Below, in pieces: positions 1-64,000 of a stretch of 64,000 nt of DNA. Origin of the DNA: Eretmocerus hayati (lineage: Eukaryota; Arthropoda; Insecta; Hymenoptera; Aphelinidae). Each line of letters starts with the position of its first letter. The first letter of the stretch is position 1. The DNA is taken from the NCBI GenBank assembly GCA_029851415.1, contig CM056744.1, positions 97,125,338 through 97,189,337 on the forward strand, given 5' to 3'. The notes below the pieces were generated by a model. The model searched no databases. It was not told where the DNA came from and saw only the letters and a list, made by a program, of their open reading frames with translations. A program made the position numbers and the translations under genes.

Positions 1-30
1 CTGATTTCAATCAGCTGCATCAGTATCAAA

Positions 31-459
31 ATGAGCGTCGATGTGTTCGGACGTGCCTTGAAGCGGAAGACGATTGAGGAGGGACTCCGTGGCCCACCTG
101 GCATTGGGTATAAATTCACGGACGATGGTCAATTCGATGCAGAAGGTAAACGACTTTGTAACCTCGCAGCACCGGTGGACCCTAGTGACGCAGTTAATTT
201 CCAAACTTTGAAGGATTTTCTTCACTCCGAAATTCAAAGTACACATGAAGTTACGTCAAAACTGAGGAGTGATATAGACGACGTGAACGTTATTCTAGCC
301 GCGGACGAAGATACGTTCAAAAAAGATACAAAGTACTTGACAGATCTTGTCGAAGCACACAGGGACGAGATTGATCAGCAGATTCTTACTTTGAATGCTA
401 AATTACACGAGTTGGAGAGCGCATTCGAAGCCAAGAATAATAAACGAAGAAAACGATGA
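31..459 (+). CDS. Polinton-associated small coiled-coil protein
   Basis: Predicted 142-residue protein starting at the first ATG. The N-terminal part (residues 1-60) has a GPPGIGYKFTDDGQFD stretch and a KRLCNLAAPVDPSDAVN stretch. I recognise this pattern from small proteins encoded next to the integrase in arthropod Polinton/Maverick elements. Residues ~60-130 are charged and heptad-like, so probably a coiled coil, and the protein ends in a lysine/arginine cluster (NNKRRKR). Its function is unknown; a structural or DNA-binding role is inference. The stop codon overlaps the integrase ATG (ATGA at 456-459), which ties the two genes into one unit. The frame is intact, which suggests the element is not old. 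Confidence 0.75.
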   Translation: MSVDVFGRALKRKTIEEGLRGPPGIGYKFTDDGQFDAEGKRLCNLAAPVDPSDAVNFQTLKDFLHSEIQSTHEVTSKLRSDIDDVNVILAADEDTFKKDTKYLTDLVEAHRDEIDQQILTLNAKLHELESAFEAKNNKRRKR

Positions 460-1367
460 ATCAGAAACGCGTAGTCGTTGAAGAGTTGCATAAGCCAGCT
501 CGGCGCAATTATCCGCGGAGACAAGTTGACATTCGAGGACTGGATGAAAGCTGGCAAGCTGATCTCGTAGAGATGCAACCTTATTCGAAAGAAAATAAAG
601 GTTTTCGATATTTATTGACTGTCATTGATGTCTTTTCCAAGTATGCTTGGGCAGTCCCAGTGAAATCTAAGGACGGAAAAGATGTCACAGCTGCAATGGA
701 ATCAATTTTGAAGCAAGGTAGAGTTCCAAAAAACTTGCAAACTGATAGAGGTAAAGAGTTCTATAATAAAACTTTCCAGAGTCTGATGAGAAAGTATAAC
801 ATCAACCTTTACTCAACGTACAGTGAAATGAAGGCATCCATTTGTGAACGTCTTAATCGCACTTTGAAGAATAAAATGTGGACTCGATTTAGTTTACAAG
901 GCAATCATAAATGGTTAGGATTCTTACCTGATCTGCTTGAAGAATATAATGATACAAAACATAGTAAGATAAAAATGAAACCGAAAGATGTGAATGCTGA
1001 GAATGAAGCTCAAGTTCTTCGTTGCTTTCCAATAGATAATCGAATCGTGAAAAAACCAAAGTTCAAAGTAAACGATAAGGTTAGAGTGAGCCGGATCAAA
1101 GGCGTGTTTGACAAAGCCTACTGGCCGAATTGGTCTACAGAAATTTTCACAATTGACAAAATTCGTAAAAGCAAACCAGTGACGTATCATTTAAAGGACT
1201 ATCAGGATGAGCCTGTATCTGGATGTTTCTATGAAGAAGAGCTCTCGAAAGTAAAGTATCCAGATGTATATTTGGTGGAAAAAGTAATAAGAAAACGAGG
1301 CAATCAAATGTATGTTAAATGGCTCGGTTTTGATAGCAGTCATAACAGTTGGATAAATCAACAATAA
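456..1367 (+). CDS. Polinton (Maverick) integrase, retroviral type
   Basis: 303-residue DDE integrase of the Polinton class, which inserts the linear element DNA into host chromosomes. The catalytic triad is visible: D36 in QADLVEM, D97 in LQTDRGKEF and E131 in CERLNRTLKN, with D97-E131 spacing as expected for the family. Residues 45-70 carry the core strand FRYLLTVIDVFSKYAWAVP. Residues ~200-265 look like the SH3-like C-terminal domain, and residues ~269-303 are a chromodomain-like tail (VEKVIRKRGNQMYVKWLGF) that may target chromatin. There is no HHCC zinc finger before D36, so the start may be internal to a longer spliced form, although Polinton integrases often begin near here. It overlaps the preceding gene by 4 nt and converges on two minus-strand element genes. 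No stop or frameshift is seen. Confidence 0.92.
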   Translation: MNQKRVVVEELHKPARRNYPRRQVDIRGLDESWQADLVEMQPYSKENKGFRYLLTVIDVFSKYAWAVPVKSKDGKDVTAAMESILKQGRVPKNLQTDRGKEFYNKTFQSLMRKYNINLYSTYSEMKASICERLNRTLKNKMWTRFSLQGNHKWLGFLPDLLEEYNDTKHSKIKMKPKDVNAENEAQVLRCFPIDNRIVKKPKFKVNDKVRVSRIKGVFDKAYWPNWSTEIFTIDKIRKSKPVTYHLKDYQDEPVSGCFYEEELSKVKYPDVYLVEKVIRKRGNQMYVKWLGFDSSHNSWINQQ

Positions 1368-1368
1368 A
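1363..1368 (+). terminator. Polyadenylation signal of the integrase gene
   Basis: AATAAA overlaps the integrase stop codon (TAA at 1365-1367), an extremely compact 3' end typical of gene-dense elements. A T-rich stretch follows. Confidence 0.45.
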
Positions 1369-1437
1369 TTATTTTTATTGAGAAAGGGAGAGGGCCCCCA
1401 CCTGCGCCCCCTACCAGTAGAGAACAACCAGCAGAGC

Positions 1438-1470
1438 AACTCTCAAACTTGAGATTCAAGTTGGAGAGTT
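1438..1470. other. Stem-loop between convergent Polinton genes
   Basis: An inverted repeat pairs AACTCTC with GAGAGTT and AAACTTG with CAAGTTG (one mismatch) around a 5-nt loop. It lies in the 170-bp gap between the integrase and the convergent minus-strand genes. A role in RNA 3'-end formation is possible but is inference. Confidence 0.5.
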
Positions 1471-1503
1471 GGTCGGTTTCTCTTCCTCAGATGCTTTCTC
1501 TCA

Positions 1504-1509
1504 TTTATT
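1504..1509 (-). terminator. Polyadenylation signal of the minus-strand Polinton genes
   Basis: AATAAA on the minus strand, 32 nt beyond the stop of the 101-residue gene at 1541. It could serve both that gene and the polymerase gene upstream of it. Confidence 0.4.
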
Positions 1510-1540
1510 TATATACATTCATTTACATATATACAAGTAC

Positions 1541-1846
1541 TTATATAAACTTGAATTTACCATCACCTAAATTCAGAATGGATAATTCGAGCTTGTTCGC
1601 TTTCGCGCCCAGATAGTCAAACATTTCTTCGTCATCGTAAAGTGCTTTGCAAATTCTCGGAGGTGCGAAAATTTGAAATTGCTCGGTGACTTCGTCGATG
1701 TGGAAGACAATTTGTTTGCCATATTTTGTATTGAGTTTCCTTATTTCGGTGATCGAATAGCTCTGATTTTGCTCCAATTCTTTCCATGTCTTTTTGGGTA
1801 GAATCCCATTGTTGGAAGCGATATCGTTCAGATTATCGATATCCAT
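1541..1846 (-). CDS. Small Polinton protein, possible single-strand DNA-binding (OB-fold-like) protein
   Basis: 101 residues from an ATG. The layout is a short acidic N-terminus (MDIDNLNDIAS), then beta-rich segments: SYSITEIRKLNTKYGKQIVFHIDE, FQIFAPPRICKALYDD, and a final LELSILNLGDGKFKFI. I have seen this pattern (ITxIRKxxTKYG ... FxxFxPxRIxxxL ... GxxxFxF) in small proteins encoded beside the polymerase in arthropod Polintons and related viruses. The alternating strands suggest an OB-fold and a replication-accessory role, which is inference. It lies 85 bp downstream of the polymerase stop on the same strand, so the two are probably co-transcribed. Confidence 0.65.
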   Translation of the reverse strand: MDIDNLNDIASNNGILPKKTWKELEQNQSYSITEIRKLNTKYGKQIVFHIDEVTEQFQIFAPPRICKALYDDEEMFDYLGAKANKLELSILNLGDGKFKFI

Positions 1847-1931
1847 TTTCTAGAAGGAAAATAAAAATGAATTCATCTCACAAAAAAATTAGTGTGCGTT
1901 CTTCATTGCATTTACTTACATCTGACATGAT

Positions 1932-4900
1932 TCAAGGACAAGTTCTCTTATTTGAAGGACCTTCACTCTCAAAGATATCAGAAGGGCGAATGCGTTTCAG
2001 ACGATGGGCCTCAGTTGATTCAAAGTCTTCTGCAAATTCTCTCGAGAGACTTTCGTCCAAGAAGAGATTCAAAATATCTTCGTCGAAGAGACTCAAGATA
2101 TCTTTGTCGAGAGATTCTGAAATCGGCGATCTACTCTCGTCTACTGAGTGACTGGACTCAATCTTCTGATCAGATTGGATACGTAGAGTTTCCTCCACTA
2201 CACCTTCAAAATCGTGTTGGAATTCGACCTGGAGGTCTTCGTCTAGTACAATCTGGAAGTCTTCTTCTGGGATGAAATCGACCTGGGGAGCTTCTTCTGG
2301 AGGTCTTCTCTCTGGCTCGTCGACAGCTGAACTGAGCTCAGCCCTCGCCATCGGCTCTATAAGGGGGAGCTCCCCCACTCTATCAGTCTCCATCGAGATA
2401 TCCTTATGGCCCCAGGGTAGAGTGTCGGTCTTTCCAGCGATCAAGAATCGTTTATTATCATATGGACTCAGGCCGACTTTTTCTTGTCGCTCCGTTCGAA
2501 CATTGTGCAGTCGAGAACGGATGGTATTTTGTACACATTTCACTACATTTCCATTGAACAAGCAGTCTCGATAATTTTCAAATGTAAGAGTCCTTTTGAC
2601 AACTCCAGTCTTGACTCCTTTGGCTTTAAACACTGGTGGTTGGTTTTGAATGAGAATGCAGTACATTTTACTGCGGAGTCCGATGAATTCCGTCATTATA
2701 CATCCATTACATTCATCTTTGAAGAGTCCGACGATTTTTTTATTCTTTCGCTCTATTCCAAACGAATTTGACTCTTCATAGTCGGACGTGTCGAACCAGT
2801 CAGAGTGTTCTTTCATGATTTCATAGATGTTAGCGCCCTCTATGAGATAGATCAGGCTATCAGTATCTGTATATAGGAGCTTACAGTGCGCTCCAGCCCA
2901 CGCTTTCATTTTCGAGTAGTGGAAGTCGTACATGTGTGTCTTTGATATATCGAGCACAGACAAGCCGACGTACGTGGGTTTGCTCATCACGACCTCAGTG
3001 CGAAGCTTTTGGATAGCTACCAAGTCATCGTCAATCACTGAAACGCTATGAAAATCGGGACTAGCTATGTGCGCTTCTGCTCCGTATCGTCCGGACCACT
3101 TTTTCACGAGTTTGACTGTCACTCTCTTGCGCTCATTCTCCATTGTCTTGCCGTATACAGCATTGACCATCAATTTAAATAATGCCTTTTCGAATGGATT
3201 AGCTGCGGTGGCTCTTTTCTGCGTATTAAAAGCAACATATGGCTCCAACCAGGGACTCTGAGTGAATTTCAGAGCTCGATGAATTTTTTTCACTATAAGT
3301 CCATGTTCGCGAGCTTGTTTGAGAGCTCTGTAATGGATTACATAACGTTCCTTGTCATAAAGAGTTGTGAGTAACTTTTTATGCTTGCTACCAGGTGGAG
3401 CCATATGTTCAGGACAGAAAGGTAAGTCTTGATGCTTCACGTGAAGCTCTTCTGGATAAATCAAGTCACATTCCAAAATATAGCCGACATCGCTATCATC
3501 TGACACCATGTAAAAATTCGGATCTTCATCAACATTATCGACCCACTCAAAATTAGAACACGGCAAGCGCTGGCTCATCGCAAATCCATATAAATTATTA
3601 GCGTCAAGATAGATTAAATAGCTCTCCTTGCGAGAGGGGTCATACCCTTCATTCATAAACCTATTGTTGGCTTTAGCGTAACGGTTAGAGCATTGACTGA
3701 TACCGCCTCTTATACCTTTTTCGATGAACAACAACATATCGATGTCTGATATTAAGTCCAGTTCAACGCCTGTATATAGAAGCATGCAGTCCCATGTATA
3801 GCCAGGTGTGGTATAGTAATGTGCAGGATCTAACCCAAAAGCTTCGAGAGAAGCGGATCGAAAATTCTCGAAAACATCTGCCAAGAGCAGCACATCAGTC
3901 TTCAAGTAAACGTCAGAGTATTCACCGAGAGATTCAATTTTCAGCTCTCTCCATACAGTATTTGCATGCTCGTAATCTTCATCACTGATTTCACATTCAT
4001 GTAACTTGCTATAAAAATCTTCTTTCTTGGGCAAACTCGTTTCTTCTAGTACTGCCAGAGAACTAGTATAATCGTAAGGATAGACTCCTTTCTTCGTCAA
4101 TAATTTTATTTGCTCGTCACTGTATCCATCGAGCTTGAAATTACTGTATGTGATGATGTGATGAGGAAGATAACTTGCCAATTTATCTAATGATTCAGGC
4201 ATGAATCGAAATGCATCAAGAAATCTGAAGTTAATGATGCTTCCATCAATGAACTTGGTGAATGAGATGTAACGATCTTTGTTCTCTGCCAGGACAGATA
4301 TACGTCCTTTCAAAATTGTGTCCGAAGCGAGCTCCCTAATCAAAAAATGTCCGTCATATCCTGAGAGGTTATGATAAAATATGGGAATGAATCTGGAGTC
4401 CTTATAGTTGAGATTGCAAGAATTATGAGCAGCGCCCCTGAAAGCCCCTGTCAGATGTGAATGATCAGCAACCTTCTTGTCCGTTTCGCTGAAAGCCTTC
4501 CCGCAGATATGACAGTTTTGAGCCACCTCGAAATTTTCCCTATCATCATCAGTCAAAATCATCGGTTTTGGGTTCTTGTAGAGGTTGTCTAGATCCTCCG
4601 CAATCTTTTTGAGCTCTGATACGAACCACTCTGCGGGAGTTTGACTGTCACTCGTCTTCTGACGATAACTTTTATAGTATGACTTAGTTTCATCAAAAGT
4701 ATTCTTTAGATAATACCCGACACTGAATGCTTTATGATGTTGAAATGCTTGCGGATTCTGTGTTGGTTCGAGGATCGATTCAAAGTCTGCGTACATAACA
4801 AACGCTACTTTTTCTTTGTTTTTGAAGTTCTTGAAACTAATCTTACTATTCGGAGGAGGAAGCTGGACTCTGCATTTGTTAATCTCAATACAATCAACGA

Positions 4901-6131
4901 GATGATCTTGTAGTTTCTTATTCGTAGTAAAGTAATGCAAGCATCTATCACATATGTGAATTTTTCCATTGTGAGCGCTTAACTGACTGTGAACTAGTCG
5001 GGAGAGATCTTTGATCCAAACATAATGGAACTTTGGAGGATGAGCCGGCTCTTGACCTTCACGAACTTTTTCTTCTTCATCGATATAGTAATCTTGAATG
5101 AGTAGGAGATTGACATGTTTTGGCTTATGTAAATCAGTCACATGAGCTGTGCAGACCGTATACGTTTTGCCCACTTTCTTGAGCAAAAAAATATTAACTG
5201 AAACTGTATTTTGTTTCTCAAACTTTTTGATTTGTTTTATCGAAACTGGAAAACTGATGTCAGTAAAATTAAGTTCATCTGCATGAGGTTTGTACCAGCT
5301 GATGCGTTCTGTACCATGAGGAGCTGGATGTAAAGCTGACAAAACTGCCCACTTGAAGCATTGATTGTCATTATTCCTCACGTTGACGCATGCACGCTTC
5401 TTTTGAATAGAAACTGGCAAAGGGATATACGAGCTGCCTTGCATTGGCTGATATTGATTCATATTAACTATCATACTGAGAACCTGCTTAAGCGTGAAAC
5501 CTGATCCCTTACCTTCAAATTCTTCGATCTGATGAAGGATAGTCTCGACGACATATTCATCATACCAGTCTTTCAAATTCGTTGAACGAAAAATAGGCTG
5601 ATTCGCCGTATTGAAGTATTTCATGTCAGTGCTCTCAGCGTCATTTTTTAATACCACATATTCCGCGGACAGCTCTATATTGACTTTGAGTGCAGTGAAA
5701 GTTTCCAAAGCAGCGGAGATTTTTTCTTCGAATAGCTGTCTGGCGTCCTCCAAGAAAGAGCTAATTTCTTTATGCTGTAGATTGGTGATCACACCACTAC
5801 TGATACGACGTTGAAATATTGATGGAAGATCATCCCACCTAATAGAAGGATCGGAGTGACCAGATGGCCTAGATTCATCTAGTTCACCGCCAACTCTTCG
5901 TAAAAGACTCTCGAGACGGTTCTTGATGTTAATCAGCTTCGACAAGTACGTTTGACACCTCTGTTTCTGATGTCTAGATAATTCTGATGTCAATGTCAAT
6001 GATTCGAAACTCGAAATTAGTTCTAAAGACTTGTCCAGAAAGTTTTGAAGATCCTGATCTGACTCTACATCTCCTTCTAAAAGCTGCATGAACGTCTCAA
6101 AATTCGATTCAACGGCTTCGAGTGATCCCAT
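1932..6131 (-). CDS. Polinton protein-primed family B DNA polymerase
   Basis: Uninterrupted reading frame of ~1,399 residues from the first ATG (position 6131); the frame stays open without an ATG to 6227. Visible in order: an N-terminal region; a domain with NVRNNDNQCFKWAVLSALHP (~250-270), common in Polinton polymerases; a C-x2-C/H/C finger (~392-414); Exo I YADFES (D449/E451); an endonuclease VII/HNH-like Cys-His insert CHICGKAF...DHSHLTG...HNSCN (~540-573); Exo II FYHNLSGYDGHFLI (D593); Exo III YSDVYLKTD; Pol A LDANNLYGFAM; Pol B KLMVNAVYGKTMEN; and Pol C YTDTDS (~1087-1092). It would replicate the element with 3'-5' proofreading, by family knowledge. The last ~130 residues are very acidic and are not part of the usual family core. 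A splice acceptor-like TTTGATTTCAAG precedes the ATG, so a 5' leader exon is possible. Confidence 0.93.
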   Translation of the reverse strand: MGSLEAVESNFETFMQLLEGDVESDQDLQNFLDKSLELISSFESLTLTSELSRHQKQRCQTYLSKLINIKNRLESLLRRVGGELDESRPSGHSDPSIRWDDLPSIFQRRISSGVITNLQHKEISSFLEDARQLFEEKISAALETFTALKVNIELSAEYVVLKNDAESTDMKYFNTANQPIFRSTNLKDWYDEYVVETILHQIEEFEGKGSGFTLKQVLSMIVNMNQYQPMQGSSYIPLPVSIQKKRACVNVRNNDNQCFKWAVLSALHPAPHGTERISWYKPHADELNFTDISFPVSIKQIKKFEKQNTVSVNIFLLKKVGKTYTVCTAHVTDLHKPKHVNLLLIQDYYIDEEEKVREGQEPAHPPKFHYVWIKDLSRLVHSQLSAHNGKIHICDRCLHYFTTNKKLQDHLVDCIEINKCRVQLPPPNSKISFKNFKNKEKVAFVMYADFESILEPTQNPQAFQHHKAFSVGYYLKNTFDETKSYYKSYRQKTSDSQTPAEWFVSELKKIAEDLDNLYKNPKPMILTDDDRENFEVAQNCHICGKAFSETDKKVADHSHLTGAFRGAAHNSCNLNYKDSRFIPIFYHNLSGYDGHFLIRELASDTILKGRISVLAENKDRYISFTKFIDGSIINFRFLDAFRFMPESLDKLASYLPHHIITYSNFKLDGYSDEQIKLLTKKGVYPYDYTSSLAVLEETSLPKKEDFYSKLHECEISDEDYEHANTVWRELKIESLGEYSDVYLKTDVLLLADVFENFRSASLEAFGLDPAHYYTTPGYTWDCMLLYTGVELDLISDIDMLLFIEKGIRGGISQCSNRYAKANNRFMNEGYDPSRKESYLIYLDANNLYGFAMSQRLPCSNFEWVDNVDEDPNFYMVSDDSDVGYILECDLIYPEELHVKHQDLPFCPEHMAPPGSKHKKLLTTLYDKERYVIHYRALKQAREHGLIVKKIHRALKFTQSPWLEPYVAFNTQKRATAANPFEKALFKLMVNAVYGKTMENERKRVTVKLVKKWSGRYGAEAHIASPDFHSVSVIDDDLVAIQKLRTEVVMSKPTYVGLSVLDISKTHMYDFHYSKMKAWAGAHCKLLYTDTDSLIYLIEGANIYEIMKEHSDWFDTSDYEESNSFGIERKNKKIVGLFKDECNGCIMTEFIGLRSKMYCILIQNQPPVFKAKGVKTGVVKRTLTFENYRDCLFNGNVVKCVQNTIRSRLHNVRTERQEKVGLSPYDNKRFLIAGKTDTLPWGHKDISMETDRVGELPLIEPMARAELSSAVDEPERRPPEEAPQVDFIPEEDFQIVLDEDLQVEFQHDFEGVVEETLRIQSDQKIESSHSVDESRSPISESLDKDILSLFDEDILNLFLDESLSREFAEDFESTEAHRLKRIRPSDIFESEGPSNKRTCP

Positions 6132-6562
6132 CTTGAAATCAAAGAACGGAAAAAGTCTGTCAGGGATCGTCAATAAAGACGCTACTGGAAGAGATTTTGA
6201 ATTTACCTTGAAAGATGTCTCCACCAAGATCCTAGTGCACCTTCTCCTGGGCAGAAGTGCTTCTCATAAGACTAACTTTATACCCAGGTGAGTTCTGAGA
6301 CCTGGAGGGGCTCCACCACGTACGGTTCAAGATCATAAACTGAGGCTCTACGTGCTGACCATCTCTCTTAAATACTAAAAGTGCAGTCCGGAATCGAAAA
6401 GCAAATTATTGGACGTTGAAAGACTAATCGTGTCCCGCGGACAAGACTCAAATGTCGGAATCCGAGGACCTCGAAGGTGCTATAAATGATGCTTGAGGAG
6501 AAGAGTTGGAGATCAGTCAGTTTCTACTAACCGTACCAGTCGGAGCTCCACCAGGTCTGATA
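6132..6562. promoter_or_regulatory. Divergent intergenic region between the polymerase gene and the exonuclease-like gene
   Basis: About 430 bp separate two divergently read genes. On the minus strand there is a possible TATA-like TATTTAAG near 6367-6374, and a possible 5'-leader intron (donor AAG/GTAAAT near 6205, acceptor before 6132). On the plus strand TATAAATG at 6481 could be a TATA box for the gene starting at 6563. I see no terminal repeat of the Polinton here, so the right end of the element is not located. Confidence 0.3.
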
Positions 6563-7224
6563 ATGGAGTACGTGGTCGATATTCAAGGGTTCCGCAGGTC
6601 TTCGAACTTGTTTCAATTGAAAGAGTTGGCTATAGTCCCTCTTGAAGAAAAAATTTTCCCCACTATCTGCCTATTCAAAGAACCATGCAAATGGTCCAAG
6701 CTTTTACGCGAGGAGCAGAAGACAAACCGTTGGCTGGAGCGTAACTTCCATGGTATCCCTTGGAACTCTGGATCAGTCCCTCTGAACTCTCAAGTGACAG
6801 TATTACAAGCATCCTTGAATGATGCTGTCCGCATTTATGTCAAAGGATTGGAGAAAAAGCGGTGGCTTGATGAAATATTTCCCGGGAGGTAAGTAATTGA
6901 ATCGATTTAACAAGTAACTGAAATGTTCATCATTATTGAATTTGAAGGATCATCATTGACATGGATGAACTCCGCTGTCCGCCTCTAAGGGAGTTGGAAA
7001 AGAACAAAAGACTTTACTGTCCTCATCATCCACTTCGAAGGCATGGGATATGTGCAGTGAAGAATGCTAACGCGCTGAAGAATTGGCTATGTAAACGGCG
7101 CCAAGAACAAGCTGAACAGGGAGAAGATGTAGTCGATCATGGGACGCAAACTGATAGAGATCTATCAATAGCAAGTCAGGAACATGCTACGTTAGACTAT
7201 GCTCTTCTTTCAATGTATAACTGA
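6563..7224 (+). CDS. Two-exon DnaQ/RNase H-like (DEDD exonuclease-like) protein
   Basis: Exon 1 runs 6563-6888 and exon 2 runs 6948-7224, joined across a 59-bp intron (donor GAG/GTAAGT, acceptor TTGAAG/G). The join is in frame through an arginine codon and gives ~200 residues. The start MEYVVDIQGF is the first ATG; the frame is open 57 nt further upstream but has no ATG there. VVDIQGF...FQLKELAIV resembles strand 1 and the metal-binding aspartate of DnaQ/RNase H-like nucleases, and WLERNFHGIPW is a distinctive motif. Exon 2 has DELRCPPLREL, CPHHPLRRHGICAVKNANALKNWL, then a variable tail. I believe this family of uncharacterised proteins recurs widely in insect genomes. Nuclease activity is inference, and the usual D-x-E is D-x-Q here. 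AATAAA follows at 7235. Confidence 0.65.
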
Positions 7225-7234
7225 CCGTATATCA

Positions 7235-7240
7235 AATAAA
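7235..7240 (+). terminator. Polyadenylation signal of the two-exon gene
   Basis: AATAAA lies 10 nt after the stop codon of the exonuclease-like gene. Confidence 0.5.
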
Positions 7241-7296
7241 ATGAAAGTCTCATTTAGGAGAGAGTTCTGGAGAAGAAATTTTCATTCGAGAAGGAC

Positions 7297-7566
7297 ATGA
7301 AATTCATTCGTTGGGTTGCTCTTCACAGGCAAAGGCGATGGATTTTGGGGCCTTGCCACTCTCTCCTAAATAACTTTGGAATTGAAAAAATGTATATATA
7401 TTTCAATGAAAATCATGATTCTTCTGAAACTGATTCGAGTTTCAAGGATACGATAGGTGAAAAAGAGGGTAAATTACATTCAACATGTTTATTCATGCAA
7501 GAAAAATTCGGTACAAAAAGTATCAAAAACTTACTAGCTAGATGTAAACTCTTCAAAAAAGTTTGA
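7297..7566 (+). CDS. Unrecognised short open reading frame
   Basis: 89 codons from an ATG, just after the polyadenylation signal of the previous gene. The product is basic with an internal acidic patch (ENHDSSETDSSFKDTIGEKEGK). I recognise no family. It could be a further exon, a degraded duplicate or chance; there is no splice-site support. Confidence 0.15.
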   Translation: MKFIRWVALHRQRRWILGPCHSLLNNFGIEKMYIYFNENHDSSETDSSFKDTIGEKEGKLHSTCLFMQEKFGTKSIKNLLARCKLFKKV

Positions 7567-7840
7567 ATCAATAGCGCTACTCGCAAATAAAGGCAAAAAA
7601 ACTTATACAAAATTGAAGATTGATAGAATCTTACTTCCACAATAGGAGACTCTTCAAACCATGAGGAATACTCAGTCACGAAAAAAAATATGTATAAAAT
7701 AGATTTATACATCAACATTTGAAACTAACTAAACCTATACATTAGAGAACATTTCTTCAAATGCAATACAAGTAGTTACAGTCGTGAGGACAAGACGGAA
7801 AGATCAGAACAAAAAAAAAACTATCTATAAAACTCAAAAT

Positions 7841-10053
7841 TTATCGACTGTTCTTCCTATGAATTTTGATGAGTTGATCGAACTCTACCCTACTCAAATC
7901 AGTGTCTGACAAGTCGTCTGAAGCATGATCTCTTATAACAGGATCTGATATAGAAGAAATTTGAAACTCACCACTAGATGAAGCTGAAGGGTTCGTCAAC
8001 TCATCAAAATTCATAGAAGAAGTAGAATTTCCCTCTCCTGACTCATTTTTCTGCAGTTTAAGCTTGAGCTTGAGCTTAGGTATTCTATAATTAGGATCAA
8101 GAGTCGATGACTGTTGTTGCTGCTGTTGCTGTGTACTTGATTGCTGCCGCTGTCGTGCACGTGGTTGTTGTTGCTGCTGAGACTGTGGTTGCTGCTGTGC
8201 GTATGATTGATGCTGTTGCTGTTGCTGTGCGCATGGTTGCTGCTGCGGTGCATGAGGTTGCTGTCGCTGGTGTGTCATTTCTTCTACTTTCCGTTTTTTA
8301 GACCTCATATCAATCTGTTCCTCATTTTCTACTGTTGGTATTTTTGCTTTCTGAGCTTCCTTTTCCTCCTTCTTTAGTCGTCTTTGTTTCTTCTTCCTCT
8401 CCGCATCCCTTCTTTTCAATTCTTCTGCAGGTAGTTTCACGCGTTTCCCCTTCTTTTCAGCATCTAACAACTCTTTGTTTCTGTCTAAAACCAATTGAGC
8501 CCAAGGCTTGCCTCTGCTGACAGCAGGTTTGACTACTGGATGACTCACTCTTTCATAATAGTAACCATTGATGTGCAGAAGTTCAGGAGGTTCCACCTGA
8601 AACAGAGAAAGCAAATGATTCTCAAACATTGTGTATTAGAGAAAAGAATCGGAGAAATATTAAAACCATGAAATGGAACATACCAGTGATATATCATTTG
8701 TATGACCAACATGAGTTTCAGACTGTGCTTGAAATTTGTCGTCGCTTTCATTTTGCTGATGATGAATCTCAGCTTGAACTCTGACTGTTTCTGGCACATT
8801 TTCTTGATTACGAACTGTCACGGCGTCATCATTGTTTTCAACAATATCATTAATCTGATTACTAACTGGAGGTATTTCTGCCTGAAGTACATCTTTGATA
8901 TGATCTTGTTCATCATTCTTTTCTTCTTCTTGAACCTCAGACAAAGCTTGATTGAACTCTTGATTTGCTGGCAATGAATTGTTGATATTGTCTTGAGATG
9001 GAGCGGTAGGTGAAGGAGGAGGAGGAGGTGATTGTAAATCAGGCATATCGGAATTAGTATTTTGAGGATCTTGCTGAACATTCAGTTTTTTCAGGATGAT
9101 ATTCCAGGCTTGATTAAACTCTTCGTCGAACGCTAATGAATTATTGTCTTGAGAGGGAAGCGAAGGAGCAACAGGAAATATGAAACTAGGCAAACTGAAA
9201 TTAACATGGTGTGTAGATGGACTGAGGGATGAGTCTTGATCTATCAAACAATCCTGGAAAAAGATCAATTTGTTAGATTTAAGATAAGACATAGTCGTAT
9301 ATATATATATAGAAATCGAATACTCACTATGTCTGCTAAGTTTTGAATCCATTGAGGAGCGTTTTCATTAAAATCATCATCATTGTTGGCTCTCATTCTC
9401 ATGATTTTGAAAAAGACGGCGTGAGACTCGTCGTCTTCTGTCCACACTACAACTACTGGCTGGTGAGCTCAAGTGCGATACAGGTGAATAAGATACACTG
9501 CAATCTGAAAAAAAAAGTAAGGAGTGAGCAAAAGAGAGAAAATGAGCGATTGTGAGAATTAATTTAATTGAAGAAAAATACCTGATAGAGGTGTATACGT
9601 CAACTCTGACGTTGGTTCTGAATTGCTGGGACTAAAAGGGGTATCAATACCAGCTCTGAGAGGAGGAGGTGAGCCGATGCAAATAACTGAGCTAGAATCT
9701 GACCAAGCCGGTGAGCCAATGCAAATAACTGAGCTAGAATCTGACCAAGCCGGTGAACTTAAGCAAATCACTGATTCTGATCTCGCCGGTGACCCTAGGT
9801 CAATGACTGACTGCGATTCTGAACTATGAGGAGATCCTAGGCATATAACTGATCTAGCAGGTGAGCTCGAGCAAAATACTGATGAACTAGCAGGTGACTG
9901 GTTTGATGAAACGGAAGCTGCGGGATGAGAGGAAGGTGATCTCTCAATTATCATTATAAATCCATCAATGTCGGATGGTCTTGTAATTGCGGTTAATTCC
10001 TCTGGAGCAAGACGGGTTATGCTAGCTGATACAGTCCTATAGCTCATGTTCAT
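7841..10053 (-). CDS. Four-exon gene: SIM-repeat, Gln-rich, basic nuclear-type protein (unrecognised)
   Basis: Exons (minus strand): 10053-9582, 9455-9328, 9253-8684 and 8596-7841. All have GT donors and AG acceptors, and the frames agree (phases 1, 0, 0), giving ~641 residues. Exon 1 carries five repeats of SVIC/DL-I-G/S-SP type (residues ~68-129), which resemble hydrophobic SUMO-interaction motifs in a serine-rich setting. Exon 3 is acidic and Pro/Asn-rich (QSPPPPPSPTAPSQD). Exon 4 begins VEPPELLHINGYYYERV, then has a long basic helical stretch (KRRDAERKKKQRRLKKEEKEAQKAK, a likely nuclear signal), a Gln/His-rich tract and an acidic end. No enzyme domain is visible. A second acceptor for exon 2 at 9504 shifts the frame to an early stop. 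A chromatin or transcription role is inference, and a transposon origin is not excluded. Confidence 0.6.
8107..8260 (-). repeat. Imperfect CAG/CAA repeat encoding polyglutamine
   Basis: On the minus strand, runs of CAG and CAA interrupted by His, Ala, Arg and Ser codons encode QQQHQSYAQQQPQSQQQQQ-type sequence within exon 4 of the 7841-10053 gene. Such tracts vary in length between individuals. Confidence 0.8.
9660..9860 (-). repeat. 42-bp coding tandem repeat (SUMO-interaction-like units)
   Basis: Two nearly identical 42-bp units start at 9677 and 9719, with more diverged units to ~9860. Each encodes 14 residues containing VICIGSP, VICLSSP or VIDLGSP. The repeat keeps the reading frame. Confidence 0.75.
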
Positions 10054-10329
10054 CTGTGGAATGAATACTCATAAGACAAATAACTTTCAACAAACAACGC
10101 ATATCATCAAATATACGTAAGAGAATTACTATAAAAATGAGCATATAGTATTGAGTAATCAGTATTTGTGTCCTAAAGTCAGTCACCAAAAAATATGTAT
10201 ACTATTCAAGTTCCAACTTAAAAGCATAAATATGTATCAAGAATCAGAAAATCAAGTTCAACATGAGCTATGGATGATCAAGTAATCAAAGGTAGATATA
10301 CAAAAATAAAACTTGAAACATGCTGACCT

Positions 10330-11760
10330 AAATCCGGTTAAAAACCCTACTCGAGAGCTAAAAATGTGATTTGAGATAACATCAACTGCTCAGTAATCTA
10401 TATTTCTTTATGAAGCTTCAAAATATTTCAAATTGGAAGTTACCCCACTATTAACATCTCCAACTTTGAAAATATCAAGTGCATCTTGATCGTCCCACAT
10501 ACCAACTACTCAAAGTCACCTGACCAAAACAAAACTAAAATGCCGTAAACTGAAATCACCTTCAGAAACCCATTCAAGAAGCAGAAAGCTATTTGAGAAA
10601 GCATTTTTGTTGATTTTGTTCATATTCATGGTATGAATCTTTAAAATATTTCAAAACCAGAAGCTATAACTTTCCTAGTCTCTAAACTGTGAGAAATATC
10701 AAGTACAACAAGAATATTCCACTCCCCAACTGCTTAAAGTTACCTATTCAAGAGTAAAGTCAAATGCCGTAAACTAGAATCAAGTTTAGAAACCCATTCA
10801 AAATCAGAAAGTCAAATTGATATAGTATTCACTTTTGTTTAATCAAGATTGAAGAAATAAAGCTCCAAAATATTTCAAAATTAGAAGTTATAACTTTACT
10901 AGACTCTAGACTAAGAGAGATATAAAGTACAACTAGAACGTTCCACTTCCCAATTGCTCAAAGTTACCTATTCAAGAAGAAAGTTGAATGCCGCAAACTA
11001 AAATCAAGTTTAGAAACCCATTCAAGGAGCAGGAAGTCAAATTGAGATAGTGTTCACTTTTGTTTAATCCATATTGATGAAATAAAGCTTTGAAATATTT
11101 CTAAATCAGAAGCTATAACTTCAGAAGCCTCTAAACTGTGAGAAATATCTAGTTCAAGATGAACGTCATACATCCCAATTACTCAAAGTTGCATCTTGGA
11201 AACAAAACTCAAAAGCCGGAAACTGCTTCCTACTTCAGAAAGTCATTCAAGAAGCAAAAAGCTATCTTGAGATAGTATTCACTTTTTGTTTTAGCCATGT
11301 TGATGAGTCAAAGCTTTAAAATATTTCTAAATCAGAAGCTATAATGTGACTGGTCTCTAAACTCTGAAAAAGATCAAGTTCAAGGTGAACGTCATACCCT
11401 CAAACTTCTCAGAGTTGCATGTTGGTGACAAAACTTGAGAGGCGGAAACTGGTATCCACTTCAGAAACCCATTCAAGAAGTAAAGAACCATCTTGAGACA
11501 GTAATTGATTTCATTTTGTTCATATTCATGCACTAATACCTTAAAATATTCCAAATCTAGAAGTTATAACATGACTAGCCTCTAGACTCTGGAAAATATC
11601 AAGTCTAAGGTGAACGTCTCTCATACCAACACCTCCAGTTCTTGACAGAATTTGAATGACGGAAACCAAAATCTACTCTGGAAAGCTATTCAAAGAATAG
11701 AAAGCTAATTTGATTCAATATAACCATGATCACAGATGAGAGTACCAAATATTCTAAAAC
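10330..11760. repeat. Degenerate tandem array, ~224-bp unit, about six copies
   Basis: The anchor GAAACCCATTCA or a variant recurs at 10565, 10789, 11013, 11238, 11464 and 11681, so the period is 217-226 bp. Each unit also has an AATATTTCAAAA-type box, an AGAAGCTATAAC box and a TCAAGTTCAAG box in the same order. The units are diverged (roughly 70-80 percent by eye), which points to an old satellite-like array. I see no coding potential. Confidence 0.8.
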
Positions 11761-12900
11761 TCTCAAACTGTGTCAGGTCAGTTAGTTTATTGAGAGAGAT
11801 ACAGTGAATACTTTCTTAAATCAACTCACCAATTACTTCAAATGACACCTAGACACCTACTGCAGGATCAAACACCTGAGTCTGCAAATTGATACCTGGG
11901 GAGCTTCCACAGGAGCATGCACACACCAGAAACAGCTTAGAACCAGGGTCACAACACTCCAGGTCAAAGTTTCTTCAAAGGTTCACAGTAATGCTCCAAG
12001 TCATCCAATCAACTAATTAGCCCTCTACTGAGGGGACCCCCTTATATAGATTCAGCAGCGTCCCTGGTTTCCTTTTTTTTTTAAGCGTTTGGAGGACGCA
12101 AGAGGAAATTCGCGGTCCAGCGTCCGTAATTATGATTTCAAGCCTGGTCTTGGAGCTGCTGCTTGATGGAGATGATGCTCTACTTGGCTGCGGTGCCCTG
12201 GAGCACGCAAACCTGGTTGACGATGTCCACGTGTGCAGCACGAGCAGTAAGATTGCCGGCCGGCGAATTTGCTGCCGTCCCGCGCAAATCACAGCGTCCG
12301 ACGGACGCTACCGCGCTCCCACAATTTTCGCGGACGTTTCTCTAATGCCGAGGACGAATTCAACGTCCCTTATTTTTCTCGGCAAAACGGGATTGGCGGT
12401 TTCAAGTCACGTGAAAAAACGGGTCTGGTTTCCCAAGCCACGCGAGAAAACTGCCGAGCGCGGGCGAGAATATTCGCGCGGCAAAAGACACGCGGCGTCT
12501 GCTTCATTTGCTGAACGGCTAATTCAGCATTATTGTCTTTCGTATACGAACATGACGCGGGTGCCTCCTCGAGTACCTCGTCGAGGAGGATGGAGCTCGA
12601 CTCCTCGACGACGCACTCGAGGAGGAGCTCCGGATCGTGTATTGAGAGACAGCTGTTGCCGACCGACTAACGATGAGGGTCGAGCGCGCTCTCTCTCTGA
12701 CCCCCCAGCAGCTGTTTCTCTCTGGCGATCGGTGGGGACTGCGTACGTTGGATTTGAACGTTGCAACTTGCATTAGAAACTATGGGAGATTTCTAATGCA
12801 GTTGCATCAGAAAGTATACGAGTGTGGTACACGGACTGATATCACTCATGAGGCTAGAGTTCTACGATTTAGAGTTCGAATTTGCAGTAGAACTCTCTGG
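11761..12900. other. No supported gene; GC-rich patch with nested short palindromes
   Basis: 12,240-12,720 is clearly more GC- and CpG-rich than its surroundings, and its open frames overlap on both strands without protein-like pattern. Around 12,565-12,640 palindromic CTCGAG/GAGGAG-type repeats can fold into a hairpin. It could be a promoter or CpG-rich region of an unseen gene. Confidence 0.4.
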
Positions 12901-12993
12901 GCGTTCTAATACAATTTGTATTAAAACTCTCCGAGCGTTTTGATGTGTGTATTCAAACGCTCAGAGAGTTCTAATACAGTTGTATTAGAACGC
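12901..12993. repeat. Inverted repeat, 42-bp arms with 8-nt loop
   Basis: Left arm 12901-12943 and right arm 12952-12993 are near-perfect complements (outer GCGTTCTAATACA pairs with TGTATTAGAACGC; inner GAGCGTTTTGA pairs with TTCAAACGCTC). Similar TTCTAATGCA/AACTCTC pieces occur just upstream (12,775-12,900), so it is part of a decayed palindromic repeat cluster. Confidence 0.7.
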
Positions 12994-14019
12994 TCATAGT
13001 CTATCTACTCCCAGCAAAGTCGTCAAGATGATTCCGCAGAATTTTCATATCACGTGTCTTCTTTCGCTTTTTAACCTATCATTACACATCTCCCAGCCGC
13101 TGAGACAATGGCCGAAAGCAGAGAGGTAGGCCATCATCGCGCCATATTATATTCTTCGAATACGTACCTCTCACACAATTCTCAGCATTGTATGTACATT
13201 CGTTGGCCAATCGACGCTGACTTTGCATTGGTATGTATGTTCATACGATGACAATAAGCCACACCGTATAATACGATCGCTGAGCAGAGATTGGCTTCTG
13301 ACCTTTTTCTTATGGAATGTTACTGCAACCCGTTCGCTATATTTTTGCCTGTCTCTTGTACGCGTATTAGGTATGTCTTGATGCATATGGTATTAGGGGT
13401 ATATAGGTATATATTTATAAAATGTTGTTTGCGATCTTTGTATACTTATGCGGTCAAGGTAGTATGCATTGAAAGGAGCGAGAAGTGGGTGGACCGGACT
13501 TTATATAAACGTGATCGCCTCATACAAGTATGGCGCTGACTGAAAAACAGATTGGTTGAGTTTGCGAAGCCACCATCGCGATCTCACATCATATACAAGA
13601 CGATTTAATTTATATACCTGTATACGACCTGATGTCGTGTGGCTGAAAGCTAATGCACGCTCGAGTGCTGTTGTAACATCTATAATAATATATATGTTCC
13701 TTCGTAATGATGAGGTTAAGTACACAGTGAAGCTTCTCGCGTGTCATCTCGCTCTTGGAAGGATTTAGGATAATGTATAGATTGCCCTCATTGATGGCGG
13801 ATAGTTAATGATGAATATGTGGATATAGTGCATGCTTGAAGTAGTTTTCAGGTATGAAATTTGAGACCGATCGGGAAAATTGATATTGAAAGGATTTTTC
13901 TCAAAAAAGTGCCGACTCTTTGATCGCGGTGGAAATGATTGATTTTTTTGACGCTATGCTGATGGATTAGCTGCATATCTAGCGCGTGAAGCCCTTCAAT
14001 TTACGAAAAATCTTATATA
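12994..14019. other. No gene seen
   Basis: Unique-looking AT-rich DNA. Short open frames here have no recognisable protein pattern or splice support. Confidence 0.4.
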
Positions 14020-14917
14020 AGTGATTCCGCCGAAAGTGTGATTTTTTGGGACCAAAATCGTCGCAGGGAGTGATTTGGGTCAAAAAATTATTTCAGCCCC
14101 ATGCGAGTTCTGGTGTCTCATAGCAGTTGATTTGGGCACTTGTTTGGGCACAAAAAGGAAGTATCTAGAGCTACGTATCTCAAAAGATTGACGGGGACGG
14201 AATTGATATTTTGCCTTAGAAATATTCCCACGGCTCGCCAACTAATCATAGACTCTTTTCTGCATAGATTTGATCCAATGCAAACAAATACTTCAAGAAA
14301 ATGTGTTCCACAAAGCGATATAGCGCGTTGGAGAGGAGCACAACATGGGAACGGAATTGACCGAAAATTTTGTACGCCATTCTGAAAACACGTTTATATG
14401 GTGCACTCGAACGTGGATTCGAGTTTTCGGTTTATGTCGCGCAAGAATTAGGTGTATTTGGGTATCTAGAAATCAACCTCATTGGTTAGAAAGGCTCAAT
14501 AGACGATCGGGGACTTTACCGATCTAATTAGTGCTATGTCAAAGTTGTTTTAGTGCAAACCCATCTTCAAAATGTCGGATGTCCGTGCTCGAGCTGAGGG
14601 TTTAATTTGGATTCGCAAAGTGGTGGATTATGTTATTTGAAGTATTACAAATGAAAGTGCATAGCTTCACGGACTCTGCATATGCGCTGAAGTGAATAAA
14701 AAAGTCGAAGGTGGGTTTTCTACAGGGGACGGAATCGACATTTCGACCTTTTACGAGGATCTACAAAATAAGGGAACGTTAGAACCGACCCAAAAACTAT
14801 CAATATGGTTGCGTACCAATAGAGCACACCCCAGAAAATTGTTACAATGCACATTCCGACCCTAAGAAACTTGGAGGAACTCGGAACACGGAAAATCACA
14901 CTTTCAACGGAATCACT
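14020..14917. mobile_element. TIR transposon copy 1 (~0.9 kb, non-autonomous)
   Basis: The left end AGTGATTCCGCCGAAAGTG and the right end CACTTTCAACGGAATCACT are inverted repeats of ~27 bp including GATTTT/AAAATC. TA-rich flanks (TATATA left, GATATA right) suggest a TA-type target, but the duplication is not certain. Interior homology runs along copies at 30,560 and 43,989. A short shared open frame (14140-14385 here) has no transposase signature. Confidence 0.8.
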
Positions 14918-17197
14918 GATATATAGAGCAGGTGTGATTCTTCCAAGTTCATCGGACTAATTTCAACCAATGACTGAGCTAGGAATAATCGAGTCTCTCT
15001 TATGAAATTTTCGTGAACTGCGGATCAGTAGAAGCATTTTGTTTCCGTTATCCTTGCAATTTGTTGATTCAATTATTTGTTGATGGAGTATGTACTTCAC
15101 ATTCTATTAGGTAGTTATGACGGCTAGTTCTAAAAATACAAATCTTAAATGTTTTTATGAGAGCAAGGTATTTTTGATGTTACGTGGAACACTTCATGAA
15201 GGTGCGTATTAATGTCACATGAATATCACACAAAACCCATACATATGCATGCACCTACACAAGATGAGTTTTGCATATCACGACCCACGTAAAAACTTTT
15301 TTGTTCACATGAACTTTCTCTGAACAAGTTCGGAAAGTGCGCATCAACAAATAATAACATGAGACAATTCTGAACTCGAGAAGGAAACATGTTTCAAATT
15401 CGCGCAAACTAATAAAGCTTGCCTCCATGTTCAGAAATTATTTATTTATCCGTGACCCGTGGAGAACATTTTTTAAACATTTCCCTACCCTGCATCAATG
15501 GTCATTGGCATGTTATGTGATTTACGCGGCAGTTGAGACAGAAAGTTCTGATGGTTATGGACCGATGCGATAGACGTTAATATGGATCCTTCTCTCCGTC
15601 GCATATCAACGCATATGATGAAATGATCATCTATTTTTCGGTTCGATGTGATCAACTCTTAGACTGATAGTTTACGAATTTTTATTTTAATGAGCTTCGT
15701 TCTTATATTTATTCAGAGCAAATGAGCACTTTATGTAAAACACATATATGTATAATATAATAAAAAGTCAAATCAAGATCGCGTAAAGTCAGAGATATAT
15801 TCCAGAGCTTAAAGTGGAATCAAGAGGGTGGCTAAATTGCAGGATACGAATGTGAAAGTTCAAACCCTGAATATAATATCTTCACGCAAGAATGAGCAAG
15901 AAAATTATACTAGTACAATTATTTCCCTTTGAGAACCTCTAAATCTGCACACAGTGACACTATTTGAAGAGCTTTTCACTCGTCGAGTACTTATTCTCTC
16001 CCTCGAAGAGTAATTTTGCCTCTTTGCGTATTGAAAAAAATTTTCGATGATAAAGGTATGGGTAGAGAAAGAGAAGAAAACAAAGATAGAAGGCAAAATT
16101 GTAGAAGAGGGTTCTGTGTCGTCAATCGTCGCTGACAAGGGCTAAGAGGTTGCGGAAGTGGTACGCGCGAATCGAACGGATGAAGAATAATTTTCAATAT
16201 TCAAATTCTCAAATCGCGCGGTTCACATCATTCAATAATGGATTTCTCTTCTCATTGATAACCTTCTTTTTTTGCTTGGCGAGACTACCATTAGATGCAA
16301 AAATCTATTATCGTTTCGATACATTATAAGGTATTTGCCTGGTTGAATCTGGTTCGTGATGTATCCATCCAGTTGATGATGTTACTTACTCTATAAGCCA
16401 CGATTTCGTATTAGAAGTTATCAAAATTTACTGGCGAGCCTTTCGAATAATTTATCTGAGCTTCTTTATGCGAATTCTCGGCCCATTCTAGCTCTCGGTT
16501 TCGAGATTTATGAAAATCACGCTTTTTGTCGCTGAATTTCGAGGTGTTTTCACGCAGACGCGTTTCAATATAATATTATAAAAGAAATTTAAAATTTAAA
16601 TTTAAATATAATTTCATATCATAAGGTTGTGATGTTGAAAGTCATAGCGAGAGTTATACATAGGTTCTTACAAATTTTGACCATTTCCGAAAGTGAAATA
16701 TTGTGACATAGGTACATGATAAGTCGTCTAGAATTTTTACAAGAAATTGGAAGCAGTTCCATTTAGTCATTGAATAACTTTGAACCCATACCGATGACGG
16801 ATAAAATCTCAAGAATCAAGTAAAAAAGTTATTCCCTGTTTCACAATGCTGTTTGATTCGACGGATAGATAAAATGGACCGAAATAATTCAATTCACAAT
16901 TTTTAATCATGCCATACTGTTTTAAAAGAGTATCAATTGATATGAGAGTATTCTGTTCCTATGTTTCATAATACCAAGACTCATAAAATTTGTTCTCTAG
17001 AATAAGCCTAACTGAGTGGCCGTGTAACCGCTATATTATTAGTCGTCTCGGATAAGAACATTGGTTATACGACACACGCAAATATTTGTTTTTTCCCTTT
17101 AATTCTAAACTAGAACCGTTCAGAATCCGATGTTCCTCATGCCATGAAGCAAATCGAAACCACCCCGTGTATACCCTAGACGGGCCTTATTATATTT
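14918..17197. other. No gene seen
   Basis: About 2.3 kb of AT-rich sequence, with a very AT-rich patch at 16,570-16,615. No conserved reading frame or clear repeat structure was recognised. Confidence 0.4.
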
Positions 17198-18616
17198 GAT
17201 TATGGATTCCATTTAAAAACGACACATGAAAAATAGTGATGTCTCGGATCTGTTTCTCGTAGTTTTGATTCGATTCTGTAGTCCAAAATATGAAGTTTCC
17301 ACCCACTAGGAGGTCCCAAAAAAATTTCGGAGTCGCCTGCAGAGCTATTTCTATTTCGCTTTTCGATTCCACTAGAGCATCAAAATCATGAGCTTTTTTT
17401 ACAAAATTGAATATATCTCGAGTTTCGCTCAAGATAATGCAACGCGATTTGCACCATTCGAAAGATCTTGAAAAAACCTATTATAAGTGACCTCGAAAAT
17501 TTTTGTTCAGCCTTTTTAGGCCCTGATCAGGCAAAATCCGGAAAAATCAGGTTAACCTGATTATCTCAAAGAAGCAATTTTTTTTAATTTTTCAAAAATA
17601 TGATTTCTCATGCAAAATTGCACTATCTTTGCGATGGAACTAGTCCGAAGATGTTTTTTCACTATTTCATGCGTTTTCTGATCAATTTTCCGATTTTTCA
17701 TCCTCTGACCAATCAGAAAACAGATTTCTGCGCATGCGCGTGGTTTACCGGATTTAAATGTAGTTCCAATCGAAAGCTGAGAGAATTTCCTTCAAAATGA
17801 CCTGTTGCAGAACTCCATTTGATCGACTGGAACTGAAGCTACACGATTCTTTAGACATCAAGGTTATTGACACCACTGACAGCATGGATGCAAGAGAAGG
17901 TCTTAAGGCTCTGGTTCACGATAGATAAGGGCATCTCGCTGTGGTCATCCTTCTTTTCCAATGAAGGTGCCGTAGATACTGACTGGGAACATGTAACTGA
18001 CTTTTGCAATGGGTCATTTTGAAGGAAATTTCCTCAGCTATCGAATGGAACTTTTTTGAAATTCGGTAAACTACGCGCATGCGCAGAGACCTTTGTTTTC
18101 TGATTGGTCGGAGGATGAAAAATCGGAAAATTGACCAGAAAACGCATAAAATCGTAAAAAACAACTTCGGACTAGTTTTATCGCAAAGATCGTGCAATAT
18201 TGCATGAGAAACCATATTTTTGGAAAATTAAAAAGAATTTCTTTTTGAGATAATCAGGTTAGACTGATTTCTCCGGATTTTGCCTGATCAGGGCCTGAAA
18301 AGGCTGAACAAAAATTTTCGAGGTCACTTTTAATAGGTTTTTTCAAGATCTTTTGATTGGCGCAAACCGCGTTGCGTTATCCTGAGCCAAACTCGAGATA
18401 TATTGAATTTTGTAAAAAAAGATCATGATTTTGATGCACCAGTGGAATCGAAAAGCGAAACAGAAATAGCTCCGCAGGCGAATCCGAAATTTTTTTGGGA
18501 CTTCCCAGTAGGCGGAAACTTCATATTTTGGGCTACAGAATCGAATCAAAACTACGAGAAACCGATCCGAGACATCACTATTTTTCATGTGGCGTTTATA
18601 AATGGAATCCATCATT
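17198..18616. mobile_element. Foldback element, ~610-bp inverted arms
   Basis: Left arm ~17198-17812 and right arm ~18003-18616 are ~90 percent complementary around a ~190-bp centre. The outer ends read ATGGATTCCATTTA and the complement of TAAATGGAATCCAT. Each arm carries a GCGCATGCGC palindrome (17,730 and 18,075) next to a CCAAT box (ACCAATCAGAAA left, TGATTGGTCGG right). No coding capacity is evident; open frames in the arms mirror each other. No target-site duplication was settled. Confidence 0.85.
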
Positions 18617-18900
18617 TACTCTATATCTGCTTGCTGCTTGGAGCTAACGGGACATCCACAATTACATTGAAATTCTGCTTATGCTTTTGGGTGGTGGAAA
18701 TTGTGAAAGGGTGCACACGAAAAATGGTTTCCAAAATTTACGGTTGCCAAAATTTGAAAAATGCTCAGCTCAGTCTGAGTCATTTTTCTGGTCTTGATGA
18801 ACAGTCAAAAATCGTGATTGAAATAGTATATTCTGACACTGCACGTAGATAGGTAGTTTTGTACGAAGGGCTGTTTATGGCACGATCGAAGCGAGTGCTA

Positions 18901-21450
18901 TACCCGGTCAGAAATTGAATAGGGTTTGCCTGACAAAAATATAGGGGCCCATCTGGGATTCTTTACGGCGCGCGTAGGGAAACTACGGGAAACAGCCCGG
19001 CAATTCTACCCGGCGCGAACAGGGCCCCAACGAATTTCCCGATCTTTCCCTATTCTAAGTTTGCCGTTCAGCTTCCCTATCGGCGCCCTCAGGCTTCCCT
19101 AAACAGATTTGGAGCAGCGCATTTGAATATTGTCAGATTCCATCAGCCTTGCTTTCTGAGTCAAAATCGAAATGTTACACTTCAAAAATTTTTAAGGGCC
19201 TCTCGGAGTCACCAAATGAGGAAAAGAGATTATAATTTGTAGAGGAAAGTTGATTGGAGGACGGGAACTAAAGTCATTCATAATGCATCCATATGTCATC
19301 TCGATATAGTATTATACGCACCGATGGCGAAAAAGTCGCTTTACGCACGAGTGCGATGCTTTACGCACGATTGTGATGCTTTACGCACGGTTGAGTTGCT
19401 TTACGCCCGAGGAGCGTAGCGACGAGGGTGGAAAGCAATCTCAACCGTGCGGAAAGCATCACATGAGGGCGGAAACCTTGCACGAGGGTGGAAAGCTTTC
19501 GCCAGAGTTGCGTATTGCATTTTTTATAATACTGACCGGAAAGTTGCTAATGCGCGATTAACAAGCCCCAGATATTTCCGAGCAGGCGAAGCGCAGGGGT
19601 GAGACAGGGTTGAGGAAAATTTCGGACCTATCATGGATATTAGTCTGTCCGAACTTAATAGAGGATGGTATCATCTAAGGATAATTCCAATTTCACTTGC
19701 GCTGAGATTTATCTCGTGATTGAGTGTGAACAAGTGATAGTAGAATGAGTGCAGGGGTCTCTCGTTTAACGTATACTTCAGAATACGAAAGTATCGTGGA
19801 TACCGAAGCAGGGCTCAATGAGGTATTGTTGTCATAGGAGTCGAGTAATCAGTCGTGGGCTCGTGGGGGACCGGAGCGGAGTCCAGGGGTGCAACCCCTG
19901 GTGGGGGCCCAGGGGGCGAAGCCCCCGGCGGGGGGTGTGGGGGGCGGAGCCCCCCACTTGAGAAAAAAATTCTGATATAAGTGCATTACATCTGATGTGA
20001 ACTTGAACCGAAGATCGGGAAGAATTGAGGTCTGTCAGAGATTTTTCTAAACAAGACGATCGATCTATTGGTAATATTGGTAATCTCTTGTTAATAATGC
20101 AGCCCTCCGCCAAGAAAAATTCAAGTGATAGAAAGAATTCTTCATGAGCTTTCAACTCCACCCTACCGACGAAAAACAGAAGATTTTATCAGTCAATTCC
20201 TTTGAAGAAGAGATTTCTAGCGATTGTAAGATACAGTATTGAAAATCGCGAGACTGCGATTATGGTTAAAAATTACCACCCATCACTGAATACTTTCCAC
20301 ATGTTCATCCAATCACATTGAGGTGATCAACTGTTCTTATCAAATTATTCGGGCACTGGATCCCGCCTTGTGATTCAATTCAATGTTACACATCTCGAAA
20401 AGAAATTTGTGATTTGAAAATAATGATTCTATGAAGATCGAGATTCTTCTTACGAGAATTTGTTCCCAGAACGACATACAAAAGAGAGTATTCATACTGT
20501 CAACTAAATAATATTTTTCAGTTTCAAAACACGGGCCTATTACGAGATCAATGGAGTTCTTGCAAGTGCATGGTCGATAGCTGTCATTACTTTCCTTGAA
20601 TAACAATAATTTGTATTCCATTGGAAAATAGTCCGCGACGCCGGGGCAGGCGGGAAATAAAAACGGCATCGGCCCAAGGTCGATAGAGGAGAATTGGACT
20701 CTTCTCTATTGGATCCAATTATAGACGATTTTCTTTGAATTCGCCGTAGTCTAGAAAATTTTCACAAATTCAGAAATAAGGTGTAAAGCAATACAACCGT
20801 GCGTAAAGCAATTGCTTTACGATCGCTCATGCGTAAAGTACTGCTTTACGCACGGTCGCTGTGCTTTACGCACCAACTTTACGGTCAAGTATTATAAAAA
20901 ATATTGTAGGTTATGGCGGATCGATTCATCTCAGCTGTAGCTGTCAATTACATACTGGAAATGGTTGTTCAAAAAGAATGAGGATAGAGAAATAAGCTCC
21001 TGCTAATGGCCAAGAAAATAATCGAGGCAGAAAAAATAGCATGTATTCTCTTTTACGGTGGGAAACCGAGGATGGGTCATTTTCTATTAAGACAAATACC
21101 CGACATTCTAAATGATTGATAAACTCAGCAAATATATTTCATATGATTTCATCCAACCACTGATACTTCATTATTCCATGGCTATTGCGATGGGTTTCAC
21201 ATTATAACCAGACAAATACTCGAAAAGCTTTGTGTACTTTTTGTGTAGTTCGCGTGGTTTCTGCTGCATGAATCCCTATCGTAACCCAACAGCTGCCGTA
21301 CTCCCGCCCTATTCGTTTAGGGAACCTGTTGGGAAAACGCTTGGGGCCCTATACGCGCCGGGTAGAATTGCCCTATAGGGCCCCTTTCCGTACTGACAGT
21401 TTCCCAGATGGGCCCCTATTGGCGCCCTACACTCGATTTCTAACCGGGTA
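18901..21450. mobile_element. 2.55-kb TIR element with CCCGGT ends
   Basis: The left end TACCCGGTCAGAAAT and the right end ATTTCTAACCGGGTA are inverted. The next ~190 bp on each side are also related in inverse order (GGGGCCCATCTGGGA versus TCCCAGATGGGCCCC; CTACCCGGCGCG versus CGCGCCGGGTAG). If TA is the duplicated target, the termini are CCCGGT. The interior is non-coding and holds the nested hairpin repeats at 19,320-20,900. Confidence 0.75.
19320..20900. repeat. Nested element with GCTTTACGCAC repeats and a GC-rich block
   Basis: The motif GCTTTACGCAC recurs about four times at 19,338-19,400 and again, in both orientations, at 20,785-20,870, bounded by related GTATTATA sequences. A block at 19,850-19,960 is extremely GC-rich, made of short stem-loops (CAGGGGTTGC against GCAACCCCTG-like, GGGGGCGAAGCCCCC). 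The same vocabulary (TTGCGCAC, GTCCAGGGG, GAGCCCCCC) recurs in the element at 44,057, so the two are related. Confidence 0.6.
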
Positions 21451-21589
21451 AGTCCTCCGTAACAAAACTACCCATCTGCACGCAGTCTCATACGATATCT
21501 TATAGCACGAGAATCCACAAACCATGTTCAAAGTTGCGATTTTTAGGTTCTGAGAATGCTACAAATCAATATTTCTATACGCTCTGCGT

Positions 21590-22070
21590 GAAAAACGTAC
21601 TTTGCGCATAGTTTGACGACTTATACAGTGCTTCAAAATGGTACACTGCGATACAAGGGTGTCGAAATAGTACATTTCGCACCGAGTTCATAAGGTTGTA
21701 GCTCGCTTCTGAGCGATTGGTTTTCGGCCTGAGCCGCAGGAGAAGGTCGAAATAATCGCTCGGAAGCGGGGAATCTCGTGAACGAGGTGCGAATACTACT
21801 TTTTGCAATTTTGTAAGCAACCAAACATCGAAAATTTACAAAAAATGAGTTTTCTCATGGTCGGTGTGGGAAGTAGCCATTTAGCACGGATTTTCGATTT
21901 ATTCCCCATGCCTACGATGGAAGAGTATAGCATTTGACACCGGGCAGGGTGGTTCTCGCTTCCGAGCGATAATTTCGACCCTCGCCAAGGCTCGGGACGT
22001 CGTGAAAACCAACTTTCCCATCCGCACAGCGTGTTGAACAAAGTTTTCTTACTCTTTGTCTCGAAATATT
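21590..22070. repeat. Hairpin-rich repeat related to the 44-kb element
   Basis: 21,640-21,835 is an inverted copy of 44,409-44,580. Shared blocks include GCGAGCTACAACC against GGTTGTAGCTCGC, GCTCAGAAGCGAG against CTCGCTTCTGAGC, and a GCCTGAGCC/GGCTCAGGC core. 21,840-22,070 is a second diverged unit. Non-coding. Confidence 0.6.
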
Positions 22071-22983
22071 CTATTCTCCTCCTAGTGGCCAATCTTAAGA
22101 TGCCGAATGAAATGTTCATATCCCTATGCAGATTTTTTTTATGCTCTAGATAATTAATTATATCGTTGTTATGATTACGTGTATGTATTTTATTAATAGA
22201 AATCATGTAATAGATAAAAAAGTGTTTCCAAGAAAGTACTTCTGGATTTGAGTATTGTATTGGTGAAGATCTGCGCGTGTTCTGAGTACATCGCGTGGTA
22301 AAGCTCATAAAGTAGATTCACCAGACACAGATAATATTGGAAAGAACGATGAGAGTCTGGGTGCAGCTGCGCGGGGGGCGCAGTCGCGTGCCATATGGCC
22401 ACATGGGCATTACATTGCCTTTACTGGCGCCACGCCACACGTATGTACTTATTATACATTTACGTATATCTTACGTATATAAACCACGTGTGTGTAAAGG
22501 CCAGCTGCCGTGGCACGCGCTCAAATCTCATTTGACTTTTCGTCGTGTTGAGCGCGTGGGCGGATACGTAACTTTTATTTTGACTCAAGATCGTTCACCG
22601 TTCAAGTCTTAGCGCCACACCGGTCGTCGGATATACTTTTAAGTTACCTCGTTACACGGAAGATTTATTGAGTGATCGTTGCATTTCGATGGTGACGGGT
22701 GTGATTCGTCGGGATGCAAGCCTACTATTTTTATAGACTTACGATGCGATTGCTGCGACGACAAGATGAATAAAGTGTGACTGTCGGCAGGAGTGGATTC
22801 AAAAAATGTAATTTATAATAGTGGCTAAGCAGTCAAAATGTTGCCCACTCCAAAATGTGAGAAGTATCAAAATGATATCTTACACTTGTGGGGATCACAT
22901 GATTCAACCGTTGGGGGAGAGGGGGTAGGAGGTATCAACTAGGATAGAAAATTTTTACCCTAAAAATTATATCTGGTTTCTAT
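22071..22983. other. No gene seen
   Basis: Open frames around 22,337-22,612 have no recognisable pattern; the rest is unremarkable. Confidence 0.35.
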
Positions 22984-23757
22984 CTCTCTAAACTCGTTGG
23001 AGTGAAATTTCACTCCCTTGGAGTGAAATTTGACTCAAAGCTATGAGTCAGTTTCGTGCGCACCGAACTGGAGTGATTCATCACTCCAAGCTGGAGTCAA
23101 ATTTCACTCCAACGTGAGTCAACTATCACTCTTAGTGATTGAGTCAAATGATTCAAAACCAAACTTTTTAACATTTTAGATATTGAAAAAAAAAAAAAAA
23201 AAATTAATTCGCGGTGTGCACATATATTTTAATTGATTTCCCGGTAATTCTAATTATTAATATTCCATGGAAAATGTAATTGACGAGAATTTTGGTAGTT
23301 GTGTTCGAATCGATGGGGATTTGAACCCGCACCCTCTTGATAGCCAGGCAAGTGTCTTAACCATTAGACCAAATGTGACGTTGTCATGATATAGTCAAGA
23401 AAGCCTATGTACGGTTGTGAACGGTCGATACGAGTTTTTAAATATACCCGAGACGTGTTTCGAAGGGAAACTCAGAATAGAGCAGCATCACTCAACAATT
23501 GAAAAGTTTTCCACTTTCTTCATAAGTAGTCCCGTAAATCATTCTGGGGTTAAACCCTAACCTATAAAAATCTATTTCACTCAATGTGAGGAGTCAATTT
23601 CCACTCATCTTGGAGTGAAAATTGACTCAAGCTTGGAGCGAATGTAATATTTCTGTGGTTTCACTCCCTATGAGTCAAATTTTCACTCCATAAGAGTCAT
23701 TCTGAGAATCACTCCAAGCTTTGAGTCAAAATTTCGCTCCAACAGTTTTACAGAGAG
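22984..23757. mobile_element. TIR element with GAGTGAAA/GACTC subterminal repeats
   Basis: The left terminus CTCTCTAAACTCGTTGGAGT and the right terminus (read inversely) CTCTCTGTAAAACTGTTGGAG match. The first and last ~180 bp are packed with alternating GGAGTGAAATTT, GAGTCAAA and their complements, while the middle is ordinary AT-rich DNA with an A-run at 23,186-23,203 and a tRNA-like stretch. Repeated subterminal boxes are typical of transposase binding arrays. Confidence 0.7.
23303..23380 (-). tRNA. tRNA-derived pseudogene or SINE head
   Basis: On the minus strand the A box TGGTCTAATGG (23,361-23,371) and the B box GGTTCAAATCC (23,317-23,327) match RNA polymerase III promoter consensus. 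A D-stem (GTCT/AGAC) can form, but the anticodon stem is 4 bp, the T-stem has mismatches and no acceptor stem pairs. It is therefore not a working tRNA. Confidence 0.5.
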
Positions 23758-25828
23758 GGCGATGGGAAAATTCAACAGTACGAAACATTTCGAAAGTTTA
23801 GTTGAGCGAGAAAATATATTTTGAGGCGCTCGATACACGTATCTGCTTGTATCTTTGTGCAAATTTCATACAATTAAATTACCCTCGCGATCTAAATTAT
23901 CATATATTTTGCTTGCCGTTGCTTGCAGTATTTTTTGCCTATCGTTGCTTGCAGTATTTTGATCATATTTGTGATGAGTTTTTTGAGATGCAAACTTTCT
24001 TGAACCTCTTATACATCCGGTAATATTGATGAAATTTGGTGGTTTACATGAAGCTCCGGAAAAAATGTTCAGCTGAGACTGAATAGTACCATGCGAGCAT
24101 GGTTTGGAAGAATTTTTAGATGATTAAACTGATCAATGATTTTGTTGGTGGTAAATAAACTCATCTCAATCTAATCTGGTCGAGTTTCTTCTCATAATCA
24201 CGATTTATTGAAACTATTTCATTATATTGTCGAGGAAGTGTAAACATTCAAATTTTGCATACATTCATTCGACCACATTTAGTTTCTAGATTTTTCGACC
24301 AGTTTCAGTTTCGAGACATGTTTGTCGCAGAATTTGGAGAGCGCTGACACAGTCAATATTATCAAATTGGACTATTGATCAATTTTCGAGATACTAATAT
24401 AGAACAATATTTTTAAATGAGACGTCAATAAAAACATTTATGTGTATACATTCCTTCGTGAAAACAAATTATTTACATGTAGGGACGTATGAAATGGCAT
24501 ATACTATTTGGAGGCTTCTCAAATAATGCACTCGCTATTCGTGCATTTGTGTACCAACAACAGGTGCAAAGTGCAAACACAAGCGCGACCATAACCACAT
24601 TATCGACACCTAATTTCTCCCACCACCCATGTATTATCACACCCGTGGTTTCCCACAAAGTCATCGATTGAAGCCTGCTATAACCTAAATATATCATACT
24701 CGCACGAAACGCGCTCAAAAGATCATCGTCGTTCCGTGTCGTGTGCGCAGGCGTATCCCAACACTAATCGACGTGCGCGATCGCGATAAAAAGAGGACGA
24801 GTAAATTACAGCTCACATAAACCTATACCACGACACGTGTCAACGACTACCCGATGTGCACATATACGTTAGGTCTAATAGAATAGGTGGGCTAGTATAA
24901 ATTATACACTTTGCAATGCAACGAGACTTCTAACCTTATGATATTAGCCAGGCATCACACGTGCATGCATGCATATGGGGGGTTGATCAATCTTATCGGT
25001 GCTATGCATTGGCAAAATCGCAACTGACATGATGCCACCGACCGCCATCTTGATAGCTTGATGTTTTACAATTGTCGTTGTCGACGTTCTGGAAGTCACA
25101 ATCAGCTGATGCGATTTCGATGTGCCAAAGTCAAATGCATATAATGGGGTATATATACACTAGTGAGCTTGACTCATTCGTCGCGCGCGTGCAGCAGGGG
25201 TGATAAACTTCCGCGTGTATGCATCCCGTGGGCATTGCACGCGTGCCAAATTCGTATACGTGTATAAGTATTGGACAATATGTCATTTGCGGGATCATAT
25301 ATATAAATATGTCAGGAGTTGGGGCTAGTGATGAGCTGACTCCGTTGCGGTTATTATGTGGAACATAATTGGATGATGAATGCGGAACGAGTAGTCAACG
25401 CAGGCGACAAAAAAATTTGAGGGATTCGCATTAGGAAAATATCTCACGAGCAAACTTGGTATGTTCTAGATTTTGAATTCGTATAGGTGGTGAAGTTATT
25501 TTTTAAATGTAAGTATGATCTGAGCGTGTATTTACATGTCTTTTTATGAAACCAGCGGAGGTCAACCCGATTCCAAAGATCCCGAGCGCTGTTCCTAGCG
25601 TTCTAGTTTGAACTCATCTCCAACTACTATGGCGCATCTCTATAGTTCAGATTTTGACGCTTTGATCATGTTTGAAGTCAAAAAGTTGCAGGTAGATGAT
25701 AAAACTACTAAACATGGCGAAACTGTATGGCGAAATTGTCTATGACATAATCAACTTTCCTAAGAGTTTCTTCTCGACGTCGTCGTTTGTCTTCCTTTGA
25801 CTCTTTGGTCGAAGCATGTACCTAACCT
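23758..25828. other. No gene seen
   Basis: Two kilobases without convincing coding frames. It includes a short duplication TTGCTTGCAGTATTTT near 23,920-23,960. Confidence 0.35.
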
Positions 25829-26690
25829 ATGCGAATCCGATGTTCCAATATCAGGAGCCATAGAAATTCAATGATCACCAGGTTGCTAGAATATATTTTT
25901 AAAGTCACTCAAGATTTCAGAAATGTAGAATCGTTGAAATACTTGTACAAAACGCTCGTTCTTCCATCACTCAACTTTGCTTCCCAAATTTGGTCGCCGC
26001 ACCAAGATTATTTGAAACAAATGCTGGAACAAGTAAATCATAAACTATTGCGTACTCTGGCTTTTAGAGGCAAGATTCGCTTTGATTATTTCAGACATGA
26101 TTATAGTTCTTTATCACAACATTTCAAGGTATACACTATCAAATCTTACCACAATGTAAATGACGTAAACTTAATTTTTTCGATCAAGAAAGGCGATCTG
26201 AATGTGAATGAAGTGAAAACCAAAGTTCAGAGCAGAGACCTAAACTATAATTTGAGAAATCCTAACGATCTAAGCAATGTACGAGCGAAATCTCTCTGGT
26301 TTCAAAATAGCTGTCTGAACAGATGTATTAAAGCTTGGAATGCATTGCCGAATGAATTACAAGCTCTTGAAGGCCCATTAAACTTTAAAAATATTGCCAA
26401 GAAGATATTTCTGTTACATTATTGATTATTTATTTAGTTTGGATGCGCTCTTAGGTACTCTAAGTGCAATACGAATAGGTCATCTGTTGTTCATTCATTC
26501 CTATTTTTCATTAACTAGCTTTTAATTTATTTACTTCCCCAATATAGCATAAGAATGGATTCGAAATTCATACGGTGACATATGAATGGAGTAAGATACT
26601 ATCTTGTATAACAGTCCCACTGTTACAGCTATGTTGTTTTTTTGGCCAGCAATGCCCGTGTATTGAATAAAATAAAATGAAATGAATAAA
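25829..26690 (+). pseudogene. 5'-truncated LINE, C-terminal part of the reverse-transcriptase ORF
   Basis: 198 codons remain open, including LKYLYKTLVLPSLNFASQIW SPHQ-type sequence, the conserved region just after the reverse transcriptase domain of Jockey/CR1-like non-LTR elements, then a C-terminal domain ending KAWNALPNELQ...IFLLHY. The 3' UTR ends in short AATAAAAT/AATGAAAT repeats (26,658-26,690), as LINE tails do. The catalytic domain is absent, so it cannot move by itself. Confidence 0.8.
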
Positions 26691-27516
26691 ATCACCTCGA
26701 TGACCGCAAAATGTTTAATTCTGGTTCTGCACAATGAGAGTTCACGCGCACATCGAGAATTGACTCCGTCGCAAATGCATCAAATAACATTCCAAACATT
26801 TGTTTCTATACCTCTTCGCACCAGGTATCATACTCGTAAACAATGCAAACTCTCGTATCGATTCATCAAAATGTAATTAACGCGCTCCATACGCCCCTCA
26901 ATAGATCTGTATATAAGATTATACTTTGTGTGGGCTTGCACAAGTATATCATCGTACACAAAAAGAGCAACGCAAACATCAGTACACAATAAGGTGACGA
27001 GCAGCGTAACAGTTGTTCTTGCAAGTGGGCAAGACCTAGTGGCTCCCTTTGCTTCCCAAATATATATGTACACTACTCCATGTTAATTCAACATCACTTT
27101 TCAAAGGCTCGCATGCTCATTGAGATATACAATATACCTTTGCCTCCTGTTCACGCGACTTCATCAGATTTTGCAGATAGCTCAGATCAAAAGGCGATGC
27201 TGACAAAAAGATAAGCAACTTGAATAGATTGAACAGTATGGTGTTATATTGGTCCGTGTCGATGTCCAATATATAGTATGTCGTGCCCTAATGCATGCAA
27301 TTGCCTTATTGTGTGACTAGTGGTCGGCGATGGACATCAGATATCTATTCACTGATGAGTTGTTGTATGATGTTTTGGATGTTACTTATTGCTAAGGACG
27401 ATACAAGATCTGTGCACGTGACTTGCGAGCAAAAGAGGTGCGTTGATAATTTAGTAACTTTACGTGATTTTACTCACTATTTTAGATCCGGTACATGACT
27501 TCGTTTCCGGAGACTT
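26691..27516. other. No gene seen
   Basis: AT-rich sequence without supported coding or repeat structure. Confidence 0.35.
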
Positions 27517-27568
27517 GGTTTATGCTCTATAACCTGGCACTCGGTTTATGCTCTATAACCTGGCACTC
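27517..27568. repeat. Perfect 26-bp tandem duplication
   Basis: Two identical copies (27517-27542 and 27543-27568) of a unit containing GGTTTATGCTCTATAACC directly abut the left end of the next TIR element. Confidence 0.85.
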
Positions 27569-28015
27569 TTAGAGTACCGGCATGACGTCTCATGGCGTCA
27601 TGACTTCTCGGTCCGGTCATTCCACTGGAACTGAAAAACCCAATGTAATATAAGTACTTTTATTTGTCTGTGAAAGACGAACATTTTTCGTTCTTGGAAT
27701 TGGTAACCGACTCACTTGGATTGGAACTATATGACCATTTGAAATTTGATATTTTCCACCGAAGTTACTTTGGTATGACGATCACGGCAGTTCTGATATT
27801 GCATATTATTGGGCAGTTCTCGATCACTTCTTATTTGCCTTCAAAATACCTTCAATTTCCGCTTTTGAACGTACCGGCATGACGCCTCGCATCAGAGCGT
27901 CATGGCCCGATCGGCCCAACATCCACCTTTGGTTTGGACATATATCGGGGTCATGTGGGCACTTTTATTGGAGATTTTGGCGCTTTCTAAGTTTATAAAT
28001 AGCCGGTACTCTAAG
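27568..28015. mobile_element. MITE-like element, 14-bp perfect TIRs
   Basis: Left CTTAGAGTACCGGC (27568-27581) and right GCCGGTACTCTAAG (28002-28015) are perfect inverted repeats. CCGGCATGACG is repeated inside at ~27,578 and ~27,875. Too short to encode a transposase. Confidence 0.65.
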
Positions 28016-29143
28016 GGTTGATAACCGTTGAATCTTTTGAATTGGCTGTGGAATAATTTCATGATTGATGCATGTTCAAATAATTGAATTGACGTTCAAT
28101 TGACCACACAAAGCTTGAAGTTGAATGGTATTGAATCTTGATCTAATATGGAATCGATTACTTTATATCTTATCAGTCATACGATTCGAAAATCAGCTAG
28201 AGACAAGGCACACTCAGAGATTTCTTTATAGCCCGGTTGTTCTGAAACTTAATAAATACGAGTTCAATATGTGCTCTACGCGAAAATTGTTGTCGTTCAT
28301 TGGGGAAAATATACACATATTGGAAGCCATGACTTTGAAACTTTGACGCCATAGCTAACGAAGTTATATCTATGAAGTACTCTTATACGAAACACAAATA
28401 GTTCATCCATCACAAATACAAATAGACACTAACACAAAGATTTTCCTCGATACAATGATTTACTTTTGGGAAACGGAATGGTATAGAATTTTGGGCCACG
28501 CGACTTGCTTTTGGTACATAAATATTTTTCGAAACAATGGATCCCATTTGCGAAACCGGATGTCACATCAGAGAGCAGACTGAGAGACTTCCGGGCACGC
28601 GTCGCGATGTCGCCGCAATTAATTCATTACAGCTTTTGCACTTTTGTCGCTTCTGACCCTCGAACCATCCTGAACATCCATGTGAAGATTTTGTATTGTG
28701 ATGTACTCCATAGAGCCTGTTCGATATCACGGGCTTGATATGGTCCTAAAATTCAGCATTCCTTGTTTTCTCATTATAAGTCAATGGAGTGAAATATCGA
28801 TTCGAACATTTATACAATACTGAAGATTATTCACATCCGAATGTAAAGACTTATAATATAAACTTTTCGCGATAAAATATAAATGAATGATCACAAAACG
28901 AAAATTCCTGCGAGTGTATTTTCGAAAATTGGAACATAAGGGCGAATCTCAGAATTCGGGCGACTTTGGTTGGAAAATTCGAAAAATTTCAATTTGACAG
29001 GATATTTCGGGTAACTTTTATGCGAGATCTACACGATGCGAGTCACAGTCGCTGTAATGTATTTTGTAATCTCGAAGAGAATTTTGTGGTGCGGGTATTC
29101 GTTATTTGCACGGAATTGATTGAGCGTAGAAATACAAAGCTTA
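28016..29143. other. No gene seen
   Basis: AT-rich; short frames only. Confidence 0.35.
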
Positions 29144-30146
29144 TAGACTAGGCGAAATCAGCGCCATCGCTGGAAAAATTATTCCCATTGAATTTTTTTG
29201 CGGGGTCCCCTCCGGAAGACCCTTCTGAATCCAAAAATCCATGTGGCCAGTCGAAATTCGAATGCAAAATTGTTTAAACTGAAATTGTTTAAACAAATTA
29301 TCTATATCAACTTTTTCCGTCCCAAAGCAAATTATTAAGGTAATTTGACCCATTTTAAACAGAAAATCTCTCTTGTCATTTTTCTCTAAAATCCATTGTT
29401 TTTGAGCTATAAGCGTTTCAAAGTTGAAAAAACGTGAAAATTGCGATTTTCAACGGCTGAAAACAGTACGAAAAATGCAAAAATCTCATGTGGCCAGAGC
29501 GGAAAATTGTTGATTGGGATCTCCTTAACAATATCCGATAGCAACAATTCATGTTTCCGGGCGATAACCGTTTGTTTCTTCAATGTTAAGAATAGGTAGT
29601 TGCGCACGTTATAGCATAGGATATGGGCACGAGCAAGCAGACGACGCGCGGGCCGCCACAGTTGCATCTCTATGGCTATAACGTGCGCAACTACCTATTG
29701 TTAACATTGAAGAAACAAACGGTTATCGCTCGGAAACAAGAATTGTTGCTATCGGATATTGTTAAGGAGATCCCAATCAACAGTTTTCCGCTCTGGCCAC
29801 ATGAGATTTTTGCATTTTTCGTACTGTTTTCAGCCGTTGAAAATCGCAATTTTCACGTTTTTTCAACTTTGAAACGCTTATAGCTCAAAAACAATGGATT
29901 TTAGAGAAAAATGACGAGAGAGATTTTCTGTTTAAAATGGGTCAAATTACCTTAATATTTTGCTTTGGGACGGAAAAAGTTGATATAGATAATTTGTTTA
30001 AACAATTTCAGTTTAAACAATTTTGCATTCGAACTTCGACTGGCCACATGGATTTTTGGATTCAGAAGGGTCTTCCGGAGGGGATCCCGCAAAAAAATTC
30101 AATGGGAATAATTTTTCCAGCGATGGCGCTGATTTCGCCTAGTCTA
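29144..30146. mobile_element. Near-perfect palindromic element with TTA target duplication
   Basis: Arms 29144-29615 and 29675-30146 (472 bp each) are almost identical inverted copies around a 59-nt GC-rich loop. The ends are TAGACTAGGCG and CGCCTAGTCTA, flanked by TTA on both sides (29141-29143 and 30147-30149). A 3-bp TTA/TAA duplication is the hallmark of PIF/Harbinger insertions. The mirrored 86-codon open frames are a by-product of the palindrome. Confidence 0.85.
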
Positions 30147-30559
30147 TTATACGCGCACGTCAAATTCATGTAAAATTTGATTTATTTTACGTGTATCTTT
30201 ACAATACACATTTTTCTACGGACAATGTACTGTCAGCTATCGGTCAGTATTTGTTGCAACGAAAATGCTACAACACTTTTTCGTGTCATGTCTGATGTCA
30301 AATCATGAACGCTATCTAAGCCATGTGTCTGGAGTAGTTGAAACTGACTTTGGCCACGTGGCAAGACGTGCACGTGGCTCAACACGTGGGTTCAAAACCG
30401 CACTACATAGTGTGTCGCTGTATTCTTTGAAAAATTGTCAGATACAATATGAAAATGGCTTTTCTCTAACTTGAGCTTTGGTTACAGCCGATATGCTAAC
30501 AATCGACTATTATAAATTTAAATTGATATCTCTTTTCTGACACTTATAATATGTGTATG

Positions 30560-32010
30560 GGTGATTCCATCGGGAATGGGATTTTTTGTAGCCAAAATCG
30601 CCACGAGGAGGGATTTGGGTGAAAAAATTGGTTTAGCCCCCAATGTCGAGAATTAGTGGGTCGTGGAAATTAATTTCCACTCTTTTGGGGAAAAAAGAAA
30701 GGGTTTAGAGCTACGTATCTCAAGATTGAACCCAGAGAAAGACATGTCTAGTTTTAGGTGTCGTAGAGGGGGACGGAATGGCCAGGAATGGAAAGGACAT
30801 TTTGCCACTAAAATTATTTCCACGGCTCGACAACTAATCGTAGACTCTTTTCCGCATAGATTCACTCTATGCGGAAAAGAAGCTCTATGCTTACAAAGGA
30901 ATATCATGCGCCAGAGAGGAGCACAACATGGGGGCAGGAAGGACAAAATATTTTGTACGCCATTCTGAAAACACGTTTATGTGGTGCACCTGGCTACAGA
31001 TTCAAGTATTTGACTACTGTCGCGCATGGATAAGGTGTATTTGGGTATCTAGAAATCAACCTCATTGGTTGGAAACGCTCAATAGACGATTGGAGGCTTT
31101 GTCGAGCTATACATGCAATATCAGTGCGAGCGATACAATTAAGTAATGATAATAAAGTGCGTAGTTATCTTAGATATGAGTAGCGAGTATCCTAACTACG
31201 TAAGGATGGATTAACGACAATTGTTAATAATAGTAATAACTACTGATCCCCCAACTCAAGTGAGTAATTTGAATAAATATTTATCTGATGTAAATAATCT
31301 TTCCATGGTTAGCTAACAAACCATGTGAAATAGATTTTGCTTTTGGTTATCTATGATATTCCATATGAATGAATATTTCATTGAAATGAATTTTATTTCA
31401 TCGTTCTGAAGGAATATTTATTCATTTCGATCATCATTTATTCATTTGAGCATCGCAAATCGTTCAAATGCGTTACTTACGATAAAATCTTCATCATGCA
31501 GATTTGATCAAATATTATTCTGGATTTGATAAATATTTATTTATCCCGAAACAATGCGATCATTCATTTTGAATAAATGTTTGCCTAGGAGGATATGAAA
31601 GTATATTTATTCAAATCAGAAAAATATTCTTCAAAATCGTTCAATTTTTTTTCTCAGTGGAATTAGACTGTGCGGGCATTCAGAATGAAACACGTCTTCA
31701 AAGTGTCGCATGGCCGAGTTTAGGGTTTAATTTGGATTTGCAAAGTAATGGATTGTGTTATTTGAAGCCACAAAATCTGAAGTGAATAGCTACATACAGG
31801 GATTTTTGACTCTGCATATGCGTCGTAATAAATTGAAGAGTTGAGGTTAGGTTGTCTTATAAGTTCGTAGAATCGCCTCGGAAACTATCAACATATAGTT
31901 GCGCACCAATAGAATACACCCTAAAAAATCACTACAATGCACATTCCAACCTTTATAGGAATTTCGGGGAACTTGGAACACGAAAAACCCACTTTCGGCG
32001 AAATCATTCA
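30560..32010. mobile_element. TIR transposon copy 2 (same family as 14,020), with insertion
   Basis: It starts GGTGATTCCATCGGGAATGGGAT and ends CCCACTTTCGGCGAAATCATTCA. The interior follows copy 1 (e.g. GGAGCACAACATGGG, CATTCTGAAAACACGTTTAT, ATCAACCTCATTGGTT). Relative to copy 1 it carries ~540 extra bp at ~31,135-31,680. Confidence 0.75.
31135..31680. mobile_element. AT-rich insertion inside TIR copy 2
   Basis: Absent at the same place in copies 1 and 3. It is filled with TTTATTCATTT/AAATGAATAAA motifs in both orientations. Boundaries are approximate. Confidence 0.5.
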
Positions 32011-35000
32011 TATACTTTTGGATAATCGTGAACGATTCACTTATGTATACGTAGATAGTCGCATCCTTCGATGAGATTTGGACATGATCCGATGTAACAA
32101 ATCAAGCACCTAAACTCAATCGTTGAAAAAATAATCAGAGAAAACCTGAATATTCGCCATACTTGCGGGGCTTGAAGTGTAATTCTACTAGATGAACGAA
32201 TAATCTTTGAATCAACCAATTCAAGTAGGTTTCGCGGTAGTTTGACGATGGTTGACGAAAGTAGTGAGTGAGAGAACAATAAATTTGATAGCTCAAAAAT
32301 TGTTCTCGACCAGAAATAGGGAAACTGAAGTCTCAAAATGATTTAAGATGTGAACAAGGCAATGTGGGTACACCGCAAAATGAAAAGGGGCGAAAGTACA
32401 TGGAGTCCTTGATGGGTAGAAGCTTTTAGCTGGGCTAGATGGTGATGCTCGGATAAAGTTGAGTAGGAGGCACGGGAGCTAAGAGATCTCAATTTAGCCA
32501 TACAAGTTGGAGTGTGTATGGGAAGGGGGAGGGGGAGCAGTAACAAGCTCTATTTGTCCAAGATCAATGGTTCACGCTAGCATCTCATGTTCTTGAACTT
32601 CTTCGCGATTTTGTAAAAGCCACGACATTTTATCAGAGAGATATACTACCAATTTGGTATTATAAATTGGTGTTATATTGATATTGTGCATTTTATTCGG
32701 TGATATGGTCCCGGTGTCCTATTTTCTCCACATACTATTGATCACAGCTCAATATTTTCGACTTTTACCTGCGTTATACCAGTGTAACCTGTATAAGAGA
32801 TTATAACCTCAAGGTGATATGAGAGAGGTAAATTTTCTCCCTCTCAAATCTAAAAAAACAAGAAGATGACGTTGTCGATGATTATAATAATGGCTGTATT
32901 TGGATTGATTATAATATGGAATAGTTACTTCTAATTGACGAAATATATCTTCACGTAGTTTCAGAAATCAGTCATTCTTGGGATAATTTAGAGAATAATT
33001 GATATACTATCAGGGGTCATTGTTGATAACTTTGAATACAATAATGGGTGGAATACGAGACATTGCGCATTCAAGCTGACAAAATATAAGAAGATGATTA
33101 ATTTGTTTGAACATATTTGAGATCCTCAATCGAACATTTTCACAAGCTCATACTAAAAAATCAGGATTGACACCGAATAAATCGGCGAGATACATTGAAA
33201 TGTTGACAAAAACCTTTCAAAATCTGAGTTTTTGATCGACAGAGTGACAAAAACAAAACCGGATTTGAGAATTGACTGTGATAGAATGTTGCTCGGTATA
33301 AGGTCGAAATGATACATCACAAGCTCGGTCTCCTTATAGATTGCGCGTCATCGGAATGTTGATTTCGCAGACTTTTCTTAGGATTGTCCGTGCGTAGTGA
33401 CATTTGTCTCCATCCTCGAATGACACAAGAAAGATTAATGGTCCTTTGTATAGATTAGGGAGGCTTTTTTCAAAATTTATTCTCTCCTTATTCCATCTCT
33501 ATATCTGTGACTAATGTTACAGGCTAATACATAAGTGAGGTATACTGTCCCTCTTAATGTGGTCCATGAACTTTTTTTTCAGTACAGTAATGGAATCAGG
33601 TAATAACAATTGCGGACATGATCATGATTTTGCTAGTGATTTTGCGCCAAGACAATGAAACGATATAGAATTACTTGGTAAAAATTTTGATCACGAATTG
33701 AAACAGCCTGTTTCTTGTTATGAGTTCTGCGTATCTGATGGAAGTACTTTGACGACAGTCAGGCAGATCCTGGTTTTAAGTAATTCGACTTATATCCCGT
33801 ACCTATATCTTTTGGCGACATTAAAATAATTGAATATCATAACTAAGATAGAGAGGATATCAATATCAATACAGTAATCATGTATCAACAAAGACGAATA
33901 ATGGATAGATTCACAAGCATGTCTCATATAAAATTTTCAATAGCCCTTCTTCAATGCTTTGAGTTCATTGGATCATTTGAGAAATATCGTAACAGCGTGT
34001 GTTGTCACAAATGAAAAGAAAATTGTTGTGGTCAGAAGTGAAAACGATCAAATTAAAATATATACGAATCTGTAGGGATGCTTCAGAAGTCAGAAGAGCT
34101 GGAAATATGCAACTCTTGACAACAATGGTCTGGAATTGAAATTCCACATCATGGAGTGACGCATTCCAAAACTATTTAGCCTATCTTCATTTTAACAAGA
34201 AGATGAACAGGGTCCAATCCATCCTTGTACGTGGAAGACATGTGAGCATGTTCCATGTTCAAAGGCCAGCCAAGCTCCAAGTCATTAGTTGATGATAAGG
34301 GCTAGCCTATAATACTGACATTCTAAAAGAAGAGCCGCGGACAAAGCTGATATGAGAGCTTGTGAAGTCGGTTTCGGGAGTCTGGATCAGCCCCTACTCG
34401 TTGCATCTGCCGTGTACATGAAGTAGCATGAGAACTGGCAACTTGTGCCTTTATATTTGAGCTATATAGATCAGAGGTGTTTCACGATCTACAACCTGGT
34501 GTTGGCAAGTTCAATTGAATGTCTTTTCGCCTTTTCATACTATGCGATGACATACGTTCTGATGGAAACGGAAATTATTTCATTTGACTTGAACCTTTGC
34601 ATGATTAAGTGAGTTTTACAGCTCTTTTAGTTATGCCCAAGCGATGTGTTCCAAATTCTATCACATTAGTTCCTCGCAAATCGATTCAGATACTGTGGAA
34701 TCGGGTAATTCGGATCCAATTTCGACCTTCTGATCGCCATATAACTTTGAATAGAATAAGGCTACAAAAATGTTCAAAAGCTCAAAATTTGGGTCTTGCC
34801 TTCAAAATTCCAATGCTTTGCGTAAAATTGAGATCGGAATGGATAGACTTAAGAAATGTAAAAAAGTAGGGTTGTCCTGCTTTTTTTACATTTCTTTTCT
34901 ACATCCTCGATTAGTGTCGGAGAATATCAATCGGTATGTGATTTCCAGCTTTTACTCCCTTGCATCAAAGACTATCATTTCACCGCGTTGCGAAAGATGA

Positions 35001-35210
35001 TTTGAGCCATTTATGATCTTAAAGTTAGACTTCTCCATTAAGTCCTCGGAGTAATAGGAGGGGGGGGCGAGAAATCACATTTCCACAAAGTCAGATATAA
35101 AAAGTGAAAAAAGCGCGTAAAACCACGTAACTGTGTACGAATACGTAATTTAAACTTTTTTGGTGACGTAATGTACACTTTTATACCGGCGTGTTAAAAA
35201 AACCTTCACA
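32011..35210. other. No gene seen (3.2 kb)
   Basis: No conserved reading frame found. The open frames present (e.g. 34,609-34,869) lack recognisable pattern. A G-run of nine lies at 35,060. Confidence 0.35.
34851..34896. other. Strong short hairpin
   Basis: AAGAAATGTAAAAAAGTAGG pairs with the complementary stretch ending in TTTACATTTCTT across a ~4-nt loop, with one bulge. It is precursor-like in shape but has no other microRNA evidence. Confidence 0.45.
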
Positions 35211-36900
35211 TACAAAGGGACTGCGCGGTTAAGCATGGTGAAGTGGACCTTGTCAGGTATGGCCCCAAGAGTATTTTTTCCCACTTTCTAACCCCAAACT
35301 ATGGGGAAAGCGAGAGTTTGTAGGTCCCAAAGTCGTCTGTTTTCTACGGCACCCTATATAGAAAGCCTCTAAAAAACGCTAAAAATTGATGTTTCTTCCA
35401 TCAAATCGCATTCTGACGCATTTCAACGAATCGATCTGAAAATTTTTTGACATATTTTTGAAACTTTGACAAACAGAAAAAAGATATTCGCATACTTTGG
35501 ATTTAGGCCCCGAAAAAAATCCTTCAAAACTAAAGAGTCAATTTTCTCATGTAAATTGGAAAAAACAACGTTAGAAATCCATTTCATCTTGTTTATTAGG
35601 TCATTTTTCATTAATAACAGGTATTTTTAGAATTTTTTAGGTGGTGGAACATGGTCAGAGATGCAAAAAGTCGTTTTTAAAGAAAATTTCGATTCAGTAA
35701 TTTGCATCTTCTGCCCATGCGCGGTTTTCTACGTCTCTGAAAATATCTTTAATCGTCCAAATGACCACTTGAGGAGGCCGATTTGATGCAGTAAAACCTG
35801 AGATCTAGATGGTCCAAAAAATGGGCCACCAAACCCGTGGCTCCTTAAATAGGCCCGAAAAGTGCGAATTTTGAGTCGGACTGTTTCAAAGATGTGAACA
35901 TGTGTTTTCGATGTAATTTTTGACGTAGAAACCGAATCCGTGGTCAGTTTTGTTCCAAACCTCCAAAACTTTTCATGACTCTCAAAAAATCGACCGGAGG
36001 GTGTACGTCCATTTCCAGCCTTTTTCTACACATTTGAGATGTACGTTGAGTATAGGCAAAGGTTTGAACTTGTCGCGTAGAGGATGCAAGTATGTTTTCC
36101 TTTGTTATTTTGACCAGCTGAAGACGATGCCGATGATTTCGAAGCTTGGGGGTGAATTTGGAGTCAGATTTGGACTGATGGAGCTATACTTTGTTCCATG
36201 ATCTCAGGTTTCACTGCATCAAATCGACCTCCTCAAGTGGTCATCTTGAAAGAAATAACATCAGCTATCGATTAAAGATACTTTCAGAGACGTAGATGAC
36301 CGCGCATGGGCCGGGATGCAAATTACTGAATTGAAATTTGCTTTCAAAACGACTTTTTGCATCTTTGACCATGTTTCACCACCCAAAAAATTATAAAAAT
36401 ACCTAATTTCGATGCAAAATGACCTGATGAACACGATGAAATGGTTTTCTAACGTTGTTCTTTCCAATTTAAATAAGAGAATGGACTTTTTTGTTTCGGA
36501 GAATTTTTTTGGGGGCCTAAATCCAAAGTTGTCAGTACAGGCAAAACTCGTTTTACGCGATTTCTTTTTACGCGATTTCACTTATACGCGGTTCGCTGAT
36601 TGATACCAATTTTCATTTAACGCGGATCGAATTTCACTTTTACGCGGATCGATATTCTTTTCAGATTTTCAAAACAAGCCAATGATCGAACTTTTTTGTA
36701 AACAGTATACATATTCAGATTGTTTCTCGCTGTATTGTAAACAAAACCTCAAAATTTCAAAGTCCAATCGTTCGAAGGAAAATTCCTTATCAGATATCAT
36801 GGCTCCTAAAAGGAAAAGTGAAACATCTAGCAGCACACCTGCGAAGAAAGCAAAAAAAGTGTTAAGGTGCGGCCGTAGTCCGCTATAACCTCTAAATACA

Positions 36901-37213
36901 TTCGGAGAATATGTCGATTTTTACTCAACCAAATGATTTGGAATTTCATATGCATCTACAGAATGTATGTCTAAAGAGGGCTACGAAGCCAAATGTGTTA
37001 ATTTCCTACGAAAAAGTACCCAGACGAGGTTTGCTCGAGACGTCGTATGTTGCCGCTCATTAGCAGACGAAATTAGTGTACACCTCGTCTGTATACTTTT
37101 TCGTAGGAAATTGACATATTTATGGATTCGTAGACCCCTTCAGACATGCTTTCTGTAGGTGCATGTGAAATCCCAAGTCATTTGGTCTAGTAAAATTCGA
37201 CTTATCCTCCGAA
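36901..37213. mobile_element. Palindromic MITE nested in the hammerhead-bearing element
   Basis: Arms of ~130 bp: left TTCGGAGAATATGTCGAT, right inverse TTCGGAGGATAAGTCGAA. Inner CCTACGAAAAAGTA pairs with TACTTTTTCGTAGG and CAGACGAGGT with ACCTCGTCTG. Confidence 0.8.
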
Positions 37214-37370
37214 CGGATTCAGGGCTACATTCAATATGGCGGCTGACGGCTGTGGGGTACATAATACCTCACATGCGCAATAGATGGATGACAAATCCAG
37301 CTCCTTTCCCGCAATCGACGGCTCAAGACCTCGATTAGTATATAAGAGCGCATAAGTGCTTCATCGCCAA

Positions 37371-37453
37371 GCGTCCAGGGCACCACCTGCAACTCCAGCC
37401 CTGCTGATGAGTCCGGTTACGATGAACCAGGTTGCAGGTGGGGGACGAAACGC
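37371..37453 (+). ncRNA. Hammerhead ribozyme (type III topology)
   Basis: All conserved parts are present. Stem III: GCGT 37371-37374 pairs with ACGC 37450-37453. Cleavage would follow C17 at 37375 (GUC triplet). Stem I: CAGGGC 37376-37381 pairs perfectly with GCCCTG 37398-37403. Catalytic box CTGATGA is 37404-37410. Stem II: GTCC 37411-37414 pairs with GGAC 37443-37446. GAAA is 37447-37450. Loop I (CCACCTGCAAC, 37383-37393) is the exact complement of GTTGCAGGTGG (37431-37441) in loop II, and loop II also holds a GGTT/AACC mini-hairpin. Such self-cleaving RNAs process transcripts of Penelope-like and other small retroelements; here the host element is unclassified. Confidence 0.9.
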
Positions 37454-38321
37454 ACAAGAGCCTTCTGCTCAAAGCGTGTAGAGTCATTCATTAGTAGTGA
37501 GTAAGCCATCAGCTTATTCCTACACTACGGCCTGGCCTTCAGGTTGAACAGAAGATCGAAATTTTGAATTCCCTATCAAAAGGAGAAAAAGTATGTGATG
37601 TGGCACGAAGGCACGGAATCAATGAATCGATGATGAAATTTGACCCCATCATGATCAAAAGTTTGAAAATAAAACACGAGACACAACGAATTTTCGCTCC
37701 TTACATGAAGAGCTCTACAGAAAATGCAATAGAAGGGCAAAACAGTCTCGTTTGACGGACTTTTTCAAGAAAAAATAGATTTCTGTTCATTCATCCCTTT
37801 AAATAAATAACCTTCTCTCACAATCAATATTCTGTTTATTTCAATCAAAACGAATTTTCATATTCATCGCAGATGATTCGAGCTGAAGTCAGTTTTGAGG
37901 TCTCCGGAGCATCGAGAGCCTGCACGGAACCCTCCGTTTTCCATCGCATAAGACTAATGTTTCGTCTTACGCGAATTCGGTTTACGCGGTGGTTTTTTGG
38001 GACGAATTAACCGCGTAAAACGAGTTTTGCCTGTATGCGAATATCTTTTTCCTGTTTGCCGAACTTTCAAAAATATGTCAAGAAATTTTCAGATCGATTC
38101 GTTGAAATGCGTGAGAATGCGATTTGATAGAAGGAACATCGATTTTTAGCGTTTTTTAGAGGATTTCTAGGGTGCCGTAGAAAACGGGCGACTTTGGAAC
38201 CTACAATCCTACAAACCGTCGCTTTCCCTATAGTTTGTGGTTAGGAAGTGGGGAAAATACTTTTCGGGCCATGCCTGACAAGGGTCCACTTCACCATGCC
38301 TAACCGCTCAGTCCCTTTGTA

Positions 38322-39004
38322 AAAACTATGGCCAGCCTGCAAAAGTTGACCATCAAAAAACGAATAAAAATTACCTCTCTTTGAAAATTTAGTATTGGAA
38401 TTGAATAGCCTACTAATACAAGATTTTCGTGAGTTCACAACTCTTCATCAATTGCCTTCATCAATTGAAATAACTTTTTCGGCGATATTCAATCCATTAC
38501 TCATCTGCCTGTCAAATTAAACTGAATGAATCCACATCAGTGACATTTTCCAATGGAAGTTGAAGAGCAACGTGATTTATCATCTTTATGAGAGACATTT
38601 GGCATATGTTTCTGTATCCGTTCTATACCAACTGTAATAATAAGATAGTTTCCTTGAACTGTCCTCTTATCTAATATCGTGAATCGATTTAAAACTAAAT
38701 TATAAGTGCTAAATACTTCCCTCGCTCATTAAAATCGATATTTCAAGTGTTCTATCATTTTCAACGGTTTTTGTAGCGAGAATATTCTGCGGAAGTGTTC
38801 AGTTCATTATCAAAGTTTAACCAAGATAATGGATTCAGTCACTAACCTACTGACATACTCGATTGTAACACTTTTAATAGCTTCTACAAAATCGGTAGGT
38901 AAGTTTCTTATGAATTGAAACATTCTCAATAGTTTCTCAAATTTTAATACCTGATAGGAGATTATTCGATGTAACACTTTAATGGCTACAAAATAATAAC
39001 TCAC
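38322..39004. other. No gene seen
   Basis: AT-rich unique-looking sequence. Confidence 0.35.
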
Positions 39005-39665
39005 GAGGAACACCCAGGGGTTGTGGAACACGGATTTCGCTTAAACTCTGGGGATAGTCTCCTTTTACCACCAGAAGGTGAATCACTGACAAGGAGAGTC
39101 CAAGGGGTTCGGGAGCTGGATCTGGCTGAAACTCCGGGAATCATCTCCTTTTGGCACCAAAAGATGATACTCAAAGTCGCAAAGTCTAACGCTCAAGCGA
39201 TTTTGAACTACAGTCCATAGCATTAGCATTGTCCATATATGGGCCCATGTTAAAGGGATAATATATATAGATACACTGTAATGCATGGGTCGTGGCCTGT
39301 AGCTCGGAAACGCTTGAGCGTTAGACTCTGCGGCTTTGGGTATCATGTTTTGGTGCCAAAAGGAGATGAATCCCAGAGTTTCAGCCAGATCCAGCTCCCA
39401 AACCCCTTGGACTCCCCTTGTGAGCCGCACTTGCAAATGCCCAACCGTTTTCGAGATGCAGCTCATAACATTGCCATTACGGGTAAATCTATATATCTCT
39501 TTTGGAAATGGGTCCATATGAGCCATGCTCATGTCATCGCCTATAGCTTGAAAACGGTTGGGCATTTGCAAGTGTGGCTCTGGGATTCACCTTTTGGTGG
39601 TGAGAGGAGACTATTCCCAGAATTTCAGTCAAATCCGTGCCCCACAACCCCTGGGTGCTCCTTGT
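39005..39665. repeat. Y-shaped nested palindrome (A-B-B'-C-C'-A')
   Basis: Outer arms A (39005-39087) and A' (39585-39665) pair. Inside them B (39090-39199) pairs with B' (39311-39423), and C (39422-39456) pairs with C' (39546-39582), giving two hairpins on one stem. A and B are also diverged direct repeats of each other (shared CCAGGGGTT, GGCTGAAACTC, CTCCTTTT), so the figure probably arose by one palindromic element landing in another. Non-coding. Confidence 0.75.
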
Positions 39666-39852
39666 CAGTTCTTAGCCAACTGTCTGGAAATTGAAATAGA
39701 CAGTTGGCTAGAAACTGAGCCTGTCACATTAGAATGAATTTCTAAGTATATGGTTGGTCCCTTCATAGATTAAATTCATACACTGTAACGCTTTTAACTA
39801 TAATGTAAAATCGTATGAAAGGAATTGTAAAATTGGAAATCCCAGAATTTCA

Positions 39853-40077
39853 TACATTTCAAATGTTTCTTTTCGATACACTGTGCGTATAAGTGCACTC
39901 TGCGCACAGTTTGTCGACTTTTACTCACAGTTTATCGAGAAGTATAGTTAGATACACGGACGTGAAACCTATTATTCGCATCCTCGTGATGATTCCGACC
40001 CTCGCCTGCGGCTCGGGCCGGAAACCCATCACTCGGACGCGAATAAAATGTTTTACGCCCTTGTATCGAAATGTACT
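39853..40077. mobile_element. Short MITE related to the 44,057 element
   Basis: The left end ATACATTTCAAATGT...TGTGCGTATAAGTGCAC and right end CGCCCTTGTATCGAAATGTAC match the ends of the 2-kb element at 44,057. The core has the same CCTCGCCTGCGGCTCGGGCC palindrome. Confidence 0.65.
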
Positions 40078-40809
40078 ATTCTCATATGTCGGAATTCAAT
40101 ATATTTAACTTCATCTTTAACTCTATGTCTATGTCTTTAACCCATTCACTACCGGGAGCTCTAGAGGTTTGGATATATACTTCTGATATTCAGATTATGC
40201 TACTCTGTTGAAAATACGACAAAAAATGGCAGGATTCGAATTTTAAAAATTTTCGGTTATTATTTTTTCTCTCCCACGCAATCAGATATATGGCCTTGGT
40301 CAATAATGTAATTCATTCTTTTCATAACTAAGGATCTGTGAGGATTTCAAAAATTTTTCTGATGTACCTGGATGGAATGATCGCCGATCATTGAAAATCG
40401 CTAAAAAAAATTGTGTCCATTATATCGGACATCGTGAGTGAATGGGTTAACTAGTTTCTCGAAGATCGTTGACTCGAAAAAGTGAATTATGATTTTTCTA
40501 GATTTTCTTGTGTTGAATGTATTGAACTTAGCTCCAATCCTTAAGACCATATATCAACTATGAATCCAACCATAATTACCTTATATTTGTACTTTTCTTA
40601 GATGTTTGTCCAATGATTATCATTATTGTGCATTTCAAAAGTACTTTTTCCATCTAGAGGAAACGAAGGCACCCTCCTCAGACAAATATGTTGCAAAAGA
40701 AAGATCGTTTGATGTTCCTTTCTTAGCGCTACTTTCGATGATGTCATCGACAGTTTGATTGAATGCTGATGCTCTAGCACTTTGTCGGAAATCGGTGGAG
40801 GAAATTTTG
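40078..40809. other. No gene seen
   Basis: No coding pattern recognised; short AT-rich frames only. Confidence 0.35.
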
Positions 40810-41362
40810 ATAAAAGGAGAGGCCTCTGCTCTCGAAGCTTCCTTAGCCCTTAAATCGGCAAATTCGTTACAGAATTCGTTATAGAAAGGAACACAATACT
40901 TTGAAACTTCTTTCAGTACATCTCACAAACCATGGTTTTCGGGTAAATTACTTGCCCGGGAAATTACGAGCACAATAAACAGACGCCGTGCAAACCATTA
41001 TTCCCTCAATCGTTCCATGGCTTGAATTGGCTATGTGAATGATGCCAAATGCAAATGCAATTCTCCATCAGAGGATTTCAATCACGTAATCTGGCAGTGT
41101 GAGCTCTACAACTCTCAGCGTGTTAAACTGCTGAGAACTTTACGAAGTTGGGGGTCTATAACCCCCTTTCCATGTCAATATGTTTTTAGCAAACCCATGT
41201 ACCAAGAACTGCAAAACACTATTCAACTTTTTGAAAGATTGTAACATGAATGTTTGAACCGAGAAATATTGTATACCAGCTCAAGTATAGATATGTATTC
41301 ATTCTTGTAGCAAAATAATCCTTTTTGTGATTAGAAGTGCTTGAATAAAGAGAAAAAAAAGA
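40810..41362 (+). pseudogene. Dead LINE 3' end (I/R1-like C-terminal domain)
   Basis: One frame reads ...SHKPWFSGKLLARE, INRRRANHYSLNRSMA, then CKCNSPSEDFNHVIWQCELYN (C-x-C...H-x4-C), the C-terminal zinc-knuckle-like motif of I-clade LINE ORF2. Two in-frame stops (near 40,887 and 41,022) break it. The 3' UTR ends in AATAAAGAGAAAAAAAAG at ~41,345-41,361. Confidence 0.75.
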
Positions 41363-41756
41363 TATCGTTGATAAGGCACAGCTACACTATTTTTGGTTCA
41401 TATTTGAGAAAATCAAATAGAACTCCTGGTTGAGACGATGTGTAGCCTACTTAGAAATCCGAACAAACTCAACATTCAATATCTGCGGATTTAGATAAAG
41501 TATATTATAAATCCAAAGTTATGATGTTGCCACAGATACTCTGTCTATGAATGCGTCTTCTAGGGCTAAAATATCATTTCATCCCATTAATGTTAAAACG
41601 AGACAAATTTTTGGACCATATCATTCTAGACTTGCGAAAACCGATTTCGTCAAATTACAGTCAAAAATGGAACTTGATTTCTATTAGAGGTTGTAGGGAA
41701 ACATTTAGTGTATATGGGCATGATAATGTTTGAACGACACTGATTACTTTGTTGCA

Positions 41757-43148
41757 GATCACAATCCTCCTCCTCATAAAAAAACAAAATTGAACCACTA
41801 CTACCAAATTGATCACGAGGAAAATGAGATCGGTTTTAGCGATTTTAGTACCGATTCAGAGTCTGAAGGAGGTTAGTATATTACTCATTCACCGTTTATA
41901 GTGATATCCTACACTTTTGTGTAGAGTTACGCCTTCAAACTCTAAAAGAACAGTTTTCCACAAAACTATGATTTCCTTCAAGGAAGATCAAATCATGGTC
42001 TTCCAGAACTTCCAACGTACCGTCAAATTGGGCAATTTTGGTACGATTTCATTACTTTTTATTTTCTTTGGCTCAGCATCTCAACATACATTGATAAAAC
42101 CCACTTCCACGCATTAGTGGTCAATCTCAAGCTTACAATTTCAGCTTTCGATTGACGGGCTACAAAGTTCAGTTTGATGTGTCTAAGCTGGAGTTATTAG
42201 CAGTTTTGTGAGTGTACCAAAGTTAGACCCCGATGGGGCAACTTTGGTACACTTACAAAATATTTCAATCTTATTGAAATATTTTGTACCATATTACCCA
42301 CCACCATGCGGGGGAATCAATTTTAATCATTCTTTTTTCTTGTTCTAAGCTGTTTGAAACATTTTTAAATCTCATGGACTATCACTCAACTCAAGGTGAC
42401 GACGAAAAGCAGTTGTTATAGGAAGTTGTACTGGAGTTACCCTATCCTCATGATTCTTACGTGGAGTGGGTAAACTTTGGTACACTTTCTCATGGTTTTT
42501 TCTCCTGTTTTTCATTCGTTAAAATTATAGATGCTGTGAATACCCTAATGTAACGATGGTTTCTTCAATTATGATGCTAAGTATGGTCGAAATGTAGCGT
42601 TATTCACCCGTAGTTCGTTTCGGAACAGTTCTTGCCAGGTACACTAACTGGACCACTCGCGTATCGCTGCTAAATCAGCCATTTCGGAATGAGCTTCAAT
42701 AAACGAGGACAATCATTCACGCGGTATCTGAGGGGAATCCAGGGAAATTTTTGTCATAGATTTTTTTATTAATTTTCTAGATGAACCATGGTGCTTATTG
42801 CCACCCGAACTTCTAGAGGAGAGACCCGAATCAGAGTGTGAGGAATTTTGTGATGAATATGAAGATTACAGCACAGGAATTTGCGTTAACGGAATATGTA
42901 TTTGTTTGAACATGCAAACACTTAATACCTTACCTGATGATCCAGCTGCGAGTACCCATTTTCTGGCATCCTCGACTCCAGCGATCGGCGAATTAGATAA
43001 TGAAGTTGGGGACACCGCATTCGCATCCAAGATGAGGATAATGATAACAGAGCTAGGATACACGGTCCGAGGAATTTCAGTACCACCTCATTTTTGTCCT
43101 CTCTTATCTCAACATGATGAGTTACCATTGGAATATGAATTAAGATGA
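41757..43148 (+). CDS. Candidate two-exon acidic protein gene fragment (unrecognised)
   Basis: Exon A 41757-41873 follows a TTTGTTGCAG acceptor and ends at a G/GTTAGT donor. Exon B starts at 42780 after TTTTCTAG and ends at the stop codon 43148. The phases agree: the last base of A plus AT makes an Asp codon. A encodes HEENEIGFSDFSTDSESEG-type acidic sequence and B continues in the same style (LLPPELLEERPESECEEFCD), then a Cys-rich and a neutral tail. No family was recognised, and the first exon(s) are not identified. The intron holds palindromic ACTTTGGTACAC motifs. It may be host or transposon-derived. Confidence 0.35.
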
Positions 43149-43599
43149 CTTGTATTAAGCAAATTTTCATAGGTGCAACTATTTTCAATGAATTTTATAT
43201 CTGTAATTCTATAATTATGATTTAGAATTTTATAAATATAATTTTGGATTTTGACTTTATGAGCAAGGATTTTATATGGATGCATTTCGTCAGATTTCAA
43301 CTGATTGCGTAGAGTCTAAAAGTCTTTATACAGCTGTCGTCAACTGGAGTATAACTTCATAAGTGATTTTGGTAGAGGAGTATAACTTCCTCAGCTTTAT
43401 ATCGCAGGATTGATAAAATCTATTTGAACGTCTCTGGTCAAAGATAATTTGATCGTTCACACTCGTGATCAAAAATCGAACTGGAATGAGGTAATTTTGA
43501 AACAGCATACACTTTATAAAGGATTACGCAGTTACTAGAACCTCCGCGACAATCAGTAAATCTCATTATTTGTGTGATAATATTCAAAGTAATTTTGGC

Positions 43600-43988
43600 C
43601 TTTGAAGCTACCTCCTAAGACAAGTTTCTCTTCAGTATGAAATTTGGATGTAGCCAATGATTCACAGCGGAGATCTGTAAACGGAATTTTGATATTGAGA
43701 TGAAATTCATGATCAGTGGCAGACTTGACTGCATGATCAGCCTTTCCATTGCCAAAACTACCTATGTGTGAAGGAATCCGTACTAATTTGATACATGTGT
43801 CACGTTCTGCTAGGTATGACTATAGTTTTGGCATTCATACCCGAGGAAAAGAAATCAGAGTATCAGTGTGGATTATAACCCTTTCATCAACTATTTGTTG
43901 TGCAATTTTGAATGCTTGTAGCAAGGGCATACATTTATCAGTGAATATTGAACTCTTGAAATTGATGCTCCTCTCAACACATAGCTGG
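43600..43988 (-). pseudogene. LINE fragment encoding an RNase H domain
   Basis: On the minus strand, FTDKCMPLLQAFKIAQQI and VIIHTDTLISF match RNase H strands with the catalytic-type Asp. In another frame of the same strand, KLVRIPSHIGSFGNGKADHA matches the IPSHxGxxGNxxAD signature, then IKIPFTDL. The frame change near 43,830 means it is broken. Its upper end abuts TIR transposon copy 3. It is the same broad LINE type as 40,810-41,362. Confidence 0.75.
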
Positions 43989-45173
43989 GTAGTTCGGCCG
44001 AAAGTGGGATTTTTCGGGTCCAAAATCGTCACGAAGGTCGGTTTGAGTAGAAAATAGTACATTTTGAATGTCTGTGTGCAAATGCGTTATTTGCACACTG
44101 TTTGTCACTTTTCATTTGCTCACAGAAGATCAAAAAACATAGTATGATACTCGGGCGCAACGACTTTCGCTTTTTCGTGACTATTTGATAGACCCTCGCC
44201 TGCGGCTCGGGCCTAAAAAAGTCACTCGAAGTATCATAATATACTATTAAGTAACAAGGGCGTAATAGTATATTGAGTATGCGTCGAGTGCCAAAAAACT
44301 TTGTTCGCCGACGTCCAACAAGGTTATCCTGAAGGACAAAGTTTTTGGCACGAGACGCATATGCCGCTTTACACGGCGCGTCGAGCCGTGTAAAATACTT
44401 TTTGCAATTTTCCGATGTTTGGGCGCCTACAAAATTGTAAAATTAGTATTCGCAACTAGTTCATGAGGCTCCCCGCTTCCGAGCGATTATTTCAACCTTC
44501 GCCTGCGGCTCAGGCCGAAAACCAATCGCTCAGAAGCGAGCTACAACCTAATAAACTCGGTGTGAAATCTACTATTTAAGCAAGAGTTTCCGAAATGAGT
44601 GCGTAAAAGTGAACTTTGCGCACAGTTGTAACTTCCGAGCGTGCGCAAAGTGTTTTGCGCTATGCACAAAAGTACCTTAGTGCACGATTCGCCGTGCGCA
44701 AAGTTACAACTGTGCGGAAAGTTTTACTTCTACGCACGAAAATTTTGCGAACGAGAGCATAAGAATTGCGCCCCGGTTCCTGACCATGCTTTTTGTCATT
44801 GGGGCAGAAAGTTATGCCCCGCGTTCTACGCCTTGGAGGATGGGGGAAGGATAGGGCGCGAGCGAGGTCCAGGGGTGGAGCCCCCCTACTGAAAAAAATG
44901 CTGAAAATGTATCATAAAAAATCTCCCGTTTCCTATATTTTATGTCACTGCTTCGTTAAAATATGCTGTTCTCAACTCTCAAAAGAGCCAGTATCATACA
45001 AAATTGGAATAAGTGAGTGAACCACGATTATTGTAAGAATCAAAGAGAACAATTCTTTTCATTAAAGAATAGACTCCATTGAAAGAATCATCGTCAAATC
45101 CTATGGCAAAAGATTGATGACGCTCAAGTCATTTGGATATTTGTCATCTTGGCTCGGAATCGTAAACTGCGTG

Positions 45174-45480
45174 TGCTCCGAATTCAATTGGCTGTGGATC
45201 TTGATCACCTTTGATCCGAAAATGAAAACCAGTGAAAAGGTCTCTGATGAGAAATCTCCTTGGCTGCCAGTCGTAAATCACACTTGCTCCAAATTAAATT
45301 GTCTGTGAATCTTGATCGCGTCTGCTCAGAGCCCCGGAAGTGAAAACATCTCTGATGAGAAATTTTTCGACTGCTAATTGCAAAATAGCATTTGCTCCGA
45401 ATCAAATTGGCCGTGGATGTTGATCGCGTTTGCTCCGAATGCGAAAACGTCTCTTAGCGTTTCGATCGTGTTCACTCCGA
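45174..45480. repeat. Tandem repeat, ~110-bp unit, three copies
   Basis: TGCTCCGAATTCAATTGGC-type starts recur at 45174, 45285 and 45393, with CTCTGATGAGAAA and CTTGATCGCG boxes in the same order. It lies inside the 44,057 element. Confidence 0.75.
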
Positions 45481-45930
45481 AATCGAGCCGAAATGCTCCG
45501 AAAGTGAAGGCATCTGTTTCCCGTGAACGACGTGCCTCGGAGTGTTATGCTTCCCGTCATGGCTCGCGCGTACCTGCACACATCGGAGATCAAGGATATC
45601 AACCAAACCAACCAAAGTGAGAAGTCCGAGAGAACTCGAAATTCGATTAGAACTTTGCGCACGATTAAGACAACTTTACGCCCTGAAAATCGTGCGTGAA
45701 AAGAATTTCTTCCAACTTTGCGCACCGCACACCCAACCGCAAAGTAACTGTTTCGATACACTGACGTACGCATAAGCTTCGTATTTTCTTTTTTAAACCG
45801 ATTCCGTATATTTTCCAGTCAATAGACTCGTAGTCTCTCTATGGGCACCGCGCGTGGTGACTACGAACCATATCACATCGGTTGTGACTAGAACGAACAT
45901 CACTTTTCCACTCATAAATTCAGGTCCACC

Positions 45931-46020
45931 CCATGTGACCCGTACTAACGTCACGTGACTGCTAATTGCATCACGTGACTCGTAATTACGTCACGTGACC
46001 CCTGATTACATCACGTGACC
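45931..46020. repeat. 20-bp tandem repeat with TCACGTGA palindromes
   Basis: TCACGTGAC occurs at exactly 20-bp steps (45951, 45971, 45991, 46011), with a degenerate CATGTGACC unit at 45931. Each carries a perfect CACGTG E-box. It lies 40 bp inside the right end of the 44,057 element. Confidence 0.85.
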
Positions 46021-46725
46021 TATTTTTCTAGTTTTACGCCCTTGTATCGAAATGTACTATTCAGCTCCAAGTGAATTTCGGCGGATGGTAGCTGTTAATT
46101 TTTTCTTATTTAGGCACAGAAAAGTTCCGAGAGCTACGGACTACATTATTGAACCTAGACAAAGATATGGGGTCGCACAGAGAGGCGGATTTGACAGGGA
46201 CGGAGTGTTCATTTTACTCCCAAAATTTTCCCATGGTTCGCGAACTAATCGTTAACTCTTTTCCGCATAGATTTGCTCCAATTACAGCGTGTTGGGAAGA
46301 AGCACAACACAGGGACGAAAAGGACAGGAACATTTGTACGCAATTTTGAAAACATGTTTATGTGAAGTGCCTGGCTGCAGATTCGATTTTTCGGCTACTG
46401 TCGCACATGGATCAGGTATGATTAGGTTTCTAGATGACAACCTCATTGGTTAGAAATGTTTAATGAACAATTGGGGGCTTTGCGAAGCTAATTAGTGCTG
46501 TGCAAGCAGTTTCGGTGCAAAGTGGTCTTCAAAATGTCGGATGGTCGTGCTCGAGCTGAGCATGTAATTTTGACTCGCAAAGTGGTGGATTATGTTATTT
46601 GAGGTATTACAAATCGAAGTATATAGCTACATATACGGGTTTTTTACTCTACACATGCGTCATGGTGAATCCAAAAGTGGAGGTTTGGTTTACACGGAAA
46701 ATCCCACTTTCGGCGGAATTACTCA

Positions 46726-47928
46726 TGTCTAACTCACCACAAATACATGGTATATAATACTCGTTACACTGAATTTCTTTTTCAATAGCGATGGTCATCT
46801 ACTTCTCTTATTTTCTATTTAAAGTGTGTCTAATGGACTGGGTAGCCCATCAACTTTTTGTTGGCATGTGAACTGAATATTAATAATGAACTTTCCTCTT
46901 GATCGATGTCGTAGACACCGATATTTATATCGACTCTTTAGGTACGCGGCGGGGCTCGTCGCAGCTAATTTAGTGATCGTATTTCAATGCATTTTTTTTA
47001 TTTTTTATATGAAACCTATAACATTCTATCATCAGAAAATGCACATCTATATGCAATTGAAGACACTTATTCTAATCAGAGGCTAAGAAAAGCAGATGAG
47101 CCTCGCTAGTGAAAACGGAATCGAGGCTGTTTGTTCGATTCGAACAAATCAATGATGTGAAAAATGTAATCAAAATACTGTGAGTTAAGGCCTCTCGATC
47201 AAACTGCCCTCTTCACTTGCATTAAGTTCAAGCTTATGATTGTTGACTATATTTTACCCCATCGTTTTCATCGCCTCAAGAGAGATTTTGCTGTATCAAA
47301 TGCATGCAGAAGCTCTACAAGTCGACCTAGTATAATCTGCCATGATCAAAATGCACTCTGCACACTGCGCAAGAACATGATATCATAAGAAGTATGTACT
47401 GAGCCGCCATTCTTTGTATCTTTACCGTTTCTAAATCTATTTTCTGTGATCTTCTGGTGTTTCTACGTACAAGAAGTGTGATTATATGAAGAAACCCTCA
47501 CATAAAACTGCCGTGCATCTTCTGACATCTTCAGATTCAGTTCCAGAGGTTTCATCCAACTCAGATACCAAATTTCCTCTATCTAACAGGAATGAATACC
47601 ACAAAATATCACAGAGTCTATAACGATCGAAAAGAAGAAAAATACCTGTCCACTGGATGATCTTTGCAGAGTGAATACTCCTTATCAGGCCAAGATGTGT
47701 GACTGCCTATAGTCTCTTCGCGGAGTCATAGTCGAACGTCACATTTTACGACTCTCTCTTCGAATACGACATATTTTATATGCTAGGACTGAACGCTATA
47801 TGTTATATGGCCTTTGGGACTTTACCTTGTGCGTTCTTTGCATACCATCGTCGTGAATGGATATCTCGAAAAACGGGCTTCTTATATGTTCCACTCTCTT
47901 TTGCTCGCGGTGACCCATACATTAGATA
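46726..47928. other. No gene seen
   Basis: A short frame at 46,886-47,086 contains a hydrophobic stretch (GLVAANLVIVFQCIFFIFYM) but no other support. Confidence 0.3.
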
Positions 47929-48032
47929 GGCGCTCCCGATTGCGAAACTTGTACGGAGCATCTTGCGTACTCTCAAGGACGTCTTAGTTCTGAACTCGTC
48001 AGATGGATTTTTACATTTTTTAAAGAATTTAT
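47929..48032 (+). pseudogene. Candidate exon interrupted by the 48-kb transposon
   Basis: After an AG acceptor-like site (TTAGATAG), one frame reads KLVRSILRTLKDVLVLNSSD up to the transposon. The same frame continues on the far side (51901-51940, RNVHESFTGFLNE) and ends at a perfect GTAAGT donor at 51,941. The family is unrecognised, and the open frame (~49 codons) is short enough to be chance. Confidence 0.25.
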
Positions 48033-51000
48033 TAAGGTGGAATGCCCTATAGGGGAACGATTTTGGCAGAGCAAAAGTTCAAGCCAATATTTTGACCGAG
48101 TGGTGAGGACTTGGACAATTAGTTTTGACGGAAGTTCAAGCCTGAAGTCTTGGAAAGATTTCCCGCAAAGAAAACCCGGGGAAAACTCAGTATTGTTGGC
48201 ATACGAATCAAATTCGTGATGAGTAGTTTTAGCCTATAGGGGAACCGTAAGCGACAGATGAGCGCCTATAGGGGAACACCTGGCCTCCTAAAGGGGAACA
48301 TAAGGATTACATGCTACTTTTCCCATTACACAAAAGAAGTCTAGACCGAAGACTAGAGACATTTGATACTGAAATCGAAGTTTGTTTTATTAGCCCAGAA
48401 GTATATCTCAAGGTTTTAAAGAAATTTGTTGAGGAAAATGATTTTTCTGAATTTTGGAGTACTAACTACAGTCATTAAACCATCACTGACATCAGTGAAA
48501 ACAATCAGACTCATGAACTATTTTGAGAGTCACTCTACTTACTTACTCAATTATGCAATAAAATTGATAAATTTTTGCTTGGAAGTATTTGTAGCTCAGT
48601 TTACACTCAGATTGAATATCTCCCTGATAGCTATTTTCATTTTGATCTAATTTGATCTAATCTAATTCTTTCCCATCTTCAGTCAAAGAATATTCATTTG
48701 AGTTTTTGACATAGAGATAAAATACTTACTTATATCACACACAATTAGATTTTAGATTCTAAGATTTTTTGAGGAGAAATCACTCGTACTCCAATAATGT
48801 GTACTTCGCTTGCACCGATAAAACTTTTCTTCTTGAATGAAATGTTACACAGGGATTTACATTCCTACTATGGAATTATGAACGTGATCTTGATGGAGTG
48901 TATATACAAATCAAAGCTAGCACATGCTCTAAAATCAGGAAAACAATTTAGCTCATGAGTTGTTGAGACCGGATGTGAAGTTCTCTAATATTTGATCTCT
49001 GTTTCGCATCCAAGTCTTGAATCCCACTTATTGTTGATAAGTTTCCATCAAAATGATTTTTAAAATGGAATTATATAAGAGTAATTCCGCGCGAAAGCGG
49101 ACCACGAATTGCAAACATGTTTCAAACTCTTTTTCCGACATTTATAATCGATTCTATGGTCCAAAAAATGAACTTTTCACCCTCTATGGGGTGAAAAAAA
49201 AATTTTTTGTTTCCGTGGGGAATATCTTTGTGATAGTGTTTTTAGGAAAAAATACCAATCTTTTTTCAGTAAAATGGGTGTAGTTCCGACTTGAGGTAAG
49301 ATACGACCACGCAAATAGTGGCATTCGAAAGGTCTTTCAAAAATCTTTAAAAATATGTTTCGAAAAAATTTTTTTGCGGCCACGGACGCCCCCTATGAGC
49401 AAAAAGGTGAAAAACAGAAAAAATTCATTTCCTCAAAAACCTAATTTTCTAAAAATCTGGAAATCCACATTTCGATGTAAAATTGCGTGTTCTTCCAGAA
49501 AAAAGTGGTCCCGATCTGTGTTTTTGGGTTCTACGCTGTTTTTTTTTATGTTTTATCAATATTCTGAGTCCTTTCCGGTTGAAAAATGAATTTTTCTGCG
49601 CATGCGCAGGAATTTAGACTGCTGAAACCAATTCCATTGAAAAGCCAAGGAAATTTCCTTCAAAATGAGTACTTGGCGAAGTCAATTTTATCTACTGGGC
49701 CCAAAGTTACATCACATTAATGATGAAGCATCCTCAAGAGGGGTAAATGCAGATCTTGCACGAATTTCCCATTACTATCGTGCCTCGGGTAGAAGTGTCA
49801 TCATTTTTTAGACCTTTTAACTTTGGTCCCAGTACATCGAATCGACTTCACCAAGTATAGTCATTTTGAAGGAAATTTCCTTGGCTTTTCAATGGAATTG
49901 GTTTCAGCAGTCTAAATTCCTGCGCATGCGCAGAAAAATTCATTTTTCAACCGAAAAGTCTGAGAATATTGATAAAACGTAAAAAAAACAGCGTAGAACC
50001 CAAAAACAAAGATCGGGACCACTTTTTTCTGGAAGAACACGCAATTTTACATCGAAATATGGATTTCCAGATTTTTAGAAAATTAGGTTTTTGAGGAAAT
50101 GAATTTTTTCTGTTTTTCACCTTTTTGCTCATAGGGGGCGTCCGTAGCCTCAAAAAAAATTTTTCGAAACATATTTCGATAGATTTTTGCAAGATCTTTC
50201 GAATGCCACTATTTGCGTGGTCGTATCTCACCTCAAGTCAGAACTACACCCATTTTACTGAAAAAAGATTGGTATTTTTTCCTAAAAACACTATCACAAA
50301 GATATTCCCCACGGAAACAAAAAATTTTTTTTTCACCCCATAGAGGGTGAAAAGTTCATTTTTTGGACCATAGAATCGATTAAGAATAGTGGAAAAACAA
50401 TCTGAGATATGTCTGCAATTCGTGGTCCGCTTTCGCGTGGAATTACTCATAAGGTAATGTTCCAATGGAAAATTTCAGGGTCTGCATGAATCTTGAATTG
50501 GAGATTCTGATGCTCTTAGAATTAGTTTTCATGTTTAAAATGTGATGGAATCACCCAAAGAATTTATAGTTGCCCAATGATCTTTCAAGTAAATAAATCA
50601 GCATTCCTAGAAGCCCTTCAGAACAACTAGGTGTATCACAGATGGACTCTGGATGCAATCTTTCCATGGCATGAGAAATGGCCACAAAACTTTTCACTGA
50701 GATCCGTTCACTCCAAAACCTTATTCAACTTAATTGATCATGAGGGAAGTAACGGCAAGATACTATGAGAACTCTCAGATTTTCTAAATACTCATTCACT
50801 GCTTGTTCTAGAGACTCTACTAAATAGAATTATCAATAAGTCTGTTGGAGAAGCAAGAGCGTCTCAAGGAAAACTCATTTTTATCAGAGTACTTGATCAG
50901 TGTCTATTGCACTAAGGATTGTGAAAATTATGGACGGTGCCACCAACCCATTTAAAAATGCACCTCTGAGGAGATAATCTCATAATGATCCTTTTCAAAC

Positions 51001-51900
51001 TCCTCCTACGTAGAGTTGTTCACTACACTTTTTTAACCATGCGAAAGCTTGAAATCTACCTCAGCGTGCACTGACAACCACACGCATAGTTAATTATGAA
51101 TGAGAAGAAGCTTTCCCTCTTATTTTTGGGTTAATCCATGAATCTTATTTGGCAGAAACTACTTAGACACCATTTCTGGGTTTCATGAAGTTCATCATCA
51201 ACAGAAAAACAACACAGTTCATCCCATGCCCATAACCTATCTAGGTTATGATAACATTTCTACACAGACACAGCAGAATTAACATAATACACCAATCAGC
51301 ATCCATGTTATTGTTAACAGCGACCCTCCTGCAGGTGTGGGCCTCCATTTGGGCATCCTTATTCGGGTTTTTTTACCCAAAAACCCCACTTTCGCAGCCA
51401 GGCTGCAGTATCTGTTCCCCTACTGGCAGCCCGTTTGCCTAAAGAGGAACTCGAAGCAGAAGACTGTTCCCCTCTAGGCGAGGGGTCGAAACCCACATCC
51501 TATAGGGGAACAGCTGATTATTTAATGGAATTTTACTTTTTAATCTAAAAAGTGGTCACAATCGATTCCTAAAAGTTCAAACTATAATCTCGACCAAAAA
51601 TTAGAATTGAATTCGTTGTAGATTCATTACGGCAGCAATCAGAAAAAGGATTGCCTTGGCCTCGGATGGTCAGATTTGCGCGTCTTTGCCTTGCGAATCA
51701 CTACCCTATTTTGAACCAATTTATACAGGAAAACTTCGAATTTTCTCCTGTAACCAAGGTACATGTCGTCTAGAAGAGGCTTCAAAGTACATGTTTTTCA
51801 TTTTACAAACCCTCTCCAAGACTCATTATTAGTTTAATCGCGGGTGTTCCCCTATAGGCCGACATTGGCCGGGTGTTCCCCTATAGGGCATTTCACCTTA
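48033..51900. mobile_element. 3.9-kb TIR element with CTATAGGGGAAC subterminal boxes
   Basis: The left end TAAGGTGGAATGCCCTATAGG and right end CCTATAGGGCATTTCACCTTA are inverted repeats of ~27 bp. The box CCTATAGGGGAAC or a variant recurs near both ends (48,047, 48,236, 48,270, 48,290 left; 51,412, 51,468, 51,500, 51,846, 51,878 right). About 1.37 kb of the interior is a nested foldback. No transposase is recognised. Confidence 0.8.
49079..50448. mobile_element. Foldback element nested in the 48-kb element, ATAA duplication
   Basis: The ends GAGTAATTCCGCGCGAAAG and CTTTCGCGTGGAATTACTC are flanked by ATAA at 49075-49078 and 50449-50452. Arms are ~600 bp (49,079-~49,690 and ~49,840-50,448), >90 percent matched. 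Each arm carries a perfect TGCGCATGCGCA (49,597 and 49,921). The termini resemble those of the 14,020 TIR family. Confidence 0.85.
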
Positions 51901-51940
51901 CTGAGGAATGTACACGAATCGTTTACTGGCTTTTTAAATG

Positions 51941-54463
51941 AAGTAAGTGAACTCAATATGACCCCTGTACCTAACATGATCCCGGATGCCGATCTCAAGA
52001 ACGGGCACTCGCTGACTTTCCTGCAAATTGATTTTTTTACGTTCGTTATGGATAAAATATGGGAAAATAAGTTGTTTAGACTGATCCAAAATGATTTCTG
52101 CGAAGATTTCTGCGTGTCCCCGAAAATTCAAAGCGAATTTCCCATTTTTTGTTATAACACAGTTAAGAAATCGCCGAGAAAATTGCATTTAGTAAGATAG
52201 TGCAAAAGATTTTTAATCCAATCAATCTCAACTCATGTTGCCTATTCTAAGACCTCTAGAATCCTTCTTTTAGAACTGCAAAACCCCGATTTGGAACGAT
52301 TTTATCAGACCTGGATTTTATGAGCAAAATATGGAGATTGTTTGCAAAACATCAAGGCCAAAGTTGGAGTGTACCCATGATGCTCCCCATGTGGATACCA
52401 CTTAAAGATTCAAATGTATTTGCACGGAGATAAAAACGGTTAAAAACGATTTTATGCACTTTATCGACGTTTAACAAGATTTTAATGGATGGAACGGAAC
52501 TAGGTACACCCTTTCGCGAACTAGCAAAAAATCACGGTTTGGAAAAATCGTGATCATTTGGTTCTGATTAGTCAAAATTGAACTGACCTTAACTCACTTG
52601 AAGATCTTAAAACAAGCTTCAAAATGAGCTGAAGTACATCGGAAAATAATACAATGGAACAAAAAACGGCTTAAGGGGGGCGCGTTGGGCGCACTTACCT
52701 CGGAAGGGGCATGAAAGCACTAGAGAGGTGTCATCTTTTGATATGTGCTGCATACTGGTGGAATTTTAGAATAGGTTGTCGAAAGTTATTGGAGGATATT
52801 TCATACGATCATTGTTCATGAGACTGTCGAATATACAAACTTGCAAAATAATAAGTTTCTGTTTGAATTTAATGCTATTGACGACTATTCAGAAACGACG
52901 CGTCTCACACATCGATTAGAGGGACCTTCAGGTGAATTTTATTATCTGATCTAGGAATGAAAATTAAGAATATAAAAGCTCAAATGACTAGAACTCATCA
53001 ACGATTGGTGCAGTGTTCTGCGATCCCCTCTGAGATGGAATCTATAGTAGTGCAGATCTCGGTTCTTATAGCCCGCAAGGACCTCCTTGAAAGTCAGCCA
53101 CGCTGCATGACAGGCAGGCCGATTTTCCAAGTGCACTAATCCACTCACAAAGTTCTGATCGCTTCACACTAAACCGTACTGAATTACAGTTATTGCACTA
53201 ATTTCAATTGAATGTGGTTTGAACTTTTTGTGTCCGACGGCCGAATACATTATAGTGGAAGAAAAAGATTCGTTGAGCATGTGATAGAATACAATAAAAG
53301 AACAGAAGACTTTTGAGCTCTTGCAGAACCAGTGGTGCCAGAAATTCAAATAATCCTTATTCATATTGAGGATATACTTTGCAAAGAAAATGAAGCCATC
53401 TTTTTTTATTAGTTCTGAAAACCTATATGCGTCGGCTGGGATATTCCTCATTCTAGAGAGTATCTTTTTTTAGTGCCGCGTCGATAAAATACTTGTATTG
53501 AATGGTGATGAGTCCCATCACGAACAGTGGCACGATTTTCACCGCTGATCTCACCGGTTTACCTATCATATATTTTGAATTCAAACTATTTTGATATCGC
53601 AAGGAAAAATTTAGTCTGCTAAAACATGAAAATCTCGATCCCGGATCTGAATAAGAAATTACTAAAAATTACTCAACGCGGTACTTCGGTCCGAATTTTA
53701 ACCCAAATTGAGGAAACGACCCTCGCACCCTAAAATAAAATAGACATTTAACCGTCGAGGCTTCTTGTTTCCAATCAAATGTTTTTCTTTCTCATACAAA
53801 AAAATATCGCTATCCATTGACGTAGGCCCAGAGTGGTGTAAATTATCACACCATTGCAGATAATTCTTTGCAGACAGCTCCCATCTTTACCAATCAATCC
53901 TACAATCTCACAGGCGTTTCTAACAAGTTGTTCTTATAGCCTAGAGATAGGATTATAGGTTTTTTTTTCACCCTCATTTATATACGTACAATCGAGAATT
54001 CAACGAATACGACCAATCGTAGAATATATACATCAGGAATGACATTGTCATCCGTCGGTCAGACTGAACTGATCTACCCTGATTATGTTCCAAACTCCGA
54101 CGAGGCGTGGCCAAAATCCCTGTTGCGCGATATGCCGTTTGCAATGCGACGGTCAAACTAAGTCTCTCGCCAGTTATACTTTTCTAGACAAAATCCGTTG
54201 TGAATGGCTCATTTTGCGCAACCTCTGCTCGCTGGAATGTCTTTTTACCTGCCTATTACCTGCAAAAGTTTGCCAGACTTGCATCGGAAGGCGTTATAAC
54301 GCTTGATCTGTATGGTCTTCACGAGGGACAGAAGAAAAAAGAAAAAGGTGTTTTTTGAAAAAAATGCTAAGCCGTGGAAAATCCTCGTCTGCCACTGTCA
54401 TAACATAGACCTATAGACAACATTGTGTCCGTCGCTAATCCGGGGATGCGACGGATACCTTAC
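51941..54463. other. No supported gene; unidentified short open frames
   Basis: Two adjoining minus-strand frames (53164-53451 and 52951-53148) and a Cys-rich plus-strand frame at 54,085-54,306 (ending LPAKVCQTCIGRRY, faintly like a zinc-finger-associated domain edge) are the only hints of coding. None shows a recognisable domain or consistent splice sites. Confidence 0.3.
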
Positions 54464-54637
54464 AGAAGATCTGATCTTCGTGTATTGTGCCAGACGCGAA
54501 AATACGTGAAAATGTGAAAACCCGTTGACCGTGACTGCGAACTTATCTTGGTGATAGGAAATATCACTATCGGCATCGGTACTTTTTTGACAGGGAAAGC
54601 TGGGTATCTGGTCAGCGGAATCGAGTGCCATGCGAAA
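54464..54637 (-). CDS. Candidate internal exon (58 codons)
   Basis: On the minus strand the exon lies between TTGTTTTTCAG and a GTAAGG donor, phase 0 on both sides. It reads FRMALDSADQIPSFPCQK...DKFAVTVNGFSHFHVFSRLAQ. I do not recognise the family and found no partner exons. Confidence 0.25.
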
Positions 54638-55709
54638 CTGAAAAACAATGTACAGGTTGTCTGATGAAGGCAATAGAAGAGATGAGGATTCTTTCCTCCA
54701 CACTTGGTTACTTATTTGCTCGTATTTGGAGACTTATTTTCGTTGGGAAAGAATTCCTGTTTCGACGGAGTGAAATCATGGTTTTTCCTCGAATGGAGGG
54801 CTAAAGGCTGCAGTGTCAGTATGAATTCGTGATAAATCTTCTGTTTACAATTGAAAAGATCCATTCGATGAGATTCTTTTCATTTCTTTCGCTCGCGTTT
54901 CGATACTGTTTATTTTATTGATGATGTGACAAAGATCAAAAAATCTGACAGTCACCAAAAAATTTATCATTCAGGGAAACTGACAGATTGCGCAGGATAA
55001 AGTCAAAATTGAATGAGATCAAACTCACCCAAACATAGAAGTTGATCCCACTTGGAGTGAAAAGCGTCGGTTGTGGCAATGAAAATTCCTAGTAGAAATG
55101 GTGAGCAATGTTTGGCCAATAGTTTGCCAAGTTGCCTTGCTATTGCCCATAGGTGGTAAAAAGAAATGGTCACATTTCAACCAGGGATTGATCAGATATT
55201 ATAGAAAATATCTCACAGTTTATGTACGTTGGAGATTTGTGATGATATATGTCGACGAAATGAGCCATGTTTGCCTGTGTTGGGAATGACCAACCCCATG
55301 TGTGTTCAACGTGATGATATTTCGGATGTGCGAGGTCAATCAAATATTTCATCTGTGAGAGGAGCGCTTTCAGGCTTACAACTGTATTCCGGTGGCCGAG
55401 CCGGTGGCAATTTCAGAGCATTTCAGCTCCGAACAAGCAAGTTAATTTTTGGTGGCAACCTCTAGTTGTCTACCAAATTCAAACCCAAGTTGAAATGTTT
55501 ACCACAGCAAATATGGGGATGATTACCATGAGATGCACAGGTGGAGGCCGTGGCTTCCCGAGTGGCATCCACTCCAGGTAACATTATTGAGTCAAAAGAC
55601 CAAGTTTCTCCACACTTTATTAGTAAACAAATAGGAATAAAACAATGGCGGTGATGCTGAGAGTCTTTTTGGTCGAAAATCCAAGTTAAACAACTTTTCC
55701 CGGTGGTTG
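54638..55709. other. No gene seen
   Basis: No supported coding or repeat structure. Confidence 0.3.
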
Positions 55710-55783
55710 TATCCGGATTGGTGACCGCTTATCTGGGTCTGCCAAGTCGATAACTTGCATACGGGCGGTCACCCATCCGGATA
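55710..55783. other. Long-stem hairpin
   Basis: TATCCGGATTGGTGACCGC (55710-55728) pairs at 18 of 19 positions with 55765-55783 around a 36-nt loop. Confidence 0.6.
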
Positions 55784-58690
55784 CGACGGGATACGATCAC
55801 ATCCGAAACAATGTTAGATCTGGATTTTGGACGCCCCGCTGCTAACGCTTATTTGTATAAGGTAAGTGTGCCTAATATGCCCCCCACTCAAGTTCTCGAA
55901 TTCACGAATCTTGCCGCGCATTTTTTTTCATGTTTGTTACGTTCAAGTATGAGAAAATCAACGTTTTGGACCGATCCTGAATGACACGGGCAATTCTTAG
56001 AAGAGAAAAAAGTGTTTTCGGTACTTTCGACTTCTTTTTTGTTGGTCATTAAAAACTATGCCAAATAAAACTGGTGCAACCAATCCCAACGTACCTTTAG
56101 CTCTTTTTTTTTGTTTTTGTTTCAACTCTAAGATGCTTTTTACAAGATTGCAAAATTCGATTTCTAGCTGATTCTACGCTCACATTACTAAAAAAAGTGC
56201 AGTGTTCCTAATATGCCCCCACCCCTTTTTCCGCATACAGAGGGCTTTGCGCAATGTCGCAAGTGCTTTTAGTACTTTTTGTCGAGATAACATTAGTTTT
56301 AGGTGTATTTAGTTATATCCAACAGCATAGAGCCTTTCAAACGCACCAGATCTCGCAAAATGTGCTAAAACTCTATTTTTATATTAATTTTGAGGTTATG
56401 TGCACTCTAAATCATTGAGAATATCTTAAAATATGATGACTTGCCCTTTTAATACATTGCCGTTATTGCTCCGAAACCGATATCGCTTTTCCAGAGCTTC
56501 TTATTGACGAAAAACTGTGATAAAACTTGTTTTTCTAACAAAAAAAATTGCGCTCGAAGCCTACCACCATTCAACTTTATGAGCACCGACCACTCTATAT
56601 TCACACCCATAATCAGAGAGTGGGCGAATTTTTTACGCAGATTATAGGTTATGTCAGCCTCCAAACCGATGGTCACCAATTCGCGGATACTGAGTCGCGA
56701 AAACGTTGCCAAAACCACGGCTAAAACTGAAATTTGACCAAAAAGGCTCACGAGTCTGCCGATGATCTTCATTTTTATTTATTTATGAAGAAACTGGTTT
56801 AAGCCAATGGTGGCACCTGAGGACCACCATATTATACAAATCTGATGGGTATAAGGTACAATTTTCAATCAATGGTTAAATCTGTTTAGGCAATCAGCAA
56901 TTAAATTTTCAACCTCTCACTTGATTTCTCAACCAGGTGGTTGATGAATTTGGTTGTTATTTTTTTCAACAAATTTCTTACAGTGCACAAACATTTGCTA
57001 GAATATTTTTTCTTCGCTCTCATGATATTTCTATACCAATTACTTGTTCCATGAGGGCTAACCTATGTTATCATGAATAATTCACGGACATTTTTGATGT
57101 TCGATAATAAGGCCTAGCTATCTTGTTTTTCCTTCCTTTTCCAGAATCTTACAGTTGTGAGTGACATATAAATAAAAATGACGTAAAGAAGTCCTCGAAA
57201 ATCACCACCCTATTTAGGAAAGATTTGTAAAGACTCAAACAAGGATTATACTGATGTTACCAAAAAAAATAGGAGGGTGGAGCAGTTCAAGACCACACGC
57301 CGGAAGGAGTCGAGCTAAGGAGATCAAGATAGAGAAAGAAATATATAACGCTCGCAAAAAGCGCAACTGTGAGAGTATATAGAATGGCGAACGGTCGAGC
57401 GTGAAAGAGGTTTACTCCGCCCTTCGTGATTTCTCGAGATCTTTTCTCCCCGCCTGTGGCACTTTTTTCACCTCCTCTTTTTGAGTTCCCCTGTAACTTG
57501 TCGATCTCATATTCTGACGCTTGTACACATGTATTATACTTGCACATCTTGCGCATCTTGTAAAATATGCTATATAATACTTGTATATATTTGTCGCCGC
57601 AGCTGTTGGAAATGTTATTCGAAAACGTTTCGCGATAATCTACAAACTTTGTACGGATTAGCACTCGGAATTAGGTGCACTTGAACGAACTTTTTCTTTG
57701 GGTCGGCTTGCTTGCACACGCGGCGCGGCGCTACCCTTGAGAAACCGTGTAGCCCTGAAGCGAGATACCAGATCTAAACTAGCGGTTCCAACTTTTCTTT
57801 CAACAAGTTACCCGACATGTTACTTCAGACGATATGGAAAAGTCGTGCTCAACTAATTGGGCATTTTTATCCTTTGTCGTGTAACTCTTGACTAGGATTT
57901 TACATAAGTTTTGCGCAATCGGAAGTTTAAATAATTGAGATGATAACATTTTGTGAAAGTTCCCAGCTCTTCCGGTTCAATTCCAAAATTACGGCTGAGA
58001 GATGTAGCTGCTCCAAGAAAATGTATATCTCGAGGCCTTGAAAACTCCCGATGACGCCATTTTGGTAACTTATATTCGCCTCATGTTACTTCAACTTCAT
58101 ATGAGCCGAGTCTGAAGACGTTCTGTTGATGAATATTTTTGGTGTGCAACTACCTTAAATGGCATAATATCGTGACATAGCAAAAATCCTCCTGGAGGGC
58201 TTTAAGATTTGAGAGCATGGAAAACCAGAACGATTCGCCATACCGCCTTCGAGCTATCTTTAAGGAAAGTTGAGATGTTATCATCATTTTTCATCGCTTT
58301 TATTCACCGCTTTTATTCTACTTCACCGTCTTCCCTCCCAAAGACTTCCTCGCCCCTCTCCGCAATTTTCGTCCTTTTCCTGGGAAAAAAACTATGCACC
58401 GTTTCTACCGTAAATCTGCGGCGCTCGAAGCGATCTCGTGGATAATTAGCTGTTATACACCTCAATTCCGCGTGGTCACCCCGCCCCCTGCCGAACTTGT
58501 CAAAACCTGATGCATATCGTCGCTTTTCGATGCGCCCGGTGGCGTCATTGACCTCCAATCGTTTCAAATAGTCTCGACCGCGGTCAACGCGCCGTACACT
58601 CGCGGACGGTTGCAAAATTGATCCACCCGAAAAAGTGAAATTAAATCTCCTTGACTTGCGTAGTTGATGTTACAAGTTACTTCCATAATC
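55784..58690. other. No supported gene
   Basis: Contains a direct repeat CCTAATATGCCCCC (55,872 and 56,207, ~335 bp apart) and a 107-codon minus-strand frame (56449-56772) starting with a hydrophobic segment (LVSLFGQISVLAVVLATFS), of unknown nature. A more GC-rich patch at 58,310-58,620 is open on both strands without protein-like pattern. Confidence 0.3.
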
Positions 58691-59316
58691 ATAGAAGTGT
58701 TGGAATATGATCAGAAAAGTAGGAAACAGCACCCAGGGCTCTTTCCCGATGAAAAATAGTTTTCATTTGCACGCACTTGTCATTACGTTCCTCGACACGT
58801 CTTCACGCTAGCTGATGCAATTACTGTCATAATGACTAATTACATGAACGAAGTCCATCGGCAAATACATGAGTTTTAACACATGTAAACAGTGAGAAGA
58901 TCGAAAGCATTATTATTTGTTGTACCCATTATCCCAAAACATCTCATTCTCAGCAACTATGTGAGATGTAGATACGGATTTGATTTAAATGACAAATTTC
59001 TCCACATCCTGAGAGTGGAGCGAATGTCATTCTTCCAGCTCGCAGATTGGATTTGAAAATGCCAAGCCCCAAGAGAGATCCAATGAAGTTAGAGAGGACC
59101 ACAAGTAAGATGCTTTGGATCTTCTTATTGTTTACATGAACTATAAATCATGTACTATTTGATGGACTTTGTTAAAACGCTTTTATTTATGTAAGTCGTC
59201 ATTATGTTGCATCGAGGAACTTCATGACAAACGCATGCAAATAAAAACTATTTTTCATCGGAAAAAAGCCCTGGATGCTGTTTCCTGCTTTTCTGATCAT
59301 TCTCCAACACTACCAT
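58691..59316. mobile_element. MITE with ~115-bp TIRs
   Basis: Left arm 58691-58805 and right arm 59200-59316 are inverted copies (TAGAAGTGTTGGAATATGA versus the complement of TCATTCTCCAACACTACCA; both hold GATGAAAAATAGTTTT and a GTTCCTCGA box). ~400-bp unrelated centre. Confidence 0.75.
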
Positions 59317-59490
59317 GAATCTGGAAGTAGCTATATCTTATCCAGGATTACTCAAGAAATACGTTGGGACAAGTTTCCCTCGCATTGTACAAAAAAGTAC
59401 TGATTTTTTGCCATCAGGTTATCATGATGATATTGTTATGCTTAAATTGAATCCTTGTAAAAGCTGCGCCGCGAAGTCAAATGTCATCTT

Positions 59491-60281
59491 AAATAAAATA
59501 AATTAAAAAAAATTTTTTTAAAGCAAACGCTTTTATGAAGGCTCAATTCAACTCCTTAAAAAGTGAAAAATAAGTGAAAGTATAATGACCAAAGTAAAAG
59601 TATAACAGATAATTGTATCATTACTTTATGAACGAACACTATTGAGGAGTTTGAAATGATTCTGCCAGTCTCTGAATTAGTATTTTATACGTCCATACGT
59701 AGAAACAAGCTGTTTCTGCGTACAGACGTATGAAACTGCATACGCGTCTCGTGCGGAAACATTTTTTCTTCGGGAAAACCAAGCTGGACGGTGCCATCGC
59801 CCACGTCCAGCTTAGAATCCCGAAGGAAAAAATGTTTCCAGCACTCGACGAGTAATGTACTATTCCAGGTTCACTTTTGGAATCTTCAAACAAATAATCA
59901 AAAATGCTGAAAACATTACCACTTTAAAATCCATATGTCATGAAAGCGTGGGGTGACCAAGAAGATAATGTGGTGTACTTTTCCTTGTCATGGCACCCCA
60001 CGCTTTCATGACATATGGATTTTAAAGTGGTAATGTTTTCAGCATTTTTGATTATTTGTTTGAAGATTCCAAAAGTGAACCTGGAAAATACTAATTCGGA
60101 GACTGGCAGAATCATTTCAAACTCCTCAATAGTGTTCTTTCATAAAGTAATGATACAATTATCTGTTATACTTTTACTTTGGTCATTATACTTTCACTTA
60201 TTTTTCACTTTTTAAGGAGTTGAATTGAGCCTTCATAAAAGCGTTTGCTTTAAAATTTTTTTTATTTATTTATTTTATTTT
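59491..60281. mobile_element. Palindromic element with a MITE in one arm
   Basis: The arms extend from AAATAAAATAAATTAAAA (59491) to the complementary 60281 and meet around a 38-nt loop at ~59,956-59,993. The left arm alone is interrupted at 59,685-59,860. Outside the insertion the arms are nearly identical, including CCACTTTAAAATCCATATGT. Confidence 0.85.
59685..59860. mobile_element. 176-bp MITE inserted in the left arm
   Basis: Flanked by TATT (59681-59684 and 59861-59864). The uninterrupted right arm shows the empty site. It is itself palindromic (GGAAACATTTTTTC against its complement; GCTGGACG against CGTCCAGC) and ends AATGTAC like the 44,057 family. Confidence 0.75.
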
Positions 60282-62707
60282 GCTCTTTATAGTTGAAGTC
60301 AATCCGATAGCACCCATGGATTTCATCATTAGTTTTGTCTATCCTCTTGTTTCATATCTTGGATAACAAGTTACTTTTGGGAATACCAACTGATTAGAAG
60401 ACTCGATAATGTCCCTTTTGGATTAACAAATGGATTCAATTCTTGGACATCTCCATTGCCAAGTAACATTTGAGAGTAGTAACAGAACATGCACATTCAG
60501 TCGAACCCCTTTCTTATAATACATGAATATCAGCGTGGAGTTCTGCTAGAACTTGTTCCTTAAACATCATCCTAAAACTTTCTCTGTGCACCAATTTTTT
60601 GAGATTTTGGACTGTTTGTAGTTCCAAGGGTTTTCCACGAACTTGAAATATCTCACCTGATTCAGAAGTTTGAAATTGATACTAAGTATAGTTGAGAGTC
60701 GTCAGAAATTTGGGGGACTGATTGTGAGTTGTCAAATTCTTGTTTGAATCTTGATCTTTTACAATGACTAACGATAAGCTGCTGCAACTGTATGATTACA
60801 GGAGTGCATTTACTAATTGTTTTCAATCTGTTATCATCTCAATACGGATGGCTCTTCACTATATTTCTGAGAGCCTCAGAATCTGCTAACAGTTAGAAGT
60901 CTCATTCTTTGGTTCCTTGCCATGGGTGTATACCCATCATGAATCTACGCGTGGAGTCTGTTCGAGTCTGGTGGAGTCGTAAGACTGGTAAATGAAGTTC
61001 TCCAAGAGTTAAAGATGGCTCCGAATCCATCATTAAACATCAAGAGACCAACGTTAAGGTCAGGGACTATGTTCGAAGTTGATGGTACCTGGGAATTCTG
61101 AATAACGAGGTCCAGCACCTCAACTAAAATGACTTCTACATAACTACTCCACTTCATCCCACTTTCCAATAGTAGACCAAATTTTTGTAATCATTTTGGA
61201 TATAAAAAACACTATTCTGTCTGATATTGAATATTCTGTGGTGAAACTATGAGCTGACACAAGGAAATTTATGTCCTGGGATAGGGGGAACAAGCCGAGA
61301 TGCGACATCCCTCACGCGCAACAACACCACAACGAACAAATTTTTTCTTGATCTGTTAGCTCCATGTTAGCTCCTAAGGCTTGCACGTGGTCCGCACGAC
61401 TCCAACACGACATTTTTCTATGGTCCAAAACCATAATTTAGTTATAAATGTATGAATAACAAAATCGTGTCATGGGATGGGGAGGTTACGGCGTGGCGCC
61501 AACGGCGCCAACGTCGCGCCATGTAGAAGCTGCATCTCGGGTACCCGTATCTCGAGGGTGTACCACGAAAGACATTCACAACAGGCACACTTTAACTCGA
61601 CCCGGAGACACGCATTTTCACCAGGAAGCCGCGATTCTTGGTGATGAGACATGATGAGCTACAGATTGCTTGAGATTGCTACAGATAGCTATAGCTAAGC
61701 GGCCCATGCTGTCTGCTGCTGTCTCGGTGCGCAGCTGCGGCGCGCGCTTTCTCATTGGCCGAACTGAGATCCAAGAGAAAACATTTCACTCACACAAAGA
61801 TAAATGCGGCAGATGTACGAGAAACTGCTCGTTATAGGTATAGAAAATACCCGGCGAAAAGCGAAGCGACACCAATGACCTTGATGCTGAAGTGCATAGC
61901 GTTTTAATCAATAATAAAAAGTTTCACACGTCAATCGTTATGCGTGTCTAAAAAAAATCTTCAAATGATGAAAATATATGACACTCTATCAAATGCGTTC
62001 TATTATAAAACCTTCAACTCTCAGTGCATTATTTCAAAATATATACTCAACGAGCAGTCATGCATGTCAAGTTTAAGCACATACTATAATGCAGTCTTTC
62101 ATTTTGACTCTGTCGACTGACAGACTGCAAAAAAAACAATATCATTCTGCGCGAAGTTTTCATGCAATTGTGCAACACATAAGTTTCGACTTCTATATGA
62201 AGCATCATTGTATGACAAGAGAGTGTCACGCAACAATATCCAGCAGTAGCCCCCCTCGAACAGAAGTTGTGACGGGACGTCGATTCACATGCTCGGCTCC
62301 CTCTTGATATACTCTGCATGGCGGCAATGTAGCGGTCCACTCGAGGACATTTCAGAGACGGACTTATCCGCGCGTGTCATACTTATACATCACACGAGAG
62401 CGATATTATGGCAAAAAGTGAGCATCTGTTTGAAGGCTTAGAAGAGGGTGATATATATATAGGTACGCGAGTGAAGAGCGAGCTGTGATGTATATACGGG
62501 CCACAGACTAATGGTTTGTCATCAGCGGCTCGTTCCTATAATGTGTCATTCTGAAATCTCCTTCCGTAAACCGATTGATTGGGTAGAGTTATTTGATGAA
62601 CTAGGTTATTTCACTATTAAGGTGGAGCTTTTGCGCGATAGCCGTTATTTAATTATTATCCACAATTGTACGAGCTCACTAAAGATTTTATAAGATTTTT
62701 CATGATT
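60282..62707. other. No gene seen (2.4 kb)
   Basis: The minus-strand frame at 60,945-61,169 and short frames near 61,470-61,650 show no clear family. GGCGCCAACGGCGCCAAC at 61,495 is a small GC-rich duplication. Confidence 0.3.
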
Positions 62708-62830
62708 AAGGCGAGGCCGTAGTCTGCCGCTATATCGGATCAGCCCTAGTAACTTATGGTGGCACCCCTGCGATCACCAAAGTCATGATCAGCGACAGCA
62801 AGCGTGTCACCACCCGCACACTCTAACCTT
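62708..62830 (+). mobile_element. Left-end relic of the hammerhead-bearing element family
   Basis: AAGGCGAGGCCGTAGTCTGC followed by CGCTATA matches the left end at 36,865 (AAGGTGCGGCCGTAGT...CGCTATA). Further on, AGCGTGTCACCACC vaguely recalls the ribozyme 5' part, but no CTGATGA/GAAA core follows. The right end was not found. Confidence 0.4.
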
Positions 62831-62865
62831 TGTAAACATGATTGTTGATGTATATGTATGTGTGA

Positions 62866-62882
62866 ACACACACACACACAAC
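62866..62882. repeat. CA microsatellite
   Basis: About eight CA units in a row, followed by CAACAAC. Confidence 0.9.
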
Positions 62883-63169
62883 AACACTGTTTACAAAAGT
62901 GGATATATATAGACCTTGTGTATATAGATATATTGTACCCCTCTCGCATCAGAGGTCTTGACATTGTGCCCCTCTCACATACATTAGGGGCCTTTGGAAA
63001 TAATGTGTTTCTATACTTGGAAACCACAGATGTAATTCAGTTGACTTGATGATTAAAATTGAATGAATACATGAACTTTTGGAAAATAAGTATTATCAGA
63101 AACCCCAAATTTCAATTTGAGGAATACTTCAGAAAATACAAATTTATCAATTCTCAACTGATCCCAAAA

Positions 63170-64000
63170 TTTGGACATGGGATCATCCCTCTGGAATACA
63201 GGAATCTTAGCGGGCATGCTTTGAACTCCAATTCAATATTCCAAGACTGACTTTATCTCTGAAAATGACCCGGATACGTTACTTTTACCAACTATTCTAG
63301 GATATTGAAACTGGATCCTTGATTAGAATCATGAGAATAATCAGAACTGGTTCAGAGGCCCAAACAAGATACTTACATTCTGTACTTGTTCAATTCATCT
63401 TGAGTACAACAAAATTCATAAACTAACTTTCTAAATTTTGTTCACGAAACCTTTAGAACTCAAGTAATTTCCAACGGATTCAGATAACTGAACATGAAAT
63501 TATTCCTTCTAAAATACGGGGATCTTAGCAAACATGATATGAACTCCAATTCAATATTCCAAGACTGACTTTATCTCTCAAAGTGACCCGGATACGTTAT
63601 TTTTACCAAGTATTGTAGGGTATTGAAATTGGAACCTTGATTAGCATCATTAGAATGATCAGAACTGGTTTACAGGGCCAAACAAAATACTTACATTCTG
63701 TATTTGTTCAATTCATCTTGAGTACAATGAGATTCACAAACTAACTTTCTAACTTTATTTCACAAAAGCTTCAGAACTCAACCAAATTTCAACGGATTCA
63801 GATAACTGAACATGAAATCATCCCTCTGAAATACAGGGATCTCAGCAGACATGATTTAAACTCCAATTCAAGATTCCAAGATTGACTTTATTTCTGAAAA
63901 TGACCCGGATACGCCATTTTAACCAAGTATTCTATGACATTGGAACTGGAACTTTGAATAGAAGAACCTGAATGATCAGAAATGGTTTTGAGGCCCAAAC
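63170..64000. repeat. Tandem array, ~318-bp unit, running off the window
   Basis: Three units are visible: TCCCTCTGGAATACAGG at ~63,187, the same block at 63,504 and at 63,821. The GGCCCAAAC/GGGCCAAAC block recurs at ~63,357, 63,675 and 63,992, so the period is 317-318 bp. Units share AAGACTGACTTTATCTCT and GACCCGGATACG. By eye the units are ~90 percent identical, younger than the array at 10.3 kb. Confidence 0.85.

Follow-up and report, generated by a model that had tools for sequence, protein, structure and literature searches.

A solo LTR with a type III hammerhead ribozyme and probable LTR-retrozyme architecture in the genome of the insect Eretmocerus hayati

Described hammerhead retroelements and the Eretmocerus locus

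Retrozymes have been divided into plant LTR retrozymes with type III hammerheads and animal non-LTR retrozymes with type I hammerheads (PMC7229834, PMC7761336, PMC12029980, PMC11722881). Plant LTR retrozymes (Cervera et al. 2016, PMC4918200) carry a type III hammerhead in both LTRs together with a PBS, a PPT and 4-bp target site duplications (TSDs), and also occur as solo LTRs. Their LTRs measure 300-400 bp and their non-coding interiors 300-600 bp, the PBS corresponds to tRNA-Met, and the unit between cleavage sites is 697-776 nt in Jatropha (PMC4918200). Metazoan non-LTR retrozymes (Cervera and de la Pena 2020, PMC7229834) are non-autonomous and have a hammerhead-bounded unit of a few hundred nucleotides, with type I hammerheads in tandem repeats and without LTR, PBS or PPT. 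Type III hammerheads with loop pseudoknots are known from HDV-like RNAs of toads and termites as well as from the genomes of termites and dipterans, the termite genomic ones being reported as isolated motifs (PMC7936874). Among insect TRIMs, PbTRIM of harvester ants (PMC3532108) has a leucine tRNA PBS, a PPT, 4-bp TSDs, solo LTRs, a TATA box and LTRs of 152-184 bp; the word hammerhead is absent from that article.

The window analysed here is a 64,000-nucleotide (64-kb) stretch of the Eretmocerus hayati genome. It holds an 83-nt type III hammerhead. With considerable confidence, we regard the surrounding repeat as a solo LTR from a non-autonomous LTR retrotransposon (TRIM) of this insect that has the architecture of an LTR retrozyme, a reading that takes in the cycle proposed below. 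The following features were located, in window coordinates:

37251..37524, forward strand: solo retrozyme LTR of 274 bp, TGTGGGG...CCTACA, the repeat common to other copies
37339..37346, forward strand: TATA box TATATAAG, at a conserved distance from the ribozyme
37369..37371, forward strand: predicted transcription start at the 5' edge of the ribozyme, from the TATA spacing
37371..37453, forward strand: type III hammerhead ribozyme with core, three stems and GUC triplet, 83 nt
37375..37376, forward strand: predicted cleavage between C37375 and C37376, from where the GUC triplet stands in the core
37383..37393, forward strand: loop I arm of an 11-bp loop-loop helix, perfect complement of 37431-37441 (duplex -19.6 kcal/mol)
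37431..37441, forward strand: stem II loop arm of the same helix, perfect complement of 37383-37393
36536..38035, forward strand: presumed Tigger/pogo-like DNA transposon with inverted ends, host of the nested LTR and not part of the retrozyme
36892..37222, no strand assigned: palindromic fold-back element with inverted arms, upstream of the LTR and not part of the retrozyme

Like the plant elements, those described here have type III hammerheads in both LTRs of complete copies, a PBS, a PPT, 4-bp TSDs, a non-coding interior (322-362 nt) and a hammerhead-to-hammerhead unit of several hundred nucleotides (596-635 nt), and leave solo LTRs. They differ in their insect host, in LTR length (274 and 250 bp in two families), and in a PBS that reads as the complement of a tRNA 3' half, tentatively that of tRNA-Trp. 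With metazoan non-LTR retrozymes they share an animal host, non-autonomy and the hammerhead-bounded unit, and with PbTRIM its TSD length, PBS, PPT, solo LTRs and TATA box, though neither its tRNA nor its LTR length. Searches of the open-licence PMC literature found no animal LTR retrozyme; studies by de la Pena on type III hammerheads of insects or dipterans are cited as in preparation (PMC7936874, PMC7761336) and could already cover an insect LTR retrozyme. A plant-type LTR retrozyme in an insect would break the division between plant and animal retrozymes, would point to convergence or horizontal transfer, and would provide an animal system for testing circular-RNA-templated retrotransposition.

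The window LTR is nested in a 36536-38035 transposon with 27-nt inverted ends (36536-36562/38009-38035, 96%), and by eye reading-frame pieces of this transposon flank the insertion on both sides; we assume its family to be Tigger/pogo-like. The preliminary description had placed the ribozyme in an element of about 675 bp with short inverted ends that belonged to no recognisable class. That unit was rejected as an element, being a compound insertion (the palindrome 36892-37222 plus other sequence) in the Tigger-like transposon, and the locus is recognisable as a solo LTR of a TRIM with LTR-retrozyme architecture. The palindrome (inverted arms 78% over 334 columns) lies outside the repeat common to other LTR copies, and because the repeat shared with them is confined here to 37251-37524, the window copy was classified as a solo LTR. 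An exact TSD is absent at this copy (CGGC before, CTAC after), with a CGGC three bases further on. On the reverse strand of the palindrome, Rfam MIR8562 aligned to 36917-37197 at 73.3 bits against a gathering score of 211. Elsewhere in the window, 456-1364 holds an integrase core with a sub-threshold chromodomain, and 456-6227 also holds a 1431-aa reverse-strand frame in which Pfam returned only Endonuclease_7 and a sub-threshold zf-MYST; this frame may be a Polinton-type DNA polymerase.

The hammerhead and its loop-loop helix

All core positions and stems noticed in the preliminary description were recovered, as was its type III topology. Stem III pairs GCGU 37371-37374 with ACGC 37450-37453 (4 bp, U-A included), stem I pairs CAGGGC 37376-37381 with GCCCUG 37398-37403 (6 bp), and stem II pairs GUCC 37411-37414 with GGAC 37443-37446 (4 bp); all pairs were checked by script, which also found an additional 4-bp hairpin inside the stem II loop. 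The core consists of CUGAUGA at 37404-37410 and GAA at 37447-37449, with the GUC triplet at 37373-37375. The open helix is stem III, which defines type III topology, and the features of that class are all present: CUGAUGA, GAA, an NUH triplet and three stems, of which stem III is the open one. Hammerheads cleave directly after the GUC triplet, which places the predicted cut after C37375. The hammerhead at 37371-37453 is thus confirmed by sequence and pairing, and self-cleavage is predicted from them.

Chance resemblance to the hammerhead consensus was weighed against simulated sequence. A loose CTGATGA..CGAAA pattern is expected 0.68 times per window and was present in 51 of 100 shuffles, and by itself is no evidence for a hammerhead. 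A strict descriptor (stem I 6, stem II at least 4, stem III at least 3) gave one match in the 64-kb window and no match in any of 150 windows of 64 kb simulated with a first-order Markov model. The Rfam scores also leave some room for chance: no family reached its gathering score in a scan of the whole window, and in the 1.6-kb piece 36500-38100 the hammerhead did not appear at E<=10. The preliminary description had proposed a covariance-model search and had named a score below threshold as refuting. On the 106-nt piece 37360-37465, RF00008 Hammerhead_3 matched exactly 37371-37453 (25.2 bits, E 0.00086), short of the gathering score of 48.5; formally, the outcome falls on the refuting side. 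The alignment spans model positions 4-51 of 54 with no non-standard pairs flagged and omits loop stretches of 16 and 27 nt; since all modelled pairs are standard, the low score would be due to these two long loop insertions. Ribozymes of the window's family at another locus, L051, scored 31.6 and 30.8 bits, and the two ribozymes of a second family at that locus were not listed for RF00008 at E<=1. Given the simulated windows and the recurrence of the hammerhead in the second family, chance was rejected and we give it practically no credence.

The preliminary description, correct on stems and core, had overlooked an 11-nt complementarity between loop I and the stem II loop. The pair 37383-37393/37431-37441 is the sole perfect 11-mer inverted match in the 274-bp LTR. 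In the second family this helix is kept through a double change from A-U to G-C, with 12 bp in one LTR and one mismatch in the other. Across nine of 24 distinct ribozyme sequences, 98.5% of loop-loop cells were paired, compared with 33-50% when the partner was slid. Both-sided change was seen at one loop-loop pair only, a count matched by 240 of 500 shuffles, and the covariation score of the helix was reached in 36 of 500; with one double-changed pair and shuffles this often as good, the support from covariation is suggestive only.

Loop-loop pairing as such has precedents. HDV-like RNA, termite and Drosophila pseudoobscura hammerheads are also type III with enlarged helices or loops and Watson-Crick pairing of loop I with loop II regions, but their pairing is short (GCCR with YGGC) and comes from an internal loop (PMC7936874). 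Plant hammerheads have a 6-8-nt loop I with non-canonical contacts (PMC7936874), compared with a 16-17-nt loop I and 11-12-bp pairing here. The hammerhead pseudoknot lengths given in PMC3088659 are four or more, five and six pairs, which makes 11 pairs unusual; disruption of pseudoknots strongly slowed the hammerheads assayed by Perreault et al. (PMC3088659).

In the minimum-free-energy (MFE) fold of the window ribozyme the loop-loop complement forms a plain hairpin and the hammerhead is broken (-33.6; the nested hammerhead has -16.5). With the -19.6 loop-loop duplex added, the nested hammerhead reaches about -36, topological penalty left aside; in the second family the hammerhead with pseudoknot comes to about -42 before penalty and the MFE hairpin to -39.9. 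An 11-bp helix between closed loops would be possible if loop I catches the nascent strand before stem II closes. Stem III, at only 4 bp, is short, and this counts against a self-cleaving ribozyme in our main reading.

Genomic copies, a second family and promoter geometry

The 692-Mb, 17-contig assembly that holds the window was searched with a 123-nt query, and the best 40 of 392 first-look candidates were 98-100% identical to it over 120-123 nt. Many copies of this family (family 1) lie in pairs about 600 bp apart, with one triplet. Further analysis covered 27 loci, the places around 39 copies outside the window, which are best matches to the window and not a random sample. A full-length LTR with the boundaries of 37251-37524 was present in 25 of the 27 (L031 and L035 are truncated), and at 15 the hammerhead lies in directly repeated LTRs (14 loci with two LTRs, one with three). 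Exact 4-bp TSDs were found at 23 of 27 loci (23 of 28 with the window counted), the misses being L027 and L034 (one base off), the truncated L031 and L035, and the window copy. A PBS after the first LTR and a PPT before the last were present in all 13 two-LTR loci examined, which are 13 of the 15 multi-LTR loci (L033 and L013 left out); the sequence after LTR5 is TTGGTGACCCC... or TTGGTAACCCG... (ATGG in one) and that before LTR3 is GGCTCTGAAGCGGGGG(G)AGTGRC. Complete elements measure 870-908 bp, with 322-362 nt between LTRs and 596-635 nt from ribozyme to ribozyme (16 neighbouring pairs). The longest stop-to-stop frame in the two elements checked (L012, L028) was 68 codons, leaving no coding capacity there. 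The two LTRs of a pair differ at 0-12 sites, with no difference in 5 of the 16 pairs, which points to recent insertion. The earlier view was right that the ribozyme lies in a mobile element, neither Penelope-like nor a satellite, and the ribozyme-carrying element family is apparently new.

Some loci deviate from this plan. At L013 (2427-3944, reverse-complemented) the order is LTR-interior-LTR-interior-LTR with interiors differing at 1 of 348 sites, an arrangement that may have arisen by copying of a circular template or by unequal recombination. L032 has additional LTR copies in inverted orientation. L031 and L035 share one truncated form of the LTR (positions 4-234), and its 12-nt flanks are likewise identical at the two loci, so that the fragment may ride in another repeat.

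A second family was found next to a family 1 element, in locus L051:

L051 2142-2908 of the reverse complement, reverse strand: second LTR retrozyme family element with its own LTR, TSD, PBS, PPT and hammerhead

Its LTRs are 250 bp long (2142-2391 and 2659-2908 of the reverse complement), its duplications are GTGG, its PBS is TTGGTGACCCCGACGTGAT (with the same start as in family 1) and its PPT is GGGGGGGAGTCT; its ribozymes retain all stems and lie 517 bp apart. BLAST aligned a single family 2 LTR with family 1 along no more than the 104 bp surrounding the ribozyme. Pairwise MAFFT alignment of the two LTRs gave 73 of 83 sites alike in the ribozyme (88%) and 83 of 164 outside it (51%), the latter at chance level by a shuffled control (mean 0.46, maximum 0.57 in 20 shuffles).

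Within family 1, 25 of 46 copies (first set, window counted) are identical over the 83 nt, and the core is kept in other copies, the loss of which the preliminary description had named as a test. Core bases are changed in the second LTRs of L029 and L030 and in the first LTR of L033 (at A37450), while the ribozyme change in L032 falls at a core position that we take to be free. Over 65 distinct full LTR copies, mean site diversity was 0.031 in U3, 0.015 from TATA box to ribozyme, 0.024 in the ribozyme and 0.084 in the 3' part. The family 1 ribozyme thus varies only slightly less than the remaining LTR (p 0.024; p 0.059 for paired and core sites alone, without unpaired loops), and core sites (0.030) varied more than either the stems or the loop-loop arms. 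Family 1 is too young to test this strongly; the comparison between the two families carries more weight.

The core pattern CTGATGAGTCC-N(8-38)-GGACGAAACGC occurs at 198 genome places, and the reversed-pattern control at 0. Among 100 of these matches listed, assigned by length alone, 82 correspond to family 1 (50 nt) and 12 to family 2 (51 nt), the remainder being two of 36 nt, two of 49, one of 53 and one of 60. Two 51-nt matches 517 bp apart (C2:20828141/20828658) suggest another two-LTR family 2 element. The 36-nt matches at C2:44888672 and C2:97523940 represent a third variant of the hammerhead, in which the stem II loop is short (letters seen for the first only). In viral sequence, the core pattern was matched in 16 IMG/VR contigs (L076-L091).

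The distance from TATA box to first ribozyme base is 32 nt in 54 of 66 LTR rows, 33 in two and 40 in one, with three rows lacking the TATA string and six the ribozyme 5' string; the 66 rows are 65 distinct copies, the window's LTR having been entered twice. In family 2 the distance is 31 nt. Metazoan RNA polymerase II starts about 30 nt past the TATA box, and the ribozyme would therefore begin at +1. A distance of 31-32 nt kept in two families yields a specific, testable prediction of the transcription start. In Nicotiana the retrozyme start could not be mapped from the cut transcript and was mapped with a disabled ribozyme (PMC12029980).

The PBS begins with TGGTGACCCCGACGTGAT. In L011 and L045, which have the longest versions, its complement forms a 5-bp stem around the 7-nt loop TTCAAAT; a 7-nt acceptor strand and ACCA come next, a geometry that is read as a tRNA 3' half. 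The T-arm geometry holds for two of five PBS strings; those of family 2, L012 and the TTGGTAACCCG type have diverged and lack this exact arm. We tentatively take TGGTGACCCCGACGTGAT to be complementary to tRNA-Trp and not to tRNA-Met. The exact string GTTCAAATCACGTCGGGGTC occurs at two genome places only, the PBS of the L011 element and L045, and ARAGORN found no tRNA gene at L045; the tRNA-Trp assignment therefore draws on this assumption and the T-arm geometry.

On the reverse strand of L028, downstream of the primer-binding-like site TGGTGACCCCGATC and close to the retrozyme, lies a gag-like frame (PF23055 DUF7041, E 5.3e-12); DUF7041 is presumably a retrotransposon gag domain. This hints at a Gypsy-type element with a similar PBS as a candidate helper. 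No autonomous element whose LTR ends match those of the retrozyme came to light. The PBS was matched at 20 genome places and the retrozyme 3' box at 37; at C4:7830773/7832928 a 3' box and a PBS lie 2.2 kb from each other on the same strand. In L052, positions 1430-1530 carry the retrozyme 3' box joined to an LTR start of another kind beside an inverted PBS-like stretch, and 2727-3005 a degenerate LTR relative.

Proposed cycle and competing readings

By anatomy the element has the LTR-retrozyme features that were tested, and its activity and circular RNA are predictions. The complete element would be LTR(274)-PBS-interior of 322 to 362 nt-PPT-LTR(274), with a type III hammerhead in each LTR at the point where the TATA box would start transcription. 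RNA polymerase II would start at the 5' edge of the ribozyme, and nascent loop I is predicted to pair over 11 bp with the stem II loop, holding stems I and II side by side. The first-LTR ribozyme would then strip the capped first few nucleotides by cutting after the fifth ribozyme base, and the second-LTR ribozyme would cut at the same site one unit (596-635 nt) on. The released monomer would read R-U5-PBS-interior-PPT-U3 and would be closed into a circle. As argued for plant retrozymes (PMC4918200), a monomer of this kind has no terminal repeat for strand transfer unless it is circular. A tRNA bound at the PBS would prime copying of the circle, with reverse transcriptase and integrase supplied by an autonomous element, probably of Ty3/Gypsy type. 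The DNA products observed comprise elements with two LTRs, one with three, and solo LTRs, and most have 4-bp duplications. That insects have their own, possibly independently evolved LTR-retrozyme lineage, with the hammerhead exactly at the transcription start, decapping of every transcript, a monomer obliged to circularise for reverse transcription and co-transcriptional folding by an 11-12-bp helix, is a more tentative proposal, which we place somewhat short of probable.

The alternative with most weight is an ordinary insect TRIM in which the hammerhead is a non-cutting relic and the 11-bp pairing is the stem of a long hairpin in R, serving for example as a packaging, dimerisation or terminator structure. 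In both families this hairpin is the MFE structure (-33.6, -39.9), animal TRIMs with no reported hammerhead exist (PbTRIM of ants, PMC3532108), and some copies have changed core bases (the second LTRs of L029 and L030, and the first LTR of L033 at A37450). Nevertheless, the core and stems I-III are kept in family 2, the LTR of which is otherwise no more alike than shuffled sequence, the place of the ribozyme relative to the TATA box is kept, and the core pattern is exact at 198 genome places (a count of intact matches, not a fraction of copies). We consider a relic unlikely on these grounds. Genomic capture, as DNA, of a viroid-like or HDV-like circular RNA agent would account for the ribozyme class and for the similar loop-loop pairing (PMC7936874), but is disfavoured and very improbable: a both-strand descriptor scan of the fetched loci returned only the hammerheads of these families, inside LTRs and in LTR sense, the copies are dispersed, fetched full-length ones have LTR-retrotransposon ends with TSDs at 23 of 27 loci, and no frame exceeds 68 codons stop to stop (L012, L028). 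Hardly any weight is left for a metazoan non-LTR retrozyme or Penelope-like copy with a type I hammerhead mobilised by LINEs or PLEs. Such hammerhead retroelements are the ones described for animals (PMC7229834, PMC7761336), yet those repeats are described as lacking LTR, PBS and PPT (PMC7229834), whereas the present elements are of type III topology and possess TG...CA LTRs, a PBS, a PPT and 4-bp TSDs; the Penelope or type I assignment was rejected by this architecture.

The insect origin of the assembly is in line with 127 genome matches to PF02949 (7tm_6) over cut-off, compared with none in any of 14 control genomes. PF02949 is taken by us to represent insect odorant receptors and to be restricted to insects. 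Among four of the eight fetched chromosome ends that were scanned, (TTATGGG)n was found at both C1 ends and at the C4 start, and a 141-bp satellite at the C3 end; TTATGGG telomere repeats were noted in L036, L037 and L041. In the telomere literature examined the TTATGGG string appears only within a 12-nt Allium repeat, and it resembles the chalcid wasp repeat TTATTGGG (PMC8977481).
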